This document shows, piece by piece, positions 1 through 64,000 of a stretch of DNA of 64,000 bases. Position 1 is the first letter of the stretch, and each line of letters begins with the position of its first letter. The stretch spans positions 806,001-870,000 of the forward strand of contig NZ_CP094526.1 in NCBI RefSeq assembly GCF_029910095.1, read 5' to 3'. A program made the translations under genes and the position numbers. Source of the DNA: Bradyrhizobium sp. ISRA464 (GTDB lineage Bacteria; Pseudomonadota; Alphaproteobacteria; Rhizobiales; Xanthobacteraceae). The notes beneath the pieces were generated by a model that was not told the DNA's origin, did no database searches, and saw only the letters and a program-made list of their open reading frames with translations.

Positions 1-1370
1 TCCTCGTCGCGGATCGGATCGCGCGCGGCGACGATCGCTGCCTGCTTGACCAGTCGAGACGTCGTCAGCACGGCCTCGACCTCGGCCGCGGAGATGTTCT
101 CGCCGGCGCGCCGCACCAGGTGCTTCAGGCGGTCGACGAACACGAAGGCGCCGTCATCGTGCTGCCAGGCGCTGTCGCCGGTGTGGAACCAGCCGCCGCG
201 CCGCGCCTGCTCGGTGGCCTCCGGGTCTTTCAAATAGCCTGAGAAGAAGCCGCGCCGCGGCGTTGCGTCGGAGTGGCGCACGCAGAGTTCGCCAATCATG
301 CCTTTCGGCACTGCATTGCCATCGGCATCCAGAATCGTCATCTCGAGGCCGGGCTCGCTGCGGCCGATGGTGTTGGTCTCGAGATGCCGCGGCTCGACCG
401 TGTTGAACGGGCTGCGTCCGGTCTCCGTCATGCCCCAGCCCTCGACGAAGGGAATGCCGAAGCGCGCGCGGGCGCTCGCGCGCTGCTCGGGATTGGCACC
501 GACGCCCATCGAAAAGCGCAGCGCGTGGGCGTTCTCGTCCGGCGTCTCGGGCTGGGCGAGCAGGGCCGCGACGATCACGCCGAGATAATGCAGCACCGTT
601 GCCCGGCAGGTGACGATGTCGCGCCAGGCGAACTTTGCATTGAAACGCTCCGGCAGGATCAGGCAGCCACCGGTCAGCATCATCGCCATCGTCGTCAGCG
701 TGAGGCCGGCCATGTGGAACAGCGGCAGCGGACTGTACAGGCGCTCGGTGCCGACATGATAGGTCGCCTCGCCGCCGCGGCTTGCGTACCAGCGGCCGGC
801 GCCGACCACGTATTCGTTGGTGAGAATGCATCCCTTTGGCCGCGCCGTCGTGCCGGAGGTGTAGAGCAGCGCGGCCTCGGTGTCGCTTCCGGGATCGTCG
901 GCGCGCGGCGGCGGCCGCTTCGTCAGCGGGATTCGCGTCACGCTCACGCCGAGATCGTCGCCCGACACCGCAAGCAGCGGCACCGCGCCGCCCAGCGCCT
1001 TCTGCAATTCCTTCTGATCAGGCAGCGTGACGATCAGATCAGGCTCGGCATGCGCGATCAGATATTCGATTTCCGCTGCGCGGTAGGCCGGATTAATCGG
1101 AACGATCGAGACGCCGAGGCCGTTGAGCGCCAGCCAATGCACGATGAAATCAGGCCGGTTCTCCAGCAACAGGCAGGCGCGGTGTCCGTGGCCGAAGCCG
1201 GCCGCGCGGTACTGATCGCGCAGCGCACAGACCTGCCGCGCAATGTCGCCATAGGACAGCTCGATGCCATCGGGAAAATAGGCGCGATCGGGACGCGCGG
1301 GAATGCAAAGGAAGGATCTGAACGCCGCAGCATCGGCAGTCGCAGCGAACACGCTGAACACGGTGTACAT
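1..1370 (-). CDS. AMP-dependent acyl-CoA synthetase/ligase, C-terminus cut by window edge
   Basis: Adenylate-forming enzyme of the ANL superfamily, expected to activate a carboxylic acid to its CoA thioester through an acyl-AMP. About 456 residues are visible. The ATP-binding loop YTSGTTARPKG lies near residues 170-180, followed by GWGMTETG and WFHTGDSAW, which are typical ANL motifs. The last part of the C-terminal lid, with the catalytic lysine, lies beyond position 1. The ATG at 1370 is chosen because GAGGGAA lies upstream and no in-frame start was found further up. The gene is divergent from the metallo-hydrolase at 1560 and shares a 190-bp intergenic region with a palindrome. The acid substrate cannot be read from the sequence. 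Confidence 0.9.
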   Translation of the reverse strand, partial: MYTVFSVFAATADAAAFRSFLCIPARPDRAYFPDGIELSYGDIARQVCALRDQYRAAGFGHGHRACLLLENRPDFIVHWLALNGLGVSIVPINPAYRAAEIEYLIAHAEPDLIVTLPDQKELQKALGGAVPLLAVSGDDLGVSVTRIPLTKRPPPRADDPGSDTEAALLYTSGTTARPKGCILTNEYVVGAGRWYASRGGEATYHVGTERLYSPLPLFHMAGLTLTTMAMMLTGGCLILPERFNAKFAWRDIVTCRATVLHYLGVIVAALLAQPETPDENAHALRFSMGVGANPEQRASARARFGIPFVEGWGMTETGRSPFNTVEPRHLETNTIGRSEPGLEMTILDADGNAVPKGMIGELCVRHSDATPRRGFFSGYLKDPEATEQARRGGWFHTGDSAWQHDDGAFVFVDRLKHLVRRAGENISAAEVEAVLTTSRLVKQAAIVAARDPIRDE

Positions 1371-1508
1371 CGTGGCGTCGTTTCCCTCGGGTGGCCGCGA
1401 GTCGATGTCAACGATGCCGGTCGACGAGAGCTGCTTCGTTGAGCGCGTTGCCGCGATCGCGGCGTTGCGCGGAAGCTATAAGGGAGATTAATCTGCTGTC
1501 AAATCCAT

Positions 1509-1531
1509 TATGAGTTTCCATAAAACTCATA
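1509..1531. promoter_or_regulatory. 9-bp perfect palindrome, candidate operator
   Basis: TATGAGTTT (1509-1517) and AAACTCATA (1523-1531) are perfect inverted arms around 5 nt. The palindrome lies in an AT-rich spot between the divergent acyl-CoA ligase (start 1370) and the hydrolase (start 1560), about 30 bp upstream of the latter. Its size and symmetry fit a dimeric repressor site, for example of the TetR, GntR or MarR type. No regulator gene is adjacent inside the window, so the binding protein is unknown. Confidence 0.55.
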
Positions 1532-1559
1532 TGTAGTTTGAGGCATCAGGGGTGACGTG

Positions 1560-2321
1560 ATGAAGATGCATATGTTGTCGGGCGGCCGGCTCAGGATGGC
1601 GAAGCGGACCTATCTGCCCGACGCCGCGCGTGGTGAGATGTTCGAGCTTCCGGTGTCATGCGCGCTCATCCGGCACGCTCAGGGCAATGTGCTGTTCGAT
1701 ACCGGATGTCATCCCGACGTTGCGACCGATCTCGAAGGTCGGCTCGGCACGCTCGCCAAGTACATGAATCCGATCATGCCAGCGGGCGATCATGTGCTGA
1801 CGAGTCTCAAGGCGGTCGGCCTCGGCCCCCACGACATCGATGTCGTGATCTGTTCCCACCTGCACACCGATCATTGCGGCTGCAACGCCTTCTTCAAGAA
1901 GGCGACGATTTTCGTCCACGCGCTCGAGATCGAGGCTGCGAATGCGCCTGATGCGTTCGATCGCGGATACATCAAGGCGGATTGGGATCATCCGCTGAAG
2001 ATGGAAATCTTCGACCGGCAGACGGACGTGTTCGGCGACGGCAAGCTGACCCTGATCCCGCTGCCCGGACACTCCAAGGGAACGACCGGCGCGCTGGTCA
2101 AGCTCGACAAGAGCGGCGAATTCCTGCTCGCTTCCGACGCGCTGAGCGTGCGCGCGAATCTCGACCAGCGAACTTCCCCGAGGAATAGCCTCGATGTCGA
2201 TCAGTTCCTGAAATCGCTCGACGAGATCGCGAAGCTCGAGGCCGCCGGCGTCAAGATCATCTGCGGCCACGACGATGCGCAGTGGGCGAGCCTGCGAAAG
2301 GGGCCGGACGCCTATGCGTAA
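1560..2321 (+). CDS. MBL-fold hydrolase, AHL-lactonase-like
   Basis: Metallo-beta-lactamase-fold hydrolase of 253 residues with a complete dinuclear metal site. SHLHTDHCG supplies H100, H102, D104 and H105, PGHSKG supplies H171, ASDA supplies D193, and a final histidine is in CGHDD. Size and motif spacing match the AiiA/AttM branch of N-acyl-homoserine lactonases, but many relatives act on other lactones or esters, so the substrate is open. GTG at 1557 directly precedes ATG at 1560. ATG is preferred, with AGGGG upstream. An SDR gene follows after 92 bp in the same direction and may be co-transcribed. The enzyme is probably cytoplasmic, as no signal peptide is seen. Confidence 0.85.
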   Translation: MKMHMLSGGRLRMAKRTYLPDAARGEMFELPVSCALIRHAQGNVLFDTGCHPDVATDLEGRLGTLAKYMNPIMPAGDHVLTSLKAVGLGPHDIDVVICSHLHTDHCGCNAFFKKATIFVHALEIEAANAPDAFDRGYIKADWDHPLKMEIFDRQTDVFGDGKLTLIPLPGHSKGTTGALVKLDKSGEFLLASDALSVRANLDQRTSPRNSLDVDQFLKSLDEIAKLEAAGVKIICGHDDAQWASLRKGPDAYA

Positions 2322-2413
2322 GGGCCTTGCTGATTTGCAGGTATTTCTCCGCGCGATGTGGTATCCGACGGTCCGGAATTGAACTGGACCAGAACAACAA
2401 AAAGGAAACGCAG

Positions 2414-3196
2414 ATGTCGAAGGAAGGTTTGTGCGCGATCGTGACCGGGTCCGCATCGGGGCTCGGTGCTGCTACGGCGCAAATCCTCGCCACGGACGGC
2501 GCGCGCATCATCATCAACTATTCCAACAGCAAGGCGGAGGCTGAGGCGACCGCGGAAGCCTGCCGCAAGCAGGGCGCCGAGGTGCTGGTGGTGCAGGGCG
2601 ACGTCTCGCGCGACGAGGACTGCAAGAAGATTGCCGCCGCGGCGCAAGGTTGGGGCCGGCTCGACGTGCTGGTCAACAATGCCGGCACCACCAAGCATGT
2701 GCCGCATCACGATCTCGACGGGCTGTCGGCGGAAGACTTCCAGCGCATCTATGCCGTCAACACCATCGGCCCGTTCCAGATGGTCCGCGCCGCGCGTGCG
2801 CTGCTGGAAACCGGCGCGAAGGCATCAGGCCGGCCGTCGGCGGTGGTGAACGTCTCCTCGATCGCCGGCATTTCCGGCGGTGGTTCGTCGGTCGCCTATG
2901 CCGCGAGCAAGGGCGCGCTCAACACCATGACGCAGTCGCTGGCGCGCGCGCTGGCGCCCCTGATCCGCGTCAACACGGTTTGCCCGGGCTATATCGATAC
3001 GCCGTGGTTCACCAAGGGCCGCGGCGAGGCGGGCGCCAAGCAGGTGCGCGATGCCGTGGTGGCGCGGGTGCCGCTGAAGGTCGCGTCGACGGCGGAGGAT
3101 ATCGCCAACCTGGTCTGCTTCCTGGCAAGCCCGGCGTCGAGCAACATGACCGGTGAGTTCGTTCGCATGGACGCCGGCATGCATTTGATTCAGTAA
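2414..3196 (+). CDS. SDR family oxidoreductase (classical)
   Basis: Classical short-chain dehydrogenase/reductase of 260 residues. The cofactor motif TGSASGLG lies near residues 11-18, and NNAG, a catalytic serine in NVSSIAG and the YAASK active-site motif are all present, so it should be catalytically competent with NAD(P)H. The ATG at 2414 is used because AAAGGAAACG precedes it. An open frame extends upstream but shows no SDR similarity. The gene follows the MBL hydrolase and may act on the alcohol or ketone derived from the same substrate. That link is inferred only from proximity. Confidence 0.88.
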   Translation: MSKEGLCAIVTGSASGLGAATAQILATDGARIIINYSNSKAEAEATAEACRKQGAEVLVVQGDVSRDEDCKKIAAAAQGWGRLDVLVNNAGTTKHVPHHDLDGLSAEDFQRIYAVNTIGPFQMVRAARALLETGAKASGRPSAVVNVSSIAGISGGGSSVAYAASKGALNTMTQSLARALAPLIRVNTVCPGYIDTPWFTKGRGEAGAKQVRDAVVARVPLKVASTAEDIANLVCFLASPASSNMTGEFVRMDAGMHLIQ

Positions 3197-3298
3197 AGGC
3201 GTCTCTGTGGATGGCAGGACATAGCCGAGAGACAGCGTCGCTTCCGCAGGCTTATGCCCGGCCATCCATCGTCCCGCTGAGCCGTTGCAAAGACGTAA

Positions 3299-3321
3299 AT
3301 GCCCGGGACAAGCCCGGGCAT
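3299..3321. repeat. Intergenic palindromic repeat (CCCGGG hairpin)
   Basis: ATGCCCGGG (3299-3307) and CCCGGGCAT (3313-3321) form a 9-bp stem with a 5-nt loop and are followed by GACG. A similar hairpin with the same GACG flank lies near 23831-23850. It lies between the convergent SDR and glsB-like genes. There is no T-tract, so it reads as a REP-like repeat rather than a clear terminator. Confidence 0.6.
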
Positions 3322-3352
3322 GACGTTGTTGAAGCGGTCTTCGCGCCTGCTC

Positions 3353-3631
3353 TTATTTGTTGCCGGGATCGGAGACCACGCCCGCCGCGACCAGCCGGTT
3401 CCAGATGAACAGCACCACCAGCGCGCCGATCGTGGCGGTGATGAAGCCGGCGCCCTGCTCGGGACCGTAATGGCCGATCGCCTGGCCGACCCAGGTTGCG
3501 AGAAACGCACCGGCGATGCCGAGCACTGTGGTGAGAATGAAGCCGCTTGGATTGTTCGGCCCCGGCGACAGGAACCGCGCGATGATCCCTGCGACAAAGC
3601 CGACGATGATGACCCAGATGATGCCGCCCAT
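3353..3631 (-). CDS. GlsB/YeaQ/YmgE family small membrane protein
   Basis: Protein of 92 residues made almost entirely of three hydrophobic helices with glycine-rich turns. It starts MGGIIWVIIVGFVAGIIARF and contains FILTTVLGIAGAFLATWVG, which is the usual pattern of the transglycosylase-associated GlsB/YeaQ family. The family is often stress-induced, and its biochemical role is not settled. Length is normal for the family. The following minus-strand gene upstream (DUF937/YidB-like) is also a surface or stress-type protein, but the two are separate units. Confidence 0.9.
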   Translation of the reverse strand: MGGIIWVIIVGFVAGIIARFLSPGPNNPSGFILTTVLGIAGAFLATWVGQAIGHYGPEQGAGFITATIGALVVLFIWNRLVAAGVVSDPGNK

Positions 3632-3669
3632 GTCAGTGGTCCTCCTCGGATGGAATCAAACCGCCGCCG

Positions 3670-4272
3670 TCACAGCCTGCCGTGCAGTTCGTCGCCGCTC
3701 GGCAGCCGCCCGTCCGGCGTCAGGTGATTGATCACGTCGGGCAGATACTGGCTCAGGCCCTGCAGCAAATCGTCGCGCGACATGCCGCTCTGCGATGCCA
3801 ACGAATCGATCTGGTCGGCGCCGAGCGCGTTGGCGAGATCGCCAGGCGAGATCTGCTTGTTGGGACCGTTGCTGACCCAGGAATTTGCCGCGTCGCCATG
3901 CCCCGTCTGCTGAAGTTGGTTGAGCAGGTCGCCGAGGCCGCCGCTCAGCACAGTGCCGGCCGCGCCGCCTGCGAGCAGTCCGCCGAGGCCGCTCTTGAGC
4001 ACATCAGAGAGTCCGCCGCCGGACCCGCCGGGAAGTCCCGCGGTCACGTTGCCGGGGAGCGGCGGAGCCTGTGACGGCGTCGGTGCCGGCGCTGCGGTAC
4101 CCGGCTGGTTGCTGCCGGTGAAATGCTTGACGGCTTTCCAGGCAAGCAGCGCCAGGATGGCCATCGTCATCGGCGACATTCCCCCACCACTGGAGCTGTC
4201 GGATTGTGTGCTTGGCGCACTCGGACCGCGGGGCCCGTTCTGCATGCCGTTGAGTACGTCGAGTAAACCCAT
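3670..4272 (-). CDS. DUF937/YidB-family protein
   Basis: Protein of 200 residues beginning MGLLDVLNGMQ. A short hydrophobic stretch (MTMAILALLAWKAVKHF) lies near residue 35, followed by a Pro-rich linker, a Gly-rich segment with GGLGGLLAGGAAGTV, and a C-terminal region with ISPGDLANALGADQIDSLA and LLQGLSQYLPDVINHLTPDGRLP. This last region is the conserved signature of the YidB/DUF937 family. Function is unknown. The ATG at 4272 is preceded by AGGAGAC. The longer upstream open frame is rejected because it has no family similarity and lacks a ribosome site. Confidence 0.87.
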   Translation of the reverse strand: MGLLDVLNGMQNGPRGPSAPSTQSDSSSGGGMSPMTMAILALLAWKAVKHFTGSNQPGTAAPAPTPSQAPPLPGNVTAGLPGGSGGGLSDVLKSGLGGLLAGGAAGTVLSGGLGDLLNQLQQTGHGDAANSWVSNGPNKQISPGDLANALGADQIDSLASQSGMSRDDLLQGLSQYLPDVINHLTPDGRLPSGDELHGRL

Positions 4273-4423
4273 GATTGTCTCCTGCAGCAACCGTGCCCCG
4301 CGGCAGAAACATAACGGCCGCTCGTGACGGTTACAAGGCGGGGCGTTGGCAACCAGCGGCGCGGTCGATAGGCAGCCAATGCCAGGTCTGCTATCGAGCT
4401 TTGATGAACGGATGTTCGGCGAG

Positions 4424-5428
4424 ATGAACAACGACCGGCCGATCGGCATTGCGGGCGCCGGCAGCATCGGCTGCTTCGTCGGCGGCATGCTGGCGGCGTC
4501 CGGCCGCCGCGTCGCACTGCTGGCGCGGCCGCGCGTGGTCGAGGAAATCACGGCCCGCGGCTTGCGGGTCACCGATGTCGACCGCTCCGAGCAGGTTGTC
4601 GCAGCGGACCGCCTCACGCTGTCCGACGATCCGTCGATCTTGCGCGATGCTCAGGTGGTGCTGGTCACGGTGAAGAGCGCCGATACACGCGAGATGGCCG
4701 ACCTCATCGCGCGCCATGCACCGTCCGATATCGTGGTGATCAGTTTGCAAAACGGCGTCGGCAATGTGCCGCTGCTGCGCGAGCGGCTGCCGGGCCGGAG
4801 CGTGCTCGGCGGCATGGTGCCGTTCAACGTGGTCCCGTTCGGCGACGGCCGCTTCCATCGCTCGACCTCGGGCGACATCGTGATCGCCCGTGACGACGCC
4901 GGCACCGCCGCACGTCTGTCGGCGCCGGGCCTTGCCATCCGCGCGACCTCCGACATCGACGGCGTGCGGTGGGGCAAGCTGATCGTCAATCTCAACAATG
5001 CGCTGAACGCGCTCTCCAACATTCCGCTGCGCCAGCAACTCGCGCAACGCGACTGGCGGCGCCTGCTCGCCGATCAGATGGCGGAGGGAATGGCCGCCGT
5101 CCGCGCCGAAGGCATCACGCCGGTGTCGCCGACGCCGCTGCCCTCGAGCTGCATGCCGCCTTTGCTGCGGCTGCCGGACCCGCTGTTTACGATGCTGCTC
5201 GGCCGCACCATGAAGATCGATCCCGAGGCGCGCTCCTCGATGTGGGAGGATCTGCAACGCGGCCGCCGCACCGAGATCGATTATCTGCAGGGCGTGATCA
5301 CCGCGATCGCCGATCGCCGCGGGCTTGACGTGCCGTTGTCGCGCCGTGTCATTCAACTGATCCGGACAGCGGAGGCCGACGGCAAGGGCTCGCCGGGGCT
5401 GACGCCGCAGCAGATCCGCGCGGCGTAG
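4424..5428 (+). CDS. Ketopantoate reductase-like (2-dehydropantoate 2-reductase family)
   Basis: NADPH-dependent reductase of the ApbA/PanE family, about 334 residues. The Rossmann motif GAGSIGCFVGGMLA is at the very N-terminus, VTVKSADT and SLQNGVGN follow, and the C-terminal helical domain contains the conserved WGKLIVNLNNALNAL segment with the catalytic lysine. It may make pantoate in CoA synthesis, but many paralogues in this group act on other 2-oxo acids. The start is uncertain: ATG 4424 places the Rossmann motif 6 residues in, and ATG 4412 is an alternative. No partner pan genes are adjacent. Confidence 0.86.
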   Translation: MNNDRPIGIAGAGSIGCFVGGMLAASGRRVALLARPRVVEEITARGLRVTDVDRSEQVVAADRLTLSDDPSILRDAQVVLVTVKSADTREMADLIARHAPSDIVVISLQNGVGNVPLLRERLPGRSVLGGMVPFNVVPFGDGRFHRSTSGDIVIARDDAGTAARLSAPGLAIRATSDIDGVRWGKLIVNLNNALNALSNIPLRQQLAQRDWRRLLADQMAEGMAAVRAEGITPVSPTPLPSSCMPPLLRLPDPLFTMLLGRTMKIDPEARSSMWEDLQRGRRTEIDYLQGVITAIADRRGLDVPLSRRVIQLIRTAEADGKGSPGLTPQQIRAA

Positions 5429-5480
5429 GGTTATGATCGCGGTGACACTAGGTGGTGCCGCGTGTGGGAAGGAGGAAGCC

Positions 5481-5687
5481 ATGAAACCGGTTTGCATCGT
5501 GCTTGTCGCGCTTGCGGCGTTCGCTGCGTGGTCTGCGCAGGCCGCGCCACCGACCGTGATCCCGTCGCCGGGCTATGACGCGCGGCTGCAGGAGCAGCGT
5601 GCGCGGATGGCGGCGTCAAGCGAGCGGCCCGTGCCCGCTGCTAGGCACATCGCGCCGCGGCACCACAAGCGTAGCCGCACGCATTGA
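5481..5687 (+). CDS. Small secreted protein, 68 aa
   Basis: Short protein with an N-terminal signal peptide (MKPVCIVLVALAAFAAWSAQA, probable cleavage after AQA) and a mature part of about 47 residues rich in Pro, Arg and His, ending HHKRSRTH. A strong ribosome site GGAGGA precedes ATG 5481. No domain is recognised. It is followed after 43 bp by a CAP-family secreted protein, so both may be exported together. No function is assigned. Confidence 0.65.
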   Translation: MKPVCIVLVALAAFAAWSAQAAPPTVIPSPGYDARLQEQRARMAASSERPVPAARHIAPRHHKRSRTH

Positions 5688-5730
5688 TCCTCTGTAGTTC
5701 TCAGCGACCTCTTGAAAGAGACGTTCCGAA

Positions 5731-6153
5731 ATGAAGTTGTTCGTTCTCGTGCTTGGCTTTGTGCTGGGCCTGACCACCGCTGCAAGCGCGGCCGACTATG
5801 CCGGCGTCCTCAGCGCCTATCGGCGCGCTCACGGCATGTCCAGGGTGAGGCTCGACGCGAAGCTGAATGCGATGGTGTTGCGGCAGGCACGGGCGATGTC
5901 GGCGACCGGCTCGGTGAGCCATTCGGCGGGTGGCAGCTTCTTCTCGCGCATTGCGCCGTTGAAGAAGCAGCGCGCGGCCGAGAATATCGGCGCTGGCTTC
6001 ATCGCCTTCGCCGAGATGCTGAAGCAGTGGCAAAGCTCGGCCGGTCACCGCGAGAACCTGTTGATGCCCGACGCAAAGCGCGTCGGGGTCGCATTCGTGG
6101 ACAATGCGAAGTCGCCGTACCGCAGGTTCTGGGCGATGGTGATCAGCAATTGA
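5731..6153 (+). CDS. CAP/SCP-domain secreted protein
   Basis: Protein of 140 residues with a signal peptide (MKLFVLVLGFVLGLTTAASA) and a CAP (SCP/PR-1) domain. Visible CAP landmarks are an LDAKLNAMVLRQAR helix, VSHSAGG carrying the first histidine, AENIGAG, and GHRENLL carrying the second. Bacterial CAP proteins are exported and may bind lipids, and their roles are mostly unknown. GAGAC lies upstream of ATG 5731. The small secreted protein at 5481 precedes it on the same strand. Confidence 0.88.
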   Translation: MKLFVLVLGFVLGLTTAASAADYAGVLSAYRRAHGMSRVRLDAKLNAMVLRQARAMSATGSVSHSAGGSFFSRIAPLKKQRAAENIGAGFIAFAEMLKQWQSSAGHRENLLMPDAKRVGVAFVDNAKSPYRRFWAMVISN

Positions 6154-6232
6154 TGCCGCGGCGTCTGATCGCGGTTCGCGCCAGCGAGACCCTCGGCTGC
6201 GCCCGTTGCGTGCGGGAGGAATGGGAGAGAGA

Positions 6233-6886
6233 TCAGCTTCGCTTCGCCGGCCGTCCTGGTGTCGATGGCTGAAAAGTGAACAGCTTCTTGAGATCATCGA
6301 GGCTTTGCGACAGTCGCGGCCATTCGCACGAGAATGAGTTCTTGGCGCAGTGCGCAGCCCTGATGCGCGCGGCCTGCTTGACCGGGCTTGCGACCGGGAC
6401 GGGCACGCGTACCGGTTCGCTGCGCATCGTGACCTGGATCCGTTTGTGCTGCGCTTGTTGCTGTGGCGGTTGTTGCTGCTGCTGCTCTTGCTGCAGCTTT
6501 TCCTCTTGCTGAAGCTGCTTGGCGTTGAACGCTGCGACGATGTTCGAGCGACGCTGCTTCTCGAGATAGACGGTATATTCCTGGTCGATCTTCTTCTGCT
6601 CGTCCCGCGTCGGATTGGGACCCGCGATGTCGAAGCTGCGGTCCTGCATGAAGTCGTAATAGGTGTAGCCGCCGCCGGGCTTGCGGCGTCCAGCAAACTT
6701 GGCGTTGCACTCGCCGAGCTGCGCGGTCTTGTCTTCCTTCGTCTTCGCCTTCTCGGCGATATCGGCGCAATCCTCGAAGTCCTTCGGCCCGCTGCGCCAC
6801 CACTGCGCATGCGCGGTCACTGGCGCCAGCTCAAGGCAGGCGGTCACTGCGGCAATGGCAAACGCCGATGAACGGCTCGCAGTCAC
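6233..6886 (-). CDS. Exported protein with polyglutamine linker, function unknown
   Basis: Protein of 217 residues with a probable signal peptide ending near THAQ. Its N-terminal domain holds three cysteines near DCADIAEKAK, GECNAKFAGRRKPGGGYTY. A Gln-rich, probably coiled region of about 25 residues follows, then a basic Val/Pro segment and a C-terminal part with AAHCAKNSFSCEWPRLSQ. The start is a GTG at 6886 with GGGG upstream. The N-terminal pattern recurs in Bradyrhizobium exported proteins of unknown function, from memory. The polyQ tract is a CAG/TTG-type low-complexity repeat that could vary in length between strains. Confidence 0.75.
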   Translation of the reverse strand: MTASRSSAFAIAAVTACLELAPVTAHAQWWRSGPKDFEDCADIAEKAKTKEDKTAQLGECNAKFAGRRKPGGGYTYYDFMQDRSFDIAGPNPTRDEQKKIDQEYTVYLEKQRRSNIVAAFNAKQLQQEEKLQQEQQQQQPPQQQAQHKRIQVTMRSEPVRVPVPVASPVKQAARIRAAHCAKNSFSCEWPRLSQSLDDLKKLFTFQPSTPGRPAKRS

Positions 6887-7181
6887 GAACGAAACCCCGA
6901 TGCAAATCAGCGGTCACGATTTGCGCCAATTTTTGCCATTTTGGGGCAGCTTGTCACGCTGCTTGTAGATGGATTCCAGTTCGCATCCAGGTGTGACGGA
7001 TGGGACACAACGATCAAAATTGACGTGTATTCTCAATATCAAAGGCGGGTTCCCTTGTGTGGAGCCGTCATGCTGCCTTCACAGTGACGAGGAACTTTGA
7101 GACCCCGCTCCGCAATGTCTCCGATTGCCGCGAGAGTTCGCGCGCCGCAAAGCTGCGCCTGGCGGCAGCCCGCGGCCGCGC

Positions 7182-8279
7182 TCACTTCACCCTGTGCAGC
7201 AGCGCGACGAGCTCCGCCTGCCGGTGCGTGCCGGTCTTCTGGAAGATCGACTTGAGCTGGTTGCGGGCGGTGGCGAGCGCAACGCCGGCCTCGCGTGCTG
7301 CGTCCTCGACCGAATCGCCGCGTGCGAGCCGTGCGGCGAGGCGTGCCTGCGCCGGCGTCAGCTCGAAGGTCGCAGCCAGCAGCGCCTGATCGAAGGCGAC
7401 GCTGCCTTCGAGATCGCGGATCAGGAGGATCGCGCGTGCGCCGAGAAACGGCGAGCGTGCCGCGGGAGGCACCGGCTGCATCTGGATCACGATCGGCCGC
7501 CTGTCGAGCCGGCGCACCACGATCGGCGAGGACGGCACCGTGAGCAGGTCCGAGGTGTGGTCGAGCTGATCGATCAACCGGGTCAGGTCGGCATTGGCCT
7601 GCCGGTCGCGGAGCGTCAGGCGGTTGTTGCGGATCGCAAGGTCGTCGCCGAGGCAGGCGCCCGCCTGGCCGTTCGTGCCGATGACGACGCCGAAGCGGCC
7701 GACCGCGATCGCCGCGACCTGGATCAGGCCGAGCGCGCTGGTGATGCCCGAGATCGCGGAGCGGCCGACGACGGTCGACAGCGTCGCGGCCTCCGTCAGC
7801 CGTGTCGACAGCCGTGACAGCGCCTTGACCTCGTCGGCATCGAACATGCCTTGCTTCGGCGAGCGCTGGATGGTCAATCCCCATAGCGCAGGGCCGGCGC
7901 GGAAGCCGACGGCGGCAAACCATTTCAGGCCGAACTCGCCGAGACTGGCGTAGAGCGGATCGCGCAGCATCTCGCGCTCGGACTCGAACAGATCGGCGTC
8001 GGTGACGACATCGGCGCCACCAAGCAGCCGCGGCACGCCGCGCGCCGCGCGGATGTCGGTGAGATGCAGGTTGTTGGGGAAGTAGACCCTGGTGAAATAA
8101 TCGTCGACCGATTCGGTGCGGGGAATGTCCTCGGTGCGGACGTCGCTCTGCAGCATCGCGGCGCCGGTCGCGCCGACGGCAGCGCAGACCTCGTCCATGA
8201 AGGTCGGCCAACGCGCAGGATCGAGAACCACGTCTCCGAGGCGCGCGGTCACATCGTCAAGCTTGCGCAGGTCGACCAA
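7182..8279 (-). CDS. LuxR-family transcriptional regulator
   Basis: Protein of 365 residues. The C-terminal 60 residues form a LuxR/GerE-type helix-turn-helix (FELTPAQARLAARLARGDS, then EDAAREAGVALATARNQLKSIFQK). The long N-terminal region resembles the sensor part of other alphaproteobacterial LuxR proteins of this length and is not an AHL-binding domain by eye. The apparent start is TTG at 8279, with GAGGGTGAG just upstream and a stop codon directly above it in frame, so the protein cannot begin much earlier. The gene stands alone with about 300 bp of gene-free DNA below and 570 bp above. The target is unknown. Confidence 0.85.
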   Translation of the reverse strand: MVDLRKLDDVTARLGDVVLDPARWPTFMDEVCAAVGATGAAMLQSDVRTEDIPRTESVDDYFTRVYFPNNLHLTDIRAARGVPRLLGGADVVTDADLFESEREMLRDPLYASLGEFGLKWFAAVGFRAGPALWGLTIQRSPKQGMFDADEVKALSRLSTRLTEAATLSTVVGRSAISGITSALGLIQVAAIAVGRFGVVIGTNGQAGACLGDDLAIRNNRLTLRDRQANADLTRLIDQLDHTSDLLTVPSSPIVVRRLDRRPIVIQMQPVPPAARSPFLGARAILLIRDLEGSVAFDQALLAATFELTPAQARLAARLARGDSVEDAAREAGVALATARNQLKSIFQKTGTHRQAELVALLHRVK

Positions 8280-8847
8280 GGCTCACCCTCCGACCGATGC
8301 CAAAACCCTTCGTTTCGCCAGTCAAACCTACCGCGCGTGTATACGCACGGTACCGTGCTTAAGAAAACCGGCGCCGCCGAACTTGCAAGCAAAATCGACG
8401 CCGCGAATGTAGCTGCCGCGCGATATCCTGGAAGCCCGGCGCAACGTGACGGAGGTCACGCAGACGCCCGGCCACGGTCCGCGATGGCTGTCGATCCGGC
8501 TCAACGATCAGGCTGGTTGACGATTTTGGTGTGACGCGCGGGATTGGCGAGATCACCAAAGGCCTGCGCCATGCACCAGAACTATGCGCTCGACATCGTC
8601 AGCCTGCGCTTCGGCTCGATCAAGGACGAGGCGATCGAGTACCTGCCGGCCCGCTGCGCCGCGACCGCGGTTGGGTCGTCATCGAAGCCGGCCGGGCAGG
8701 CGGCGTAGGAACCGGCTCGCGGACGGCGTCCGCAACGTGCGCGGCTGAAATACCTACGACTTCATGCATGCCGGGTGTCGGCGCAGGCTGGCGATCCGGC
8801 GACGGCTCTGCTATGGGAGGGCCACGCCCGTTGGTCTGCGGGCTCGC
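8280..8847. other. Gene-free stretch with possible decayed coding fragment
   Basis: No convincing gene. A 45-codon plus-strand frame at 8571-8708 reads YALDIVSLRFGSIKDE, which recalls the conserved YALD..LRFG segment of NAD-dependent sugar epimerases/dehydratases, but it has no Rossmann domain around it and stops quickly. It may be a pseudogene relic. The rest shows nothing recognisable. Confidence 0.35.
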
Positions 8848-8924
8848 GGTCCCGTAGCTCAGCCGGATAGAGCGACGGTTTCCTAAACCGTAGGTCGGAA
8901 GTTCGAGTCTTCCCGGGATCGCCA
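8848..8924 (+). tRNA. tRNA-Arg (anticodon CCU)
   Basis: A 77-nt cloverleaf. The acceptor GGTCCCG pairs with CGGGATC (one G-U pair). The D arm follows GTAGCTCAGCCGGATAGAGC. The anticodon stem ACGGT/ACCGT closes loop TTCCTAA, giving anticodon CCT for AGG codons. The T arm is GGAAG TTCGAGT CTTCC. CCA is encoded at 8922-8924. AGG is a rare codon in this GC-rich sequence, so this is a minor tRNA. No integrase or repeated tRNA 3' end was seen, so there is no evidence of an island here. Confidence 0.96.
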
Positions 8925-9591
8925 GCACCATTCGCAGAGCAGGGCCGGCGATCATCGCGCGCCTCCATCCTGCGCTGCTCTCGATCCCGGCGGACCTTCA
9001 AGGCCTTGTGCAGAAGATCGCGTGTCCGTTGATCGACCTGCAGCTTTCCGTGGCGTCGATCTCCAGCGCTTCACGTAGTTCGGCAAGGACCTCAAAGCAG
9101 TTTCGCCTCGTCAGCCATCATGATTTCTCCCGTTATGGCGCGGCCAAGTCGGGGCGCCGGCTAGACGCAACCGGCTGCGGACAATGGGCGGCGCGCCTTG
9201 CACGTGAACAAGGTACGAAAACAAATGCTGCGCCGGCTGTGACAAGTGCCCTTTTGTCACTGACAGCGTGAGCGGCATCTGTGCTGCTATGGGGCGTCCG
9301 GGAAATTGCCCTTGCCCGGAGACTGAGCCAGCGCCGTCCGCGCGATCATACTCCGCTGGGGCGGCGCTGAGCGTTTGCGGTGATGTCGCGGCGCGCCACT
9401 GCGGCATATGACTTTCGGCACCTTGCGCATCGTATCGCCATTGGGTGACCTTGGATGCGCCAGCGCGAGGCAAGCGCGGCCTCGGGCCCAGCCCCCACTA
9501 CCCCAGGGGTCCGGGGCCGCGCCCTCCCGTTGCAACAAAAAGGCCCGCCAATAACGGCGGGCCTCGTCGCGGGTCTTTTCTTGGCTAGAGC
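8925..9591. other. Gene-free stretch downstream of tRNA-Arg
   Basis: Open frames here are short, overlapping and without recognisable protein features. On the minus strand near 9005-9115 a frame reads EVLAELREALEID, which looks protein-like but has no start and ends quickly, so it may be a relic. The only clear element is the terminator at 9541-9564. Confidence 0.4.
9541..9564 (-). terminator. Rho-independent terminator for the gene at 9592-10011
   Basis: AGGCCCGCC (9541-9549) and GGCGGGCCT (9556-9564) form a 9-bp GC stem with a 6-nt loop. Read on the minus strand the stem is followed by TTTTTGTT, which fits an intrinsic terminator 28 bp after the stop codon of the exported-protein gene. Confidence 0.85.
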
Positions 9592-10011
9592 TCAATACGG
9601 ATAAGGCGCCCACGGATCGGTTACGATCACATCCGTGGCTGGATACCAATAGCATTCGACATCGACGCCGGTGTCGAAACAGTATCCGTAATAGTCCGTC
9701 ACCTGCGCAAGTTTGATCGGACCGTTCGCGGCAACCTGGGTCGTGTCGGCACCCGCCATTTTCTTGCTCGACTTCACTTTCTGCACAGGCAGGCTCCCGG
9801 CGCTCATTCTCACGACCTTGTCATTGCTCACTTCCGCAACGACAGGGTTGTTGCCGATCTTGCCGATTTCGTGCTTCCCGTTTTTGTGAATCTTCTCGCC
9901 AAGAAGGTTATGGCCATTGTTGTGATGGGCGTTCTTGGCCGCGGCCAGTCCGGCCGTGGCCAAGAGGCTCGCGCCGATGACGAACGCCGTCATCATCCGA
10001 CGATTGAACAT
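9592..10011 (-). CDS. Exported protein, function unknown (139 aa)
   Basis: ATG at 10011 has CGGAGA upstream. The signal peptide MFNRRMMTAFVIGASLLATA runs to GLAAAKN. The mature protein is His/Asn/Lys-rich at its N-terminus (NAHHNNGHNLLGEKIHKNGK), then has a short Lys-rich part, and ends with an aromatic tail containing TDYYGYCFDTGVDVECYWYP, which has two cysteines. The conserved repeat G-K-H-E-I-G-K recalls other rhizobial small periplasmic proteins, but no family is recognised. It has its own terminator and appears monocistronic. The upstream in-frame ATG at 10050 would disrupt the signal peptide. Confidence 0.75.
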   Translation of the reverse strand: MFNRRMMTAFVIGASLLATAGLAAAKNAHHNNGHNLLGEKIHKNGKHEIGKIGNNPVVAEVSNDKVVRMSAGSLPVQKVKSSKKMAGADTTQVAANGPIKLAQVTDYYGYCFDTGVDVECYWYPATDVIVTDPWAPYPY

Positions 10012-10217
10012 GCAGTTTCTCCGTAGTGACTTTGTGAAACCAGCCCGCAATCAAATTTGGTGAGGCCGCATGAACCGCCGCTGAACAGGCAAAAGGCGCG
10101 TGCGGTGACTCCGACTGTCTGTAAGACTGGTGTCAGCTTGAGGCTCTATTCCACTTTTCCGATCCGGGACGGCCGCCGAATCGTTTGGCGGCCGATCAAG
10201 AAGAAAGGGTGGATCAA

Positions 10218-10469
10218 GTGAAAAAGGTGTTGGTGATCGCGGCTGCGTTGGTCGCTGTAACGTCGGCGGCCCATGCGCGCGGTCCGGGAGCGGGCTTTGG
10301 TGGTGGCGCATCCAGCTTCTCGCCGGGTCATTCATTTCAGGGCAACGGATCTGTTGCAGGTAGCAGCGGCGCGTCTGGTTATTCGCCCGGCCATCAAATG
10401 CGGTCCAATGGATCGGTCACCGGCCACCCGGGAGCCTCGGGCTACGCACCCGGCAAGCTCCGGCGCTAA
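10218..10469 (+). CDS. Small secreted Gly/Ser-rich repeat protein (83 aa)
   Basis: GTG at 10218 is chosen because the signal peptide VKKVLVIAAALVAVTSAAHA then starts at once and AGAAAGGG lies upstream. The mature part has two imperfect repeats of about 20 residues: S(F/Y)SPGH followed by NGSV and G(A/S)SGY(S/A)PG. Repeats of this kind occur in small exported rhizobial proteins of unknown role. A clear intrinsic terminator follows 13 bp after the stop, so it is a single-gene unit. Confidence 0.75.
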   Translation: MKKVLVIAAALVAVTSAAHARGPGAGFGGGASSFSPGHSFQGNGSVAGSSGASGYSPGHQMRSNGSVTGHPGASGYAPGKLRR

Positions 10470-10482
10470 GATAAAGGGCACA

Positions 10483-10510
10483 GAGGCCGCCTCAACCGGC
10501 GGCCTCTTTC
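10483..10510 (+). terminator. Rho-independent terminator
   Basis: GAGGCCGCC (10483-10491) and GGCGGCCTC (10498-10506) form a 9-bp stem with loop TCAACC, followed by TTTCTT on the plus strand. It ends the small secreted-protein transcript. Confidence 0.9.
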
Positions 10511-10672
10511 TTCCTGGTGGGACGAAGCGTCTGCCGAACGACCTGACGGGCGCGTGCGTCGATCTCAGCCCCGTCCAGCGCCCCCCGAGATGAACGACCG
10601 ACAACAGCATGTTCAGCATGGCTTCAAGGCGGGCAACATAGAACGTTCGCGCAATCCTAATGGAGGCGACAC

Positions 10673-11005
10673 ATGTCTTCGCTCACGAAAGCCCTCTCCA
10701 GTGGTCTCGCTGCGCTCGCGGTGGCGGCAACACTGACCGCCGGCTCCGCGCCGGCTCAAGCACGTGACGGCCGAAACGCTGCGCTGATCGGCGGCCTGAT
10801 CGTCGGCGGCCTCATTGGCGGCGCGCTGGCTTCGGAGGCGCAGGCCTACCCGTCCTATCCGTCGTACCAGGGCTACAGCGAATATCCGACGTACCGCCGC
10901 ACCTACAGCGGCTATGACGACGGCTATTACGCGCCTCGATACCGGTATCGCAATTGCGACGACGATTACCGCAGCGTGTCGGGTTGGGACTCCGACGACG
11001 ATTGA
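10673..11005 (+). CDS. Exported Tyr/Asp-rich protein with Gly-zipper segment
   Basis: Protein of 110 residues. The signal peptide ends near PAQARD. A glycine-zipper-like hydrophobic stretch IGGLIVGGLIGGALASEA follows, then a Tyr/Pro/Ser-rich and Asp-rich tail (YPSYPSYQGYSEYPTYRRTY to WDSDDD). GGAGG upstream supports ATG 10673. Short Gly-zipper exported proteins often associate with membranes. No specific function can be given. Confidence 0.78.
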   Translation: MSSLTKALSSGLAALAVAATLTAGSAPAQARDGRNAALIGGLIVGGLIGGALASEAQAYPSYPSYQGYSEYPTYRRTYSGYDDGYYAPRYRYRNCDDDYRSVSGWDSDDD

Positions 11006-11069
11006 ACAGGCGGTCGGGCGGTCCAAGGTCCACCGTCTTTATCGGTTCGGCTGGGATCGCCTCGCAAAA

Positions 11070-11091
11070 GGGCCCGCCATGCTGGCGGGCC
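11070..11091. terminator. Hairpin, likely terminator for the HxlR gene on the minus strand
   Basis: GGCCCGCC (11071-11078) and GGCGGGCC (11084-11091) form a stem around ATGCT. On the minus strand it is followed by CTTTTGC. The plus-strand side has no T-tract. It lies between the ends of the convergent genes at 11005 and 11211 and could serve the HxlR gene. Confidence 0.55.
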
Positions 11092-11210
11092 TCGTCATCG
11101 GCGTGGTGTCGTAGGTTTCGCGCAGCCACAGCCTGATTGACGCAATCCGCATACTCCTCAAACAATCCGGCGGCGGCGCCGTTGAGCCCAGCCCGGCTTC
11201 GACAAAGCGA

Positions 11211-11693
11211 TCATTTGCGGTGTGCTTGCGCGGGCGAGGACCGTCGCGCGCCCGGGCCGGGATGCACGTGCACGGCTTTCGCTGACAGTGGCTCGCCGCA
11301 TTCCGAGCAGACCATGACGGGGTCGAACATGTGGCCGCAGGTCTTGTGTTGGTGCAGCATCGGCCGGCCGCGCGAGTCGACCATGTGGATGTTGCCCCAG
11401 TGCACGATCGACATGATGATCGGATAGAGATCGAGGCCCTTCTGCGTCAGGATGTATTCGTAGCGCTTCGGGGCTTCCTGATACGGAATCTTGCGCAGCA
11501 CGCCGAAGCGCGCCAGCTTCTTCAGCCGGTCGGCGAGCAGATGGCGGGTGATCCCGAGCGACGCCTGGAAGTCATCGAACCTGCGGATGCGCAAGAAACA
11601 TTCGCGCAGGATCAAGAGGCTCCAGCGGTCACCGATCACGGCCACGGTGCGGGCCAGTGAGCACGGCTCCTCCTCGAGTGCATCCCATCTCAT
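11211..11693 (-). CDS. HxlR-family transcriptional regulator with C-terminal zinc ribbon
   Basis: Winged-helix regulator of 160 residues. The HxlR core is clear: ARTVAVIGDRWSLLILRECF, RRFDDFQASLGITRHLLADR and LKKLARFGVLRKIPYQEAPKRYEY. The C-terminal extension carries HKTCGHMFDPVMVCSECGE, four cysteine/histidine positions that suggest a small zinc ribbon. ATG 11693 with GGAGA upstream is preferred over the longer frame to 11726. The gene is divergent from the eleven-gene catabolic block, so it is the probable local regulator, acting at the inverted repeats at 11749-11798. Confidence 0.9.
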   Translation of the reverse strand: MRWDALEEEPCSLARTVAVIGDRWSLLILRECFLRIRRFDDFQASLGITRHLLADRLKKLARFGVLRKIPYQEAPKRYEYILTQKGLDLYPIIMSIVHWGNIHMVDSRGRPMLHQHKTCGHMFDPVMVCSECGEPLSAKAVHVHPGPGARRSSPAQAHRK

Positions 11694-11748
11694 CGGCGTC
11701 TCCAGCGATCTGCAACGGCAGCGCAAATAAATTCTAAATCGGAACTAG

Positions 11749-11798
11749 TATCATTTCAATAAGATGCCTCCAGAGAGCCATTGAATGATAAATATCAT
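11749..11798. promoter_or_regulatory. Candidate HxlR operator region with inverted repeats
   Basis: An AT-rich patch in the divergent promoter. TATCATTTCAAT (11749-11760) and ATTGAATGATA (11780-11790) are inverted copies apart from one missing base. Inside the second, ATGATA AA TATCAT (11785-11798) is a perfect 6-bp palindrome. A TTGACA hexamer at 11800-11805 directly abuts the palindrome and could be the -35 box of the catabolic operon, although no strong -10 is seen downstream. The arrangement fits repression by the divergent HxlR protein. Confidence 0.55.
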
Positions 11799-11885
11799 AT
11801 TGACAGTTCGAAAATAGAACTTAAGGTCTCGACCACGATCAACCCGGCGGCGCGCAATTGCCGCCAGTCGAAGGGAAGGCGTTTC

Positions 11886-12524
11886 ATGGCTGCTCCGCTC
11901 AAGGTCGAGTTCCACTTCGATTTCGGCAGTCCCAACGCCTATCTCGCCGAGCTCGTGCTGCCGGACATCGAGCAGCGCACCGGCGTCAAGTTCGATTACG
12001 TCCCGGTGCTGCTCGGCGGCGTGTACAAGGCAACCGGCAACATGTCGCCGGCCGACTCCCTGCGCGGGATCAAGAACAAGCCCGAATACAACGCGCTCGA
12101 GACCGAGCGCTTCCTGCGGCGTCACAACATCACGGCGTTCAAGTCGAACCCGTTTTTTCCGGTGAATACGCTGGCGTTGATGCGCGGCGCGGTGGCCGCG
12201 CAGTTCGAGGGCTTGTTCGAAGCCTATTTCCGCGCCGCCTATCATCACATGTGGGTCGAGCCCAAGAAGATGGACGACCCGCAGATCTTCCGCGAGGCAT
12301 TCCTGTCCTCGGGTCTCGACATCGACCGCCTCATCGCTCGCGCCCAGCAGGACGACGTCAAGAAGAAGCTGATCGAGAACACCAGCGACGCGGTGGCACG
12401 CGGCTCGTTCGGGTCGCCGACCTTCTACGTCGGTGACGAGATCTTCTTCGGCAAGGACAAATTGCGCGAGGTCGAGGAAGAGATCGTCGCGCAGCTGGCC
12501 GTGGGGCGGCGCAAGACCGCCTGA
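11886..12524 (+). CDS. DsbA-family/2-hydroxychromene-2-carboxylate isomerase-like protein
   Basis: Thioredoxin-fold protein of 212 residues in the kappa-GST/HCCA isomerase group. The N-terminal motif FHFDFGSPNAY places S15 where the glutathione-activating serine of HCCA isomerases lies. The C-terminus has the family pattern AVARGSFGSPTFYVGDEIFFGKDKL. HCCA isomerases act in naphthalene degradation, and other members act as glutathione-dependent isomerases of unknown substrate. ATG 11886 is preceded by AAGGGAAGG. It is the first gene of the catabolic block, and the acyl-CoA ligase follows after 46 bp. Confidence 0.88.
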   Translation: MAAPLKVEFHFDFGSPNAYLAELVLPDIEQRTGVKFDYVPVLLGGVYKATGNMSPADSLRGIKNKPEYNALETERFLRRHNITAFKSNPFFPVNTLALMRGAVAAQFEGLFEAYFRAAYHHMWVEPKKMDDPQIFREAFLSSGLDIDRLIARAQQDDVKKKLIENTSDAVARGSFGSPTFYVGDEIFFGKDKLREVEEEIVAQLAVGRRKTA

Positions 12525-12570
12525 TCGGAGCAAACAAACAAGCCCCCAGGGCTATCGCAGGGAGGTTTCG

Positions 12571-14124
12571 GTGCTGGCGACGACGCAGGTGATGGAAGGA
12601 AGTGTTGCAGGCTTGCCGAACCGTATCCACGAGGTGATGGATCGGCATGTCGCGACGACGCCGGATCATCCGGCGCTGATCGACGATCGCGCGAAGCTGA
12701 CCTACCGCGAGCTGGATCGGGACGTGAGCGGCGTGGTCGATGCGCTGCGTGCGGTCGGCATTCGCCCTGGCGACCGCATCATGATTGTCAGCGAGAATGC
12801 GATTCCGCTCGCCTGCCTGCTGCTGGCCGCCAGCCGGCTCGACGTCTGGTCCATCGTGGTCAATCCGCGGCTGTCGCCGCGCGAGCTCGATCAGATCCGC
12901 GAACACAGCGGCGCCCGCCGCGTGTTCCTGACCGCTGAGGTCTCGCAGGAAGCGGCGGCGCACGCCGCGCGCTATGAGGCCATCGTGCAGGACGTCGGCC
13001 CGCTCCGCGGCGTCGGCGTCACCGGCCTGAACCTGGCGACGCTGGCCGAGCGGGTCGAGTCCGACGGCGCGAAGCAGGTCGCGGTGCTCATCTATACGTC
13101 GGGCACCACGGGCACCCCGAAGGGCGTGATGCTGACTCACCGCAATCTGCTGTTCAGCGCCCGCGGCACCGCCGCCTGGCGCAAGATGACGGCTGAGGAT
13201 GTACAGTATTGCGTGCTGCCGATCTCACACATCGTTGGCATCTCCCTGCTCACCATGACCTTGATGGTCGGCGCCACCGTGCGCCTGGTCGCAAAGTATG
13301 ACCCAGCCGCGCTGGTGAAAGCGATGGCGGAGGAGGGCATCACCATCCTCAACGGCGTGCCCGCGACCTATCAGCGCCTGCTCGAATATCGGCGCAATGC
13401 CGGCCTGCCGAAGCTCGACCGCGGCAAGCTTCGCCTGATCTCGGTGGCCGGTGCGCCGCTCGACCTCGATCTCAAGTCGCGGGTCGAGCAGGAGCTCGGC
13501 CTGCCGCTGCTCAACGGCTACGGTATTACCGAGTGTTCGCCGGGAATCTCGGGCGTGCGGCACGATACGCCGCGGGCCGACCATGCGGTGGGCGCCATCC
13601 TGCCGGGCCTTGAAACCAGGCTCGTCGGACGCGACGGCAAGGCGGTTGGTGCTGGCGAGGTCGGCGAGCTGCATGTCCGCGGCCCGAATGTGATGCGCGG
13701 CTACTACCGCGCCCCCGATCTGACCGCCAAGGCGATCGACAGCGACGGCTGGTTCAACACCGGCGACCTCGCCCGCTTCGAGGGCGATGCCCTCTTCATC
13801 GTCGGTCGCACCAAGGAGATGATCATCCGTTCCGGATTCAACGTCTATCCGGCTGAGATCGAGGCGGTGCTGAGCACGCATGATGCGGTGGTGCAGTGCG
13901 CCGTGGTCGGACGCCAGGTCGAGGGCAACGAGGAGGTCGTCGCCTTCGTGCAGCTGATCAAGGGCGCGACGGCGACCGCGCAGGAGCTGATGGCCCATGT
14001 CGCGCCGCAACTCACCTCGTACAAGCGGCCGTCGGAGATTATCCTGATGGACGCGCTGCCCGCGACGTCGACGGGCAAGCTGCTGAAACACAAACTGGCC
14101 GAGTCGGTGCGCAGCCCGCGCTGA
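12571..14124 (+). CDS. AMP-dependent acyl-CoA ligase
   Basis: ANL superfamily ligase of 517 residues. Visible motifs in order are the P-loop YTSGTTGTPKG (near residue 175), NGYGITECSPG, DGWFNTGDLARF, RSGFNVYPAEIE and the C-terminal PATSTGKLLKHKL with the adenylation lysine. It should convert the pathway's carboxylic acid to an acyl-CoA for the dehydrogenases encoded downstream. The start is read as GTG 12571 because GGAGG lies 5 bp upstream; ATG 12592 is an alternative. The class resembles long-chain or aromatic CoA ligases, and substrate specificity cannot be inferred. Confidence 0.92.
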   Translation: MLATTQVMEGSVAGLPNRIHEVMDRHVATTPDHPALIDDRAKLTYRELDRDVSGVVDALRAVGIRPGDRIMIVSENAIPLACLLLAASRLDVWSIVVNPRLSPRELDQIREHSGARRVFLTAEVSQEAAAHAARYEAIVQDVGPLRGVGVTGLNLATLAERVESDGAKQVAVLIYTSGTTGTPKGVMLTHRNLLFSARGTAAWRKMTAEDVQYCVLPISHIVGISLLTMTLMVGATVRLVAKYDPAALVKAMAEEGITILNGVPATYQRLLEYRRNAGLPKLDRGKLRLISVAGAPLDLDLKSRVEQELGLPLLNGYGITECSPGISGVRHDTPRADHAVGAILPGLETRLVGRDGKAVGAGEVGELHVRGPNVMRGYYRAPDLTAKAIDSDGWFNTGDLARFEGDALFIVGRTKEMIIRSGFNVYPAEIEAVLSTHDAVVQCAVVGRQVEGNEEVVAFVQLIKGATATAQELMAHVAPQLTSYKRPSEIILMDALPATSTGKLLKHKLAESVRSPR

Positions 14125-14168
14125 CGCGTCCGAACAGCAACTTACGCAAACAAAAGCCGGAGAACACC

Positions 14169-14906
14169 ATGCAGAAGAGAAACAGGACGGTCGCGGTCAT
14201 CGGTGCCGGCGACTTCATCGGCGGCGAGATCGCCAAGAAATTCGCCTCCGAAGGCTTCACGATCTTCGCCGGCCGCCGCAACGGCGACAAGCTGGCGCCG
14301 CTCGTCAAGGACATCGAGGCCGCCGGCGGCGAGATCCACGCCCGCTCGCTCGATGCGCGCAAGGAGGAGGAGATCATCTCCTTCCTCAACGATGCCGACA
14401 AGCACGCGCCGCTCGAGGTCTGCATCTTCAACATCGGCGCCAACGTCAATTTCCCGATTCTCGAGACCACCGAGCGCGTGTTCCGCAAGGTCTGGGAGAT
14501 GGCCTGCTATTCCGGCTTCCTGGCCGGGCGTGAGGCGGCGCGGCTGATGCTGCCGCGCGGGCAGGGCAACATCTTCTTCACCGGCGCGACCGCGTCGCTG
14601 CGCGGCGGCAGCGGCTATGCCGCCTTCGCCAGTGCCAAGTTCGGCCTGCGCGCGGTGGCGCAGGCGATGGCGCGCGAGTTGGGTCCGAAGAACATGCACG
14701 TCGCGCACCTCATCATCGACTCCGGCGTCGATACCGAATGGGTGCGGCAGCGTCGGATCGAGGCGCTCGGCCCCAACGCGCTCGACAATCCGGACGTCCT
14801 GATGCCGCCGGCCTCCGTCGCGGGCGCCTACTGGCAGCTTTACCAGCAGCCGAAGAGCGCGTGGACCTTCGAGCTGGAAATCCGTCCCTTCGGCGAGAAG
14901 TGGTAA
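14169..14906 (+). CDS. SDR-family protein lacking the catalytic tyrosine
   Basis: Rossmann-fold SDR of 245 residues with a modified N-terminal glycine motif (VIGAGDFIGGEIAKKF) and an NIGANV segment in place of the usual NNAG. The active-site region reads GYAAFASAKFGLRAVAQAMA. The residue four before the conserved lysine is Phe, not Tyr, so normal SDR chemistry is doubtful unless the nearby Tyr substitutes. A second member at 22348 shows the same change. The end, WTFELEIRPFGEKW, is nearly shared with that paralogue. It may be a specialised reductase or binding protein of the pathway. Confidence 0.85.
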   Translation: MQKRNRTVAVIGAGDFIGGEIAKKFASEGFTIFAGRRNGDKLAPLVKDIEAAGGEIHARSLDARKEEEIISFLNDADKHAPLEVCIFNIGANVNFPILETTERVFRKVWEMACYSGFLAGREAARLMLPRGQGNIFFTGATASLRGGSGYAAFASAKFGLRAVAQAMARELGPKNMHVAHLIIDSGVDTEWVRQRRIEALGPNALDNPDVLMPPASVAGAYWQLYQQPKSAWTFELEIRPFGEKW

Positions 14907-14918
14907 GGAGCAGGTCCC

Positions 14919-16100
14919 ATGGAGCTCGCGCTATCTCCTGAAGATGTGGCGTTCCGCGACGAGGTTCGCGCCTTCATCAAGGACAACTATCCGGCGGAGA
15001 TGCGCGTCCCTAATCCGGAGACCGACCTTTCCAAGGAGCAGATGCTGCTGTGGCATCGCATCCTGCACAGGAAGGGCTGGATCGCGCCGCTCTGGCCCAA
15101 GGAATATGGCGGGCCCGGCTGGTCGATCACCCGCCGCTTCATCTTCGAGCAGGAGACGGCGCGCGCCGGCACGCTGCCGCCTTTGGCGTTCAGCGTCACC
15201 ATGGTCGGCCCCGTCATCTATACGTTCGGCAACGCGGCGCAGAAAGCAAAGTTCTTGCCGCGCATTCTCTCCGGCGAGGATTGGTGGTGCCAGGGCTATT
15301 CGGAGCCGGGATCGGGGTCGGATCTCGCGACCGTCCGCACCAAGGCAGTGCGCGACGGCGACCACTACATCGTCAACGGCCACAAGACCTGGACCACGCT
15401 GGCCCAGCATGCCGACTGGATCTTCTGCCTGGTCCGCACCGATCCGGCGGCCAAGCCGCAATCCGGCATCTCGTTCCTGCTGATCGACATGAAATCGCCG
15501 GGTGTCACCGTGCGGCCGATCATCACCATCGACGGCTCGCACGAGGTCAATGACGTCTTCCTCGAAAACGTCCGCGTGCCGGTCGAGAATCTGATCGGCG
15601 AGGAGAACAAGGGCTGGACCTACGCCAAGTTCCTGCTCGGCAATGAGCGCACCAGCATGGCCGGCATCGGCCGCTCGACGCGCTACATCGAACGGCTGAA
15701 GAAGATCGTGAAGGCGGAGATTCCGGCAGACGATCCGGCCTATCTGGAATTCATCCGAGACATCGCCCGCGTCGAGCTCGACGTGCTGGCGCTGGAGGCG
15801 ACCGAGCTGCGCGTCGTGGCGCAAATGGCCCGCGGCATCGACCCCGGGCCGGCGGCATCCCTGTTCAAGATCCGCGGCACCGAGATCTTCCAGAACATCA
15901 CCGAACTGACCCATCGCGCGATCGGAAATTATGGCCTGGCGATCCGCGAGCATCCGGTCAGCGCGAACCATTTCATGCCCGGCCCGGACTACGGCCACAC
16001 CGCGTCGGAAAAATATCTCAACGCGCGCAAGCTCTCGATCTACGGCGGATCGAACGAGATCCAGCGCAACATCATCGCCAAGGCCGTGCTCGGTCTCTAG
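14919..16100 (+). CDS. Acyl-CoA dehydrogenase (subunit 1 of probable pair)
   Basis: FAD-dependent acyl-CoA dehydrogenase of 393 residues: helical N-terminal domain with HRKGWIAPLWPKEYGGPGW, beta domain with GYSEPGSGSDLATVRTKA and DGDHYIVNGHKTWTT, and C-terminal helical domain ending ARKLSIYGGSNEIQRNIIAK, the standard family signature. It should introduce a 2,3 double bond into the acyl-CoA. It lies 12 bp after the SDR and 23 bp before a second, shorter ACAD. Adjacent ACAD pairs of this type often form heterotetramers acting on bulky or ring-bearing CoA esters such as steroid side chains. Confidence 0.93.
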   Translation: MELALSPEDVAFRDEVRAFIKDNYPAEMRVPNPETDLSKEQMLLWHRILHRKGWIAPLWPKEYGGPGWSITRRFIFEQETARAGTLPPLAFSVTMVGPVIYTFGNAAQKAKFLPRILSGEDWWCQGYSEPGSGSDLATVRTKAVRDGDHYIVNGHKTWTTLAQHADWIFCLVRTDPAAKPQSGISFLLIDMKSPGVTVRPIITIDGSHEVNDVFLENVRVPVENLIGEENKGWTYAKFLLGNERTSMAGIGRSTRYIERLKKIVKAEIPADDPAYLEFIRDIARVELDVLALEATELRVVAQMARGIDPGPAASLFKIRGTEIFQNITELTHRAIGNYGLAIREHPVSANHFMPGPDYGHTASEKYLNARKLSIYGGSNEIQRNIIAKAVLGL

Positions 16101-16123
16101 CAACAGCGCAACAAGAGGATCGT

Positions 16124-17254
16124 ATGGATATCCAGTTCACGGAAGAGCAGGAATTGTTGCGGTCCAGCCTCCAGCGGCTGCTGCGCGACCAGTATGATTT
16201 CGATGCGCGGCGCAAGATCGTCGCGGGTGAGGACGGCTTCAGCCGCAAGCAGTGGGGCGCCTTCGCCGAGCTCGGCCTGCTCGCCGCGCCGTTCTCGGAA
16301 GCCGTCGGCGGACTCGGCGGCGGAGTGCTGTCGACCATGATCATCATGCAGGAATTCGGCCGTCATCTCGTGGTCGAGCCGTTCGTCGAGACGGTCGTGC
16401 TGGCCGGCGGCTTGATCGAGCAGGCGGGCTCCGAGGAACAGAAGCAGGGCTTCCTTCCCGAGATCATCGCGGGAAACGAGATCTGGACCCTGGCGTGGAC
16501 CGAGAAGGGCTCGCGCTTCGATCTCGCCACCGTCACCACCGCGGCGCGCCGGGACGGCGACGGCTATGTCCTGACCGGCGAGAAGACGGCGGTCATCGCG
16601 GCGCCCTGGGCGGATTATCTGATCGTCTCCGCTCGCACCTCGGGTCATCGCCACGATCGCGGCGGCGTCAGCCTGTTCGTGGTCGATCGCCGCGCCACCG
16701 ACCTCGATCTCAAGAGCTTCAAGACCATCGACGGCCGGCGCGCCGCCGAGATCAGCCTGCGCGAGGTGCGCGGCCAGCTCCTGGGCCGCGAGGGCGACGG
16801 CGTCGCCGCGCTCGAGGCCTGCCGCGACCGGGCGATCGGCGCGCTGTGCGCCGAGCTGGTCGGGGCGATGGGTGAGTTGAACGCCGCGACCTTGGATTAT
16901 TCCAAGACGCGAAAGCAGTTCGGCGTCACGATCGGCTCCTTCCAGGTGTTGCAGCATCGGATGGTCGACATGTTCATCGCGCATCAGGAGGGGCTGTCCC
17001 TGATGCAGCATCTCAATCTCAGCCTCAACGCAGGCGAAGCCGGCCTCTCGCGGCTCGCCTCGGGCGCCAAATCGAAGATCGGCTATGCCGGCAAGTTCGT
17101 CGCCGACCAGGCGGTGCAGATCCACGGCGGCATGGGCATGACCGACGAGCTCAATGTCGGCCACTACTTCAAGCGTATCTTGTCCATCAACATCCAGTTC
17201 GGCGATCCCGCCTATCACGTGCTTCGCTATGCGCAGCTCGACGCGGCGGCTTAA
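16124..17254 (+). CDS. Acyl-CoA dehydrogenase (subunit 2 of probable pair)
   Basis: Second ACAD, 376 residues and more divergent than its neighbour. It starts [20 protein letters not shown] and has [34 protein letters not shown] in place of the usual flavin-binding SEPGSGSD motif, [25 protein letters not shown], and [21 protein letters not shown] near the end. The altered flavin-binding motif fits the non-FAD-rich partner in heteromeric ACADs. The gene is tightly linked (23 bp) to the first ACAD and 11 bp before the thiolase, so translation is probably coordinated. Confidence 0.92.
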
Positions 17255-17265
17255 GGAGACCTAGC

Positions 17266-18453
17266 ATGACAGCAGACGCAGTTATCGTTTCCACCGCGCG
17301 CACCGGCGTGGGCAGGGCCTATCGCGGTGCGCTCAACAACACCGATGGCCCGACCTTGGCCGGCCATGTGATGGCAGAGGCGGTGAAGCGCGCCGGCATC
17401 GCGCCGGGCGAGGTCGAGGACGTGGTGATGGGCTGCGCGATGCAGCAGGGCACCATGGTGATGAACGTCGCGCGCAAGGGCGCGATCCGCGCCGGGCTGC
17501 CGGTCACGGTCGCCGGCACCACCATCGATCGGCAATGCGCCTCCGGCCTGCAGGCGATCGCGGTCGCCGCGCGTTCGGTGATGCTCGACGGCGTCGAGAT
17601 CGCGATCGGCGGCGGCATCGAATCGATCAGCCTGGTGCAGAACGAGCACATGAACAAATTCCACGCCGTCGACGACGAGCTGATGGCGATGAAGCCGGAC
17701 ATGTACATGTCGATGCTGGAGACGGCGGAAGTCGTCGCCGAGCGCTACGGAATCGGCCGCGACAGGCAGGACGAATACAGCCTGGAGTGCCAGCGCCGCG
17801 TCGGTGCCGCGCTGCAGGGCGGCCGTTTCAACGACGAGATCGTGCCGATCACCACCAAAATGGCCGTGGTCGACAAGGACACCAAGCAGGTCAGCTACCA
17901 ACAGGTGACGCTGTCGCGGGACGAGGGTCCGCGTCCCGATACGACCGCGGAGGGCCTCGCCAAGATCAAGCCGGTGTTCGAGGGCAAGACCATCAGCGCC
18001 GGCAACGCTAGCCAGCTCTCGGACGGTGCGTCGGCCTGCGTGATCATGAGCGACAAGATCGCGGCCAGGAAGGGCCTGAAGCCGCTCGGCATCTTCCGCG
18101 GCTTCGTCGCCGCCGGCGTCGAGCCGGACGAGATGGGCGTCGGCCCGGTCGCCGCGATCCCGCGATTGCTGCAGCGGCACAATCTCAAGATCGACGACAT
18201 CGATCTGTGGGAGCTCAACGAGGCCTATGCGGTGCAGGTGATCTATTGCCGCGACAAGCTCGGCATCGATCCGGACAAGCTGAACGTTAATGGCGGCTCG
18301 ATCGCAATCGGCCATCCCTACGGCATGACCGGCGCGCGGCTCACCGGCCACCTCCTGATCGAGGGCCGACGGCGCAAGGCAAAATACGGCGTGGTGACCA
18401 TGTGCATCGGTGGCGGCATGGGCGCGGCGGGTCTGTTCGAAATCGTCCACTGA
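17266..18453 (+). CDS. Acetyl-CoA acyltransferase (thiolase)
   Basis: Type II thiolase of 395 residues. The acylated cysteine is C91 in [11 protein letters not shown], the [16 protein letters not shown] motif carries the catalytic histidine, and [13 protein letters not shown] near the end supplies the second cysteine. It should perform the thiolytic cleavage step that releases acetyl-CoA or another short CoA ester in the pathway encoded by this block. GGAGACCTAGC lies before ATG 17266. Length and motifs are normal for FadA/PcaF-type enzymes. Confidence 0.94.
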
Positions 18454-18474
18454 TCGGAAACGCAGGAGATATTC

Positions 18475-19485
18475 GTGAAGACAGCGATCACTGAACTGTT
18501 CGGCATCCAGCATCCGATCATCCAGGGCGGAATGCACTATGTCGGCTTCGCCGAGATGGCGGCCGCGGTGTCCAACGCCGGCGGCCTCGGCATCATCACG
18601 GGCCTGACGCAGAGGACGCCGGAAGTGCTGGCGAAGGAGATCGCGCGCTGCCGCGACATGACCGACCAGCCGTTCGGCGTCAACCTCACCTTCCTGCCGA
18701 GCTTCACCGCGCCGCCCTATCCGGAATACATCGCCGCGATCCGCGAAGGCGGCGTCAAGGCGGTGGAGACCGCAGGCCGCAGCCCCGAGCAATACATGCC
18801 GGCGCTGAAGGCCGCCGGCATCAAGGTGATCCACAAATGCACCTCGGTGCGGCATTCGCTGAAGGCCGAGAAGATCGGCTGCGATGCGGTCAGCGTCGAC
18901 GGCTTCGAGTGCGGCGGCCATCCCGGCGAGGACGACATCCCGAACATGATCCTGCTGCCGCGCGCGGCGGAGGAACTGAAGATCCCGTTCGTCGCCTCCG
19001 GCGGCATGGCGGATGCGCGCAGCCTGGTCGCGGCGCTGGCGATGGGCGCGGCGGGCATGAACATGGGCACGCGCTTCATCGCCACCAAGGAAGCGCCGGT
19101 TCATCCCAATGTGAAGCAGGCGCTGGTCGAGGCCAACGAGCTCGACACCCGCCTCGTCATGCGCGCGCTGCGCAACACCGAGCGTGTGCTGAAGAACAAG
19201 GGCGTCGACGAGCTGCTCGAGATCGAACGCGAGAAGGGCGCCAAGTTGAAGATCGAGGACATCCACGAGCAGGTCGCGGGTGTCTATCCCAAGGTGATGA
19301 TCGACGGCGACATGGACGCCGGCGCCTGGAGCTGCGGCATGGTGGTCGGCCTGATCCACGACATCCCGACAGTCAAGGAGCTGATCGACCGCATCATGGC
19401 TGAAGCCGAGCAGATCATCCGCCAGCGGCTGACCGGTTTCCTCGACGGCATCGTCGAGACCACGCCGGCCCGCGCCGTGGCGTGA
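18475..19485 (+). CDS. NAD(P)H-dependent flavin oxidoreductase, nitronate monooxygenase family
   Basis: TIM-barrel FMN protein of 336 residues. The start FGIQHPIIQGGMHYVG, the FVASGGMADARSLVAALAMG phosphate-binding region and SVDGFECGGHPGEDD with the family histidine are all typical of 2-nitropropane dioxygenase/nitronate monooxygenase-like proteins. In catabolic operons such proteins often act as NADH:quinone-type reductases or enoyl-CoA-linked reductases rather than on nitroalkanes, so the role here is open. The start is GTG 18475 with CAGGAGA upstream. The stop overlaps the region just before the crotonase gene. Confidence 0.9.
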   Translation: MKTAITELFGIQHPIIQGGMHYVGFAEMAAAVSNAGGLGIITGLTQRTPEVLAKEIARCRDMTDQPFGVNLTFLPSFTAPPYPEYIAAIREGGVKAVETAGRSPEQYMPALKAAGIKVIHKCTSVRHSLKAEKIGCDAVSVDGFECGGHPGEDDIPNMILLPRAAEELKIPFVASGGMADARSLVAALAMGAAGMNMGTRFIATKEAPVHPNVKQALVEANELDTRLVMRALRNTERVLKNKGVDELLEIEREKGAKLKIEDIHEQVAGVYPKVMIDGDMDAGAWSCGMVVGLIHDIPTVKELIDRIMAEAEQIIRQRLTGFLDGIVETTPARAVA

Positions 19486-19496
19486 CGGAGGACGCC

Positions 19497-20270
19497 ATGA
19501 CGGAGCACGTCAAAGTCAAGATTGCCGATGGTGTCATGACGCTGACGCTGCAGCGTCCGGAGAAGAAGAACGCGCTGACAGGCGCCATGTATAACGCCCT
19601 GTCTGATGCGCTCAAGCAGGCGGAGGCGGATGCCTCCGTTCGCGTGATCTTGTTCCAGGGCGATGGCGACAGCTTCACCGCGGGCAACGATCTCGCCGAT
19701 TTCGCCAGCCAGGCGCGCGGCGAAAGCACGGTCGATAGCCCCGCCCATCGCTTCATCGGGACCATCAGCAAGGTCGGCAAGCCGCTGGTCGCCGCCGTGC
19801 AGGGCAATGCCGTCGGCGTCGGCACCACCATGCTGCTGCACTGCGATCTGGTCTATCTCGCGGACAATGCGCGGCTGATCACGCCGTTCGTCAATCTCGC
19901 GCTGGTGCCGGAAGCGGCATCGAGCTGGCTGCTGCCGTTGCGGATCGGACATGCACGCGCCTACGCGATGTTTGCGCTCGGCGAGCCGATGGATGCGGCG
20001 GGTGCGGTGGCATCTGGCCTCGCCAATGCCGTGGTGCCGCAAGCCGAGCTGCGCAAGAAGGCGTATGACGCCGCGATCGCGCTGACTACGCGGCCCGCGG
20101 GGTCGCTCAGCCTGACCAAGAGACTGATGCGTGAGCACCAGCGCATCGCGGCGCAAATCGCCGCGGAAGCAGCCGTGTTCAAGGAGCGGCTGACGACGCC
20201 GGAGGCGCGCGAGGCCTTCGCCGCTTTCGCCGAACGGCGTCCGCCGGACTTTTCCAAACTGTCGACCTGA
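19497..20270 (+). CDS. Enoyl-CoA hydratase/isomerase family protein
   Basis: Crotonase-fold protein of 257 residues. ATG 19497 is chosen because CGGAGGACGCC precedes it, although GTG 19482 overlapping the previous stop is possible. Visible features are LQRPEKKNALTGAMYNAL, the oxyanion-hole segments AGNDLADF and VQGNAVGVGTTML, and LVPEAASSWLLP. The canonical glutamate pair of hydratases is only partly matched: an EA pair is present in PEAASS. It could therefore be a hydratase or an isomerase. It would add water to the enoyl-CoA made by the ACAD pair. Confidence 0.9.
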   Translation: MTEHVKVKIADGVMTLTLQRPEKKNALTGAMYNALSDALKQAEADASVRVILFQGDGDSFTAGNDLADFASQARGESTVDSPAHRFIGTISKVGKPLVAAVQGNAVGVGTTMLLHCDLVYLADNARLITPFVNLALVPEAASSWLLPLRIGHARAYAMFALGEPMDAAGAVASGLANAVVPQAELRKKAYDAAIALTTRPAGSLSLTKRLMREHQRIAAQIAAEAAVFKERLTTPEAREAFAAFAERRPPDFSKLST

Positions 20271-20311
20271 TTGATTGGACTAATCACGGACCCACCGAGG
20301 GAGTGAAGAGC

Positions 20312-21472
20312 ATGCACGTCACGGGCAGCCATCAATACCCCACCATGGAATCTGTGAGCTACGGCAAGCCGGCGGCCGAAGCGTTGCGCGAGGAGGCCGA
20401 GCGGCTCGGCGCGACGCGCGTCTATCTGATTGCCAGCCGCACGCTGAACACGACAACCGACGAGATCGAGAAGATTCGCAAAGGCCTCGGCGATCGCCAT
20501 GCCGAGACCTTCGACGGCGTGCCGCAGCACACGACCCGGGACGTGGTGGTGCGGATTGCACGGCAGGCCAAGGAGGCCAAGGCCGATCTGATCGTCGCGA
20601 TCGGCGGCGGTTCTGTGGTCGATGCGGCGAAAATCGTGCTGATGTGCATGGAGCACGAGATCTTCGCGCCGGAAGGGCTAGACGGCTTCGAGACCACGCC
20701 CGAGCGCCGCTTCGGCGCATTCCGGACCCCGAAGGTGCGCATGATAGCGATCCCCAGCACGCTGTCGGGCGGCGAATATAATTCGGGCACGCTGGTCACC
20801 GACACCAGCCGCAAGCTGAAGCAGATCTTCAATCATCCCCTGATGATGCCGCGCAGCATCATCCTCGACCCCGCGATCACCAGATATACGCCGGAGAAAC
20901 TCTGGCTGGGCTCCGGCACGCGGGCGATGGATCACGGCATCGAGGCGATCTGCTCCTCCCGTCCCAACGTGCTTGTCGATGCCGTGTGTCAGCAGGGGCT
21001 GCGCTATCTGCACGATGGCCTGCTGCGCACCAAGGCTAACCCCGACGATGAGGCAGCGCGGCTGAACTGCCAGTTGGGCTCGTGGCTGTCGGCCTTCGGG
21101 TTGCAGTCGCGGGTGCCGATGGGAGCGAGCCATGCCATCGGCCATGTGCTCGGCGGCACCTGCGATGTGCCGCATTACTTCTGCACGGCGGTGATGATGC
21201 CGAGCGTGCTCAAATACAATCGTCCCGCGACGGAGGCCGCGCAGCAATCGATCGCCGCCGCGCTCGGTGCGCCCGAGCGCGACGCCGGCGAGGCGTTCGC
21301 GGCGTTCATCGCCGAGCTAGGCCTGCCGCGGCGGCTCGCCGATGTCGGCGTCGCCGAGGATCGCTTCGAGTTGATCGGCAAGAACGCCATGCTCTCGATC
21401 TTCACCCGGACGAACCCGCAGCCGATCCGCGAGCCCAGCGACGTCGTCAAGATCCTCAAGCTCGCCGCCTGA
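20312..21472 (+). CDS. Iron-containing alcohol dehydrogenase, maleylacetate reductase-like
   Basis: Fe-ADH family protein of 386 residues. IGGGSVVDAAKI binds the dinucleotide, IPSTLSGGEYNSGT follows, and metal-site elements appear in AMDHGIEAICS and GASHAIGHVLGG. The overall pattern is close to maleylacetate reductases of aromatic catabolism, which convert maleylacetate to 3-oxoadipate, but other members oxidise alcohols. ATG 20312 is preferred over GTG 20303, which sits too close to GAGGGA. Its presence beside GST- and HCCA-isomerase-like proteins suggests that part of the substrate could be aromatic or cyclic. Confidence 0.88.
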   Translation: MHVTGSHQYPTMESVSYGKPAAEALREEAERLGATRVYLIASRTLNTTTDEIEKIRKGLGDRHAETFDGVPQHTTRDVVVRIARQAKEAKADLIVAIGGGSVVDAAKIVLMCMEHEIFAPEGLDGFETTPERRFGAFRTPKVRMIAIPSTLSGGEYNSGTLVTDTSRKLKQIFNHPLMMPRSIILDPAITRYTPEKLWLGSGTRAMDHGIEAICSSRPNVLVDAVCQQGLRYLHDGLLRTKANPDDEAARLNCQLGSWLSAFGLQSRVPMGASHAIGHVLGGTCDVPHYFCTAVMMPSVLKYNRPATEAAQQSIAAALGAPERDAGEAFAAFIAELGLPRRLADVGVAEDRFELIGKNAMLSIFTRTNPQPIREPSDVVKILKLAA

Positions 21473-21501
21473 GGCGGCGGCCGCATCAGGAGCAATCCAC
21501 G

Positions 21502-22308
21502 ATGGCCGACCTGCGCATCTTCTCCTACCTGCCCAATCCGCGGGTGTGGAAAGCAACCATTGCCGCCCGCTTCTGCGGCGTGGACGTCGAGGTCAGAGGC
21601 GCATCCAGCAAGGAACTGCGCGACTGGCTGTGGGATTACGATGCGCGTCCGCTGGCGGAAGAGGAGCGGCAATCGCTCGCGTCCCTGGCGCGCACTGGCC
21701 GAGTCGGGTTGACTAGCGCGCAGCTCTTCAAGACCGACGCGTTCATGGAGGCGCAGCCGTTCGGCAACGTGCCGGCCGCGTTCGGGCGCGATGGCACGGT
21801 CGGCATCTTTGAGTCGAACAGCATCATGCGCGCGGTGGCGCGGCTCGGCGAGGCGGCGTTCCCGCTCTACGGTCGCGACGCCTATGAAGCGTCCCGCATC
21901 GACAGCTTTCTCGATGTCAGCCTGGTCTTCGCACGGGATTCGCAGATCTACCTGCTGGCGCTGGCGGACGGCTCCGTCGATGCGGCGATCCACGCGCGCG
22001 CCAAGCTGGCTTTTGCGATCTACGCCTCGGGGCTGGAGCAGGCGCTGTCTCCACGGTGCGACGCGCTGGTGGGCGACAGCCTCTCGCTGGCCGACATCTG
22101 CTTCGCGGCCGAGCTTGCGCTGTTCATGAACGAGCATGCGCGGGCCGTGCAGTTGAACGAGCGCGGGTTGGACAAGATCCTGCACGCCGGTGTCGAAAAC
22201 GATTATCCGCGGGTGTTCGCCCACTTTGCCCGATTGATCGCGCACCAGCATTTCAAGCCGGATCTCGGACCTTATGTCGAGAAATTGTTGTCAAAGGCGG
22301 CCGCCTGA
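21502..22308 (+). CDS. Glutathione S-transferase-like protein
   Basis: Protein of 268 residues with a thioredoxin-like N-terminal half (RIFSYLPNPRVWKATIAARFCGV, FGNVPAAFGRDGTVGIFESNSIM, where the ES pair matches the glutathione-binding site) and an all-helical GST C-terminal domain (SLADICFAAELALF). There is a roughly 40-residue insertion around residues 40-70 relative to short GSTs, giving the look of the EF1-gamma-like or YfcG-type branch. ATG 21502 has AGGAG upstream. It is co-oriented with the catabolic block and may use glutathione in an isomerase or lyase step, together with the first gene's product. Confidence 0.85.
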   Translation: MADLRIFSYLPNPRVWKATIAARFCGVDVEVRGASSKELRDWLWDYDARPLAEEERQSLASLARTGRVGLTSAQLFKTDAFMEAQPFGNVPAAFGRDGTVGIFESNSIMRAVARLGEAAFPLYGRDAYEASRIDSFLDVSLVFARDSQIYLLALADGSVDAAIHARAKLAFAIYASGLEQALSPRCDALVGDSLSLADICFAAELALFMNEHARAVQLNERGLDKILHAGVENDYPRVFAHFARLIAHQHFKPDLGPYVEKLLSKAAA

Positions 22309-22347
22309 CCGTCAGGATTGCCGCTTGCAACGCGGAGGGTTGATCGC

Positions 22348-23049
22348 ATGACCACGCCGGTTTGCCTGATTACTGGTGTCGGACCCGGCACGGGCTCGGC
22401 ACTCGCGAGGAGGTTTGCCGAGGGCGGCTATCGCGTGGCGCTGCTCGCCAGGAACGAGGAGCGGCTGGCCGCGCTGGAGAAGGAGCTGCCGAACGCCAGG
22501 GGCTATCGCTGCGACGTGTCGGATCCGGCGCAGATCGAGGCGGTGGCATCAGCGGTCGAGCGCGATCTCGGCAGTCCCGGCACCGTCATTCACAATGCCG
22601 TCGGTGGTGCGTTCGGCACCTTCCGGGAGATCGATCCCGCGATCTTGAACCGGAACTTCCAGGTCAACACGATGGGGCTGTTGTACCTCGCCAGGCGATT
22701 TGCCCCGGCGATGATCGGCGCCGGCAAGGGCGCCATTGTCGCGACCGGCAACACGTCGGCCTTGCGAGGCAAGGCCGGCTTCGCAGGTTTCGCGCCGACC
22801 AAGGCGGCGCAGCGGATCCTGGCCGAAGCGATGGCGCGCGATCTGGGGCCGCAAGGGGTTCATGTCGCCTATGTGGTCGTCGATGCCGTGATCGATCTCG
22901 AGTGGACGCGGAAGCGCTGGCCGGAGCGGCCGGACGAATTCTTCATCAAGCCGCGGGCGATCGCGGACGAGATCTGGCACGTCGTTCATCAGGACCGCAG
23001 CGCCTGGTCGTTCAATGTCGAATTGCGGCCGTTCGGCGAAGCCTGGTAG
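22348..23049 (+). CDS. SDR-family protein lacking the catalytic tyrosine (paralogue)
   Basis: Protein of 233 residues, last gene of the block. The cofactor motif ITGVGPGTGSALARRFAEGG and the HNAVGG segment are SDR-like, but the active site reads GFAGFAPTKAAQRILAEAMA: the residue four before lysine is Phe instead of Tyr. This is the same change as in the SDR at 14169, and the C-termini are nearly the same (FNVELRPFGEAW here). GGAGGG precedes ATG 22348. It may be catalytically altered, or act as a reductase using a different proton donor. Confidence 0.86.
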   Translation: MTTPVCLITGVGPGTGSALARRFAEGGYRVALLARNEERLAALEKELPNARGYRCDVSDPAQIEAVASAVERDLGSPGTVIHNAVGGAFGTFREIDPAILNRNFQVNTMGLLYLARRFAPAMIGAGKGAIVATGNTSALRGKAGFAGFAPTKAAQRILAEAMARDLGPQGVHVAYVVVDAVIDLEWTRKRWPERPDEFFIKPRAIADEIWHVVHQDRSAWSFNVELRPFGEAW

Positions 23050-23221
23050 CCGCTCGCGCTATCTTCGTATCGATCAGGTCGAGTGGAGCGGCAACGGAGG
23101 TTCACCTCCCCCCGTTGGGGAGAGGCGAACCGATTCCATCCTGACTCATCTTGCTCTAAGTCAATGCGCACGATGACGATGCGCTGGCGCGCCACACGGA
23201 TGCACCTGCGGGCAAGAACTA

Positions 23222-23755
23222 TCCGGCGCTTGACCTGCGACAAATCAACCCGACGGGCAAGTCAGTCAAAACCCGTCAAGCCCTCGCGCGCAAAATATTT
23301 CTGTTTTCCAGAAGCGAAACTCGGTGTATGAATGGCCCGTCTCACCCGCTTGAGGGGCGCTGCGCGATCGTCACGAGTGCTGGGTCGAGATGCGGTGGAC
23401 GCCGATGTCACGGCTGACGAGCGTGGCAGATAGCGGACGGTGAAGTCGTGCAGGCCTGACGCCCTAGTGGCAGGTGTCTCATCAGTAAGAGCAGGAGCTC
23501 TCACTGATGACGGTGACAACAAAGCCCAGTCTCGCCGGGGAGAGCACGTATAAGCCGTAAACCATCGCGCAGGGAAAGCCGGGATTGCTCCGGTTTCACC
23601 TGTGGTCCTACCTCCCGTGCTTTCCATTTGCACGGGACCCATGGGTGCAATCGGCACCCGGCTTTCCCTGCGCCCTCTGTTCAAGAGAGGGCGGAACGAA
23701 GAGCAAACCTCGGACGCAACGCGCCGCGAGAACGCGAAGCCATATCTCCACGACT
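23222..23755. repeat. Structured repeat-like element, candidate non-coding RNA
   Basis: A stretch of about 530 nt with several stems and no gene. GACGGG/CCCGTC pair at 23252-23257 and 23272-23277. TCATCAGT/ACTGATGA with AGAGC/GCTCT form a 13-bp stem with one mismatch and loop AGGA at 23479-23510. GCGCAGGGAAAGCCGGG (23567-23583) pairs perfectly over 17 bp with 23657-23673 and encloses CCCGTGC/GCACGGG (23614-23636). GCCCTCT/AGAGGGC follow at 23672-23692. From memory, similar multi-copy intergenic sequences occur in Bradyrhizobium, Rhodopseudomonas and Nitrobacter, which needs a search. Boundaries are approximate. Confidence 0.55.
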
Positions 23756-23790
23756 GTCATCGCCCGCGAAAGCGGGCGATCCAGTATTCC
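23756..23790 (+). repeat. Solo GAAA-loop hairpin repeat
   Basis: GTC, then ATCGCCCGC (23759-23767), GAAA loop, GCGGGCGAT (23772-23780), then the tail CCAGTATTCC. The same plan (GTC, stem, GAAA, stem, CCA-TA-CC tail) forms both ends of the GIY-YIG cassette at 62549-62946, so this looks like a solo relative of that cassette's terminal repeat. Confidence 0.65.
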
Positions 23791-23867
23791 AGAGGCAGCT
23801 GATTGATCCGAGCGGCCGCGGCGTACTAGATGCCCCGCATGCGCGGGGTATGACGGCGGGGCGGAGC

Positions 23868-23935
23868 GATGGATTGCTTCCGTCTTCGCCGAGGCTTCGG
23901 CGGACAAGTCGTCGCGGTCGCTCCTCGCAATGACG
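23868..23935 (+). repeat. ATTGC..GCAATGAC intergenic repeat
   Basis: ATGGATTGCTTCCGTC, an internal hairpin CCGAGGCTTCGG, and the end TCGCTCCTCGCAATGACGG. A longer copy with two nested palindromes is at 59022-59133 and a partial copy at 43216-43240. This is a dispersed REP-like family. Confidence 0.65.
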
Positions 23936-23968
23936 GCGTGCTGGATTGGATCGCGCCACAAACTCGAT

Positions 23969-23994
23969 GTCGTCCCGGCTTTCGCCGGGACGAC
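23969..23994. repeat. GAAA-loop hairpin repeat (GTCGTCCCGGC arms)
   Basis: GTCGTCCCGGC (23969-23979) and GCCGGGACGAC (23984-23994) form an 11-bp stem; the 4-nt loop reads GAAA on the minus strand. Closely related in stem and loop to the ends of the 62.5-kb GIY-YIG cassette, but without its conserved tail. Confidence 0.7.
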
Positions 23995-24034
23995 GAATGG
24001 AGAGAGATGCGAAAGCGTCCTTTCCCGCGATATT

Positions 24035-25051
24035 TCAGCTTCCGGGCCGACCGGCGAGTTGCGGCACGAACATGTCGCTCCACTTCGCCGGCTTGACCTT
24101 GATCGAGCCCGCCTTGTGCATGAACTCGGCGAATTGCATCACGCCTTCCGGTGTCGCGGTGAAGCGTGCATCCTTGTCCTCGATCATCTGCTGGACTTCC
24201 GCGGCGTCAACCTTGACCTTCGAGTTCTTGGCATAGATCTCGGCGGCGAGTTTCTTGTCCTTGGCGATGAGCGCAGTGGCGTCGTCCATCGCCTCGATGA
24301 AGGCCTGGGTCATCTTGGGATTGGCGTCGACGAACTTCTTCGGCGCGAAGGTGACGTCGAGCGTGAGATTGCCGAGATAGTCGACCGAATTGAGCACACG
24401 GTGGATGCCGGGGCTCTTGGCTTCCAGATACTGGAAGGGAGGCGAGGTGAAATGGGCCTTGACCTCGGTCTTGCCGCCGACGAGGGCGGCGAGCGCCTCC
24501 GGATGCGGCAGGCTGATCGTCATCGGATCCATCTTGGCGTAGTTGGCAGCGCCGAATTCCTTGGCGGCGATCATTTGCAGCACGACGGCGGCGAGCGAGG
24601 TCTTGATGCCGGGCAGCGCGATCTTGTCGGTCGGGGTGAAGTCCTTGAGCGACTTCAGCTCCGGCTTGTTCGCCATCAGCCACAGCGAAGTCGAGCTCAT
24701 GCCCGAGACGCCGACGACCTCGACGCCGGGGATGCCCTTGGCCTTGGCCCAGAGCGTGACGAAGCCCGGCGCGCCGGTGCCGGCGAAATCGAGCGTGCCG
24801 GCCATCATCGCGTCGTTGATGACGTTGCCGCCGTCAAGCATCAGCCAGGTCACCTTGATGTCGCCGAGCCCGGCGGCCTTGGCGCGCTTCTCCAGGAACT
24901 GCTGGTCCTGCATCACGATTAACGGCAGATAGAGGATGCCGAAGCCCTTGGAAATGCGCACTTCGGCGACCTCGGCACGGGCCGGGGCGCCGAGCGCCGC
25001 CGCGAGCACGGCGGCAGCCGCGAGCGAGCGGACGATGTTCTTCAATGTCAT
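24035..25051 (-). CDS. ABC transporter substrate-binding protein, SsuA/TauA/NMT1-like
   Basis: Periplasmic binding protein of 338 residues. The signal peptide MTLKNIVRSLAAAAVLAAAL ends near ARAE. The mature part starts VRISKGFGILYLPLIVMQDQ and contains DAMMAGTLDFAGTGAPGFVTLW, the hallmark arrangement of the nitrate/sulfonate/taurine and NMT1/THI5-like families. ATG 25051 follows GGAGGAGACTT. Downstream on the same strand lie a permease and an ATPase, making a complete importer. The ligand cannot be assigned from motifs; no desulfonation or pyrimidine gene lies nearby. Confidence 0.9.
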   Translation of the reverse strand: MTLKNIVRSLAAAAVLAAALGAPARAEVAEVRISKGFGILYLPLIVMQDQQFLEKRAKAAGLGDIKVTWLMLDGGNVINDAMMAGTLDFAGTGAPGFVTLWAKAKGIPGVEVVGVSGMSSTSLWLMANKPELKSLKDFTPTDKIALPGIKTSLAAVVLQMIAAKEFGAANYAKMDPMTISLPHPEALAALVGGKTEVKAHFTSPPFQYLEAKSPGIHRVLNSVDYLGNLTLDVTFAPKKFVDANPKMTQAFIEAMDDATALIAKDKKLAAEIYAKNSKVKVDAAEVQQMIEDKDARFTATPEGVMQFAEFMHKAGSIKVKPAKWSDMFVPQLAGRPGS

Positions 25052-25100
25052 AAGTCTCCTCCTTGGAATGCGGGCCATTCGGCCTGGTTGCGGTGGTGGG

Positions 25101-25204
25101 CTGGAGCGTTTTTCAGCGAAGTGGATACCGGTTCGCGTGAAGAAAACGCGTCAAAACAAGAATCCAGGACGTCGGTTCCGATTCAAATCAGAACAGAAAA
25201 TGCT
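25101..25204. repeat. Dispersed intergenic repeat between binding protein and permease genes
   Basis: GAGCGTTTTTCAGCGAAGTG, then GATACCGGTTCGCGTGAAGAAAACGCGTC, then GGTTCCGATTC and AATCAGAACAGAAAATGC. Part of it recurs inverted at 58100-58172 (AATCAGAACCGAAGCTG, GAACCGTTGTCC, CGCTCGAAAACGC). It sits inside the operon between genes transcribed together, so it may affect mRNA stability rather than initiation. Confidence 0.6.
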
Positions 25205-26071
25205 CTAGTGCTGCATACCCCAGCGACGGATCGTCCTGCGCTCGATGTTGGCGAAGACGATATTCTCGACGAAGAGGCCAATCAGGATCACGGTGAAGAG
25301 GCCAGCGAAGACGTTCGCCGTCTCGAGCTGGTTGCGGTTCTCGTAGATGAACCAGCCCAGCCCGCCCGAGCCCGACGAGACGCCGAAGACGAGTTCGGCG
25401 GCGATCAAAGTGCGCCAGGCGAAGGCCCAGCCGACCTTGAGGCCGGTCAGGATCGCCGGGAAGGCTGCCGGGATCAGGATGAGGCGCACCAGCTTCAGGC
25501 CGCGCAGGCCGTAGTTCTGCCCGACCATCCGCAGCGTGTTCGAGACCGAGCGGAAGCCGGCATGGGTGTTGAGCGCGATCGCCCACAACACCGAATGCAC
25601 CAGCACGAAGATGATGCTGCCGGTGCCCAGCCCGAACCAGATCAGCGCCAGCGGCAACAGCGCGATGGCCGGCAGCGGATTGAACATGGAGGTCAGCGTC
25701 TCGAGCAGATCGGCGCCGATCCGCGAGCCGATGGCCAGCGTCGTGAGCAGCGCCGCTAGGGCGATGCCGATGCCATAGCCGATGACGAGCGTCTGCAACG
25801 AGACGAGCATGCGCTGCGGGATGACGCCGCTTGCGACGTTGCTGACGAAGGCCTCGACGGTTTGGCCAAAGGTCGGGAACAGCAGCGGGTTGCCGAGCCA
25901 GCGGCCATAGATCTCCCAGGCCACGGCGAGGACGACAAGGATTGCCGTCTTGCGCACGAAGCCGAGGCGATAGATGCGCTCGGCCGGGCTGAGCGTCTTG
26001 GCGACGACGGGGGCGTCGCCCGACTGGACTTCGCGGATGATTTCCGGACGGAAGCTGACGAGATCGGTCAT
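25205..26071 (-). CDS. ABC transporter permease
   Basis: Inner-membrane permease of 288 residues in the SsuC/TauC group (binding-protein-dependent transport family). About six hydrophobic helices are visible from TAILVVLAVAWEIYGRWLG to FAGLFTVILIGLFVENIVF. The conserved EAA-type loop reads LRMVGQNYGLRGLKLVRLILIPAAFP. It pairs with the ATPase at 26087 (15 bp upstream) and the binding protein at 24035. The start is ATG 26071. Confidence 0.93.
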   Translation of the reverse strand: MTDLVSFRPEIIREVQSGDAPVVAKTLSPAERIYRLGFVRKTAILVVLAVAWEIYGRWLGNPLLFPTFGQTVEAFVSNVASGVIPQRMLVSLQTLVIGYGIGIALAALLTTLAIGSRIGADLLETLTSMFNPLPAIALLPLALIWFGLGTGSIIFVLVHSVLWAIALNTHAGFRSVSNTLRMVGQNYGLRGLKLVRLILIPAAFPAILTGLKVGWAFAWRTLIAAELVFGVSSGSGGLGWFIYENRNQLETANVFAGLFTVILIGLFVENIVFANIERRTIRRWGMQH

Positions 26072-26086
26072 GACGGTCGCCTCGGC

Positions 26087-26866
26087 TCAATGGCTCGCGA
26101 AGAGCATATCGTTGATGCGGGTTTCGAGCGCAGCTTGCTTGCCGGTGCCCATCTCCGCCGGCGGCACGCTGTTGAGCTCGGCCTTGACCTCGCCCGGATG
26201 CGGCGAGAGCAACAGGATGCGGGTGCCGACGCGGATCGCCTCCTCGATCGAATGGGTCACAAAGAGCACGGTGAAGTGCGTGTCGTCCCACAGCCGCAGC
26301 AATTCGTCCTGCATCTTGCGCCGCGTCAACGCGTCGAGCGCGGCGAACGGCTCGTCCATCAGCAGCACGTCAGGTTCCATCGCCATGCCGCGGGCGATAG
26401 CGACGCGCTGCTTCATGCCACCGGAGAGCGTGTGCGGATAGCTGTCGATGAACTTGGTCAGGCCGACCTTGTCGATGTAGGAGCGCGCCCGTTCTTCAGC
26501 CTCTGTTTGGCCGGCGCGGCCGGAGGCGGTCAGGGCGAACACGACGTTCTCGCGCACCGTCTTCCAGGGCAGGAGCTGATCGAACTCCTGGAACACCATC
26601 ATTCGGTCGGGGCCCGGCCCGGACACCTTGCGCCCTTTCAGGCTGATCTCGCCCTCGACGGGGGTGAGGTAGCCGCCGATTGCCTTCAGCAGGGTCGACT
26701 TGCCGCAGCCGGACGGTCCGAGCAGCACGAAGCGGTCGGACGGATAGACATCGAAGGAGACCCGGCGCGTCGCGGTCACCACGGCGTCAGGCGTCTTGTA
26801 CTGGAGCGTCACACCCGCTACGGAAAGCAGCGGCGACGCGGATGCGGCATCAGATGGCGCGAGCAT
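26087..26866 (-). CDS. ABC transporter ATP-binding protein
   Basis: ATPase of 259 residues with Walker A GPSGCGKST, Q-loop MVFQEFDQLLPWKTVRENV, signature HTLSGGMKQRVAIARGM, Walker B VLLMDEPFAALDALTR and H-loop VLFVTHSIEEAIRVG. Closest in plan to SsuB/TauB ATPases. ATG 26866 is preceded by GGGAGGG. It is the first gene of the minus-strand importer operon and starts 117 bp from the divergent response-regulator gene, so the two units share a promoter region. Confidence 0.94.
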   Translation of the reverse strand: MLAPSDAASASPLLSVAGVTLQYKTPDAVVTATRRVSFDVYPSDRFVLLGPSGCGKSTLLKAIGGYLTPVEGEISLKGRKVSGPGPDRMMVFQEFDQLLPWKTVRENVVFALTASGRAGQTEAEERARSYIDKVGLTKFIDSYPHTLSGGMKQRVAIARGMAMEPDVLLMDEPFAALDALTRRKMQDELLRLWDDTHFTVLFVTHSIEEAIRVGTRILLLSPHPGEVKAELNSVPPAEMGTGKQAALETRINDMLFASH

Positions 26867-26983
26867 GTGGCCCTCCCTTGTGTTGTGCCTCGTGTTATGT
26901 CCTTGCGCACTTATGGGCGCTTGGGAGATGAGATAGCGTGGCTCACTGACGCGAAACTGACTCAGGACGCCGGAGGCTCCCGT

Positions 26984-27649
26984 TTGCGGGTACTCGTTGT
27001 CGAAGACACCGTCGATATCGCCGAGGCCGTGGTCATGCGCCTCGAGAAAGTCGGGTACGCCGTGGACTGGGAGCGGGACGGCCTGACCGCCGCCGAGCTG
27101 CTTGAAGTGCAACCCTACGATCTCGTGATCCTCGACCTGACGCTGCCGGGACAGGACGGAATTGCGGTCCTGAAGGGCATGCGCAGCCGCAAGCTCGCGA
27201 CGCCGGTGCTGGTGCTGACCGCCCGGTCCGCCGTCGACGACCGGATCGGCGCACTCGACCTCGGCGCCGATGACTATCTGATCAAGCCATTCGACTATGG
27301 CGAGCTCGAAGCGCGCGCCCGCGCCCTGCTGCGTCGCAGCGCAGGCCAGCCCGACAATCTGCTGCGCGTCGGGCCGCTGGTCATCGACCGTGCCGGCCGC
27401 GTCGCGACCGTCGCCGACAGGCCGCTCAATCTGACCAGACGGGAGCTGACGGTTCTCGAAATCCTGGCGGCGCGGCCCGAGCGCATCGTTCCCAAGGAAG
27501 AACTCGTCGAGCAGCTCTTCAATTTCGATCAGGAGGCGAGCCCCAACGCTGTCGAGCAATTCGTGGCAAGGCTGCGGCGCAAGCTCGGCGATGCGCCGAT
27601 CGAGATTCGTACCCTGCGCGGGCTAGGCTATCAACTTGCGGCACTCTGA
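26984..27649 (+). CDS. OmpR-family response regulator
   Basis: Two-domain regulator of 221 residues. The receiver domain has the acidic pair ED (7-8), phospho-acceptor D51 in LVILDLTLPG, T/S and K in VLTARS and DDYLIKPFDY. The C-terminal winged helix reads LNLTRRELTVLEILAA to PNAVEQFVARLRRKL, then IRTLRGLGYQL. The start is a TTG at 26984 with GGAGG 8 bp upstream, and ATG 26899 is a weaker alternative. It overlaps the histidine kinase by 14 bp. It probably responds with the kinase to a signal linked to the divergent importer. Confidence 0.92.
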   Translation: MRVLVVEDTVDIAEAVVMRLEKVGYAVDWERDGLTAAELLEVQPYDLVILDLTLPGQDGIAVLKGMRSRKLATPVLVLTARSAVDDRIGALDLGADDYLIKPFDYGELEARARALLRRSAGQPDNLLRVGPLVIDRAGRVATVADRPLNLTRRELTVLEILAARPERIVPKEELVEQLFNFDQEASPNAVEQFVARLRRKLGDAPIEIRTLRGLGYQLAAL

Positions 27650-28997
27650 CCTGCGTTACTCGCTGCGTGTCCGGATCATCGCCGTCCTGTCGGCGGTGCT
27701 GGCGCTCGGCGCGGTGATCCTCGGCTTCGCCGCCTGGCGTTCGGCCTCCATCGCCGCGCAACAAGCCTATGACCGCATGCTGAGCGGCGGGGCGATCCAG
27801 ATCGCCGAGAACGTCTATGTGCAGGGCGGCGTCGTGACGCTCGAGCCGCCCGTATCCACCATCGCGGCGCTGGCGGCCTACGATCTCGTCTTCTACAAGG
27901 TCGTTGACCCGCGCGGTGTCGTCGTCGCCGGCTACGAGGACCTCGCCTCGGAAGCCGGGCCCGAGCAGATACGCAATGGTGTGGTGATCGAGGACGGACT
28001 CTATCAGGAGCAGCCTGTTCGCATCGCCACGGTGGCCAAGCAGATCGAAGATCCTGCCGTGGGCGGCTGGGTGACAATCGTGCTGGCTCAGACCACCGAA
28101 GCCCGGCGCGCCCTGGCGCGTGATCTTACATTGAAGGCGCTCGGCGTCATCGCGGCCATGAGTGCACTCGCGCTGCTGGCGACGGGCTATGCAGTCACGT
28201 TCGCCCTGAAGCCGCTCACGCGCATCGAGCGCGAGATCGTTGGACGCCGCCCGGATGATCTGCGGCCGCTTCAGACCGAGCCGCCCGCCGAGATCCGCAA
28301 TCTTGTGCACGCGATCGATGACTTCATGCGGCGGCTTTCGGATCGCATCACGCTGATGCAACGCTTCATTGCCGATGCCGCGCATCAGATCCGTACGCCG
28401 CTGGCGGCGCTCGACGCCCAGGTCGAAATCCTGTCGGCGACGCCTCCGTCGCGGCAAAAGGCCGTCACGGTGGCGCGCATTCGGGAGCGGACGACCGAGC
28501 TGGGCCGGCTCACCGGCCAACTTCTCGATCACGCCATGGTCATTCACCGGGCTGACGTTGTCGCCATGACGCCCATAGACCTCAACGTGTTGGCAAGGGG
28601 CGTTCTGGCCGCGGCGGTTCCGTTGTCCCTGACGCGCGAGGTCGATATCGCTTTCGTGCCGGCCGAGCCGACGCCAATCGTGAATGGCGACGCGGTCAGC
28701 CTGCGCGAAGCGCTGGGCAATCTCATCGACAACGCGTTGAAACATGGCGCTCGCAGCAGGCTCGTCGTTTCCGTCGGCGCCGATGACGGCAGGGCATGGA
28801 TCGAAGTCGCCGACAACGGTGATGGATTTGCCGTTCCGCCAAGCGATGTCATCCGGCCGTTCGCGAAGGGACCGGATTCCACCGGGTCCGGTCTCGGCCT
28901 TGCCATTGCGGCCGAGGTCGCCCGTGCCCACAAGGGAGAAATTGCCATCTTCCGCGAGGGAGCTATGACGCGCGTTCGTCTGCTGGTCGCGACATAG
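27636..28997 (+). CDS. Sensor histidine kinase
   Basis: Membrane kinase of 453 residues. The first helix is near residues 12-34, a periplasmic domain of about 120 residues has the TctE-like segment YDLVFYKVVDPRGVVVAGYEDL, and a second helix lies near 166-190. The H-box ADAAHQIRTPL carries H250. The N-box is NLIDNALKHG, with G-boxes DNGDGF and GSGLGLAI. It starts with TTG inside the regulator's end, a translational coupling. The TctE-like periplasmic region suggests sensing of a small carboxylate or similar solute, which would fit the neighbouring importer. This is inference. Confidence 0.91.
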   Translation: MRHSDLRYSLRVRIIAVLSAVLALGAVILGFAAWRSASIAAQQAYDRMLSGGAIQIAENVYVQGGVVTLEPPVSTIAALAAYDLVFYKVVDPRGVVVAGYEDLASEAGPEQIRNGVVIEDGLYQEQPVRIATVAKQIEDPAVGGWVTIVLAQTTEARRALARDLTLKALGVIAAMSALALLATGYAVTFALKPLTRIEREIVGRRPDDLRPLQTEPPAEIRNLVHAIDDFMRRLSDRITLMQRFIADAAHQIRTPLAALDAQVEILSATPPSRQKAVTVARIRERTTELGRLTGQLLDHAMVIHRADVVAMTPIDLNVLARGVLAAAVPLSLTREVDIAFVPAEPTPIVNGDAVSLREALGNLIDNALKHGARSRLVVSVGADDGRAWIEVADNGDGFAVPPSDVIRPFAKGPDSTGSGLGLAIAAEVARAHKGEIAIFREGAMTRVRLLVAT

Positions 28998-29024
28998 GCG
29001 CGGCAGTTCAGTTGCGTTCGGTGT

Positions 29025-29738
29025 TCAAATCAGCCGCATCCCTTTCAAGCTCGCATGTCCGTTCTTGCCGACAATGATGTGGTCGTGCACCGCGATCCCG
29101 AGCGGCCTCGCGATCTCGACGATCGCCTTCGTCATTTGGATGTCGGCCTGCGACGGTGTCGGGTCGCCGCTCGGATGATTGTGCACCAGGATCAGCGCGG
29201 TCGCCGACAGTTCCAGCGCGCGCTTGATCACCTCGCGCGGATAGACCGGCGTGTGGTCGACGGTGCCGGTCTGCTGCACCTCGTCGGCGATCAGCTGGTT
29301 GCGCTTGTCCAGGAAAAGCAGGCGAAACTGCTCCTTGTCGGCAAAGGCCATGCTGGAGCGGCAGTAGTCGATCACATCGTTCCACGACGACAGCGCGACG
29401 CTGCGCCTGATCTCGCCCTTGGCGATCCGGTCCGCCGCGGCGGCGATCAGCTTGAGCTGGTTGATCGCGGCGTCCTTGACGCCGTCGACCTCGCGGAGCC
29501 GCGCCACCGGCGCATGCACGACCTCGGCGAACGAGCCGAACTTCTTCAACAGCGCCTTGGCGAGCGGCTTGGTGTCGCGGCGTGGGATGGCGGCAAACAG
29601 CGCCATCTCCAGCAGCTCGTAATCGCTCAGCGCCTCTGGCCCGGCCGCGTAGAAGCGTTCGCGCAGCCGTTCGCGATGGCCGTGATAATGCGGCGTCTCG
29701 TCGGATTCGGTCTGGCTGTCGGCGGGCTTGGCGGGCAT
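29025..29738 (-). CDS. radC: RadC-family JAB-domain protein
   Basis: Protein of 237 residues. The N-terminal helix-hairpin-helix part is [26 protein letters not shown] and KKFGSFAEV. The C-terminal JAB/MPN+ metalloprotease-like domain has [16 protein letters not shown], the complete HxHx7SxxD metal motif. RadC was named for a supposed repair role that is now doubtful, and the family is widespread. ATG 29738 is used because the reading upstream has no similarity. The gene is divergent from the glycosylase-like gene at 29857. Confidence 0.92.
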
Positions 29739-29856
29739 CGGCCACAACCATGCCGTGCCCGCCGGGTTTTGCAAGAGCCGATGCTGCCCCGGTTTGCCTC
29801 GGCCGAACCGCTGAACTACCGTTCGCTCTCCTGAAAACATCGGGAAAGGTGTGGGC

Positions 29857-30576
29857 GTGACTTCATTCAAGGTGATCCGGGCACGTGCCGAGAAGCGCAA
29901 GGGCGGCGCGAAGGCACTGGAGACGGTGCTGCCGCTGGTGACGACGCCGAAGGCGCTGGCCAAGCTCGGCGACGACCGCGCGCTCGCCGAAATGACCAAG
30001 CGCGTGTTCTGCGCCGGCTTCGCCTGGAGCGTGATCGATGCCAAATGGTCGGGGTTCGAGGATGCCTTCCTGGGCTTTCAGCCGGCCAAGCTCGCCTTCA
30101 AGCCCGATGAATTCTGGGAGAAGCTCACGAGCGACGCCAGGATCGTGCGCAACGGCGCCAAGATCATGTCGGTACGCGACAACGGCCGCTTCGTGCAGGA
30201 GATCGCGCGCGAGCACGGCAGCTTCGGCAAGTTCCTCGCCGCCTGGCCGTCATCGGATGAGGTCGGGCTATTGGACCTGCTGGCCAAGCGCGGCAGCCGG
30301 CTTGGTGGCAATACCGGGCAGATGCTGCTGCGCTTCCTCGGCTGGGACGGCTTCGTCACCTCACGCGACGTCGTCGCCTGCCTGCGCGACGCCGGCCTCG
30401 ACATCGCCGAGGAGGTCAAGTCGAAGCGCGATCTCGCCAAGGTGCAGGCGCAGTTCAATGCCTGGGCGGAGGAGACCGGCTTGCCCTACACCCACATCTC
30501 GCGCATCTGCGCGATGTCGATTGGAGAGAATTATACGCCGGAGGAGATCATCGCGCGGACGCGGAGCGACGCTTGA
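29857..30576 (+). CDS. DNA-3-methyladenine glycosylase I-like protein
   Basis: Protein of 239 residues related to the Tag-type HhH glycosylases, with the pattern [62 protein letters not shown] and [16 protein letters not shown]. Compared with E. coli Tag it lacks an obvious N-terminal zinc cysteine, so it belongs to a divergent alphaproteobacterial branch, and metal binding is doubtful. GTG 29857 is preferred because GGGAAAGG is about 8 bp upstream; GTG 29851 is too close. Confidence 0.8.
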
Positions 30577-30606
30577 TTGCGCCGCCGCCGATTATACCGC
30601 CGCCGA

Positions 30607-31431
30607 TTACACCGCGACCCAGGGCTTCTCGCCGTGACGCTCGGACAGTGTGAAGATCTCGACGCCGTCGGCGGTGACGCCGACCGAGTGCTCGAACTGC
30701 GCCGACAGCGAACGGTCGCGGGTCACCGCGGTCCAGCCGTCGGAGAGGATCTTCACATGCGGCTTGCCGAGATTGATCATCGGCTCGATGGTGAAGAACA
30801 TGCCGGGCCTCAGCGTCACGCCTTCGCCCGGGCGGCCGATATGGATGATGTTCGGTTCGTCGTGGAACAGGCGGCCGAGACCATGGCCGCAGAAGTCGCG
30901 CACCACGCTCATGCCCTGCGGCTCGACATAGCTCTGGATGGCGTGGCCGATGTCGCCGGTGGTGGCGCCGGGCTTGACCGCGGCAATGCCGCGCATCATC
31001 GCCTCGTAGGTCACCTCGATCAGCCGCTCGGCCTTCCGCGCGATGCCGCCGATCGCATACATCCGGCTGGAATCGCCATACCAGCCGTCGACGATGAAGG
31101 TGACGTCGATGTTGACGATGTCGCCCTCCTTCAGCGGGCGGTCGCTGGGCATGCCGTGGCAGACCACGTGATTGATCGAGGTGCAGGTCGAGTAGCGATA
31201 GCCGCGATACATCAGCGTCGCTGGATAGGCGCCGTGGTCGAAGGCGAACTTGCGGACGAACTCGTCGATGACGGAGGTCGGGACGCCCGGCCTGACGATG
31301 TCGGTGAGCGCATCGAGGCACTTCGACGCCAGTGCGCCCGCCTTGCGCATGCCGACAAAACCGGTCTGCCCGTGCAGCTTGATTTGTCCGGTCTTGCGCA
31401 GGGAGGTGTCGGTGGCGTCGATATAGCTCAT
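30607..31431 (-). CDS. map: Methionine aminopeptidase, type I
   Basis: Protein of 274 residues with all five metal ligands in context: NIDVTFIVDGWYGDSSR (two Asp), GHGLGRLFHDEP (His), FTIEPM (Glu) and SAQFEHSVG (Glu). The substrate-pocket histidine is in CTSINHVVCHG. It removes the initiator Met from nascent proteins. The N-terminal extension of about 30 residues before the core is common in alphaproteobacterial Map. It is convergent with the glycosylase-like gene; a 15-bp near-tandem repeat lies at their junction (30579-30608). Confidence 0.95.
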   Translation of the reverse strand: MSYIDATDTSLRKTGQIKLHGQTGFVGMRKAGALASKCLDALTDIVRPGVPTSVIDEFVRKFAFDHGAYPATLMYRGYRYSTCTSINHVVCHGMPSDRPLKEGDIVNIDVTFIVDGWYGDSSRMYAIGGIARKAERLIEVTYEAMMRGIAAVKPGATTGDIGHAIQSYVEPQGMSVVRDFCGHGLGRLFHDEPNIIHIGRPGEGVTLRPGMFFTIEPMINLGKPHVKILSDGWTAVTRDRSLSAQFEHSVGVTADGVEIFTLSERHGEKPWVAV

Positions 31432-31645
31432 GGGCGGGTCGGTTCTGGAGGCAAGGGGCTGATTTCTGGCCCTAATTTAATGATCGGGGCGGCCGGTGCA
31501 AGCCAAGGTTGGACATAGGGCGATGCCCAAACGCCTGATTTCCGGGCAGGAGCCGGATCCGACGGCCCGCGCCGGCGCAAAGTCGCAACCGGTTTGCCCT
31601 CGCGACAAACGCGGAACGCGATTGCGCGGAGATCGGGGCCGGAAG

Positions 31646-32962
31646 CTAGCTGGAAACCTCCACCACGCTCTCGACCGGGAGCGCGCCGCCACGGACGCGG
31701 AGTTCCCGCACCGGGTAGGGCACGTGGATGCCGCGACCCTTGAAGGCGTCCCACAGCGCCAGCATCACGTCGCTCTTTACCCTGTCCATGCCGTCGGGAT
31801 CGGCGATCCAGAAGGTCAGCGAGAATTTCATGCCGAACTCGGCGAATTCGGTCAGGATGCAGCTCGGCGGCTTGCCCTTGATGGCGCGCTCATGGGCTGC
31901 AGCGGTGTCGATCGCAAGTTGGCAGACCAGCTTGGGATCGGCATCGTAATTGGTGGCGAAGGCGATCTTCACCAGCGTGTTCTTGTCGGTATAGGTCCAG
32001 TTGGTGACCTTCTGCGTCACCAGATCCTCGTTCGGGATCAGAAACTCGCGGCCGTCGCCGGCGGCGACCGAGATGTAGCGCGTCTTCATCGCGCTGATCT
32101 TGCCCGAGCTGTCGCCGATGGTGACGAGGTCGCCCGGCTTCACCGATTTGTCGACCAGCAGGATCAGCCCGCTGATGAAATTGGCGACGATCTTCTGCAG
32201 ACCGAGACCGATGCCGACGCCGGCTGCGCCGGTGAACACGGCAAGCGCCGAGAGGTTGATGCCGACCGCGTCGAGCGCGATGGCGACCGCCATCACCATC
32301 AGCCCGATGCGGATGATCTTGACCAGCAGCACCTGGATCGACGGCGTCAGGTCGGTGGCGCGGTTGATGCGGCTCTCGGCGAAATTGCTGGCGATGTTGG
32401 TCAGCCACAGCGCCACGATCAAAACCGCGCCGGCCTTGATCAGCAGCAGCGGCGTCAGCCTGAGGCCGCCGACCACGACGCCGACCGAATCCAGCGTGTC
32501 CGCGGCCCAGTTGAGCTCGCCGATGATGCTCAGCGCGGCGACCACCCAGGCCGCGATCGAGACCAGCTTGACGATGAAGGCGTTGTCGATCACCGACGTC
32601 ACCAGGCGGATGACCAGCCACGCCAGGGCCAGCTTGGCGGAGACCGCGATCAGGTAGCTGCGGCTTGGCCAGGTCGTGTGCCACATCACGATCCGCGAGA
32701 TGATCATCAGGACCGCGAACACGGCGGTGGAGGCGCTCGCCACCATCACGCGCGCGAAGTGCCGGAGCGGCAGCGGCCAGCGCATCGCCAGCGACGACAT
32801 GTCGACCCGCGCGTGAATGGCGGTGTCGGCGGCGTAGGAAATCCCCGCGGCCGCGAGGATGATGCCGAACTGAAGGTAGAACCAGGGCGAGGCGATCTCG
32901 GCCCCGACCGAGCGCGCCGCCATTTGGATCGATTCCAGGACGTCCTTGAGGCTCATGTCCAT
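31646..32962 (-). CDS. MscS-family mechanosensitive ion channel
   Basis: Membrane protein of 438 residues. Several N-terminal helices lead to the pore helix and the beta domain with GVGIGLGLQKIVANFISGLI, LVDKSVKPGDLVTIGDSSGKI and MKTRYISVAAGDGREFLIPNEDL, which is the MscS signature. A C-terminal alpha/beta domain follows. It opens on hypo-osmotic shock. The ATG at 32962 is preferred; TTG 32968 and ATG 32956 are alternatives. It is divergent from the antiporter at 33181, so the two ion-handling genes share a 218-bp region. Confidence 0.92.
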   Translation of the reverse strand: MDMSLKDVLESIQMAARSVGAEIASPWFYLQFGIILAAAGISYAADTAIHARVDMSSLAMRWPLPLRHFARVMVASASTAVFAVLMIISRIVMWHTTWPSRSYLIAVSAKLALAWLVIRLVTSVIDNAFIVKLVSIAAWVVAALSIIGELNWAADTLDSVGVVVGGLRLTPLLLIKAGAVLIVALWLTNIASNFAESRINRATDLTPSIQVLLVKIIRIGLMVMAVAIALDAVGINLSALAVFTGAAGVGIGLGLQKIVANFISGLILLVDKSVKPGDLVTIGDSSGKISAMKTRYISVAAGDGREFLIPNEDLVTQKVTNWTYTDKNTLVKIAFATNYDADPKLVCQLAIDTAAAHERAIKGKPPSCILTEFAEFGMKFSLTFWIADPDGMDRVKSDVMLALWDAFKGRGIHVPYPVRELRVRGGALPVESVVEVSS

Positions 32963-33180
32963 CGGCAAAATCTCAACTCAAGTGCGGGTCAGGCAAATGT
33001 GATTCGATTGGCCGGTAGAATCCCACAAAGGCGGGCATGCGACCATCGATACAACACAGTGTCGAGGCGACCTGAGGCTGCAAAACCGGGCACAATGCCG
33101 CTGATGACAGAAAATGGGTTGGCGTCCAAGTGTGGCGACGATAAGGATGCAATTGCAAGTATTTGATCCACTGAAGGCGC

Positions 33181-34974
33181 ATGGCTTCCCTCGACGCGGT
33201 CAGCATAGCAATCCTGCTCGGCGCCGTTCTGGTGATGGCCGGCATCCTGTCGAGCCTGCTGGCATTGCGGTTCGGCGCCCCCCTGCTTCTGGTGTTCTTG
33301 CTGGTCGGCATGCTGGCCGGGGATTCCGGGCCTGGCCACCTCCAGTTCGACGACGTCCGCACCACCTACCTGGTCGGCTCAGTGGCGCTGGCGCTGATCC
33401 TGTTCGACGGCGGGTTGAAGACGCGATTTGCCAGCATCCGCACGGTGCTGGCGCCCTCGATGATGCTGGCGACCGCGGGCGTGCTGCTGACCGCGCTGGT
33501 CACGGCGCCGGTCGCCCGCTATGTACTCGACCTCAACTGGATCGAGTCGCTCCTGGTCGGCGCCGTCGTCGCCTCGACCGACGCCGCGGCGGTGTTCCTT
33601 TTGGTGCACACCCAGGGCCTGCGCCTGCGCCCGCGTGTCGGCGCGACGCTGGAGGCCGAATCCGGCACCAACGACCCGTTCGCGATCTTCCTCACCCTGA
33701 TGCTGGTCGAGTTCATCTCGATCGGCCAGAGCTCGGCGTCGCATATCGCGATGGAGTTCATCCAGGAGGCGGTGCTCGGCGCCGTCATCGGGGTGGTCGG
33801 CGGCCGGCTGGTGGTGCTGGCGCTGAACTATGTGGCGCTGCCGCAAGGGCTGCACGCGCCGTTCGTCACCACCGCCGCGCTGGTGATCTTCGGCGGCTCG
33901 CAGATCGTGCATGCCTCGGGGTTTCTCGCCGTCTACCTCGCCGGCATCATCATCGGCAACCGGCCGACCCGCGCGCATAATTCCGTGGTGACGTTTCTCG
34001 ACGCCGCGACCTGGCTGGCGCAGATCGTGATGTTCGTGCTGCTCGGCCTCTTGGTGTCGCCGCATCGCCTGGTCGCGAGTGCAGGCGGGGCGGTGCTGGT
34101 GGCGTTCGCGCTGATGCTGGTGGCGCGGCCGCTGGCGGTGCTGGTCTGCCTCGCGCCGTTCAAGTTCAACTGGCGGGAGAAGGTCTTCATCGCCTGGACC
34201 GGGCTGCGCGGCGCCGTCGCGATCTTCCTCGCCTCGATCCCGATGCTGGTCGGCCTGTCCAAGGCCTATCTCTATTTCGACGTCGCCTTCGTCGTCGTCA
34301 TCATCTCGCTGCTGCTGCAGGGCTGGACGCTGGCGCCAGCGGCGCGGCGGCTGCATGTCGCGCTGCCGCGCACCGAGCGCGGCCCGCGCCGCGTCGAACT
34401 GGATCTGCCCGGCCAGCTCGAACAGCAGCTGGTCGGTTATCCGGTCCGGCCGAAGAGCCTGTATTTCCGCCGCGGCCTGATCCCGTCCTGGTCGAAGCCG
34501 ACGCTAGTGATCCGCGACGAGCGGATCCTGACACCGACCGAGGCCGATCCCGTCGAGCCCGGCGACTACCTCTATCTGCTGGCGCCGCCGGAGCGCGCCG
34601 AGGCGCTCGATCGCTTCTTCGTCGACATGCCGCCGTCGACCGCACCCGACCCGCATCTGCTGGGCGACTTCATGGTCTCGGGTGAGCACACGCTTGGCGA
34701 GCTCGCCGAGATCTACGGCGTCAAGGTCGATGAAAACCAGGCCAAACTGACGCTGGCGGATTACTTCGACATCAATCTCGACCGCGCGCCGAAGGAAGGC
34801 GCCGAGCTCGCGCTGGATGCGATTGTCCTGGTGGCGCGCAATATCAGCGGCGGCCGCGTCAATGTCGTCGGCCTTCGTCTGCCGGAAGAAGAGGAGGAGG
34901 CCGTGCCGCAGACGCGGATGCAGATCCTCCGGCGCAAGCTTGCGGATATCTGGGCGTCGGTGGCGGGGGTCTGA
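33181..34974 (+). CDS. CPA1 monovalent cation/proton antiporter (NhaP2/CvrA-like)
   Basis: Integral membrane protein of 597 residues with about 12 hydrophobic helices. The transport-domain motifs are ILFDGGLKT, VVASTDAAAVFLL with the conserved aspartate, and EAESGTNDPFAIFL. After residue about 390 a soluble tail has PTLVIRDERILTPTEADPVEPGDYLYLLAPPE, a TrkA-C (RCK_C)-like regulatory domain, and a C-terminal domain as in K+/H+ antiporter NhaP2. It probably exports K+ or Na+ in exchange for H+. ATG 33181 begins the first hydrophobic helix. Confidence 0.9.
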   Translation: MASLDAVSIAILLGAVLVMAGILSSLLALRFGAPLLLVFLLVGMLAGDSGPGHLQFDDVRTTYLVGSVALALILFDGGLKTRFASIRTVLAPSMMLATAGVLLTALVTAPVARYVLDLNWIESLLVGAVVASTDAAAVFLLVHTQGLRLRPRVGATLEAESGTNDPFAIFLTLMLVEFISIGQSSASHIAMEFIQEAVLGAVIGVVGGRLVVLALNYVALPQGLHAPFVTTAALVIFGGSQIVHASGFLAVYLAGIIIGNRPTRAHNSVVTFLDAATWLAQIVMFVLLGLLVSPHRLVASAGGAVLVAFALMLVARPLAVLVCLAPFKFNWREKVFIAWTGLRGAVAIFLASIPMLVGLSKAYLYFDVAFVVVIISLLLQGWTLAPAARRLHVALPRTERGPRRVELDLPGQLEQQLVGYPVRPKSLYFRRGLIPSWSKPTLVIRDERILTPTEADPVEPGDYLYLLAPPERAEALDRFFVDMPPSTAPDPHLLGDFMVSGEHTLGELAEIYGVKVDENQAKLTLADYFDINLDRAPKEGAELALDAIVLVARNISGGRVNVVGLRLPEEEEEAVPQTRMQILRRKLADIWASVAGV

Positions 34975-34998
34975 CCCCCAAGGGGGCGGAGACGCAGC

Positions 34999-36150
34999 TT
35001 ACGTCTTGCGCAGGAAATTCGAATCGGGCGCGAACTTCTTGATCATGTCCGACAGGTCGTCGTCGGCCGGCGAGGGCGGCGGCTCCTTCGAGGCGGGGTT
35101 CGGCTTGGTCGGGTCGGTGAGCTTCTCGCCGGAAATCTCGGCCAGCGCCGCAAGCAGGGTCGCGTCGACATCGCTGGCCGGCGCGCCTGCCTTGGGCGGG
35201 ACAGGCGGCGGCGCAGCAGGCGTGCCATCCGGCTCGCGCTTCGCGGGTGCGGGTGGACCCTCCGGCGGCGCCCCCGGCCTTGGCGGATCGGCCCGTTTGG
35301 CGGACGCCTCGGTGACGGCGGCGATCAGCGACGCTTCGAGATCGGCGGATGGGTTGGACGATGGGAGCGGCGGCAGCCGGCCGGGCTGCCCGTGCCTCGG
35401 CACCCGCGCGAACTCCGGCTCCCGCCGGGTCACGGGCGCCGGCCGGCTCGCCGCATCGCCGCCGGGCCTGGACGGATCGGCCCGTCCGGCGGTCCGGGCG
35501 GAGGCCTCCTCGACCGCGGCGATCAGGGACGCCTCGAGCGCGTCGGCCGGATTGGCCGGCGGCGGTGGCGGTGCGGTGCCCGGCTTCGCGTCCCCGGACG
35601 CCCTCACGGCCTGGGCCTCGGAGCGAGGTAGCGGCGGCTGCGATCCCCGTGCCGGCGCAGGCGGCGGCACCGGCTGACCGCCGCTCGCCCGTGCGATGAT
35701 GCCGTCGACGATCCCGCCGAGCCGGTTCTTGTCGGGCGCGGCGAGATAGTTGGTCGCCAGCTCGTCGACATATTGCGGGCCGTAATCGGCAAGGACCTTG
35801 GCGAGGCGGGCAATATCGGGATCGCTCGCGACCAGCCGGTCCCACGCCTCGCGGTCATAGGGGGCATCCCCGGTCTTGGCGGGCCATGCCGCCCGGCGGG
35901 GCTGCCGCGGCGTGCCGTCGCGCTGGACGACGGGCTCGAAGATCGGCGGCTGTAGACCTGCGCCGACAAGCGGCGGGATGAACCCCACGGCGGGCGCGGC
36001 CACCGCCAAACTGGCGCGGTGCCGGCCGCGCTCGGCGACCTGCAGCGAAATCAAGCCGAGGCCCATCAGCAGGAAACCGACGGCCGCCCACGCGACCGTC
36101 ACACACAGCGCCAGGCCGATCAGCAGCAATGTCCAGCCAGTCAATCGCAC
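34999..36150 (-). CDS. Membrane protein with Pro-rich tail and three internal repeats, function unknown
   Basis: About 383 residues. The first 50 residues hold two hydrophobic helices (TGWTLLLIGLALCVTVAWAA and VGFLLMGLGL). A region YDREAWDRLVASDPDIARLAKVLADYGPQYVDELA follows, then a Pro-rich tail containing three similar units: DALEASLIAAVEEASAR, ADLEASLIAAVTEASAK and SDVDATLLAALAEISGE, each followed by an ADP/RPG-type linker. The N-terminal middle part is seen in rhizobial hypothetical proteins. GTG 36150 is chosen since AGGGAAAG lies upstream; the TTG at 36204 is less likely. Confidence 0.78.
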   Translation of the reverse strand: MRLTGWTLLLIGLALCVTVAWAAVGFLLMGLGLISLQVAERGRHRASLAVAAPAVGFIPPLVGAGLQPPIFEPVVQRDGTPRQPRRAAWPAKTGDAPYDREAWDRLVASDPDIARLAKVLADYGPQYVDELATNYLAAPDKNRLGGIVDGIIARASGGQPVPPPAPARGSQPPLPRSEAQAVRASGDAKPGTAPPPPPANPADALEASLIAAVEEASARTAGRADPSRPGGDAASRPAPVTRREPEFARVPRHGQPGRLPPLPSSNPSADLEASLIAAVTEASAKRADPPRPGAPPEGPPAPAKREPDGTPAAPPPVPPKAGAPASDVDATLLAALAEISGEKLTDPTKPNPASKEPPPSPADDDLSDMIKKFAPDSNFLRKT

Positions 36151-36243
36151 GATGCGTCTTTCCCTATGCGTCCGGTCCGACGCCAAGGGACGTCTAGCGG
36201 ACAAGCTGGGCTATCTTATGCCGGCTTTCGGTGAAACGGCCAG

Positions 36244-36915
36244 CTACGACGTCGTCGTCAGCACCTTGACACCGCCGAAGGCAGTCACCTGGCCGAGGCG
36301 CAGCATCACGATCTGGGTGGCGAGCTGGCGCAGCTCGGCGGCGTCGTGGCTGACATAGACCATGGGGATACCGGCCTCGTCCCGCAGCCGCACCAGGTAG
36401 GGCAGGATCTCGAGCTTGCGGCCCTCGTCGAGCGCACCCAGCGGCTCGTCCAGCAGCAGCAGCCGCGGCTTCGAGAGCAGCGCCCGGCCGAGCGCGACCC
36501 GCTGGCGCTCGCCGCCGGAGAGCTTTCCGGGACGGCGGTCGAGCAGCGCGCCGATGTCGAGCAGCTCGACCACCCGCTTGCGCTGCGCGGGATCGTCGGC
36601 GAGCCCGTTCATGCGGCGGCCGTAATCGAGATTTTGCCGGACATCGAGGTGCGGAAACAGCCGCGCGTCCTGGAAGACGTAGCCGATGCGGCGGCGATAG
36701 GTCGGGACGTGGATGCCGGCCGAGGTGTCGTCGACGGTTTCGCCGTCGATCACGATGGTGCCGCGGTCGGGGCGCAACAGCCCGGCAATGGTATTGATCA
36801 GCGAGGTCTTGCCGGAGCCGGAGGCGCCGAACAGCCCGGTGACGCGGCCCTCGCTGGCGAACGACGCCGCAAGCGTGAACTCGCCGAGCTGCTTGGTGAT
36901 GTCGACGCGCAGCAT
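36244..36915 (-). CDS. modC: Molybdate ABC transporter ATP-binding protein, short form
   Basis: ATPase of 223 residues with Walker A FGASGSGKTSL, IGYVFQDARLFPHLDVRQNL, signature GKLSGGERQRVALGRALL and Walker B LLLLDEPLGALD. It ends soon after the H-loop at VYVSHDAAELRQLATQIV, so it lacks the C-terminal TOBE/Mop molybdate-binding region (about 120 residues) of typical ModC. Either the short form is functional or the C-terminus was lost; no frameshifted TOBE remnant is seen downstream before 36244. The gene starts 3 bp after the modB stop. Confidence 0.9.
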   Translation of the reverse strand: MLRVDITKQLGEFTLAASFASEGRVTGLFGASGSGKTSLINTIAGLLRPDRGTIVIDGETVDDTSAGIHVPTYRRRIGYVFQDARLFPHLDVRQNLDYGRRMNGLADDPAQRKRVVELLDIGALLDRRPGKLSGGERQRVALGRALLSKPRLLLLDEPLGALDEGRKLEILPYLVRLRDEAGIPMVYVSHDAAELRQLATQIVMLRLGQVTAFGGVKVLTTTS

Positions 36916-36917
36916 CG

Positions 36918-37613
36918 CTATTGTCCGTGCAGGCGTGCGGTGGCGCGGCGCGCGAACCACTCCGCGGCGACGAGTGCGCCCATCGCGATCACGATCGAGA
37001 TGATCACGAGCCGCCCGGCGGCGCGGTCGCCCTCCGGCGTCTGGATCAGCGAATAGACCGCCGACGAAATGGTCTGGGTTTCGCCGGGGATGTTGGAGAC
37101 AAAGGTAATCGTCGCGCCGAACTCGCCGATCGCCTTGGCGAAGCCGAGGACCATGCCGGCGAGCACGCCCGGCAGAGCGAGCGGCAGCGTCACCGTCGCG
37201 AACACCCGCCAGGGAGCGGCGCCGAGCGTCTCGGCCGCCTGTTCGAGCCGCCGGTCGATTGCCTCGATCGAGAGGCGGATCGGCCGCACCAGAAGCGGAA
37301 ACGACATCACGCCGCAGGCGAGCGCCGCGCCGGTCCAGCGGAAGGCGAAGACGATGCCGAGATGGTTGGCCAGCCAGGCGCCGACCAGGCCGCGCCGACC
37401 GAAGGTCAGCAGCAGCAGATAGCCGGTGACGACCGGCGGCAGCACCAGCGGCAGGTGCACGGCGGCATCGAGGATGGATTTGCCCCAGAAATCGCGCCGT
37501 GCCAGCAGCCAGGCGAGCGCGATTCCGAACGGAGTCGCCACCAGCGTTGCGATGACGGCGACCCTGAGCGAGAGCAGGATCGCCGTCCACTCGGTTGGCG
37601 AAATCTCAAACAC
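36918..37613 (-). CDS. modB: Molybdate ABC transporter permease
   Basis: Permease of 231 residues with about five helices. The start is read as GTG 37613, giving VFEISPTEWTAILLSLRVAV, close to the usual ModB N-terminus. Core features are DAAVHLPLVLPPVVTGYLLL, EQAAETLGAAPWRVFATVTLPLALPG (EAA loop) and GFAKAIGEFGATITFVSNIPGETQT. No Shine-Dalgarno sits directly upstream: the start codon abuts a 23-bp inverted repeat at 37613-37682, and AGAGGAG lies in the loop of that hairpin about 35 nt away. An insertion may have displaced the leader. Confidence 0.92.
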   Translation of the reverse strand: MFEISPTEWTAILLSLRVAVIATLVATPFGIALAWLLARRDFWGKSILDAAVHLPLVLPPVVTGYLLLLTFGRRGLVGAWLANHLGIVFAFRWTGAALACGVMSFPLLVRPIRLSIEAIDRRLEQAAETLGAAPWRVFATVTLPLALPGVLAGMVLGFAKAIGEFGATITFVSNIPGETQTISSAVYSLIQTPEGDRAAGRLVIISIVIAMGALVAAEWFARRATARLHGQ

Positions 37614-37682
37614 TAGTGTCTGTTCCCGAAGTTCGGATGCAAGTGCGGCTCCTCTGTTACGAACTTCGGGAACAGACACTAG
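37613..37682. repeat. 23-bp perfect inverted repeat adjoining the modB start
   Basis: Arms at 37613-37635 and 37660-37682 are perfect reverse complements, separated by 24 nt. The core is TGTTCCCGAAGTTCG. A second palindrome with its own 24-nt loop lies 28 bp away (37711-37764); its loop shares an AGT-CGG-like core. The pair lies between modA and modB, inside the operon. Confidence 0.9.
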
Positions 37683-37710
37683 CAAGATTCGATTTGCCAG
37701 TGCCGCTGAT

Positions 37711-37764
37711 CGATTTGAAGCTCCTCATCGTAGTCGCGGCAATCACTGGAGGAGCTTCAAATCG
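37711..37764. repeat. 15-bp perfect inverted repeat after modA
   Basis: CGATTTGAAGCTCCT (37711-37725) and AGGAGCTTCAAATCG (37750-37764) form a perfect 15-bp stem with a 24-nt loop, 12 bp after the modA stop. There is no T-tract on the minus strand, so it is probably an mRNA-stabilising hairpin or a mobile repeat rather than a terminator. Confidence 0.88.
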
Positions 37765-37775
37765 GCGGCGCTGGA

Positions 37776-38561
37776 TCAGGTCGTCGGGCTGATCAGGAAC
37801 TTGAAGCCGTACTTCTCGAGGATCGTCTTCGCCGCGGACGAGCGCAGGAAGGCGAGATAGTCGGAGGTCTCCGGCTTCGCATTTGTGGTCGCCGCCACCG
37901 GATAGATGATGGCGGGGTGGGTGTCGGCCGGGAAGGTGCCGACGATCTTGACGCCCGGCTCGACCTTGGCGTCGGTCGAATAGACGATGCCGAGCACGGC
38001 CTCACCGCGCGCTACCAGCGTCAGCGCGGCGCGCACGCTTTCGGCCATCGCGAATTTCGGCTCCGCCGCCTGCCACGCGCCGAGCTTCTCCAGCGCCGCC
38101 TTGGCGTATTTGCCGACCGGCACGGCCTTGACATCACCGGTCGCGATCTTGCCGTCGCCGGCAAGCTTGGCGAGGTCGAAGCCCGGGGCGATGTTGACAT
38201 TGTCGATTTTGGAATCCTTCGGCGCGATCAGCACGATCGAGTTGCCGAGCAGATTGATCCGGGTCGGCTCGTTGATGGTCTTCTGCTTGATCGCATAGTC
38301 CATCCAGTCGGTATCGGCGGAGACGAACACGTCAGCCGGCGCGCCCTGCTCGATCTGCTTGGCGAGCGCCGAGCTTGCGGCATAGCTGGCGTTGATCTTG
38401 ACGCCGGTCTTCGCGGTATAGGCCGCGTCGATGTCGTCGAGCGCATTCTTCATCGAGGCCGCGGCGAAGACGGTCAGCGTCTTGTCGTCGGCTGCGGCGG
38501 GCGAATGCATCGCGCCGAGCAGGATAACGAAGGCGGTGAAGAGTCCGACAATACGTGACAT
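37776..38561 (-). CDS. modA: Molybdate ABC transporter substrate-binding protein
   Basis: Periplasmic protein of 261 residues. The signal peptide runs to PAAADD. Mature features are LTVFAAASMKNALDDI, YAASSALAKQIEQGAPADVFVSAD, and KFAMAESVRAALTLVARGEAVLGIVYSTDA, all typical of ModA. It binds molybdate (or tungstate) and delivers it to ModBC. AGCGCTTC lies upstream, and no clear ModE site was found in the 190-bp leader. Stop 37776 is followed on the minus strand by the two palindromes before modB. Confidence 0.95.
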   Translation of the reverse strand: MSRIVGLFTAFVILLGAMHSPAAADDKTLTVFAAASMKNALDDIDAAYTAKTGVKINASYAASSALAKQIEQGAPADVFVSADTDWMDYAIKQKTINEPTRINLLGNSIVLIAPKDSKIDNVNIAPGFDLAKLAGDGKIATGDVKAVPVGKYAKAALEKLGAWQAAEPKFAMAESVRAALTLVARGEAVLGIVYSTDAKVEPGVKIVGTFPADTHPAIIYPVAATTNAKPETSDYLAFLRSSAAKTILEKYGFKFLISPTT

Positions 38562-38751
38562 AGGAAGCGCTCCGTGCGACCTCGCGCGCGAACAAGCGCG
38601 CGCAAATCAGGCGTGGGATGGATCTGGGCCGCGATCGGCGGAAGCGCTGTTCCGCTGCTCCCTGGAGGACTTACGGTCATCGGGGATATCGCACTGCAAA
38701 CATAGCAGGCTGAGGCTTACGGTAAAGGCGCTCGTTTGTCCAACGATCGTC

Positions 38752-39258
38752 CTATTCGCTCGGCTGGATCGCGATCGAAATCGAGTTCTCCCTGGCGCCG
38801 CTGACTTGCAGCACGAAGGGGCTCGCGGAGAGCTCATACTTCATCGTCTTGCGGATACCGTCGCAATCGGTCGCACCGCTGAAGGCCTTGGGCTTGAGGG
38901 AACGGCCGTCCTGCACCACGTCGACCCAGGCGCCGGCCGACAGGCTGATGGTGTAGAGCCCGGACTTCGGGGTTGTCTTGAAGCTGGTGAACCCGGCAAA
39001 GGTGCCATCCTTCGGCGCACGCTCCGGCGGCGTGGGAAGCTTTGCGTCGGCGGGAGTGACCAGCGTGAGCGTGATGCCCGTCGACGGTAACGCCGCCTGT
39101 TCGCTGCCCGACGTCAGCTTGGCGCGATCGGGCGCGGTGAGCGCGGCGCGCGCATGGTCGATCGGCCATTTGAACTTGTCGCAGCCGCTTGGCTCTTCCG
39201 CTGCGAAGGCGGGGTTTGCAACGAGCAACAACACGGCGGCAAGGAGCGATTTGCGCAT
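38752..39258 (-). CDS. Exported protein, function unknown (168 aa)
   Basis: Signal peptide MRKSLLAAVLLLVANPAFA, then a mature domain starting EPSGCDKFKWPIDHARAAL and containing TFAGFTSFKTTPKSGLYTISLSAGAWVDVVQDG and ATDCDGIRKTMKYELSASPFVLQVSGA. Two cysteines lie in CDKF and DCDG. The beta-rich C-terminus suggests a homophilic beta-sandwich. Similar exported proteins occur in Bradyrhizobium; no function is known to me. ATG 39258 is chosen because it begins the signal peptide. Confidence 0.72.
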   Translation of the reverse strand: MRKSLLAAVLLLVANPAFAAEEPSGCDKFKWPIDHARAALTAPDRAKLTSGSEQAALPSTGITLTLVTPADAKLPTPPERAPKDGTFAGFTSFKTTPKSGLYTISLSAGAWVDVVQDGRSLKPKAFSGATDCDGIRKTMKYELSASPFVLQVSGARENSISIAIQPSE

Positions 39259-39435
39259 GTCTAAGTCCACTGCAAAGAACGTTGGTCATCGTGTGCGACG
39301 ACGGCCCGCATCGATAATAAAATGGGGGAATGACGAGAGATCAGCGCCCTGATCCGCGATGTGAACGCGCTTGCGGCGCGTGACGGCGGATCATAACGCA
39401 TCTGCAGCCTGCCGGAACAGCGTCTGACAAAGATG

Positions 39436-40380
39436 TTATTGCTTGGCGTCCGGCGCGTTCAGTACCGCTTTGCAGTCTGCCGGCAGCTGCGCCAGCGTCA
39501 TCGGCGGGCGCGGCTTCGGCGGTTTCGGCGGGGGTTTCGGATGCAGCACCGAGTCCTTGAACCAGAAGGCGAGGTCGGAGGGCTTGCAGCCTTCGTCCCC
39601 CGACTGCGACGGCTGTCCCTTGCATTCGGGGCTTCCGGGCGGGCATCGCATCCGGATGTGGAAATGGTAGTCGTGGCCCCACCACGGCCTGATCTTCGAC
39701 AACCAGCTCCGATCGCCCTTGGCTTCGCGGCACAGCGCCTTCTTGATCGCAGCGTTGACGAAGATGCGCTGCACGGCCGGCTCCTGCGCCGCGTCGCGGA
39801 GCACGAGCACATGACCGGGCGTGAAGACGCGCGGATCAACGTCGAGGCGGTCGTCGCGCACCATCATGACCGCCGACATCTCCTCGCGCTCTTCGCGCGA
39901 CAATCTGTGATCGGGCATCGGCGTCAGCCAGATGTCGGCATCGAGCCCGATCTGGTGACTGGCGTGGCCAGAGAGCGCGGGGCCGCCGCGTGGCTGGCCG
40001 ATGTCGCCGACCAGGATGCCGGGCCAGCCCGCGTCCTTGTGCGCCTTCGCCGCAAGCCGCTTCAATAGCGCGATCATCGCCGGGTGGCCCCAGTAGCGGT
40101 TGCGCGACAGCCGCATCACCTGCCAAGTGTCGCCGTTCAGCGGCATCTTCACGGCGCCGGCGAGACAGCCCTTCGCATAGGAGCCGATCGACTGCGTCGG
40201 CATCGCGGCCGGCAGGACCTTGCGTGCGAACAATTCCTTCGCCCCGATCTTCGGATCCTTGGGGTTGGCGAGCGGCGGCAGCGGCTTGGGGTCGAGGGAG
40301 CCCTTGTCCTGCGACCAGGCGGAACTGGTGGCGATGAGGGCGGAGAGCAGGAGCGGGATCAGAAGCAGGCGGGGTGTCAT
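39436..40380 (-). CDS. mepA: Penicillin-insensitive murein endopeptidase
   Basis: Periplasmic M74-type peptidase of 314 residues. The signal peptide ends near SSAWSQ. GHASHQIGLDADIWL supplies the first zinc histidine and the aspartate, and HDYHFHIRMRCPPGSPEC supplies the later histidines, as in E. coli MepA. GSYAKGCLAGAVKMP and MRLSRNRYWGHPAMI are also typical. It cleaves D-Ala-mDAP cross-links during wall growth. A Pro/Lys-rich tail of about 20 residues near the C-terminus is unusual but harmless. ATG 40380 is taken. Confidence 0.93.
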   Translation of the reverse strand: MTPRLLLIPLLLSALIATSSAWSQDKGSLDPKPLPPLANPKDPKIGAKELFARKVLPAAMPTQSIGSYAKGCLAGAVKMPLNGDTWQVMRLSRNRYWGHPAMIALLKRLAAKAHKDAGWPGILVGDIGQPRGGPALSGHASHQIGLDADIWLTPMPDHRLSREEREEMSAVMMVRDDRLDVDPRVFTPGHVLVLRDAAQEPAVQRIFVNAAIKKALCREAKGDRSWLSKIRPWWGHDYHFHIRMRCPPGSPECKGQPSQSGDEGCKPSDLAFWFKDSVLHPKPPPKPPKPRPPMTLAQLPADCKAVLNAPDAKQ

Positions 40381-40982
40381 TCGGATCACTCTGTCCGCGC
40401 AAGGCTAGCATGGATTTGCCGTGTGAGGACGGCGCTTTCATCGCAATTGCTTGATCACCCACAGCTAGGAGCAAAGATTACGCGCCGCTTCTCCGCCCGC
40501 CTGTGCCTGCAGCGCTTTGCAAGCGACGGCAGCCGGCAGGCATCATCTGCGCAGTTCATTCAGGGCAGGCGTTCGCACGCTGCGATGCTCTATGGGTTCG
40601 TCAAGTGCAACGGCCGTGGCGGTATGCGCATCGTGATCGCAAACCGGGCGCGCTGGAGCGCGCGCATCGCATCGCGCCTTAACTCCACGATAACCGTGTT
40701 GCGCGCTGACACATATTCGTGCGCTTCGGGAGATTTCGGCGCATCCACTATGCAATCGCACGCTCGTTTACGCATTCCTCACTATGCGACGGCGCCTCCG
40801 TCTTGCGAATCTGGCGTGTCGTCGCTTGTACAGTATCGTGCACTCGCGCGGTGCGTGTATTCGCCTTCAAAGCGGGCAGGCCGCGGGCTCGTGACCGGTG
40901 CGCTCCTCGTCGATAGATACCATTTTTTCAGACACTTATCGCAGAAACACTCGCCAAGCTGGAATGCGCGTGGGGCGTGCGG
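40381..40982. other. Intergenic region without recognised gene
   Basis: 602 bp between mepA and the PAS-GGDEF-EAL gene. Open frames are short and show no protein signature. AT-rich patches near 40905-40945 (TACCATTTTTTCAGACACTT) could hold the promoter of the downstream gene, but no clear -35/-10 pair was found. Confidence 0.5.
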
Positions 40983-43196
40983 ATGCCGATAATGCGGCCG
41001 AAAAAGATCAAGAAACCGAAGCAGGCTGCAATGCACCGTCGCCGTGGCCACCAGGCCAAGCCTGCGCCGAACCTGTCGGGCAGTTCGCACCGTGCTGCCG
41101 CCGAAATCGGCGAGCTGGTGCGTCAGCGTGCGCAGGCCGAGGCGGCGATCGCGGAGGCGCGCAAGTCCAACGAGCGGCTGCGCGAGGCGATCGATATTCT
41201 GCCGCAGGGCATCGTGTTTCTCGACGCCGAGGGTCGCTACATCCTCTGGAACAAGAAATACTCGGAAATCTACAAGCGCAGCTCGGATCTCTTCGAGCAT
41301 GGCGCGCGGCTGGAAGACACCATCCGCATCGGTGTTGAACGTGGCGATTATCCCGAGGCGACGGGCCGCGAGGAGGAATGGATCGCCGAGCGGCTCAAGA
41401 AGATGTACCAGCCAGGCGAGCGGCACGAGCAGGTGCTCGCCGACGGCCGCGTCGTCCTGATCGAGGAACGGCTGACCTCGGATGGCGGCATTGTCGGGCT
41501 GCGCGTCGACATCACCGAGCTGAAGCAACGCGAAGCGTCGTTCCGCCTGCTGTTCGACGGCAACCCGGTGCCGATGATCCTGTGCGCGCTCGACGGTGAG
41601 CGGATTCTCAGCGTCAACGATGCGGCGGTCGCCCATTACGGCTATGCCCGCGCCGAGTTCGAGAAGCTCACGATCCGGAGCTTGCAGGCGTTCGATCCAG
41701 AACTGCCCTGGGCCGCGGGGCGCAGCACCGATGAACAGGCCGCGCGGACCTGGAAGCACGTTCGCGCCGACGGCACGCTGATCGATCTTGCGATCTATTC
41801 GCGCCAGTTGATGCACGGCGACCGGCCGGCCATGCTGCTCGCGCTGATGGACATGACCGAGCGCAAGCGTGCCGAGGCGCGGCTCGCCTTCATGGCGCAG
41901 CATGACAGTCTGACCGGCCTGCCGAACCGCAATCTGTTGCGGCAGCAGATGGACGACATGCTGCAGCACACCCGCCGCAGCTCGGACAATGTCGCGGTGC
42001 TGATGCTCGGGCTCGACAATTTCAAGGCGGTCAACGATACGCTCGGCCATGGCGTCGGCGACAAGTTGTTGCGCGGCGTGGCCAAGCGGTTGCGCTCGAC
42101 CTTGCGCGAGGAGGATGCGCTGGCCCGACTCAATTCCGACGAGTTCACGATCGTGCAGAGCGGCGTGGTCCGGCCCGAGGACGCGGTCTTGCTGGCCAAG
42201 CGCATCCTGGATGCGATCGGCGAGCCTTATCTGCTCGAGGGGCATTCGGTGGTGATCGGCGCCAGCATCGGCATCGCGATGTCGCCCGGCGACGGCGAGG
42301 ATTCGGAAAAGCTGCTGAAGAGCGCCGACATGGCGCTGTCGCGGGCCAAGAGCGAATTCCGCGGCACCTTCTCCTTCTTCGAGGCGGAGATGGATGCGCG
42401 CGCCCAGAGCCGGCGCAAGATCGAGATCGATCTGCGCGACGCGATCCAGAACGAGGGCCTGAGGCCGTACTACCAGCCCTTGGTCGATCTCGCGAGCGGA
42501 CGCATCACCGGCTTCGAGGCGCTGGTGCGCTGGCCGCATCCGGAGCGCGGCATGATCTCGCCCGGTGAGTTCATCCCGGTGGCGGAGGAGACCGGGCTGA
42601 TCAACCCGCTGGGCGGGCTGATGCTGCACCGCGCCTGCATGGACGCGGCGCAGTGGCCGGATGACGTCCGCGTCGCGGTCAACCTCTCGCCGCTGCAGTT
42701 CCGCACCGGCAATCTGCTGTCGCTCGTCACCGACGCGTTGAAGCGATCCGGTCTGCCGGCGCGGCGGCTCGAACTCGAGATTACCGAGACGCTGCTGCTG
42801 GAGAAGAGCAGCCAGGTGCTGGCCACGCTGCATGCGCTGCGCGCGCTCGGGGTGCGCATGTCGATGGACGATTTCGGCACCGGCTATTCGAGCCTGAGCT
42901 ATCTGCGCAGCTTCCCGTTCGACAAGATCAAGATCGACCAGTCGTTCGTGCGCGACCTCGGCGCGAACCGCGACGCGCAGGCGATTGTGCGCTCGATCGT
43001 CAGCCTCGGCATGGGGCTCGGCGTCACCATCACCGCGGAGGGTGTCGAGACCGAGGCCGAGCTGAGCTGCCTGCGCGCCGAAGGTTGCCACGAGGGCCAG
43101 GGTTTTCTGTTCAGCCGCGCCCGGCCGAACGCCGAGGTCGTCAGCCTGCTGCAGGCCCAGCGCGGGGCGGAAGTGAGATCGGCGCTGGTGGCGTAG
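40983..43196 (+). CDS. PAS-PAS-GGDEF-EAL protein with degenerate GGDEF
   Basis: Protein of 737 residues, predicted soluble: a basic N-terminus, then two PAS domains (first with IDILPQGIVFLDAEGRYIL, second after LRVDITELKQREASFRLLF), a GGDEF domain (LAFMAQHDSLTGLPNRNLL onward) and an EAL domain. The catalytic GGDEF site reads LNSDEF, so both glycines are lost and cyclase activity is doubtful. The EAL motif EALVRW and the downstream DDFGTGYSSLSYL and KIDQSF are intact, so c-di-GMP hydrolysis is likely. The PAS domains probably sense a signal. The start is uncertain (GTG 40977, ATG 40983, ATG 40992). Confidence 0.9.
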   Translation: MPIMRPKKIKKPKQAAMHRRRGHQAKPAPNLSGSSHRAAAEIGELVRQRAQAEAAIAEARKSNERLREAIDILPQGIVFLDAEGRYILWNKKYSEIYKRSSDLFEHGARLEDTIRIGVERGDYPEATGREEEWIAERLKKMYQPGERHEQVLADGRVVLIEERLTSDGGIVGLRVDITELKQREASFRLLFDGNPVPMILCALDGERILSVNDAAVAHYGYARAEFEKLTIRSLQAFDPELPWAAGRSTDEQAARTWKHVRADGTLIDLAIYSRQLMHGDRPAMLLALMDMTERKRAEARLAFMAQHDSLTGLPNRNLLRQQMDDMLQHTRRSSDNVAVLMLGLDNFKAVNDTLGHGVGDKLLRGVAKRLRSTLREEDALARLNSDEFTIVQSGVVRPEDAVLLAKRILDAIGEPYLLEGHSVVIGASIGIAMSPGDGEDSEKLLKSADMALSRAKSEFRGTFSFFEAEMDARAQSRRKIEIDLRDAIQNEGLRPYYQPLVDLASGRITGFEALVRWPHPERGMISPGEFIPVAEETGLINPLGGLMLHRACMDAAQWPDDVRVAVNLSPLQFRTGNLLSLVTDALKRSGLPARRLELEITETLLLEKSSQVLATLHALRALGVRMSMDDFGTGYSSLSYLRSFPFDKIKIDQSFVRDLGANRDAQAIVRSIVSLGMGLGVTITAEGVETEAELSCLRAEGCHEGQGFLFSRARPNAEVVSLLQAQRGAEVRSALVA

Positions 43197-43246
43197 GGGC
43201 CAGCGCCCATTGCTTCATTGCGAGGAGCGAAGCGACGAACGCATGG

Positions 43247-44283
43247 CTAACGCGCCGATGGCGGCGCGGCCAGATTGGCCGACAGGATCGCCTTGCCGGC
43301 GTCCTCATATTGCGTGTCGCGTGCCTGGATCTGCTGTGCGATCGCATGCATGTCGCGGAAGCGCCGCTCGAACGGATTTTTTGCGAACACCGCGGTGGCG
43401 CCGGCCATGTGATAGGCGGTGTCGACCACGGCCGCCGATTGATGGATGGTCCAGGTCCCTGCACGGCGTTGTTGTCGCGCATCGCCTTCAGCCCTTGCGG
43501 CGTCTTGCCGCGCGCAAGCTCGGTCGCCGCGTCCAGCATGGCGCGTGCGACGCCGAGCGAGGTGGCGGCAAAGCCCATGCTGAACACCATGTTGGTGGAG
43601 AGCTTGTACAGCGGTCCCTGCTCGCGAAGGGCGGTGGGATCGTCGCGCAGTGCGGCGAATTTCTCGGGGATGAAGAGATTTTCGACCGAGTAGGAATCGG
43701 TGCCGGTGCCCTTCAGCCCGATCACGTCCCAGACGTCGTGCAGGGTGGCCGACGACACCGGGAACAGGATGGTGCGGATTTCCGGCGAGCCGTCCGGCTT
43801 CCTGCGCTGCGAGCCGTCGGCCTCGACGACGCGGACATGGGCGCCGAGCCAACTTGCCTGCCGCGAGCCGGAGGCGAAGTCCCAGCGTGCGCTGGCGCGG
43901 TAGCCGCCGGGCTCGGCGCGCACCTCGTGCGCGATCGCGCCCCAGGCCAGGATGCCGGGCGCGGTGTTGAAGATCTCGCTGGCGGCGTCGGGATCGAGAT
44001 AGGCCGCAGTCATGGCGCAGACGCTGCACTGGCCGAGGCACCAGGCCGTCGACGCGTCGGCCTTGGCGATCTCCTCCTGCATCTGCATGAACGCGTCCAG
44101 TGTAGCCTCGGCGCCGCCAAAACTCTTCGGCAGCAGCGCGCGATACAGCCCGTTCTCGACGAGTGCGGACGTGACGGCCGGTGTCAGCCGCCGCGTGCGT
44201 TCGATCTCGTCGGCTTCGCTTGATATCAGCGGCGCCAGCGCGCGTGCCCGCTCGACGAGGTCGAAACCCTGCGGCTTGTTCAT
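43247..44283 (-). pseudogene. Acyl-CoA dehydrogenase-family flavoprotein, internal deletion and frameshift
   Basis: The reading frame from ATG 44283 gives a good ACAD/DszC-like protein up to residue about 276 (ARGKTPQGLKAMRDNNAVQ). It then loses similarity, while the next frame continues with TWTIHQSAAVVDTAYHMAGA, FAKNPFERRFRDMHAIAQQI, the normal C-terminus of the family, ending at 43247. About 50 residues that should lie between are absent. The junction is near 43455. So an internal deletion of roughly 150 bp has shifted the frame. Related intact proteins are flavin-dependent hydroxylases or ACAD-like monooxygenases. Confidence 0.8.
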
Positions 44284-44542
44284 GCCTTTCCTCAGCCCCT
44301 TTTCGCGTTTTTGTTGGGCGGGTGCGCGATGGTGGCCCATCCCGTGGGCGAGGGCAAGGTGGGATAGCGCCGTCGCAGATCAGCTATCGAAGTCTTGCGA
44401 CGATCGGGCCCGTGCGAGTTGCGTCGCGACGGGCTGAATGACCGTCGCAATGGACTCAGGGCGAACATGTTTTTGTGGTAGGAGCGCGCTGCAGCCGCAG
44501 CTGAAATGCCGATTGTGCGTCTATTCCAGTGAGGTCCCGGCC

Positions 44543-44989
44543 ATGCTCAAGCTCCCTCCGCCGATCTGGACGTTGATCTATCTCCTGCTTGGCGTGACGC
44601 TGAGCTGGTCGCTCGACTGGCCGAGGCTGCCCGGCCTGCCGCTTCCGCTGTTCGGACTTGCGTTGGTGGTCATCGCGTTCGGTCCGCCGGTGTGGGCTTT
44701 CGTCCTATTCCGGCGAGAGGGCACCGAAATCGAACCGACGTCGCCGACCAACCGGAAACTGGTGACCAGCGGTCCCTACCAGTTCACCCGCAACCCTATG
44801 TACCTGGGCCTCGTGCTGCTGGCCCTGGGCATTGCGATACGGGTTGGAGCCTGGCCGATGTTGATTGCGCCGGTCGGCGTATTCGCGACGGCCAATTGGG
44901 TTCACATTCCCTTCGAGGAAGCCAAGATGCGCCGGCAGTTCGGAGCAGCCTATGACGACTATGTCGCCCGGGTGCGGCGCTGGATCTAA
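44543..44989 (+). CDS. Isoprenylcysteine carboxyl methyltransferase-like membrane protein
   Basis: Membrane protein of 148 residues with four hydrophobic segments. The C-terminal half carries the ICMT/PEMT pattern LVTSGPYQFTRNPMYLGLVL and HIPFEEAKMRRQFGAAYDDYVARVRRWI, which binds S-adenosylmethionine. In bacteria the substrates are unknown; isoprenylated or other lipidic molecules are possible. ATG 44543 is preceded by GAGG; an upstream in-frame ATG would add a hydrophilic N-terminus without support. Confidence 0.85.
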   Translation: MLKLPPPIWTLIYLLLGVTLSWSLDWPRLPGLPLPLFGLALVVIAFGPPVWAFVLFRREGTEIEPTSPTNRKLVTSGPYQFTRNPMYLGLVLLALGIAIRVGAWPMLIAPVGVFATANWVHIPFEEAKMRRQFGAAYDDYVARVRRWI

Positions 44990-45019
44990 GAGCGGCCGCG
45001 CGAACGCTCCACGCGCCTT

Positions 45020-45349
45020 CTATCCACAATTCCAGGCCCGTCCGATCGGCGTCCAGGTCCAGCACGGGCCAAAGCTGCCGCCATTGTAGCGTCCGCGATA
45101 AAATCCGGGCCGGCCGAAATAGTACCAATCACCGCCATACCAATACTGCGGCGCATAGTCCGGCAGGCCGCGAGCGGCGCCGCGTGGACCAAGCACTGGA
45201 ATGGTGGGATTGGGCGGCTGTCTATAACCGGGCAGGAAGCCGTAGCCATGCCAGCGGGCGGTGTGCCGCTTCTTCGCCGAAGCGGCCGAGCTCAGGTCCG
45301 GTTGCAGCAACAGGAGAACGACGACTGCGAGTGACAATATGCGCGACAT
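45020..45349 (-). CDS. Small secreted aromatic-rich protein (109 aa)
   Basis: Signal peptide MSRILSLAVVVLLLLQ, cleaved probably near SSA. The mature part is rich in Gly, Tyr, Trp and Pro (YGFLPGYRQPPNPTIPVLGP, PQYWYGGDWYYFGRPGFYRG) and ends with FGPCWTWTPIGRAWNCG, two cysteines. This composition is common in small exported rhizobial proteins of unknown role. It is convergent with the ICMT-like gene. Confidence 0.75.
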   Translation of the reverse strand: MSRILSLAVVVLLLLQPDLSSAASAKKRHTARWHGYGFLPGYRQPPNPTIPVLGPRGAARGLPDYAPQYWYGGDWYYFGRPGFYRGRYNGGSFGPCWTWTPIGRAWNCG

Positions 45350-45460
45350 GATCGTAGCATAGTCGGCGCTCGGCTCAATGGCGATTCAAATCGCAGTGCG
45401 CTTTCATACGTTGCTGAGACAACGATAGACATCATCCGCGCCGGCGAACGGGCCGACGCG

Positions 45461-47272
45461 TCAGCTATCCACCTTGAGCGCGGCGATGAAGGCTTCCTGC
45501 GGGATGTCGACCTTGCCGAACTGCCGCATCTTCTTCTTGCCTTCCTTCTGCTTCTCCAGAAGCTTGCGCTTGCGCGTGATGTCGCCGCCGTAGCACTTCG
45601 CGGTGACGTCCTTGCGCAGCGCACGCACGGTTTCGCGCGCGATCACCTTGCCGCCGATCGCCGCCTGGATCGGGATCTGGAACATGTGCGGCGGGATCAG
45701 CTCCTTCATCTTCTCGACCATGGCGCGGCCGCGGCCTTCGGCGCGGGTGCGATGCACCAGCATCGACAGCGCGTCGACCGGCTCGGCGTTGACCAGGATC
45801 TGCATCTTCACCAAATCGGCCGGCTTGTAGTCGGTCAGGTGATAGTCGAACGAGGCGTAGCCCTTGGAGACCGATTTCAGGCGGTCGTAGAAATCGAACA
45901 CCACCTCGTTGAGCGGCAGGTCGTATTTCACCATCGCGCGGGTGCCGACGTAAGTCAGCTCCTTCTGCGAGCCGCGGCGGTCCTGGCACAGCTTCAGCAC
46001 GCTGCCGAGATATTCGTCGGGGGTGAGGATGGTGGCCTCGATCCAGGGCTCGTCGATCTCGGCGATCTTGACCACGTCGGGCATGTCGACGGGATTGTGG
46101 ATCTCGAGCTCGCTGCCGTCGGTCAGCTTCATCTTGTAGATGACGCTCGGCGCGGTCGCGATCAGGTTGAGGTCGAACTCGCGCGACAGCCGCTCCTGGA
46201 TGATCTCCAGGTGCAACAAGCCGAGGAAGCCGCAGCGGAAGCCGAAGCCGAGCGCGGCGGAGGTCTCCATCTCGTAGGAGAAGCTCGCGTCGTTCAGCCG
46301 CAGCTTGCCCATCGCCGCGCGCAGCGTCTCGAAGTCGTTGGCGTCGACCGGAAACAGGCCGCAGAACACGACCGGGATCGCGGGCTTGAAGCCCGGCAGC
46401 ATCTCGCTGATCGGCTTCCGGTCGTCGGTGATGGTGTCGCCGACGCGGGTGTCGGCGACTTCCTTGATCGCCGCGGTGATGAATCCGATCTCGCCGGGGC
46501 CGAGCTCCTCGACCTGCTCCATCTTCGGGGTGAAGAAACCGACGCGCTCGATGTCGTAGGCGGCGCCGGTGCCCATCATCCGGATGCGCTGGCCCTTCTT
46601 CATCACGCCGTCGACCACGCGGATCAGCACGACCACGCCGAGATAGACGTCGTACCAGCTGTCGACCAGGAGCGCCTTCAGCGTCGCGTCGCGGTCGCCC
46701 TTCGGCGGCGGCAGGCGGGTGACGATCGCCTCCAGCACCTCGGGCACGCCGAGCCCGGTCTTGGCCGAGATCATCACGGCGTCGGACGCATCGATGCCGA
46801 TCACGTCCTCGATCTGCTGCTTCACCTTCTCCGGCTCGGCGGCCGGCAGGTCGACCTTGTTCAGGACCGGCACGATCTCGTGGTTGTTGTCGAGCGCCTG
46901 GTAGACGTTGGCGAGCGTCTGCGCCTCGACGCCCTGGCTGGCGTCGACCACGAGCAGGGAACCCTCGCAGGCCGCCAGCGACCGCGAGACCTCGTAGGCG
47001 AAGTCGACATGGCCGGGCGTGTCCATCAGGTTGAAGATGTAATCCTTGCCGTCCTTGGCGCGGTAGTTCAGCCGGACGGTCTGCGCCTTGATGGTGATGC
47101 CGCGCTCGCGCTCGATGTCCATGGAATCGAGCACCTGCTCCTTGCCCGCCATTTCGCGATCCGACAGCCCGCCCGTCATCTGGATCAGGCGGTCGGCCAG
47201 GGTCGATTTGCCATGGTCGATATGGGCGACGATGGAGAAGTTGCGGATGTTGGAAATCGGGGCGGTTGTCAT
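45461..47272 (-). CDS. lepA: Elongation factor 4 (LepA GTPase)
   Basis: Ribosome-associated translational GTPase of 603 residues. G1 motif AHIDHGKST (residues 16-24), [16 protein letters not shown] and SAKTGLG are all present, along with the LepA-specific C-terminal domain ending [35 protein letters not shown]. It is a back-translocation or ribosome-biogenesis factor used under stress. ATG 47272 gives the usual short N-terminus [16 protein letters not shown]; a longer open frame upstream has no similarity. It stands alone, divergent from the GT39-like gene. Confidence 0.97.
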
Positions 47273-47554
47273 GGGGCGCGGGATAGCATCCGCACCCCCC
47301 AAGCGGCAACCATATTGCGGTATTTTGCAGCGGTGTGACGGCGAATCGCCGGGCGGCGTCGTGATCGATTTCCGGGCATGTTTCGGTCGGGTCTGGTGCT
47401 CCGGACCTTTCGATGCGCTGGACCTTGTCTCCGCTGGCGGACTGCTCGCTCTGCGGTTCGTTCCGCGGGCGGCAGCCGAAAAGCGCGTGGCGCTGGTCGT
47501 CGGCTGAGAGCGTCGTTCACGCCAAGCTGATTTCACTGGCGGCAAAAACGCGCT

Positions 47555-47652
47555 AAAGCGCGATGAAATCCGAACGAGATATCATCGCGCTTTCGTCTCC
47601 TGTTGGGCATGATCTTTTCGGAACACCGCTTCGCACTTGTCCGGATCATGCC
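47555..47652. repeat. Two-hairpin intergenic repeat upstream of GT39-like gene
   Basis: AAAGCGCGATGA (47555-47566) and TCATCGCGCTTT (47582-47593) are a perfect 12-bp palindrome. GGCATGATC (47606-47614) and GATCATGCC (47644-47652) form a second one, with TTTTCGGA and TGTCCGGATCATG-type ends. The second hairpin has a degenerate relative at 61795-61833. It lies in the divergent lepA/GT39 region, 14 bp before ATG 47666. Confidence 0.7.
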
Positions 47653-47665
47653 GTAGGCACTGACT

Positions 47666-49264
47666 ATGTCGACTGCCGCCTATCTCCCCGCCGCGCGGCG
47701 CGCGAACCGCCGGCTGACAATCCGCCGACTGGCCGCATGGCTGGTGTCGCGGGCCACGGATCCCAAAACCGGCCTGTGGCTCGTGATCAGCTTCGCGCTC
47801 GTCCACGCGGTGCTGTGGACGGAGATCCTCATCAAGCTCAAGGCCGCACAGGACGTCCACATGGACGTTGCGGAAGCCTATGCCTGGGGCCAGCGCTTCC
47901 TGCTCGGCTATGGCAAGCACCCGCCGCTGTCGGGCTGGATCGCCGGTGTCTGGTTCAAGTTCTTCCCGGTCGCCAACTGGTCGACCTACGCGCTTGCGAT
48001 GGCGACCGTGAGTTTCGCCATGGTGGTCTGCTGGCTGATCGCGCTGCGCGTCGTCGACCGCCGCCGCGCGTTCTTCACGGTGGTGATGCTCGCGCTGTAC
48101 CCGATCTTCAATTTCAAGGGCTTCAAGTACAACGCCGATCTGGCGCAGCTCGTGCCGTTGCCGCTTCTAGTGCTGGCCTATCTGAACGCGTTCGAGAAGC
48201 GGAGCGTGAGATCCGGTCTGTTGCTCGGCTTCGCCGGCGCGCTGGCGCTGATGACCAAATACTGGGTGCTGACCATGATCGGCGCGATCGGCCTTGCCGC
48301 GCTGATCCACCCGCAGCGGCTGCAGTTCCTGCGCTCGCCGGCGCCCTGGGTCGGGATCGGCACCATGCTCGTGCTGATGATCCCGCATCTGGTCTGGCTG
48401 GAGGAAGTGGATTTCCTGCCGCTCACCTATGCCGGCGACGTCTACGCGCTGTCGAGCCGCGCGCTCAACGTCCAGCTCGTGCTCGGCTATATCGGGCACA
48501 ATCTCGGGCTGCTCGCCGCACCGGCCCTGCTCGGCCTGCTCGCGCTGTCGCTGAGCTCACTGTCGTGGCGGCCCGTGCGGATCTGGTCGGACCGGCCGAA
48601 TCCGGAGCTCAATCGCGCGCAGGCGCTCAACGTCTGGATCGTCCAGTTCATCGTCGCGATCGGGCCGCCGCTCGGCGCGCTGGCATTCACGGTCTACATG
48701 AAGACCGATTGGGGCATCCCGCTGTTCTTCCTGGTGCCGCTCGCGCTGGTCGCGATTCCCCGCGTGCGGATGCCGCGCATGGCGCTGTTCACCGTCACCG
48801 CGATCTGGCTCGTGATCACGGTCGCCATGCTGTTCGCCGCGCCGAGCATCGCGACGCAGGAGATGGCGTCCAGCCACAACACAGCCTCGACCTATGCCGC
48901 GCGCTCCGAGCTCGCGCGCGAGCTGACCGAGACCTGGCAGGCCAAATTCCATTCGCGCTGGGCCGTCGTCGCCGCCCGCTCCGACATCAGCGAGCCGATG
49001 ACGTTCTACAGCCCCGATCATCCGGCCGCGATCACGCCCGGCGAGGTATCGTCCGGATTGACCTCGCTCGAGGAAGCCAAGCGTTACGGTTTCATCGGCA
49101 TCTGCGACACCACCGATCCGGTCTTCCTGAAGCCGTGCGAAGAGTGGATGGCGGAGCATGCCAAGGCTGCCGAGCCGCTGGTGATGACCACGCAGCGGTT
49201 CTTCCATGGCCATCCCGGCCCGTCGACGGTGTGGAAGGTCTATCTGGTGCCGCCGGCGAAGTAG
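47666..49264 (+). CDS. GT39/ArnT-like membrane glycosyltransferase
   Basis: Polytopic membrane protein of 532 residues with about 11 hydrophobic helices. The first periplasmic loop has DVHMDVAEAYAWGQRFLLGYGKHPPLSGW, the signature of the dolichyl-phosphate-mannose/undecaprenyl-sugar GT39/PMT_2 family, with acidic residues serving as catalytic or metal sites. The C-terminal soluble part contains RSDISEPMTFYSPDHPAAITPG. It probably transfers a lipid-linked sugar to lipid A, protein or another acceptor at the membrane. It stands alone, so the target is unknown. Confidence 0.87.
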   Translation: MSTAAYLPAARRANRRLTIRRLAAWLVSRATDPKTGLWLVISFALVHAVLWTEILIKLKAAQDVHMDVAEAYAWGQRFLLGYGKHPPLSGWIAGVWFKFFPVANWSTYALAMATVSFAMVVCWLIALRVVDRRRAFFTVVMLALYPIFNFKGFKYNADLAQLVPLPLLVLAYLNAFEKRSVRSGLLLGFAGALALMTKYWVLTMIGAIGLAALIHPQRLQFLRSPAPWVGIGTMLVLMIPHLVWLEEVDFLPLTYAGDVYALSSRALNVQLVLGYIGHNLGLLAAPALLGLLALSLSSLSWRPVRIWSDRPNPELNRAQALNVWIVQFIVAIGPPLGALAFTVYMKTDWGIPLFFLVPLALVAIPRVRMPRMALFTVTAIWLVITVAMLFAAPSIATQEMASSHNTASTYAARSELARELTETWQAKFHSRWAVVAARSDISEPMTFYSPDHPAAITPGEVSSGLTSLEEAKRYGFIGICDTTDPVFLKPCEEWMAEHAKAAEPLVMTTQRFFHGHPGPSTVWKVYLVPPAK

Positions 49265-49279
49265 CGGCGCCAACGCGGC

Positions 49280-49606
49280 CTACGCGCCTTCTTCGTTGAA
49301 TTTGCTGGCGACGAGCTCAGCGATGGCGTCGAGCACACTCTGCGCTTCGGGGCCCTTCGCGGAGACGATCACCGTCGTGCCGGGCCCGGCGGCGAGCATC
49401 ATCAGGCCCATGATCGAGGTGCCGCCGACGGTCTCGCTGCCGCGCGTGACCCAGACCTCGGCGTTGAAACGCTCGACCGTCTGGACGAATTTGGCGGAGG
49501 CGCGGGCGTGCAGGCCGCGCTTGTTGACGATCAGGAGTTCACGGGAGATGGCGCCCGCTGGCACGCTCGGGCCGACGTCGTTCGCGCCCGAGGTCTCGTC
49601 GCTCAT
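49280..49606 (-). CDS. HPr-family phosphocarrier protein
   Basis: HPr of 108 residues with a roughly 20-residue N-terminal extension. The active-site histidine H33 lies in KRGLHARASAKFV. The regulatory serine region reads GTSIMGLMML with S64, the likely target of the HprK encoded upstream. Its start codon overlaps the EIIA stop (4 bp), so translation is coupled. It is part of the incomplete PTS of alphaproteobacteria, which regulates rather than transports sugars. Confidence 0.93.
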   Translation of the reverse strand: MSDETSGANDVGPSVPAGAISRELLIVNKRGLHARASAKFVQTVERFNAEVWVTRGSETVGGTSIMGLMMLAAGPGTTVIVSAKGPEAQSVLDAIAELVASKFNEEGA

Positions 49607-50004
49607 TTGCCTGCAAGGACGCGGCTGGCGATGGTGACGTATTTGCGGCCGGCTTCCTGGGCCATCGCGATCGCATCGGGCAACGAGCGCTCCTCGCGAA
49701 CCTTGGCAAGCTTGACCAGCATGGGAAGATTGATGCCTGCGAGCACTTCCACCTTAGGGCGGCTCATGCAGGAGATCGCAAGGTTCGACGGCGTGCCGCC
49801 GAACATGTCGGTGAGGATCGCGACGCCGTCGCCGCTATCGACGCGATTCACCGCTTCGATGATATCGCTTCGACAGAGATCGGAATCGTCCTCCGCTCCG
49901 ATCGTAATTGCCTCAATTTGTTTCTGCGGACCCATCACGTGTTCGAGCGCCGCTCTGAACTCGTCGGCAAGGCGCCCATGGGTCACCAGCACTAGACCAA
50001 TCAT
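49603..50004 (-). CDS. PTS EIIA component, mannose-type (ManX/PtsN2-like)
   Basis: EIIA-Man fold protein of 133 residues. The phosphorylated histidine is H9 in LVLVTHGRLADEF, and FGGTPSNLAISC and PMLVKLAKVREER are family-typical. No EIIB or EIIC is encoded nearby, so it is regulatory. ATG 50004 follows GAGGAGTTTCC. The order hprK, EIIA, HPr on the minus strand, directly after ChvIG, is the standard arrangement in Rhizobiales. Confidence 0.94.
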   Translation of the reverse strand: MIGLVLVTHGRLADEFRAALEHVMGPQKQIEAITIGAEDDSDLCRSDIIEAVNRVDSGDGVAILTDMFGGTPSNLAISCMSRPKVEVLAGINLPMLVKLAKVREERSLPDAIAMAQEAGRKYVTIASRVLAGK

Positions 50005-50091
50005 CGGAAACTCCTCGTGGGCGCTCTTTGGTGCACCGCACGAACGCGCCACTTTGACCATCCAGAGGCCCTGCGCAAGAGGGCATCTTGG

Positions 50092-50658
50092 CTAGTCTCC
50101 CTGTTCCTGGCGGTAGAGAGGGGAGGCTGCGCCGACCAAATCGGACGCGATAGTGGATGTGATATGGTTACCAATTTCCTTTCCACAATCGGCCGCAAGA
50201 TTACCGGGATATGAACTCTCGGTTGTCGTCAGCGCGGCGACAACCAGCGGCAGGGGTTGGACGCCGATGCCGATCGGGATTCTTGGTAATAAAACACCGT
50301 TTAGGCAGGTCTTCAGGGCCTCCGGCGGCGGCAGCCGTTCCGCGTCGTCGGCCGCGAGGTCGACCACAAGCCCCACCCGGGCCTCGGCGACAAAGTCGCA
50401 GCGGCGGATTCCGAGGCCACGGATCTCGATCAGGCCGGCCAGCTCCCGTGCCGGGCGAACCCACAATTGTTCGTCGGCTGTGTCGAGATGGACACGGTCG
50501 TCACCCACCAAAATGGCTGTCGGAACCTGTCCGGAGCGGCCGGCAAGAATCAGGTCGAACGCCAGGCGGGACTTGCCGGCGCCTGACGGCCCCCGGATCA
50601 GCACGGCACGCTCGCCGACGAGAACGGCGGACGCATGCACGCTGACATTGCGGCTCAT
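50092..50658 (-). CDS. hprK: HPr kinase/phosphorylase, short alphaproteobacterial form
   Basis: Protein of 188 residues corresponding to the catalytic domain only; it lacks the N-terminal domain of Gram-positive HprK, as is usual in this class. Walker A is GPSGAGKS (23-30). The segment LAGLIEIRGLGIRRC matches the HprK signature, with LVGDDRVHL before it. It phosphorylates or dephosphorylates the HPr serine in response to energy status, and in rhizobia it also connects with ChvG-ChvI. Its start overlaps the ChvG stop by 4 bp. Confidence 0.93.
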   Translation of the reverse strand: MSRNVSVHASAVLVGERAVLIRGPSGAGKSRLAFDLILAGRSGQVPTAILVGDDRVHLDTADEQLWVRPARELAGLIEIRGLGIRRCDFVAEARVGLVVDLAADDAERLPPPEALKTCLNGVLLPRIPIGIGVQPLPLVVAALTTTESSYPGNLAADCGKEIGNHITSTIASDLVGAASPLYRQEQGD

Positions 50659-52469
50659 AGTATCGGCAGCCTGACCACGAAGCGCGCGCCGGCGACCGTG
50701 GGCTTGCCGTCCTCACCGGCCGGGCCCAGGCGATTTTCCGCCCAGATGCGCCCGCCATGCGCTTCGATGATCTGCTTGGAGATCGAGAGTCCAAGGCCGG
50801 AGTTCTGGCCAAAGCCCTGGTGCGGCCGGTCGGTGTAGAAGCGCTCGAAGATCCGCTCCAGCGCATCCTGGCCGATGCCGGGCCCGTCGTCGTCGACGAC
50901 GATCTCGACCTCGTTGCGGATGCGCCGGCAGACGATGCGCACCTTGTCGCCGGGCTTGGAGAAGGACTGCGCGTTCGACAGCAGGTTCGAGATCACCTGG
51001 CCGAGCCGCGAATCATGGCCCGGCACCGAGAATGTGTCGGTCGGTCCGCGGCCGTCGAAGCGGGCCTCCACTGCGACGTCGTGGCCGAGCCGTGTCTCAT
51101 TGGCGACGCCGGTCAGCGTCGTCAGCAGCCGGCGCAGATCGACCTGCGCCATGTCCTGCCGTTGCAACTCGGCATCGAGCCGGCTGGCGTCCGAGATGTC
51201 GGAAATCAGGCGATCGAGCCGCCTGACGTCGTGCTCGATCACGGCGAGCAGCCGCGCGCGGCTGCTGTCGTTGCGTGCCAGCGGCAGCGTCTCCACCGCT
51301 GAGCGCAGCGACGTCAGCGGATTCTTGAGTTCATGCGCGACATCGGCAGCGAACATCTCGATCGCCTCGATGCGGCTGTAGAGCGCGTTGGTCATGTCGC
51401 GCAGCGCGCCGGAGAGATGGCCGATCTCGTCGCGGCGCCCGGTGAAGTCGGGAATCTCGACGCGGGTCTGGATGCGGTGGCGGACGCGCTCGGCACCGTC
51501 GGCGAGCCGCCGCACCGGACCTGCGATCGTGCTTGCCAGCAGGAGCGACAGCATGATCATGACCGCGGAGGCGACGCCGCCGACCTTCAGGATGGCGAGG
51601 CGTTCGGACATCACCATCTGGTCGATGTCGTCGCCCTGGGTGGTCAGCATCAGCGCGCCGCGCACGGCTCGGAAGTGCTGCACGGGGACCGCGACCGACA
51701 CCACGACGGCACCGCGCTCGGTGACGCGGACCATGCTGCTGTTCAATCCCTCGAGCGACTGCGCGACTTCCGGATAGCCCTTGCCGCCTTCGGGCCCGAG
51801 TTCGCGGTAAATCGGCAGGTCGCCGCGGTTGAACCAGGTCTTGATCGAGATCTTGGCTCTCTCGTACAGCGACGGCTTCTCCGATGGCGGCGGCAGCTCC
51901 ATGCGAAGCACGTCGCCGCGCGCGAACAGGTTGCGGCTGTCGAGGATCAGTCCGCCGTCACGGTCGAAGATGCGGGCCCGCGTCTTGGTCGGCGCGATCA
52001 GGCGGCGCAGGATCGGCGCGACGCGCTCGGGATTGATCGGGAAGTCCGCCGATTCATCCGGCTGGCCAAAACTCTCGCCGGGCTTCAGGTCGAGCAGGCG
52101 ATCGGGATCGATGGTGACGGTGTTGCCTTCGACGGTCGCCGACGCAGCGATCGCCTCCGAGATGATCTCGGCATAGACCATGAGGCTCTGCGTGCGCGCC
52201 TCGATCAGGCCGGCACGGAACTGCGAGAGATAGAGGATGCTGGCGACCAGCGCGACAAGTCCGGCCAGGTTGAGCGAGACGATGCGGCGCGTCAGGCTCG
52301 AGAACGACAGCGCAAAGAAAAACTGGCCGGCACGGCGCAGCCAGCCGAGCGGGCGCCGCCAGCCTTTCTCCTGCGCCACGTCGTCAGCTACTGCATCATG
52401 TTCGAGGAGCTGTGACGCGTCCTCGGTGTTCAGTCCCTGCTCGGGCTGCGTTCGATCAAGCACTGGCAA
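50655..52469 (-). CDS. chvG: Sensor histidine kinase ChvG (ExoS)-like
   Basis: Kinase of about 604 residues. A soluble N-terminus of 55 residues precedes a first helix (RIVSLNLAGLVALVASILYL). A periplasmic domain of about 200 residues follows, then a second helix (SAVMIMLSLLLASTIAGPV), HAMP, the H-box AADVAHELKNPLTSL with H379, NLLSNAQSF, and ATP-binding DDDGPGIG and GLGLSISKQII. In rhizobia ChvG senses acid or envelope stress and controls exopolysaccharide and motility. The first codon read is TTG 52469, with GTG 52463 as an alternative. It is linked to ChvI, HprK, EIIA and HPr. Confidence 0.93.
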   Translation of the reverse strand: MPVLDRTQPEQGLNTEDASQLLEHDAVADDVAQEKGWRRPLGWLRRAGQFFFALSFSSLTRRIVSLNLAGLVALVASILYLSQFRAGLIEARTQSLMVYAEIISEAIAASATVEGNTVTIDPDRLLDLKPGESFGQPDESADFPINPERVAPILRRLIAPTKTRARIFDRDGGLILDSRNLFARGDVLRMELPPPSEKPSLYERAKISIKTWFNRGDLPIYRELGPEGGKGYPEVAQSLEGLNSSMVRVTERGAVVVSVAVPVQHFRAVRGALMLTTQGDDIDQMVMSERLAILKVGGVASAVMIMLSLLLASTIAGPVRRLADGAERVRHRIQTRVEIPDFTGRRDEIGHLSGALRDMTNALYSRIEAIEMFAADVAHELKNPLTSLRSAVETLPLARNDSSRARLLAVIEHDVRRLDRLISDISDASRLDAELQRQDMAQVDLRRLLTTLTGVANETRLGHDVAVEARFDGRGPTDTFSVPGHDSRLGQVISNLLSNAQSFSKPGDKVRIVCRRIRNEVEIVVDDDGPGIGQDALERIFERFYTDRPHQGFGQNSGLGLSISKQIIEAHGGRIWAENRLGPAGEDGKPTVAGARFVVRLPIL

Positions 52470-52578
52470 AGCTGCCGGTTGGTTTGGATGTCGTCCCGCG
52501 AAGCACGCAATCGCCCGCGCAACCTTACCCCAGCCGCGCGGGCCCTGTCAGTTAACAAAGCGCCCCTGGAAGCGCAGA

Positions 52579-53280
52579 TCAGGCTTCCTTGAAGCGATAG
52601 CCGACGCCATACAGCGTCTCGATCATCTCGAACTCGTCGTCCACCACCTTGAACTTCTTGCGCAGCCGCTTGATGTGGCTGTCGATGGTGCGGTCGTCGA
52701 CATAGACTTGGTCGTCGTAGGCGGCGTCCATCAGCGCATTGCGGCTCTTCACCACGCCGGGGCGGGTGGCGAGCGCCTGCAGAATCAGGAATTCGGTCAC
52801 CGTCAGCGTGACCGGCTCGTTCTTCCAGGTGCAGGTGTGGCGCTCCGGGTCCATCCGCAGCAGGCCGCGGTCGAGCGCACGGGCGTCCGGCTCCTTCGGC
52901 GGGGCGGTCGGATCCTTGGGCTGGCCGCGGCGGAGCACGGCCTTGACGCGCTCGACCAGCAGGCGCTGAGAGAACGGCTTGCGGATGAAATCGTCGGCGC
53001 CCATTTTCAGGCCGAACAATTCATCGATCTCCTCGTCCTTGGAGGTGAGGAAAATCACCGGCAGGTCGGACTTCTGCCGCAACCGTCGCAGCGTCTCCAT
53101 GCCGTCCATGCGCGGCATCTTGATGTCGAGGATCGCAAGATCGGGCGGCGAGGTGCGAAAACCATCCAGCGCCGATGCTCCGTCCGTATAGGTCATGATA
53201 CGATAGCCTTCGGCTTCGAGCGCAATCGAGACGGAAGTGAGAATGTTGCGGTCGTCGTCGACCAAGGCGATTGTGGGCAT
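52579..53280 (-). CDS. chvI: Response regulator ChvI-like
   Basis: OmpR/PhoB-type regulator of 233 residues. Receiver: LVDDDRNIL, phospho-acceptor D52 in [20 protein letters not shown] and [10 protein letters not shown]-terminal winged helix: [37 protein letters not shown] and [12 protein letters not shown]. It is 109 bp upstream of chvG in the transcription direction and is the first gene of the locus. It is strongly conserved in Rhizobiales. Confidence 0.95.
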
Positions 53281-53518
53281 GTGCTGCTTTCACAATGAGA
53301 GTGGCTTAAGCGGCGGGCATTCCAGCGACGCGCCGTACAATAGGGCTTCGAACGCAGTCAACGAGCAATGCAAGCTGGGCTGAAGTGTGACCGAGTTCCG
53401 CAAAAACGCTTCTGCGACCCATGCGTTGGACCCCCATATAGCACCCTGAGATGATGAGGAAAGGCCCTTTTTCGCTAAGAAATCGGCCGGTTCCGCAATA
53501 AAATGACCCGATAGACCC

Positions 53519-54253
53519 ATGCAACCGACCCCCGATTTCAATCCCGCTCACCAGGTCCGCTCGCTGCTTCGACGCAGCCGCCAGGGGGCGCTCGCCACAC
53601 TGATGGCCGGCAGCGGCGATCCCTATTGCTCGCTGGTCAATCTGGCGGCCCATCCGGACGGCTCGCCGATCCTGCTGATCTCGCGCCTAGCGCTGCATAC
53701 GAAGAACATCCTGGCCGATGGCAGGGTCTCGCTCATGCTGGATGAGCGCGCCGAAGGAGATCCGCTGGAAGGGGCGCGGATCATGCTGGCGGGTCGGGCG
53801 GAGGAGGCCGCCGCGGTTGAGACACCGCTGCTGCGCCGGCGCTATCTTGGCGCCCATCCCTCCGCCGAAGCTTTTGTAGACTTTAAGGATTTTGCATTCT
53901 TTCGGATCCGGCCCAGCGGCGCCCATCTGGTCGCCGGATTTGGCCGGATCATCGATCTGAAGCCGGGGCAGTTTCTGACCGATCTGAGCGACGCTGCGCC
54001 CCTGCTGGAGGCAGAGGCGGGCGCGGTGGCGCACATGAATGAAGATCACCGCGAGGCGATGAATCTCTACGCCACGCGCCTGCTTGGGGCAGAGAGCGCG
54101 GATTGGATCTGCACCGGCTGCGATCCCGATGGCATGGACATGCAGGCGGACCGCAAGACGCTGCGGCTCGACTTCTCCGAAAGGGTTACGACCAGTGCGG
54201 AATTGCGCAAGATGCTGGTCCGCCTCGCCGGCGAGGCGCGCGCCAAGGGATAG
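53519..54253 (+). CDS. HugZ-family heme oxygenase-like/PPOX-fold protein
   Basis: Protein of 244 residues. The N-terminal pyridoxamine-5'-phosphate-oxidase split-barrel fold is QGALATLMAGSGDPYCSLVN to FFRIRPSGAHLVAGFGRI. The C-terminal DUF2470-type domain is EAGAVAHMNEDHREAMNLYATRLLG. Members include the heme-degrading HugZ enzymes; most relatives are annotated only as flavin or heme binding. No heme-uptake genes are near. ATG 53519 is divergent from chvI. Confidence 0.85.
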   Translation: MQPTPDFNPAHQVRSLLRRSRQGALATLMAGSGDPYCSLVNLAAHPDGSPILLISRLALHTKNILADGRVSLMLDERAEGDPLEGARIMLAGRAEEAAAVETPLLRRRYLGAHPSAEAFVDFKDFAFFRIRPSGAHLVAGFGRIIDLKPGQFLTDLSDAAPLLEAEAGAVAHMNEDHREAMNLYATRLLGAESADWICTGCDPDGMDMQADRKTLRLDFSERVTTSAELRKMLVRLAGEARAKG

Positions 54254-55162
54254 TTCAAAAAGAACAATCCGAACGATTGTCGGCCGACCGAGCCGCGTTG
54301 CCGTCGTCGCGACGAGGCATGGTGTCGCATGGCCGCGGCTCGCTGTGCATTCGTCGAGACCCAGCGCGGCGTCTGGTGATGGGGACCTTTGCCGCGCGCC
54401 TGACAGCGCGATCATCTTGCGCAGGCGGATTGTCACCGCCGACGAACCGAATGCGGTCGAAGAAAATCATGGCGTCACCGCGGGAAGATTCGATCGCGAT
54501 GGGTGGAGCGCTGTAGCGCGCCTGGTTCGCTGATTGCGGTATCATCTACGGCGCTGCGCGGCCTCGCCGCAGACGATGAGATATGTATTGCGGAACCTTT
54601 GCCCCAGTTGTGCATTACAGCAATTCAGCTTCGGCGATGGCTCGTTGGCCTTGATCGAAGTTGCGCGACTGAAGCTCGGTGCCGATCAGGTGGTGCTGCC
54701 CCGTGCAACACGATAGTGGGCGACATGCGCGACGCAGCGGCGTTGCGTCAGGTCCTGCCGAAGCAACTCAACGACGTATCATCGCCGCGAAATGCATACC
54801 CGGCATTCTCGGTACTCTTGGCGTTGATCGGAGCGGGCGCGCTCCACGCACTGGCACCATTTGTGCATCGCAGTGCCATGGTTTCGGGGAAAACCGCGAT
54901 CAAACCTCGCGCGACTCCCGTGAAATAGACAGGAAAACGAAAGCGAAGCGAAACAGTCCCGCGCTGCGGTATATGCGTCAAATGATCTGCCTGCCTTGGA
55001 ATAAACCAAAACCCGGTCGACTAGCTTGGCAAGCCCGGCGATCCCCACTATTAGGTCGCCGGACCGGAGCCGGAAGGCTATATTCAACAGGCGGTCACCG
55101 CGGCGGGGCGCGATTGGCGACATTCGCGCGAACAAGGATACGCGGGTTCGAGGAGGTTCTTC
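54254..55162. other. Long intergenic region upstream of pckA
   Basis: 909 bp without a supported gene. Candidate open frames of up to 168 codons exist on both strands but overlap each other in conflicting phases and show no domain. The last 150 bp should contain the pckA promoter; GGAGG at 55150-55156 is its ribosome site. ChvI-type sites are plausible near pckA in rhizobia but were not identified. Confidence 0.5.
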
Positions 55163-56779
55163 GTGCAAGAGACGGGCGTGCATAACGGTGCCTTCGGCGC
55201 CGACAAATTCGGCTTAAAAAATCTCAAGGGCGTTCACTGGAACTACGGTGCGCCCCAGCTCTATGAGCACGCACTGCGCAACAATGAAGCGGTGCTATCG
55301 GCCGATGGCGCGCTCTGCGCGGACACCGGCGTGTTCACTGGCCGCAGTCCGAAGGACAAGTTCACGGTCCGCGACGGCCTCACCGACAAGAGCATGTGGT
55401 GGGCTGGCAACCAGTCGATCACGTCGGAGCAGTTCGCTGCGCTCTATGCCGACTTCCTCAAGCACGCCGAAGGCATGACGCTGTTCGCGCAGGATCTCTA
55501 TGGCGGCGCCGATGCCAAACATCGCATCAAGACGCGCGTCTTCACCGAGCTTGCCTGGCATTCGCTGTTCATCCGCACGCTCTTGATCCGTCCCGAGACG
55601 TCGGAGCTTGCGAGCTTCGTTCCCGAACTCACGATCATCGATCTGCCGAGCTTCCGCGCCGATCCGAAACGTCATGGCGTGCGCTCGGAGAACGTCGTCG
55701 CCATCGATTTCGCCCGCAAGATCGTCCTGATCGGCGGCTCGCAATATGCCGGCGAAATGAAGAAGAGCGTGTTCACCACGCTGAACTACTATTTGCCCGA
55801 GAAGGGCGTGATGCCGATGCACTGCTCAGCCAATGTCGGCCCCGACGGCGACACCGCGATCTTCTTCGGCCTCTCCGGCACCGGCAAGACCACGCTCTCC
55901 GCCGATCCGAAGCGCACGCTGATCGGCGATGACGAGCATGGCTGGAGCGAGGACGGCGTCTTCAATTTCGAAGGCGGCTGCTACGCCAAATGCATCAAGC
56001 TGTCCGGCGAAGCCGAGCCCGAGATCTATGCCGCCAGCAAGCGCTTCGGCGCCGTGCTGGAAAACGTCGTGCTCGGTGAAAAGGACCGCGTGCCCGATTT
56101 CGACGACGGCTCCAAGACGGAGAACACCCGCTCGGCCTATCCGCTCGACTTCATTCCGAACGCTTCGCGCACCGGCTGCGCGCCGCATCCGAAGAACGTA
56201 GTGATGCTGGCCGCCGACGCCTTCGGCGTGATGCCGCCGATCGCCAAGCTGACGCCGGCGCAGGCGATGTATCACTTCCTGTCCGGCTACACCGCGAAGG
56301 TCGCCGGCACCGAGCGCGGTCTCGGCAACGAGCCGCAGCCGGAATTCTCCACCTGCTTCGGCTCGCCGTTCCTGCCGCGCGATCCGTCCGTGTACGGCAA
56401 CATGCTGCGCGAGCTGATCGCCAAGCACAATGTCGATTGCTGGCTGGTCAACACCGGCTGGACCGGCGGCAAGTACGGCACCGGCCGCCGCATGCCGATC
56501 AAGGTGACGCGTGCGTTGCTGACTGCCGCGTTGAACGGCAGCCTGCGCAACGCCGATTTCCGCACCGACCGGTATTTCGGCTTCGCGGTGCCGACCTCGC
56601 TGCCAGGTGTCGAGCCGCACATCCTCGATCCGATCAAGACCTGGGCCGACAAGGCCGAGTTCGACAAGACCGCGCGAGCGCTGGTCGGCATGTTCCAGAA
56701 GAACTTCGCCAAGTTCGAGAGCCAGGTCGACGCCGAAGTCCGCGCCGCCGCGCCGGAAGTGAAGCTGGCGGCGGAGTAA
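55163..56779 (+). CDS. pckA: Phosphoenolpyruvate carboxykinase (ATP)
   Basis: Protein of 538 residues. [10 protein letters not shown], the ATP loop [22 protein letters not shown], the [11 protein letters not shown] metal-binding region and [15 protein letters not shown] are all as in ATP-dependent PckA. It catalyses oxaloacetate to PEP, the entry step of gluconeogenesis, and is important during growth on dicarboxylates. The start is GTG 55163 with GGAGG upstream. A clear intrinsic terminator follows at 56807. Its closeness to chvI-chvG-hprK is typical of the group and suggests shared carbon control. Confidence 0.97.
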
Positions 56780-56806
56780 AACCGCGCGCACCGGTCTCGC
56801 GATTTG

Positions 56807-56833
56807 AAAAGGCGGCCTTCAAGGCCGCCTTTT
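56807..56833 (+). terminator. Rho-independent terminator of pckA
   Basis: AAAAGGCGGCCTT (56807-56819) and AAGGCCGCCTTTT (56821-56833) are perfect inverted arms; the GC stem is followed by TTTTCTGTT. It lies 28 bp after the pckA stop. The A/T flanks make it potentially bidirectional. Confidence 0.92.
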
Positions 56834-56878
56834 CTGTTGTGATTCTCTGCTGCGCGCAGCGCACCGATGTCTTGCTCC

Positions 56879-56980
56879 GTCATCCTGAGGAGCGCGTAGC
56901 GCGTCGCGAAGGATGAACGGCCCGGCTGGTGGCCGTCGACCCTTCGATACGCGCGCAAGTGCGCGCTCCTCAGGGTGACG
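56879..56980. repeat. Large imperfect palindromic intergenic repeat
   Basis: CGTCATCCTGAGGAGCGCG at the left and GCGCTCCTCAGGGTGACG at the right pair with few mismatches, and inner arms (CGAAGGATGAACGGCC, GGCCGTCGACCCTTCG) extend the hairpin to about 100 nt. It lies between convergent pckA and the arginase gene. This is a dispersed REP/BIME-type repeat in this group, recognised from memory. Confidence 0.75.
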
Positions 56981-57010
56981 GAGCGGAAGTCGTGTGCGTT
57001 TCGCCACTCG

Positions 57011-57988
57011 CTATTCACCCATCTCCGGCAACACCGCGTTGCTCGGCGTCTGGCGGTCGGTGATCTGCAGGCCGAACAGGCTGCCGATCAATTCGACCGC
57101 GACGCGCGCGGTGCGGCCGCGCTCGTCGAGGAACGGATTGAGCTCGACGATGTCGAGCGAGCGCACCAGGCCGGAATCGTGCAGCAGCTCCATGATCAGA
57201 TGCGCCTCGCGATAGGTCGCGCCGCCCGGCACCGTGGTGCCGACGCCGGGCGCCACCGCCGGATCGAGGAAGTCGACATCGAAGGAGACATGCAGCACGC
57301 CGTTTTTCGCCCTGACGCGCTCGATCACGCGGCGGGTCAGCACGGCGACGCCGAACTCGTCGATCTGGCGCATGTCGGCGATCGACACGTTCCGCTGCCG
57401 CAGCAATTTGCGCTCCAGCGGATCGACCGACCGCGTGCCGATCAGGTCGAGCTGATCGGGCGGTATCGAGGCGCGCGGCAGCCCGCCGAGCAGGTTGTCG
57501 AGGCCGTCCTCGCCGCACAGGAAGGCCGCCGACATGCCGTGCATGTTGCCCGTGATGGTGGTGGCCGGCGTGTTGTAGTCGGCATGCGCGTCAACCCACA
57601 GCGCGAACAGCGGCCGGCCCTTCTCCTGCCAGTAGCGCGCGACGCCATTGATCGACCCCATCGACAATGAGTGATCGCCGCCCATGAAGATCGGGATCGC
57701 GCCGGAATGCGCCAGCCAGTAGGCGCGCTCGGAGAGCGCGCGGGTCCAGGTCTTCACCTCGTCGTAGAATTTGGTGTTTGCCGGCACCGGGCCGTCGGCG
57801 ACGACAGCCGGGATCGCCAGGTTGCCGTGGTCGTCAACGGAAAAGCCCAGCTGCTCGAGCAGGCGCGCGATCCCTGCCGTGCGCAGCGCATCCGGTCCCA
57901 TCAGCGGACCGGCCTGCGCCGCGCCGATCTCGATGGGAACGCCAAGCAGCGCGATGCGCGAGGGTCTGGACGTGTCGGCTTCGGACAT
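57011..57988 (-). CDS. rocF: Arginase
   Basis: Ureohydrolase of 325 residues with the binuclear Mn site: GGDHSLSMG (His), VDAHADYNTP (Asp-His-Asp) and SFDVDFLDPAVAPG (two Asp). It hydrolyses L-arginine to ornithine and urea. The IPIFMGGDH and NPFLDERGRTA segments match arginases rather than agmatinases. ATG 57988 is used; the longer frame upstream has no similarity. No ornithine cyclodeaminase or regulator is adjacent, so it is probably monocistronic. Confidence 0.93.
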   Translation of the reverse strand: MSEADTSRPSRIALLGVPIEIGAAQAGPLMGPDALRTAGIARLLEQLGFSVDDHGNLAIPAVVADGPVPANTKFYDEVKTWTRALSERAYWLAHSGAIPIFMGGDHSLSMGSINGVARYWQEKGRPLFALWVDAHADYNTPATTITGNMHGMSAAFLCGEDGLDNLLGGLPRASIPPDQLDLIGTRSVDPLERKLLRQRNVSIADMRQIDEFGVAVLTRRVIERVRAKNGVLHVSFDVDFLDPAVAPGVGTTVPGGATYREAHLIMELLHDSGLVRSLDIVELNPFLDERGRTARVAVELIGSLFGLQITDRQTPSNAVLPEMGE

Positions 57989-58099
57989 GCGGCAATGCTC
58001 CAAAGGCGAGAAACAGAAGCGATGCGCCAATGTTCCCTCAACCCCTGAAATAGGCAATCCGATCGTAACAGACCAATGTGGATATTTGCCTTCGCCTCC

Positions 58100-58172
58100 G
58101 GCTCCGATTGAATCAGAACCGAAGCTGGCATTTCCTCAGGTGAACCGTTGTCCGCTTCGCTCGAAAACGCTT
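58100..58172. repeat. Copy of the dispersed repeat also found at 25.1 kb (inverted)
   Basis: CTCCGATTGAATCAGAACC and GAACCGTTGTCC, then CGCTTCGCTCGAAAACGC lie directly before the thioesterase stop. The same blocks occur in opposite orientation at 25101-25204. Confidence 0.55.
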
Positions 58173-58991
58173 CTAGGCCTTGAAATAAGCGATCTGCGTC
58201 GTGGTGGCGAGCAGGCGGCCGGACGGCGACCACAATTCACCGTGCTGGTCGCCGTAGCTTTTGTGGAAAATCTTGGCGTCCGCGACGGCGAGCACGCGGG
58301 TGGTGTCCTCTGCGTCGAGGTCGGCCGCGTCGACATGGAAATAGGTCGTCAGCGACACCGTGCCGAACGGCACCAGCTCGCGCCGCGCGTGGAAAACGCG
58401 GCCGAAGAAGGCATCCGACATCGACATCAGCGACAGCAAATCGACCTTGCGCGGGGCGCGGTCGGCGATCCAGAGCTTTGAATAGGCGCTCGACGGCTGC
58501 TTCGGTGCGGCGCCGCCGAGCTCCGGTTCGCCCTCGACGAAGCGGAAGTCGTATTGATTGGCCCAGGTCATCGCGAGTTTGGGATAGGACCGCAGCTGCT
58601 CGAACGGCGTGGCGCCGGGAAACGCGGCCGGCTGGTGCGACCATGACGGCCGGCGCTCGGCGAACACGGCGGTCGCCAGCGTTGCGACCTCGCCTCCTCC
58701 CTGGGTCATTTCGACCGACCAATGCTGGCTCGAGCGGTTGGCCTTCACGAGGCGGACGTCGAGATCGAACGTGCCTTCGGCGACCGGCGCGCAATAGTTC
58801 ACGGTGAGCGCCAGCGGATCGCCCGCGCGCTGCGGATGCTGCATCAGCGCCCGCAGGATCGTTGCCGCGGTGCAGCCGCCGAACGGCCCGACGAACGCCC
58901 AGTAATCCGGGCTGGTGCGCCCCTGCCAGCGACTGTCGCCGGCGGTAACTGCGGTGGCTTCATCGAAAAGGTGCGGGGTCTTGGTGAGCAT
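58173..58991 (-). CDS. Acyl-CoA thioesterase-like protein (TesB-type double hotdog)
   Basis: Protein of 272 residues with two hotdog-like halves: GPFGGCTAATILRALMQHPQ and VNYCAPVAEGTFDLDVRLVKANRSSQHWSVEMTQ in the first, and ELVPFGTVSLTTYFHVDAADLD and IFHKSYGDQHGELWSPSGRLL in the second. The last segment, with D/Q and a terminal glycine-rich loop, matches the TesB/4HBT_3 family. The substrate is unknown. ATG 58991 with no strong ribosome site is used; upstream sequence is repeat DNA, so earlier starts are excluded. Confidence 0.82.
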   Translation of the reverse strand: MLTKTPHLFDEATAVTAGDSRWQGRTSPDYWAFVGPFGGCTAATILRALMQHPQRAGDPLALTVNYCAPVAEGTFDLDVRLVKANRSSQHWSVEMTQGGGEVATLATAVFAERRPSWSHQPAAFPGATPFEQLRSYPKLAMTWANQYDFRFVEGEPELGGAAPKQPSSAYSKLWIADRAPRKVDLLSLMSMSDAFFGRVFHARRELVPFGTVSLTTYFHVDAADLDAEDTTRVLAVADAKIFHKSYGDQHGELWSPSGRLLATTTQIAYFKA

Positions 58992-59021
58992 ACGAGTCCT
59001 TAATCGCAGACGTCCGTCTCT

Positions 59022-59133
59022 GTCATTGCGAGCGAAGCGAAGCAATCCATGCTTCAACAAGCGGAGGCATGGATTGCTTCGTCGCTTCAGCGCAAAATAC
59101 TCCGCAATTTTGTCGCGAGCTCCTCGCAATGAC
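59022..59133. repeat. Nested palindromic repeat (ATTGCGAG family, full copy)
   Basis: Outer arms GTCATTGCGAG (59022-59032) and CTCGCAATGAC (59123-59133) and inner arms GAAGCAATCCATGC (59039-59052) and GCATGGATTGCTTC (59067-59080) are perfect. Shorter relatives lie at 23868-23935 and 43216-43240. It is between thioesterase and glgP genes. Confidence 0.8.
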
Positions 59134-59206
59134 GCGCAACATCAGTACCTCGGCAAGCGCGCCGAACTCAATGACGTTGGACGTAATCGATTTCCGTGCC
59201 CCGGGA

Positions 59207-61717
59207 TTATCCCTTGGCCTCGCGCTGAGTCCCGATCTGTGGCGGCGCGCTCGGGTGCACCGGCACGTGCCAGATGTCCTCGGCATATTCGCGGATGGTG
59301 CGGTCGGAGGAGAACCAGGCCATCCGCGCGACATTGAGGATCGAGGCGCGGGTCCAGGCCGGGATCACCTGCCAGCGCGCGTCGATGCCGCGTTGCGCGT
59401 TGTAGTAGGAATCGAAATCGGCCGAGACCATGTAGTGGTCGAGATAACGCAGCGCGTGGCCGATCGAGGCGAAGCGGGCGGGATCGCCGGGCGAGAACTC
59501 GCCGCTCTCGATGGCGCGGATCGCGCGCTCCAGCCGCGGCGATTTGCGGATCACGTCGCCAGCGTCCAGTCCCTGCTTGCGGCGGACCATGACGTCGCCG
59601 GCCTCCATGCCGAAGATCGCGATGTTCTCCGGCCCGACCCAGTCGCGGATCTCGATATTGGCGCCGTCGAGCGTGCCGATCGTCAGCGCGCCGTTCAGCG
59701 CGAGCTTCATGTTGCCGGTGCCGGAGGCCTCCATGCCCGCGGTCGAGATCTGCTCGGAGAGATCGGCGGCCGGGATGATCACCTCGGCGAGGCTGACATT
59801 GTAGTCGGCGAGGAAGGCGACCTTCAGCTTGCCGCCGAGTGAAGCGTCGTTGTTGACGATCTCGGCGACGTCGTTAATCAGCTTGATGATCAGCTTGGCG
59901 TAACGATAGCTCGCCGCCGCCTTGCCGGCGAAGATCTTCACGCGCGGCACCCAGTCGCGCTGCGGCTCATCCTTCATCGCGTGGTAGAGCGCGACCGTCT
60001 CCAGGATGTTGAGCAGCTGCCGCTTGTATTCGTGGATGCGCTTGATTTGTACGTCGAACAGCGCCGACGGATCGACCTTGATGTTGTTGCGCTCTCCGAT
60101 CAGCCGCGCCAGCGCCAGCTTGTTGTGGTGCTTGACGTCGCGGAACGACGTCTGGAACTCGAGATCGCTTGAGTGGCTCTCGAGCCGTTCGAGCAGCGAG
60201 AAGTCGTCAAGCACGGCCTCGCCGCAGGTCTCGCGCAACAGCGCGGTCAGCCTCGGATTGGCCAGCATCAGCCAGCGGCGGAAGGTGATGCCGTTGGTCT
60301 TGTTGGTGATGCGCTGGGGATAGAGATGATGGAGATCGTGGAACACGGTCTCCTTCATCAGGTCGGAATGCATCGCCGAGACGCCGTTGATGCGATGCGA
60401 ACCGACGAAGGCGAGCTGGCCCATCCGCACGCGGCGGCCGCTCTTCTCGTCGATCAGGGACACCGAGGCGCGATATTCGATGTCGCCGGGGCAACGCTCA
60501 TCGGCGAGCGCGAGATGCTGCACGTTGATCCGGTAGATGATCTCGAGATGCCGCGGCAACAGCCGTTCAAACAGCTCGACGGGCCAGGTCTCCAGCGCCT
60601 CCGGCAGCAGCGTGTGGTTGGTATAGGACAGCGTGGCGACGGTGATCTTCCAGGCCTCGTCCCAGCGGAAATTGTTCAGGTCGACCAGGATGCGCATCAG
60701 CTCCGCGACGGCGAGGCTCGGATGGGTGTCGTTGAGCTGCACCGCGGCCTTCTGCGCGAGATTGCGCAAGCCGCCGTCGGATGCGAGATGCCGCTTCACG
60801 AGATCCTGCAGCGAGGCCGAGACGAAGAAATATTCCTGCCGCAGCCTGAGCTCACGCCCCGCAGCGCTTTCGTCGTTCGGATAGAGGAACTTGCAGATCG
60901 CTTCCGCGCGCGCCTGCTCGGCGCTCGCGGACACGTAGTCGCCGGTGTTGAAGACGTCGAGCTCAAGCGGGTCGGGCGCGTGCGCCGACCACAGGCGCAG
61001 CGCGTTGACGTGCTCGCCGCGCCAGCCGACGATCGGCGTGTCGTAGGCCATCGCCTCGACCGTCTCCGTCGGGTGCCAGGTGGCGCGATCGCGGCCGCGT
61101 TCGTCGACATGCTCGACATGACCGCCGAAATGAACGTTGTAGACCACCTCCGGCCGCTGGAACTCCCAAGGATTGCCGAAGGCGAGCCATTCGTCGGGAT
61201 ATTCCTGCTGCCAGCCGTGGTTGATGATCTGGCGGAACAGGCCGAAATCGTAGCGGATGCCGTAGCCGGTGGCGGGGATTGCAAGCGTCGCCATGCTCTC
61301 CATGAAGCATGCGGCGAGGCGGCCCAGGCCGCCATTGCCGAGCGCGGCGTCCGGCTCGCATTTGCGCAAGTCCGAGAGGTCGACGCCGAGATCGCCAAGC
61401 GCGGCCTCGAACAGCGGCAACAGACCCATATTGTTCAGCGCGTCGGTGAACAGGCGGCCAATCAGGAACTCGAGCGAGAGATAATAGACGCGCTTGGCGC
61501 CGGCGTCGTAGCTCTCCTTCTCGGCGCTCAGCCAGCGATGCACGATGCGGTCGCGCAGTGCCAGCGCCGCGGCCTTGTACCAGTCGCGCCTGGTCGCCGC
61601 GTTGGCGTCCTTGCCGATCGCAAGCCGGAGCTTGGCGAGAATCGCGCTCTTGATTTCGGCCAATGCCAGTTCGTCGACCGGCTGATTCAGTGCCGGGTAG
61701 TTTGTTTGTTCCTGCAA
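59207..61717 (-). CDS. glgP: Glycogen/starch/alpha-glucan phosphorylase
   Basis: GT35 phosphorylase of 836 residues. N-terminal VYYLSLEFLIGRLFTDALNN, LGNGGLGRLAACFMESMATL, IRYDFGLFRQ, central THPSLAVAELMRIL and the C-terminal PLP site EASGTGNMKLALNGALTIGTL with the Schiff-base lysine. It releases glucose-1-phosphate from glycogen. The start is TTG 61717 (QEQTNYPALNQPVDELALAE). No glg biosynthesis genes lie next to it inside the window. The length is normal for the family. Confidence 0.96.
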   Translation of the reverse strand: MQEQTNYPALNQPVDELALAEIKSAILAKLRLAIGKDANAATRRDWYKAAALALRDRIVHRWLSAEKESYDAGAKRVYYLSLEFLIGRLFTDALNNMGLLPLFEAALGDLGVDLSDLRKCEPDAALGNGGLGRLAACFMESMATLAIPATGYGIRYDFGLFRQIINHGWQQEYPDEWLAFGNPWEFQRPEVVYNVHFGGHVEHVDERGRDRATWHPTETVEAMAYDTPIVGWRGEHVNALRLWSAHAPDPLELDVFNTGDYVSASAEQARAEAICKFLYPNDESAAGRELRLRQEYFFVSASLQDLVKRHLASDGGLRNLAQKAAVQLNDTHPSLAVAELMRILVDLNNFRWDEAWKITVATLSYTNHTLLPEALETWPVELFERLLPRHLEIIYRINVQHLALADERCPGDIEYRASVSLIDEKSGRRVRMGQLAFVGSHRINGVSAMHSDLMKETVFHDLHHLYPQRITNKTNGITFRRWLMLANPRLTALLRETCGEAVLDDFSLLERLESHSSDLEFQTSFRDVKHHNKLALARLIGERNNIKVDPSALFDVQIKRIHEYKRQLLNILETVALYHAMKDEPQRDWVPRVKIFAGKAAASYRYAKLIIKLINDVAEIVNNDASLGGKLKVAFLADYNVSLAEVIIPAADLSEQISTAGMEASGTGNMKLALNGALTIGTLDGANIEIRDWVGPENIAIFGMEAGDVMVRRKQGLDAGDVIRKSPRLERAIRAIESGEFSPGDPARFASIGHALRYLDHYMVSADFDSYYNAQRGIDARWQVIPAWTRASILNVARMAWFSSDRTIREYAEDIWHVPVHPSAPPQIGTQREAKG

Positions 61718-62018
61718 CGCGCCAATCCCTGCCGTTCAGACTTCCGGATCATGACGCAATTGCACGCATCATGATCTCATCTCCTTATTCGAGCGTGGTC
61801 GTTTCGGAAACCGGTTCCACTTGCCCCGACCATACCCCAACACAATGATACGCACGTTGCACCGCAATCGAAACCATCGAGAGAGCCTGCCGTGCGCCGC
61901 GCTGCCGTGATTTTATGCAAGGACCGGGCCGATCTGGGAACCCTTCGAACCTGCCATCATCGGTGTTACGATTGGCTTCGAAGCCGACATTTGGCGACAT
62001 TTTAGCGGAGGATGCGCG
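61718..62018. other. Intergenic region with degenerate repeat
   Basis: About 300 bp. GTGGTCG (61795-61801) and CGACCAT (61827-61833) around TTTCGGAAACCGGTTCCACTT look like a degenerate copy of the second hairpin at 47606-47652. No gene is seen. Confidence 0.5.
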
Positions 62019-62252
62019 ATGAGGCTATTGATCGAGATCGCGGCCGCAACCTTGCTCGTGGTCTGCATCAGCGCCACGAGCGCCGCTTACGCCGCAGGCA
62101 AGATCGGCCGCAGCGCCGACGGACTGAGCTGCCGCTTCAGCGTGACACCGAACGCCACCCCGGCCGCCCGCTGTGCTGCGATCAAGCGGCAATGCGGCGG
62201 CAAGTTCTACGCGAACGCATGCGGCGACAAACTGCTGTCGGCTGCAAGCTGA
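62019..62252 (+). CDS. Small secreted protein with four cysteines (77 aa)
   Basis: Signal peptide MRLLIEIAAATLLVVCISAT to AAYAAG. The mature 50 residues are basic and contain SCRFSVTPNATPAARCAAIK and QCGGKFYANACGDKLLSAAS, four cysteines that could form two disulfides. AGCGGAGG precedes ATG 62019. A cysteine-stabilised small exported protein of this sort could be a periplasmic inhibitor, toxin or structural peptide, but nothing supports a choice. Confidence 0.65.
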   Translation: MRLLIEIAAATLLVVCISATSAAYAAGKIGRSADGLSCRFSVTPNATPAARCAAIKRQCGGKFYANACGDKLLSAAS

Positions 62253-62548
62253 GCCGCTCGCGCAGGCCGCAAGACGGCTGGTTCATTCGCGCGCGGCGGC
62301 CGGTTCAAACACGCGTTTTTCCAGGTGGCGGCCCGCGCGCCGCGCGCATCGGGAACACCGTGGTGATACGGATTTCCAAGGCTTAACGAGTTCCTTACAA
62401 AATCGACTGCCGCGCGTGGGGCAGGCGCATTTCATACCGAAGCAATTTTTACGGCCGGGCCGCTGACATCGTTCAGCGGCCCTTATTGCTCTTGAAGGGC
62501 GCGCGAGTTGATTGGCTGGGTGCGTGAAGTCCTGTTCCGCTCCAACAT

Positions 62549-62583
62549 CGTCGTCCTGGCGAAAGCCAGGACCCATTACCCCG
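62549..62583 (+). repeat. Left inverted repeat of the GIY-YIG cassette
   Basis: Perfect 35-bp reverse complement of 62912-62946, with an internal 8-bp stem and GAAA loop at 62553-62572, and the tail CCATTACCCCG. Confidence 0.95.
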
Positions 62584-62587
62584 CCCG

Positions 62588-62878
62588 TCAAATGAGGCCC
62601 GACCGGTCGTTCCAGTCGGGATTTTCTGCTTCGATCAATTTGATCTTCCACTCGCGTTTCCAGAACTTCAGTTGCTTCTCACGCGCAATGGCTTCCTGCG
62701 GCGTGGCGAATTCTTCCACATGAACGAGACGGAAGATCTTGTACTTCTGCACGAACCTGGAGCCATGACCTGAACGATGCTGTTCGAGCCGCGTCCGAAG
62801 GTCGTTGGTGACGCCGATGTAGAGCGTTCCGTGATGATGGCTTGCCAAGATGTAGACGTAGTAGCTGCCTGCACTCAT
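62588..62878 (-). CDS. GIY-YIG nuclease family protein (96 aa)
   Basis: Single-domain GIY-YIG nuclease. YYVYILASHHHGTLYIGVTN carries the YVY and YIG motifs 11 residues apart. R28 in NDLRTR, E67 in AIAREKQLKFWK and N86 in EAENPDWND fit the catalytic Arg, Glu and Asn positions, so it should be active as an endonuclease. It has no DNA-binding domain added, like UPF0213/YhbQ-type proteins. ATG 62878 is preferred; GTG 62896 would add MSLSRP. The gene fills the space between the two inverted repeats, suggesting that the repeats are its DNA substrate. Confidence 0.92.
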   Translation of the reverse strand: MSAGSYYVYILASHHHGTLYIGVTNDLRTRLEQHRSGHGSRFVQKYKIFRLVHVEEFATPQEAIAREKQLKFWKREWKIKLIEAENPDWNDRSGLI

Positions 62879-62911
62879 GGGTCGGCTCAAGCTCACAAGA
62901 TGACGACCTGC

Positions 62912-62946
62912 CGGGGTAATGGGTCCTGGCTTTCGCCAGGACGACG
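62912..62946 (-). repeat. Right inverted repeat of the GIY-YIG cassette
   Basis: Perfect 35-bp reverse complement of 62549-62583. It lies 33 bp upstream of the nuclease start codon, so the promoter of the gene must overlap this hairpin or lie outside the cassette. Confidence 0.95.
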
Positions 62947-63075
62947 TCCTTGGATGGTGCTATTAACTCCATCGGAACAAATTAAGAACACTTTAGCAAG
63001 TCTTTGATATATCATTGTGATTCGACGCCTGCGCCGACACAATATCTATGGTCTATCAGCCTCCGCGAGGACTAC

Positions 63076-63507
63076 ATGTCCACCATCGCCTTTGATCAGT
63101 TTGCCCTCACCCGCATTGCGGATTTCGCCCGCTCGTTGTCGCGGCTGCATCAGGCCTCGCGGCGCCAATGGGTCGATGACGACCAGCTCGACCGCGAGTT
63201 CAACGCGGTCTGCATGTCGATCTGGGGCTACACCACGGACGATTTCAGCGACGATCTGTTCTCGCTCGAGGATCACGCCTGGCTCGATTCGCTCGACGAG
63301 GCGCACGCGCGCATCTTCGCCGCCGAGCAGGGCTACGATCTCGTCGACGATCACGGGATGCTGACGGACTGGTGGGGCTATTGCTGGATGATCCTCGCCG
63401 AGAAGCGCGGCATCCTCAATCCGGAGAACCGTGCCGCCGCGCGCGCGGCGATCGAGGACAAATATCGGGCCGCGCCAAACGTGATCGGCGTGATCGTCGG
63501 GCGGTAG
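63076..63507 (+). CDS. Conserved-looking acidic protein, function unknown (143 aa)
   Basis: Cytoplasmic acidic protein with no signal peptide. It begins MSTIAFDQFALTRIADFARS and contains WVDDDQLDREFNAVCMSIWG, DDLFSLEDHAWLDSLDEAHA and WWGYCWMILAEKRGILNPEN. The clusters of Asp, Trp and Tyr suggest a compact folded domain, and no known catalytic motif is seen. ATG 63076 has GAGG upstream; the longer open frame from TTG 63004 lacks a site. I do not recognise the family. Confidence 0.75.
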   Translation: MSTIAFDQFALTRIADFARSLSRLHQASRRQWVDDDQLDREFNAVCMSIWGYTTDDFSDDLFSLEDHAWLDSLDEAHARIFAAEQGYDLVDDHGMLTDWWGYCWMILAEKRGILNPENRAAARAAIEDKYRAAPNVIGVIVGR

Positions 63508-63571
63508 CACTGGTCGGGTCGATATTCCGGCTTCGATGCTCTGCATCGCCCCGGAATGACGGCGCGAGCCG

Positions 63572-64000
63572 TCAGTTCGCTTGCGCCCGCTTGGCCGGCT
63601 TCGGCGCCGTGGTTTTCGGCACCGCCGAGGACGGGGCCGAGGGCGCGGCGTCGCGGCTGGTTTCCGGCGGCGGCGCGTCGCTGGCGACATCGGCGCTGAC
63701 CGGCGCGACCTTCATTTCACCGAGCCGGGCGCGGACCGCTGCCGTCAGCCCGGGATAGGACGCGACCGGCGTGAAGTCGAACGCCTGGTCGTTGCCGACG
63801 CGGATGCCGGTATAGGCGACAAGTCCGTCGGTGGTGGCGACTACGTCGCCGGCACGCAACGAGGCGTCGAGTGCGAGGTCGACCGGCGCAAGGCCGGCCG
63901 GATCGCGGCCGTTGCAGGTGCAGTCGGCGCGCAGCGCCTTGCGATAGGCGTAGGCGTTCTCGCTGTCGGCGTAGCGCTCGCCCGCGGTCGACGAGGCGCT
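63572..64000 (-). CDS. DUF2865-like exported protein, C-terminal part (5' end outside window)
   Basis: Open to the window edge over 143 codons. The visible sequence has ENAYAYRKALRADCTCNGRD and LDASLRAGDVVATTDGLVAYTG, which match the C-terminal pattern of DUF2865 proteins (CxC motif, then a GDVV..DG..V.G segment). It is followed by an Ala/Pro-rich low-complexity tail ending PKPAKRAQAN. The N-terminus, with an expected signal peptide and more cysteines, is not in the window. Function is unknown. Confidence 0.7.
   Translation of the reverse strand, partial: SASSTAGERYADSENAYAYRKALRADCTCNGRDPAGLAPVDLALDASLRAGDVVATTDGLVAYTGIRVGNDQAFDFTPVASYPGLTAAVRARLGEMKVAPVSADVASDAPPPETSRDAAPSAPSSAVPKTTAPKPAKRAQAN

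What the first reader, a model, noticed from the sequence alone, without database searches (positions are those of the whole stretch)
62549..62946. A minimal GIY-YIG nuclease cassette bounded by perfect 35-bp hairpin-forming inverted repeats
The gene for a 96-residue, apparently catalytically complete GIY-YIG nuclease is enclosed by 35-bp perfect inverted repeats at 62549-62583 and 62912-62946. Each repeat is itself a hairpin (8-bp stem, GAAA loop) with the tail CCATTACCCCG. The gene ends 4 bp from the left repeat. This has the form of a very small mobile element in which the nuclease, not a transposase, would recognise its own ends, comparable in logic to REP sequences with their RAYT enzymes. 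Seen: repeats, gene, motifs. Inferred: mobility and substrate.
Basis: partly seen in the sequence, partly recalled or inferred. Interest (0 to 1): 0.88.

Follow-up and report, generated by a model that had tools for sequence, protein, structure and literature searches.

The report
DNA-cutting enzyme paired with genome repeats
A tiny bacterial DNA-cutting enzyme gene sits between two copies of a hairpin repeat that is scattered through the genome, and in related bacteria each version of the enzyme keeps company with its own version of the repeat, which suggests that the enzyme acts on, and may help maintain, that repeat.

Summary
Confirmed: a 96-aa GIY-YIG nuclease gene (62588-62878, minus) lies between perfect 35-bp inverted hairpin repeats. 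The repeat is a CGTC-class REP with 46 copies in the genome (up to 3 mismatches) against 0 for the control; a 2013 survey said such REPs lack a dedicated transposase. The pairing is general: in 105 genus loci outward CGTC hairpins lie on both sides in 73, one side in 27, none in 5; of 206 neighbouring ORFs 4 are both-sided. Repeat sequence predicts nuclease clade in 98 of 99 loci, and in 18 genomes with two clades 36 of 36 loci match their own clade. A gonococcal homologue (49% identical) sits among CGTC repeats. So the nuclease very probably recognises its own flanking repeat; cleavage is untested. The mobility claim needs correcting: all 26 A/B-clade cassettes compared share one locus, so this copy is a resident; only clade C genes were seen at different loci of one genome. 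I recall, but could not read, a 2025 paper on the Ssn nuclease family that would make this a new member of a known kind. A second pairing (DUF559 nuclease with another palindrome) surfaced in passing.

The parts
62549..62583 (+). Left repeat: CGTC-class REP, tag outward (CGTC tag, 8-bp stem, GAAA loop, CCA-type tail)
62588..62878 (-). 96-aa GIY-YIG nuclease gene, clade A of this report
   Evidence: model
62912..62946 (-). Right repeat: exact inverted copy of the left one, upstream of the gene, tag outward
62019..62252 (+). Small ORF (77 aa), left neighbour conserved at the orthologous locus; context, not part of the element
63076..63507 (+). 143-aa ORF, right neighbour; present in 59 of 60 genus genomes; context, not part of the element

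Best explanation
A REP-cognate nuclease system. The small GIY-YIG nuclease recognises the CGTC-tagged hairpin that flanks its own gene and is dispersed through the genome, and nicks it hydrolytically when it is single-stranded (replication, repair, DNA uptake). The broken end is repaired using another REP site, so that REP dimers (here about 120 bp, two REPs with tags outward) are copied or converted into new or existing sites; rarely a unit with the nuclease gene is copied along. The window copy is an old resident at one conserved locus, not an element that is jumping now. Shown: the repeat family, flanking by repeats, clade-by-clade pairing, higher repeat number where the cognate nuclease is present, different repeat types at corresponding sites, sites without the gene. 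Inferred: recognition of the hairpin, single-strand cleavage, repair-driven spread. I put recognition of the cognate repeat at about 0.9, and the whole statement, spread included, at the confidence given.
For: Dispersed repeat, 46 copies against 0 control. Flanking: 73 both, 27 one, 5 none of 105 genus loci; 9/11/3 of 23 in a phylum sample outside the genus; neighbouring ORFs 4/20/182 of 206. Repeat to clade 98 of 99, shuffles at most 35; within-genome 36 of 36 loci in 18 genomes. A-repeats: 16 of 16 A carriers have 9-98 copies, median 47, against median 0 in 83 genomes with neither A nor B. C-repeats: median 114 in 11 carriers of one C subgroup, 14 in 22 other C carriers, 2 in 84 others. One genome with near-identical C proteins at two unrelated loci, shared stretch ending among REPs. 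Orthologous site with cassette, dimer or other repeat type. Gonococcal homologue among the same class of repeat. Two other GIY-YIG genes of the own genome, of other subfamilies, lack such flanks (L005, L306).
Against: No cleavage or movement was measured. The window clade shows no change of locus (26 of 26), so shared descent explains part of its pairing. Exceptions in copy number: G084 has 62 A-repeats, G078 26 and G063 15 with no A or B nuclease found; G004 has 144 C-repeats with no C nuclease listed. B-repeats are common with A and B nucleases alike (medians 48.5 and 63.5) and reach 30 or more in 10 of 83 genomes with neither. Phylogeny was not removed from these comparisons. 9 of 29 named loci outside Bradyrhizobium had no such hairpin, nor did 3 of 12 plasmid-collection loci. 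No insertion junction or target duplication could be read. GIY-YIG enzymes hydrolyse and do not join DNA (recalled), so the spreading step needs host repair, for which there is no direct evidence.
Confidence: 0.55

Rival explanations
1. Domesticated regulator: the nuclease cuts repeat-bearing single-stranded DNA to control uptake or recombination, and the repeats are kept for the host's benefit rather than spread by the nuclease. This is close to what I recall being reported for Neisseria Ssn and its NTS repeat.
For: The window clade sits at one locus in 26 of 26 cases, with intact catalytic residues; homologue among CGTC repeats in Neisseria.
Against: The gene is patchy at that locus: 16 of 50 near-full, 4 fragments, 30 none. 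Repeat numbers vary from 0 to 98 between species of one genus. Clade C genes lie at several loci.
Confidence: 0.27
2. REP parasite: the repeats are spread by another enzyme (a RAYT or other transposase), and the GIY-YIG gene merely inserts into or uses REP sites.
For: Di Nocera and others kept open that CGTC repeats might be mobilised by RAYTs or other transposases (PMC3733652 abstract).
Against: In that survey no tyrosine transposase gene was flanked by CGTC repeats (passage). Each nuclease clade has its own repeat, within genomes too, which a passenger need not have.
Confidence: 0.12
3. Coincidence or shared transcription signal: the gene lies in a REP-rich gap and the hairpins act as terminators or mRNA stabilisers only.
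For: REPs generally lie between genes and may be transcribed (PMC3733652, passages); the two arms would pair in the mRNA.
Against: Both-sided flanking 73 of 105 against 4 of 206 neighbouring ORFs and 10 of 1600 random placements; hairpin density 4.16 against 0.21 per kb; clade matching 98 of 99.
Confidence: 0.04

Closest known systems
Ssn, site-specific single-strand GIY-YIG nuclease of Neisseria, with its NTS repeat (recalled: Chenal, Veyrier and others, Nature Communications 2025; not held, nothing of it was read)
   Same: A homologue 49% identical in a gonococcal chromosome, with the invariant GIY-YIG residues, among CGTCATTCCCGC..GCGGGAAT hairpins of the same class. That this gonococcal gene is Ssn and this repeat NTS is my inference from memory.
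   Different: Different stem, loop and tail; here several paralogous clades with different repeats in one genome; single-strand cleavage and a role in transformation not tested here.
CGTC-tagged REPs (Di Nocera and others 2013, PMC3733652)
   Same: CGTC tag, 8-bp stem, 4-base loop, CCA tail, inverted pairs, Bradyrhizobium (section 6).
   Different: The survey found no dedicated enzyme; here the repeat bounds a GIY-YIG gene. First stem pair is G-C, not A-T.
RAYT (TnpA-REP) with GTAG REPs, REPtrons and REPINs
   Same: Single small gene bounded by REPs, cognate repeat, dispersed repeat dimers.
   Different: RAYTs are HUH tyrosine transposases that cleave the GTAG motif (passages); this enzyme is GIY-YIG.
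UPF0213 single-domain GIY-YIG proteins (1zg2, 1ywl)
   Same: Nearest solved structures by sequence (1e-11 and 9.7e-8); 1zg2 the only fold match under 0.001.
   Different: Their flanks were not examined; I know of no repeat association.
Br-REP1 of B. japonicum (PMC5082802)
   Same: Its consensus CCGGAATCTCGAGATTCCGG is spelled exactly where two clade E hairpins face each other in L162 (passages).
   Different: Described there as a repeat in 3'-UTRs; the passages that I saw name no nuclease.

Membership tests
CGTC-class REP | Terminal unpaired CGTC or TGTC tag, stem of 8-9 bp, loop of 4-5, tail CCA | tested here: met
   definition from section 6 of PMC3733652
CGTC-class REP | A-T pairs in the first and second stem positions ('almost invariably') | tested here: not met
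   First pair G-C, second T-A; clades D and E mostly have A-T first. A stated tendency, not a strict rule
CGTC-class REP | High copy number, often as inverted pairs | tested here: met
   46 copies; by position 22 form 11 inverted pairs of 118-123 bp, 2 bound the gene, 22 without listed partner
Ssn nuclease family (definition recalled) | Single-domain GIY-YIG protein homologous to the Neisseria one | tested here: met
   49% identity; that this gonococcal gene is Ssn is recalled
Ssn nuclease family (definition recalled) | Gene associated with dispersed cognate repeats | tested here: met
Ssn nuclease family (definition recalled) | Sequence-specific cleavage of single-stranded DNA | not testable with these tools
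   needs purified protein
RAYT / REPtron | HUH tyrosine transposase | tested here: not met
   GIY-YIG by Pfam and fold
Transposon or insertion sequence | Same gene-bearing unit at unrelated loci | tested here: not met
   Clades A and B: one locus, 26 of 26. Met for clade C: L121 and L124 in G031
Transposon or insertion sequence | Target-site duplication | tested here: inconclusive
   None visible next to the arms; empty sites too diverged to read a junction

The most novel reading that the evidence does not exclude
CGTC REPs across Pseudomonadota are sustained by hydrolytic GIY-YIG nucleases that cut their own hairpin and spread it by repair-driven conversion between REP sites: a homing-like, transposase-free counterpart of RAYT-REP. 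The principle may be general, with a second small nuclease family (DUF559) paired with another palindromic repeat.
Probability: 0.4. Interest if true: 0.82.

Novelty: new member of a known kind. Interest (0 to 1): 0.6.

Why it matters
In 2013 it was stated that CGTC REPs, one of the two large REP superfamilies, 'apparently lack a dedicated transposase' (PMC3733652, abstract). The pairing shown here names a partner enzyme and gives ready test material: five nuclease clades with different hairpins, sometimes two in one genome, so that recognition can be tested by swapping repeats. If the spread is nuclease-driven, repeats can multiply without any transposase. Homologues in 93 of 299 sampled genomes of the phylum could supply many sequence-specific single-strand cutters. 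If the Ssn paper that I recall already covers these, what is added is the genus-wide pairing, the copy-number link and the use of corresponding sites by different repeat types.

Tried and rejected
Rejected: chance (shuffles, control); REP-rich neighbourhood alone (206 neighbouring ORFs, 1600 random placements); a phage or plasmid gene (1 of 50,697 phage records, 32% identity; 35 of 72,556 plasmid records, all under 60% identity); a known anti-phage family (only partial PADLOC matches at about 1e-3). The first hairpin scan (both sides 56, one 21 of 93), limited to short loops, left most of clade E without repeats; a wider loop range found them in most.

Led nowhere: insertion boundaries and any target duplication could not be fixed, because intergenic stretches differ too much between the sampled species. 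Literature: nine searches with GIY-YIG, REP, RAYT, REPIN, dRS3, CGTC or Ssn listed no paper that by title or abstract links them (listings only). My recalled DOI for the Ssn paper is not held. The 2025 RepRanger paper has 0 occurrences of nuclease, GIY or RAYT (PMC12306157, term counts).

Rows dropped: L005 (no match to the query), 2 of 107 genus, 1 of 30 named and 2 of 25 phylum loci, for short flanks, L003, L171, L286, L287 and L292 had no clade label, and 3 of 102 labelled loci had no hairpin, 5 of 30 loci for length. Matches beyond the rows listed were not examined. Clade membership for the copy-number test was typed and includes a few genes with an internal stop (G012, G058, G103).

Full report
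What is there. At 62549-62946 the window holds a 96-residue GIY-YIG gene on the minus strand between two exact 35-bp inverted arms, as described. Each arm is CGTC + 8-bp stem + GAAA + stem + CCATTACCCCG and folds as such. The protein matches Pfam GIY-YIG. Its AlphaFold2 model (mean pLDDT 89.1) is nearest to UPF0213 1zg2 (E 2.7e-4) and then, more weakly, to Slx1.

The arms are a known class of repeat. Tag, stem, loop and CCA tail are those of CGTC-tagged REPs (PMC3733652: outline and abstract, passages, section 6). One stated tendency, A-T in the first two stem positions, is met only in the second. The own genome (one contig, 8.46 Mb) has 46 copies at up to 3 mismatches and none of the reversed control. 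By position 22 of them form 11 inverted pairs of 118-123 bp, 2 bound the nuclease gene and 22 have no listed partner. So the nuclease-bearing unit is one member of a repeat population.

The pairing is general. Of 117 genomes of the genus 116 have a homologue. Of 107 genus loci given, 105 had enough flank: outward CGTC/TGTC hairpins within 250 bp lie on both sides in 73, one side in 27, none in 5. For named loci outside Bradyrhizobium it is 14, 6 and 9 of 29; for a phylum sample outside the genus 9, 11 and 3 of 23. Neighbouring ORFs give 4, 20 and 182 of 206, random placements 10, 129 and 1461 of 1600. Hairpin density in the named loci is 4.16 per kb near the gene and 0.21 far from it. Homologues occur in 93 of 299 genomes of the phylum at 1e-10. 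Among 12 loci of the plasmid collection, Azospirillum lipoferum (gene between sufB and sufC), Novosphingobium, Aeromonas, Sinorhizobium meliloti pSymB, Shinella, Rhizobium CIAT894 and Sphingobium have outward hairpins on both sides; Photobacterium has one, facing the gene; Planktothrix, Rhizobium tumorigenes and Spirosoma have none.

Each nuclease clade has its own repeat. The protein tree (92 rows, 98 columns, many weak forks) shows groups called A to E here. Main stems and tails: A GTCCTGGC, CCATT; B GTCCCGGC or GCCCCGGC, CCATA; C GTCCCTGC, CCATA; D ATCGCCCG, GTCGCCCG, ATCGTCCG or ATGCCCCG, CCAGT; E ATTCCGGG with a longer loop, CCATA or CTCGA. Nearest-repeat matching with the own genome left out gives the right clade for 98 of 99 loci; 100 shuffles reach at most 35. 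In 18 genomes with two clades, 36 of 36 loci carry repeats nearer their own clade's. A and B share one locus and most D loci lie at one (19 loci in one context), so shared descent explains part of this; clades C and E, at several loci, and the within-genome test do not reduce to it. Residues 59, 69, 72 and 80 are among those that differ by clade. The clade E repeat accounts for Br-REP1 of B. japonicum (PMC5082802, passages): in L162 two facing E hairpins spell exactly that sequence.

Copy number follows the nuclease, with exceptions. A-repeats: 16 of 16 A carriers have 9 to 98 copies (median 47); 14 B carriers have median 20.5; 83 genomes with neither have median 0, but 5 of them have 5 or more (G084 62, G078 26, G063 15). 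C-repeats: median 114 in 11 genomes of one C subgroup, 14 in 22 other C carriers, 2 in 84 without, though 13 of these have 30 or more (G004 144). B-repeats have medians 63.5 with B nucleases, 48.5 with A nucleases and 4 with neither. Phylogeny was not removed.

Mobility. All 26 A and B loci compared lie at one place, between the 77-aa ORF and the 63076-63507 gene. Of 50 stretches anchored on that gene 16 have a near-full nuclease gene (one with an internal stop), 4 a fragment and 30 none; in 10 of the 30 the left neighbour ORF was not found either. So the window cassette is a resident that is often lost or absent, not a recent arrival. Clade C differs: G031 carries near-identical proteins at two unrelated places (DNA 88% over 458 bp), the shared stretch ending among REPs. 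At the site of one of them, G023 (left flank 91% identical) has a single C dimer and no gene, and G003, G004 and G010 have B dimers; G019 has a mixed pair. At a dimer site of the own genome, anchored on both sides, G000 has an A dimer and G004 a B dimer with the same left junction. Anchored on one side only, G003 has A, G010 B and G044 C there, G049 one B repeat; of 30 loci 5 more have other or partial hairpins and 18 none. So corresponding spots hold different repeat types, which fits conversion or re-insertion at REPs. Loss in G023 instead of gain in G031 cannot be excluded, and no junction was sharp enough to show a target duplication.

Relation to known systems. A gonococcal record of chromosome size filed as plasmid holds a homologue 49% identical to the window protein among CGTCATTCCCGC..GCGGGAAT repeats; the 2013 survey equates Neisseria CGTC-1 with dRS3. 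From memory, this gene is Ssn, reported in 2025 to cut single-stranded DNA at such repeats and to affect transformation. The paper is not in the held library and I read none of it. I file the window gene, provisionally, as a new member of that kind. In logic it is like RAYT-REP, but it is not a RAYT: the enzyme is of another family. Steps after recognition are inference.

A second pairing. At the site orthologous to L121 some genomes (L178, L181, L195) have instead a small gene that reads like DUF559 between different palindromes. In 25 genus DUF559 loci examined (of 30 fetched) the longest exact inverted match between the two flanks has median 24 bp; one random placement per locus gives median 0 (no match of 10 bp) and at most 14. 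The one search made listed no paper on this. It may be an independent nuclease-repeat system and deserves its own study.

Noticed in passing
L178, L181, L195; L379-L408 (genus DUF559 loci): Small DUF559 endonuclease-like genes flanked by long exact inverted copies of another palindrome (CCCTCTCCC..GGGAGAGGG types); median shared inverted match 24 bp in 25 loci, control median 0. Possibly a second nuclease-repeat pairing.
   Followed up: partly
L009, L015, L016, L018, L019, L020, L022, L023, L025 (own genome): These A-type repeats share a further conserved flank of about 50-70 bp outside the tag on one side, so some dimers are parts of larger mosaic repeats.
   Followed up: no
L162 and other clade E loci: The published Br-REP1 repeat is the junction of two facing clade E hairpins next to a GIY-YIG gene.
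   Followed up: partly
window 62541-62954, minus strand: A transcript through the whole unit would pair its two ends over the repeat (z -8.2), which could affect expression of the nuclease.
   Followed up: no
window 56874-56984 and 37613-37682: Other inverted repeats: 23 nt at 96% (GCTCCGTCATCCTGAGGAGCGCG) and 23 nt perfect (CTAGTGTCTGTTCCCGAAGTTCG).
   Followed up: no
L368 (Azospirillum lipoferum plasmid AZO_p3): A homologue with its repeats lies between sufB and sufC.
   Followed up: no
plasmid collection, NZ_CP119142.1 and NZ_AP026896.1: Records of 2.17 and 4.94 Mb listed as plasmids of Neisseria gonorrhoeae and Aeromonas caviae have the size of chromosomes.
   Followed up: no
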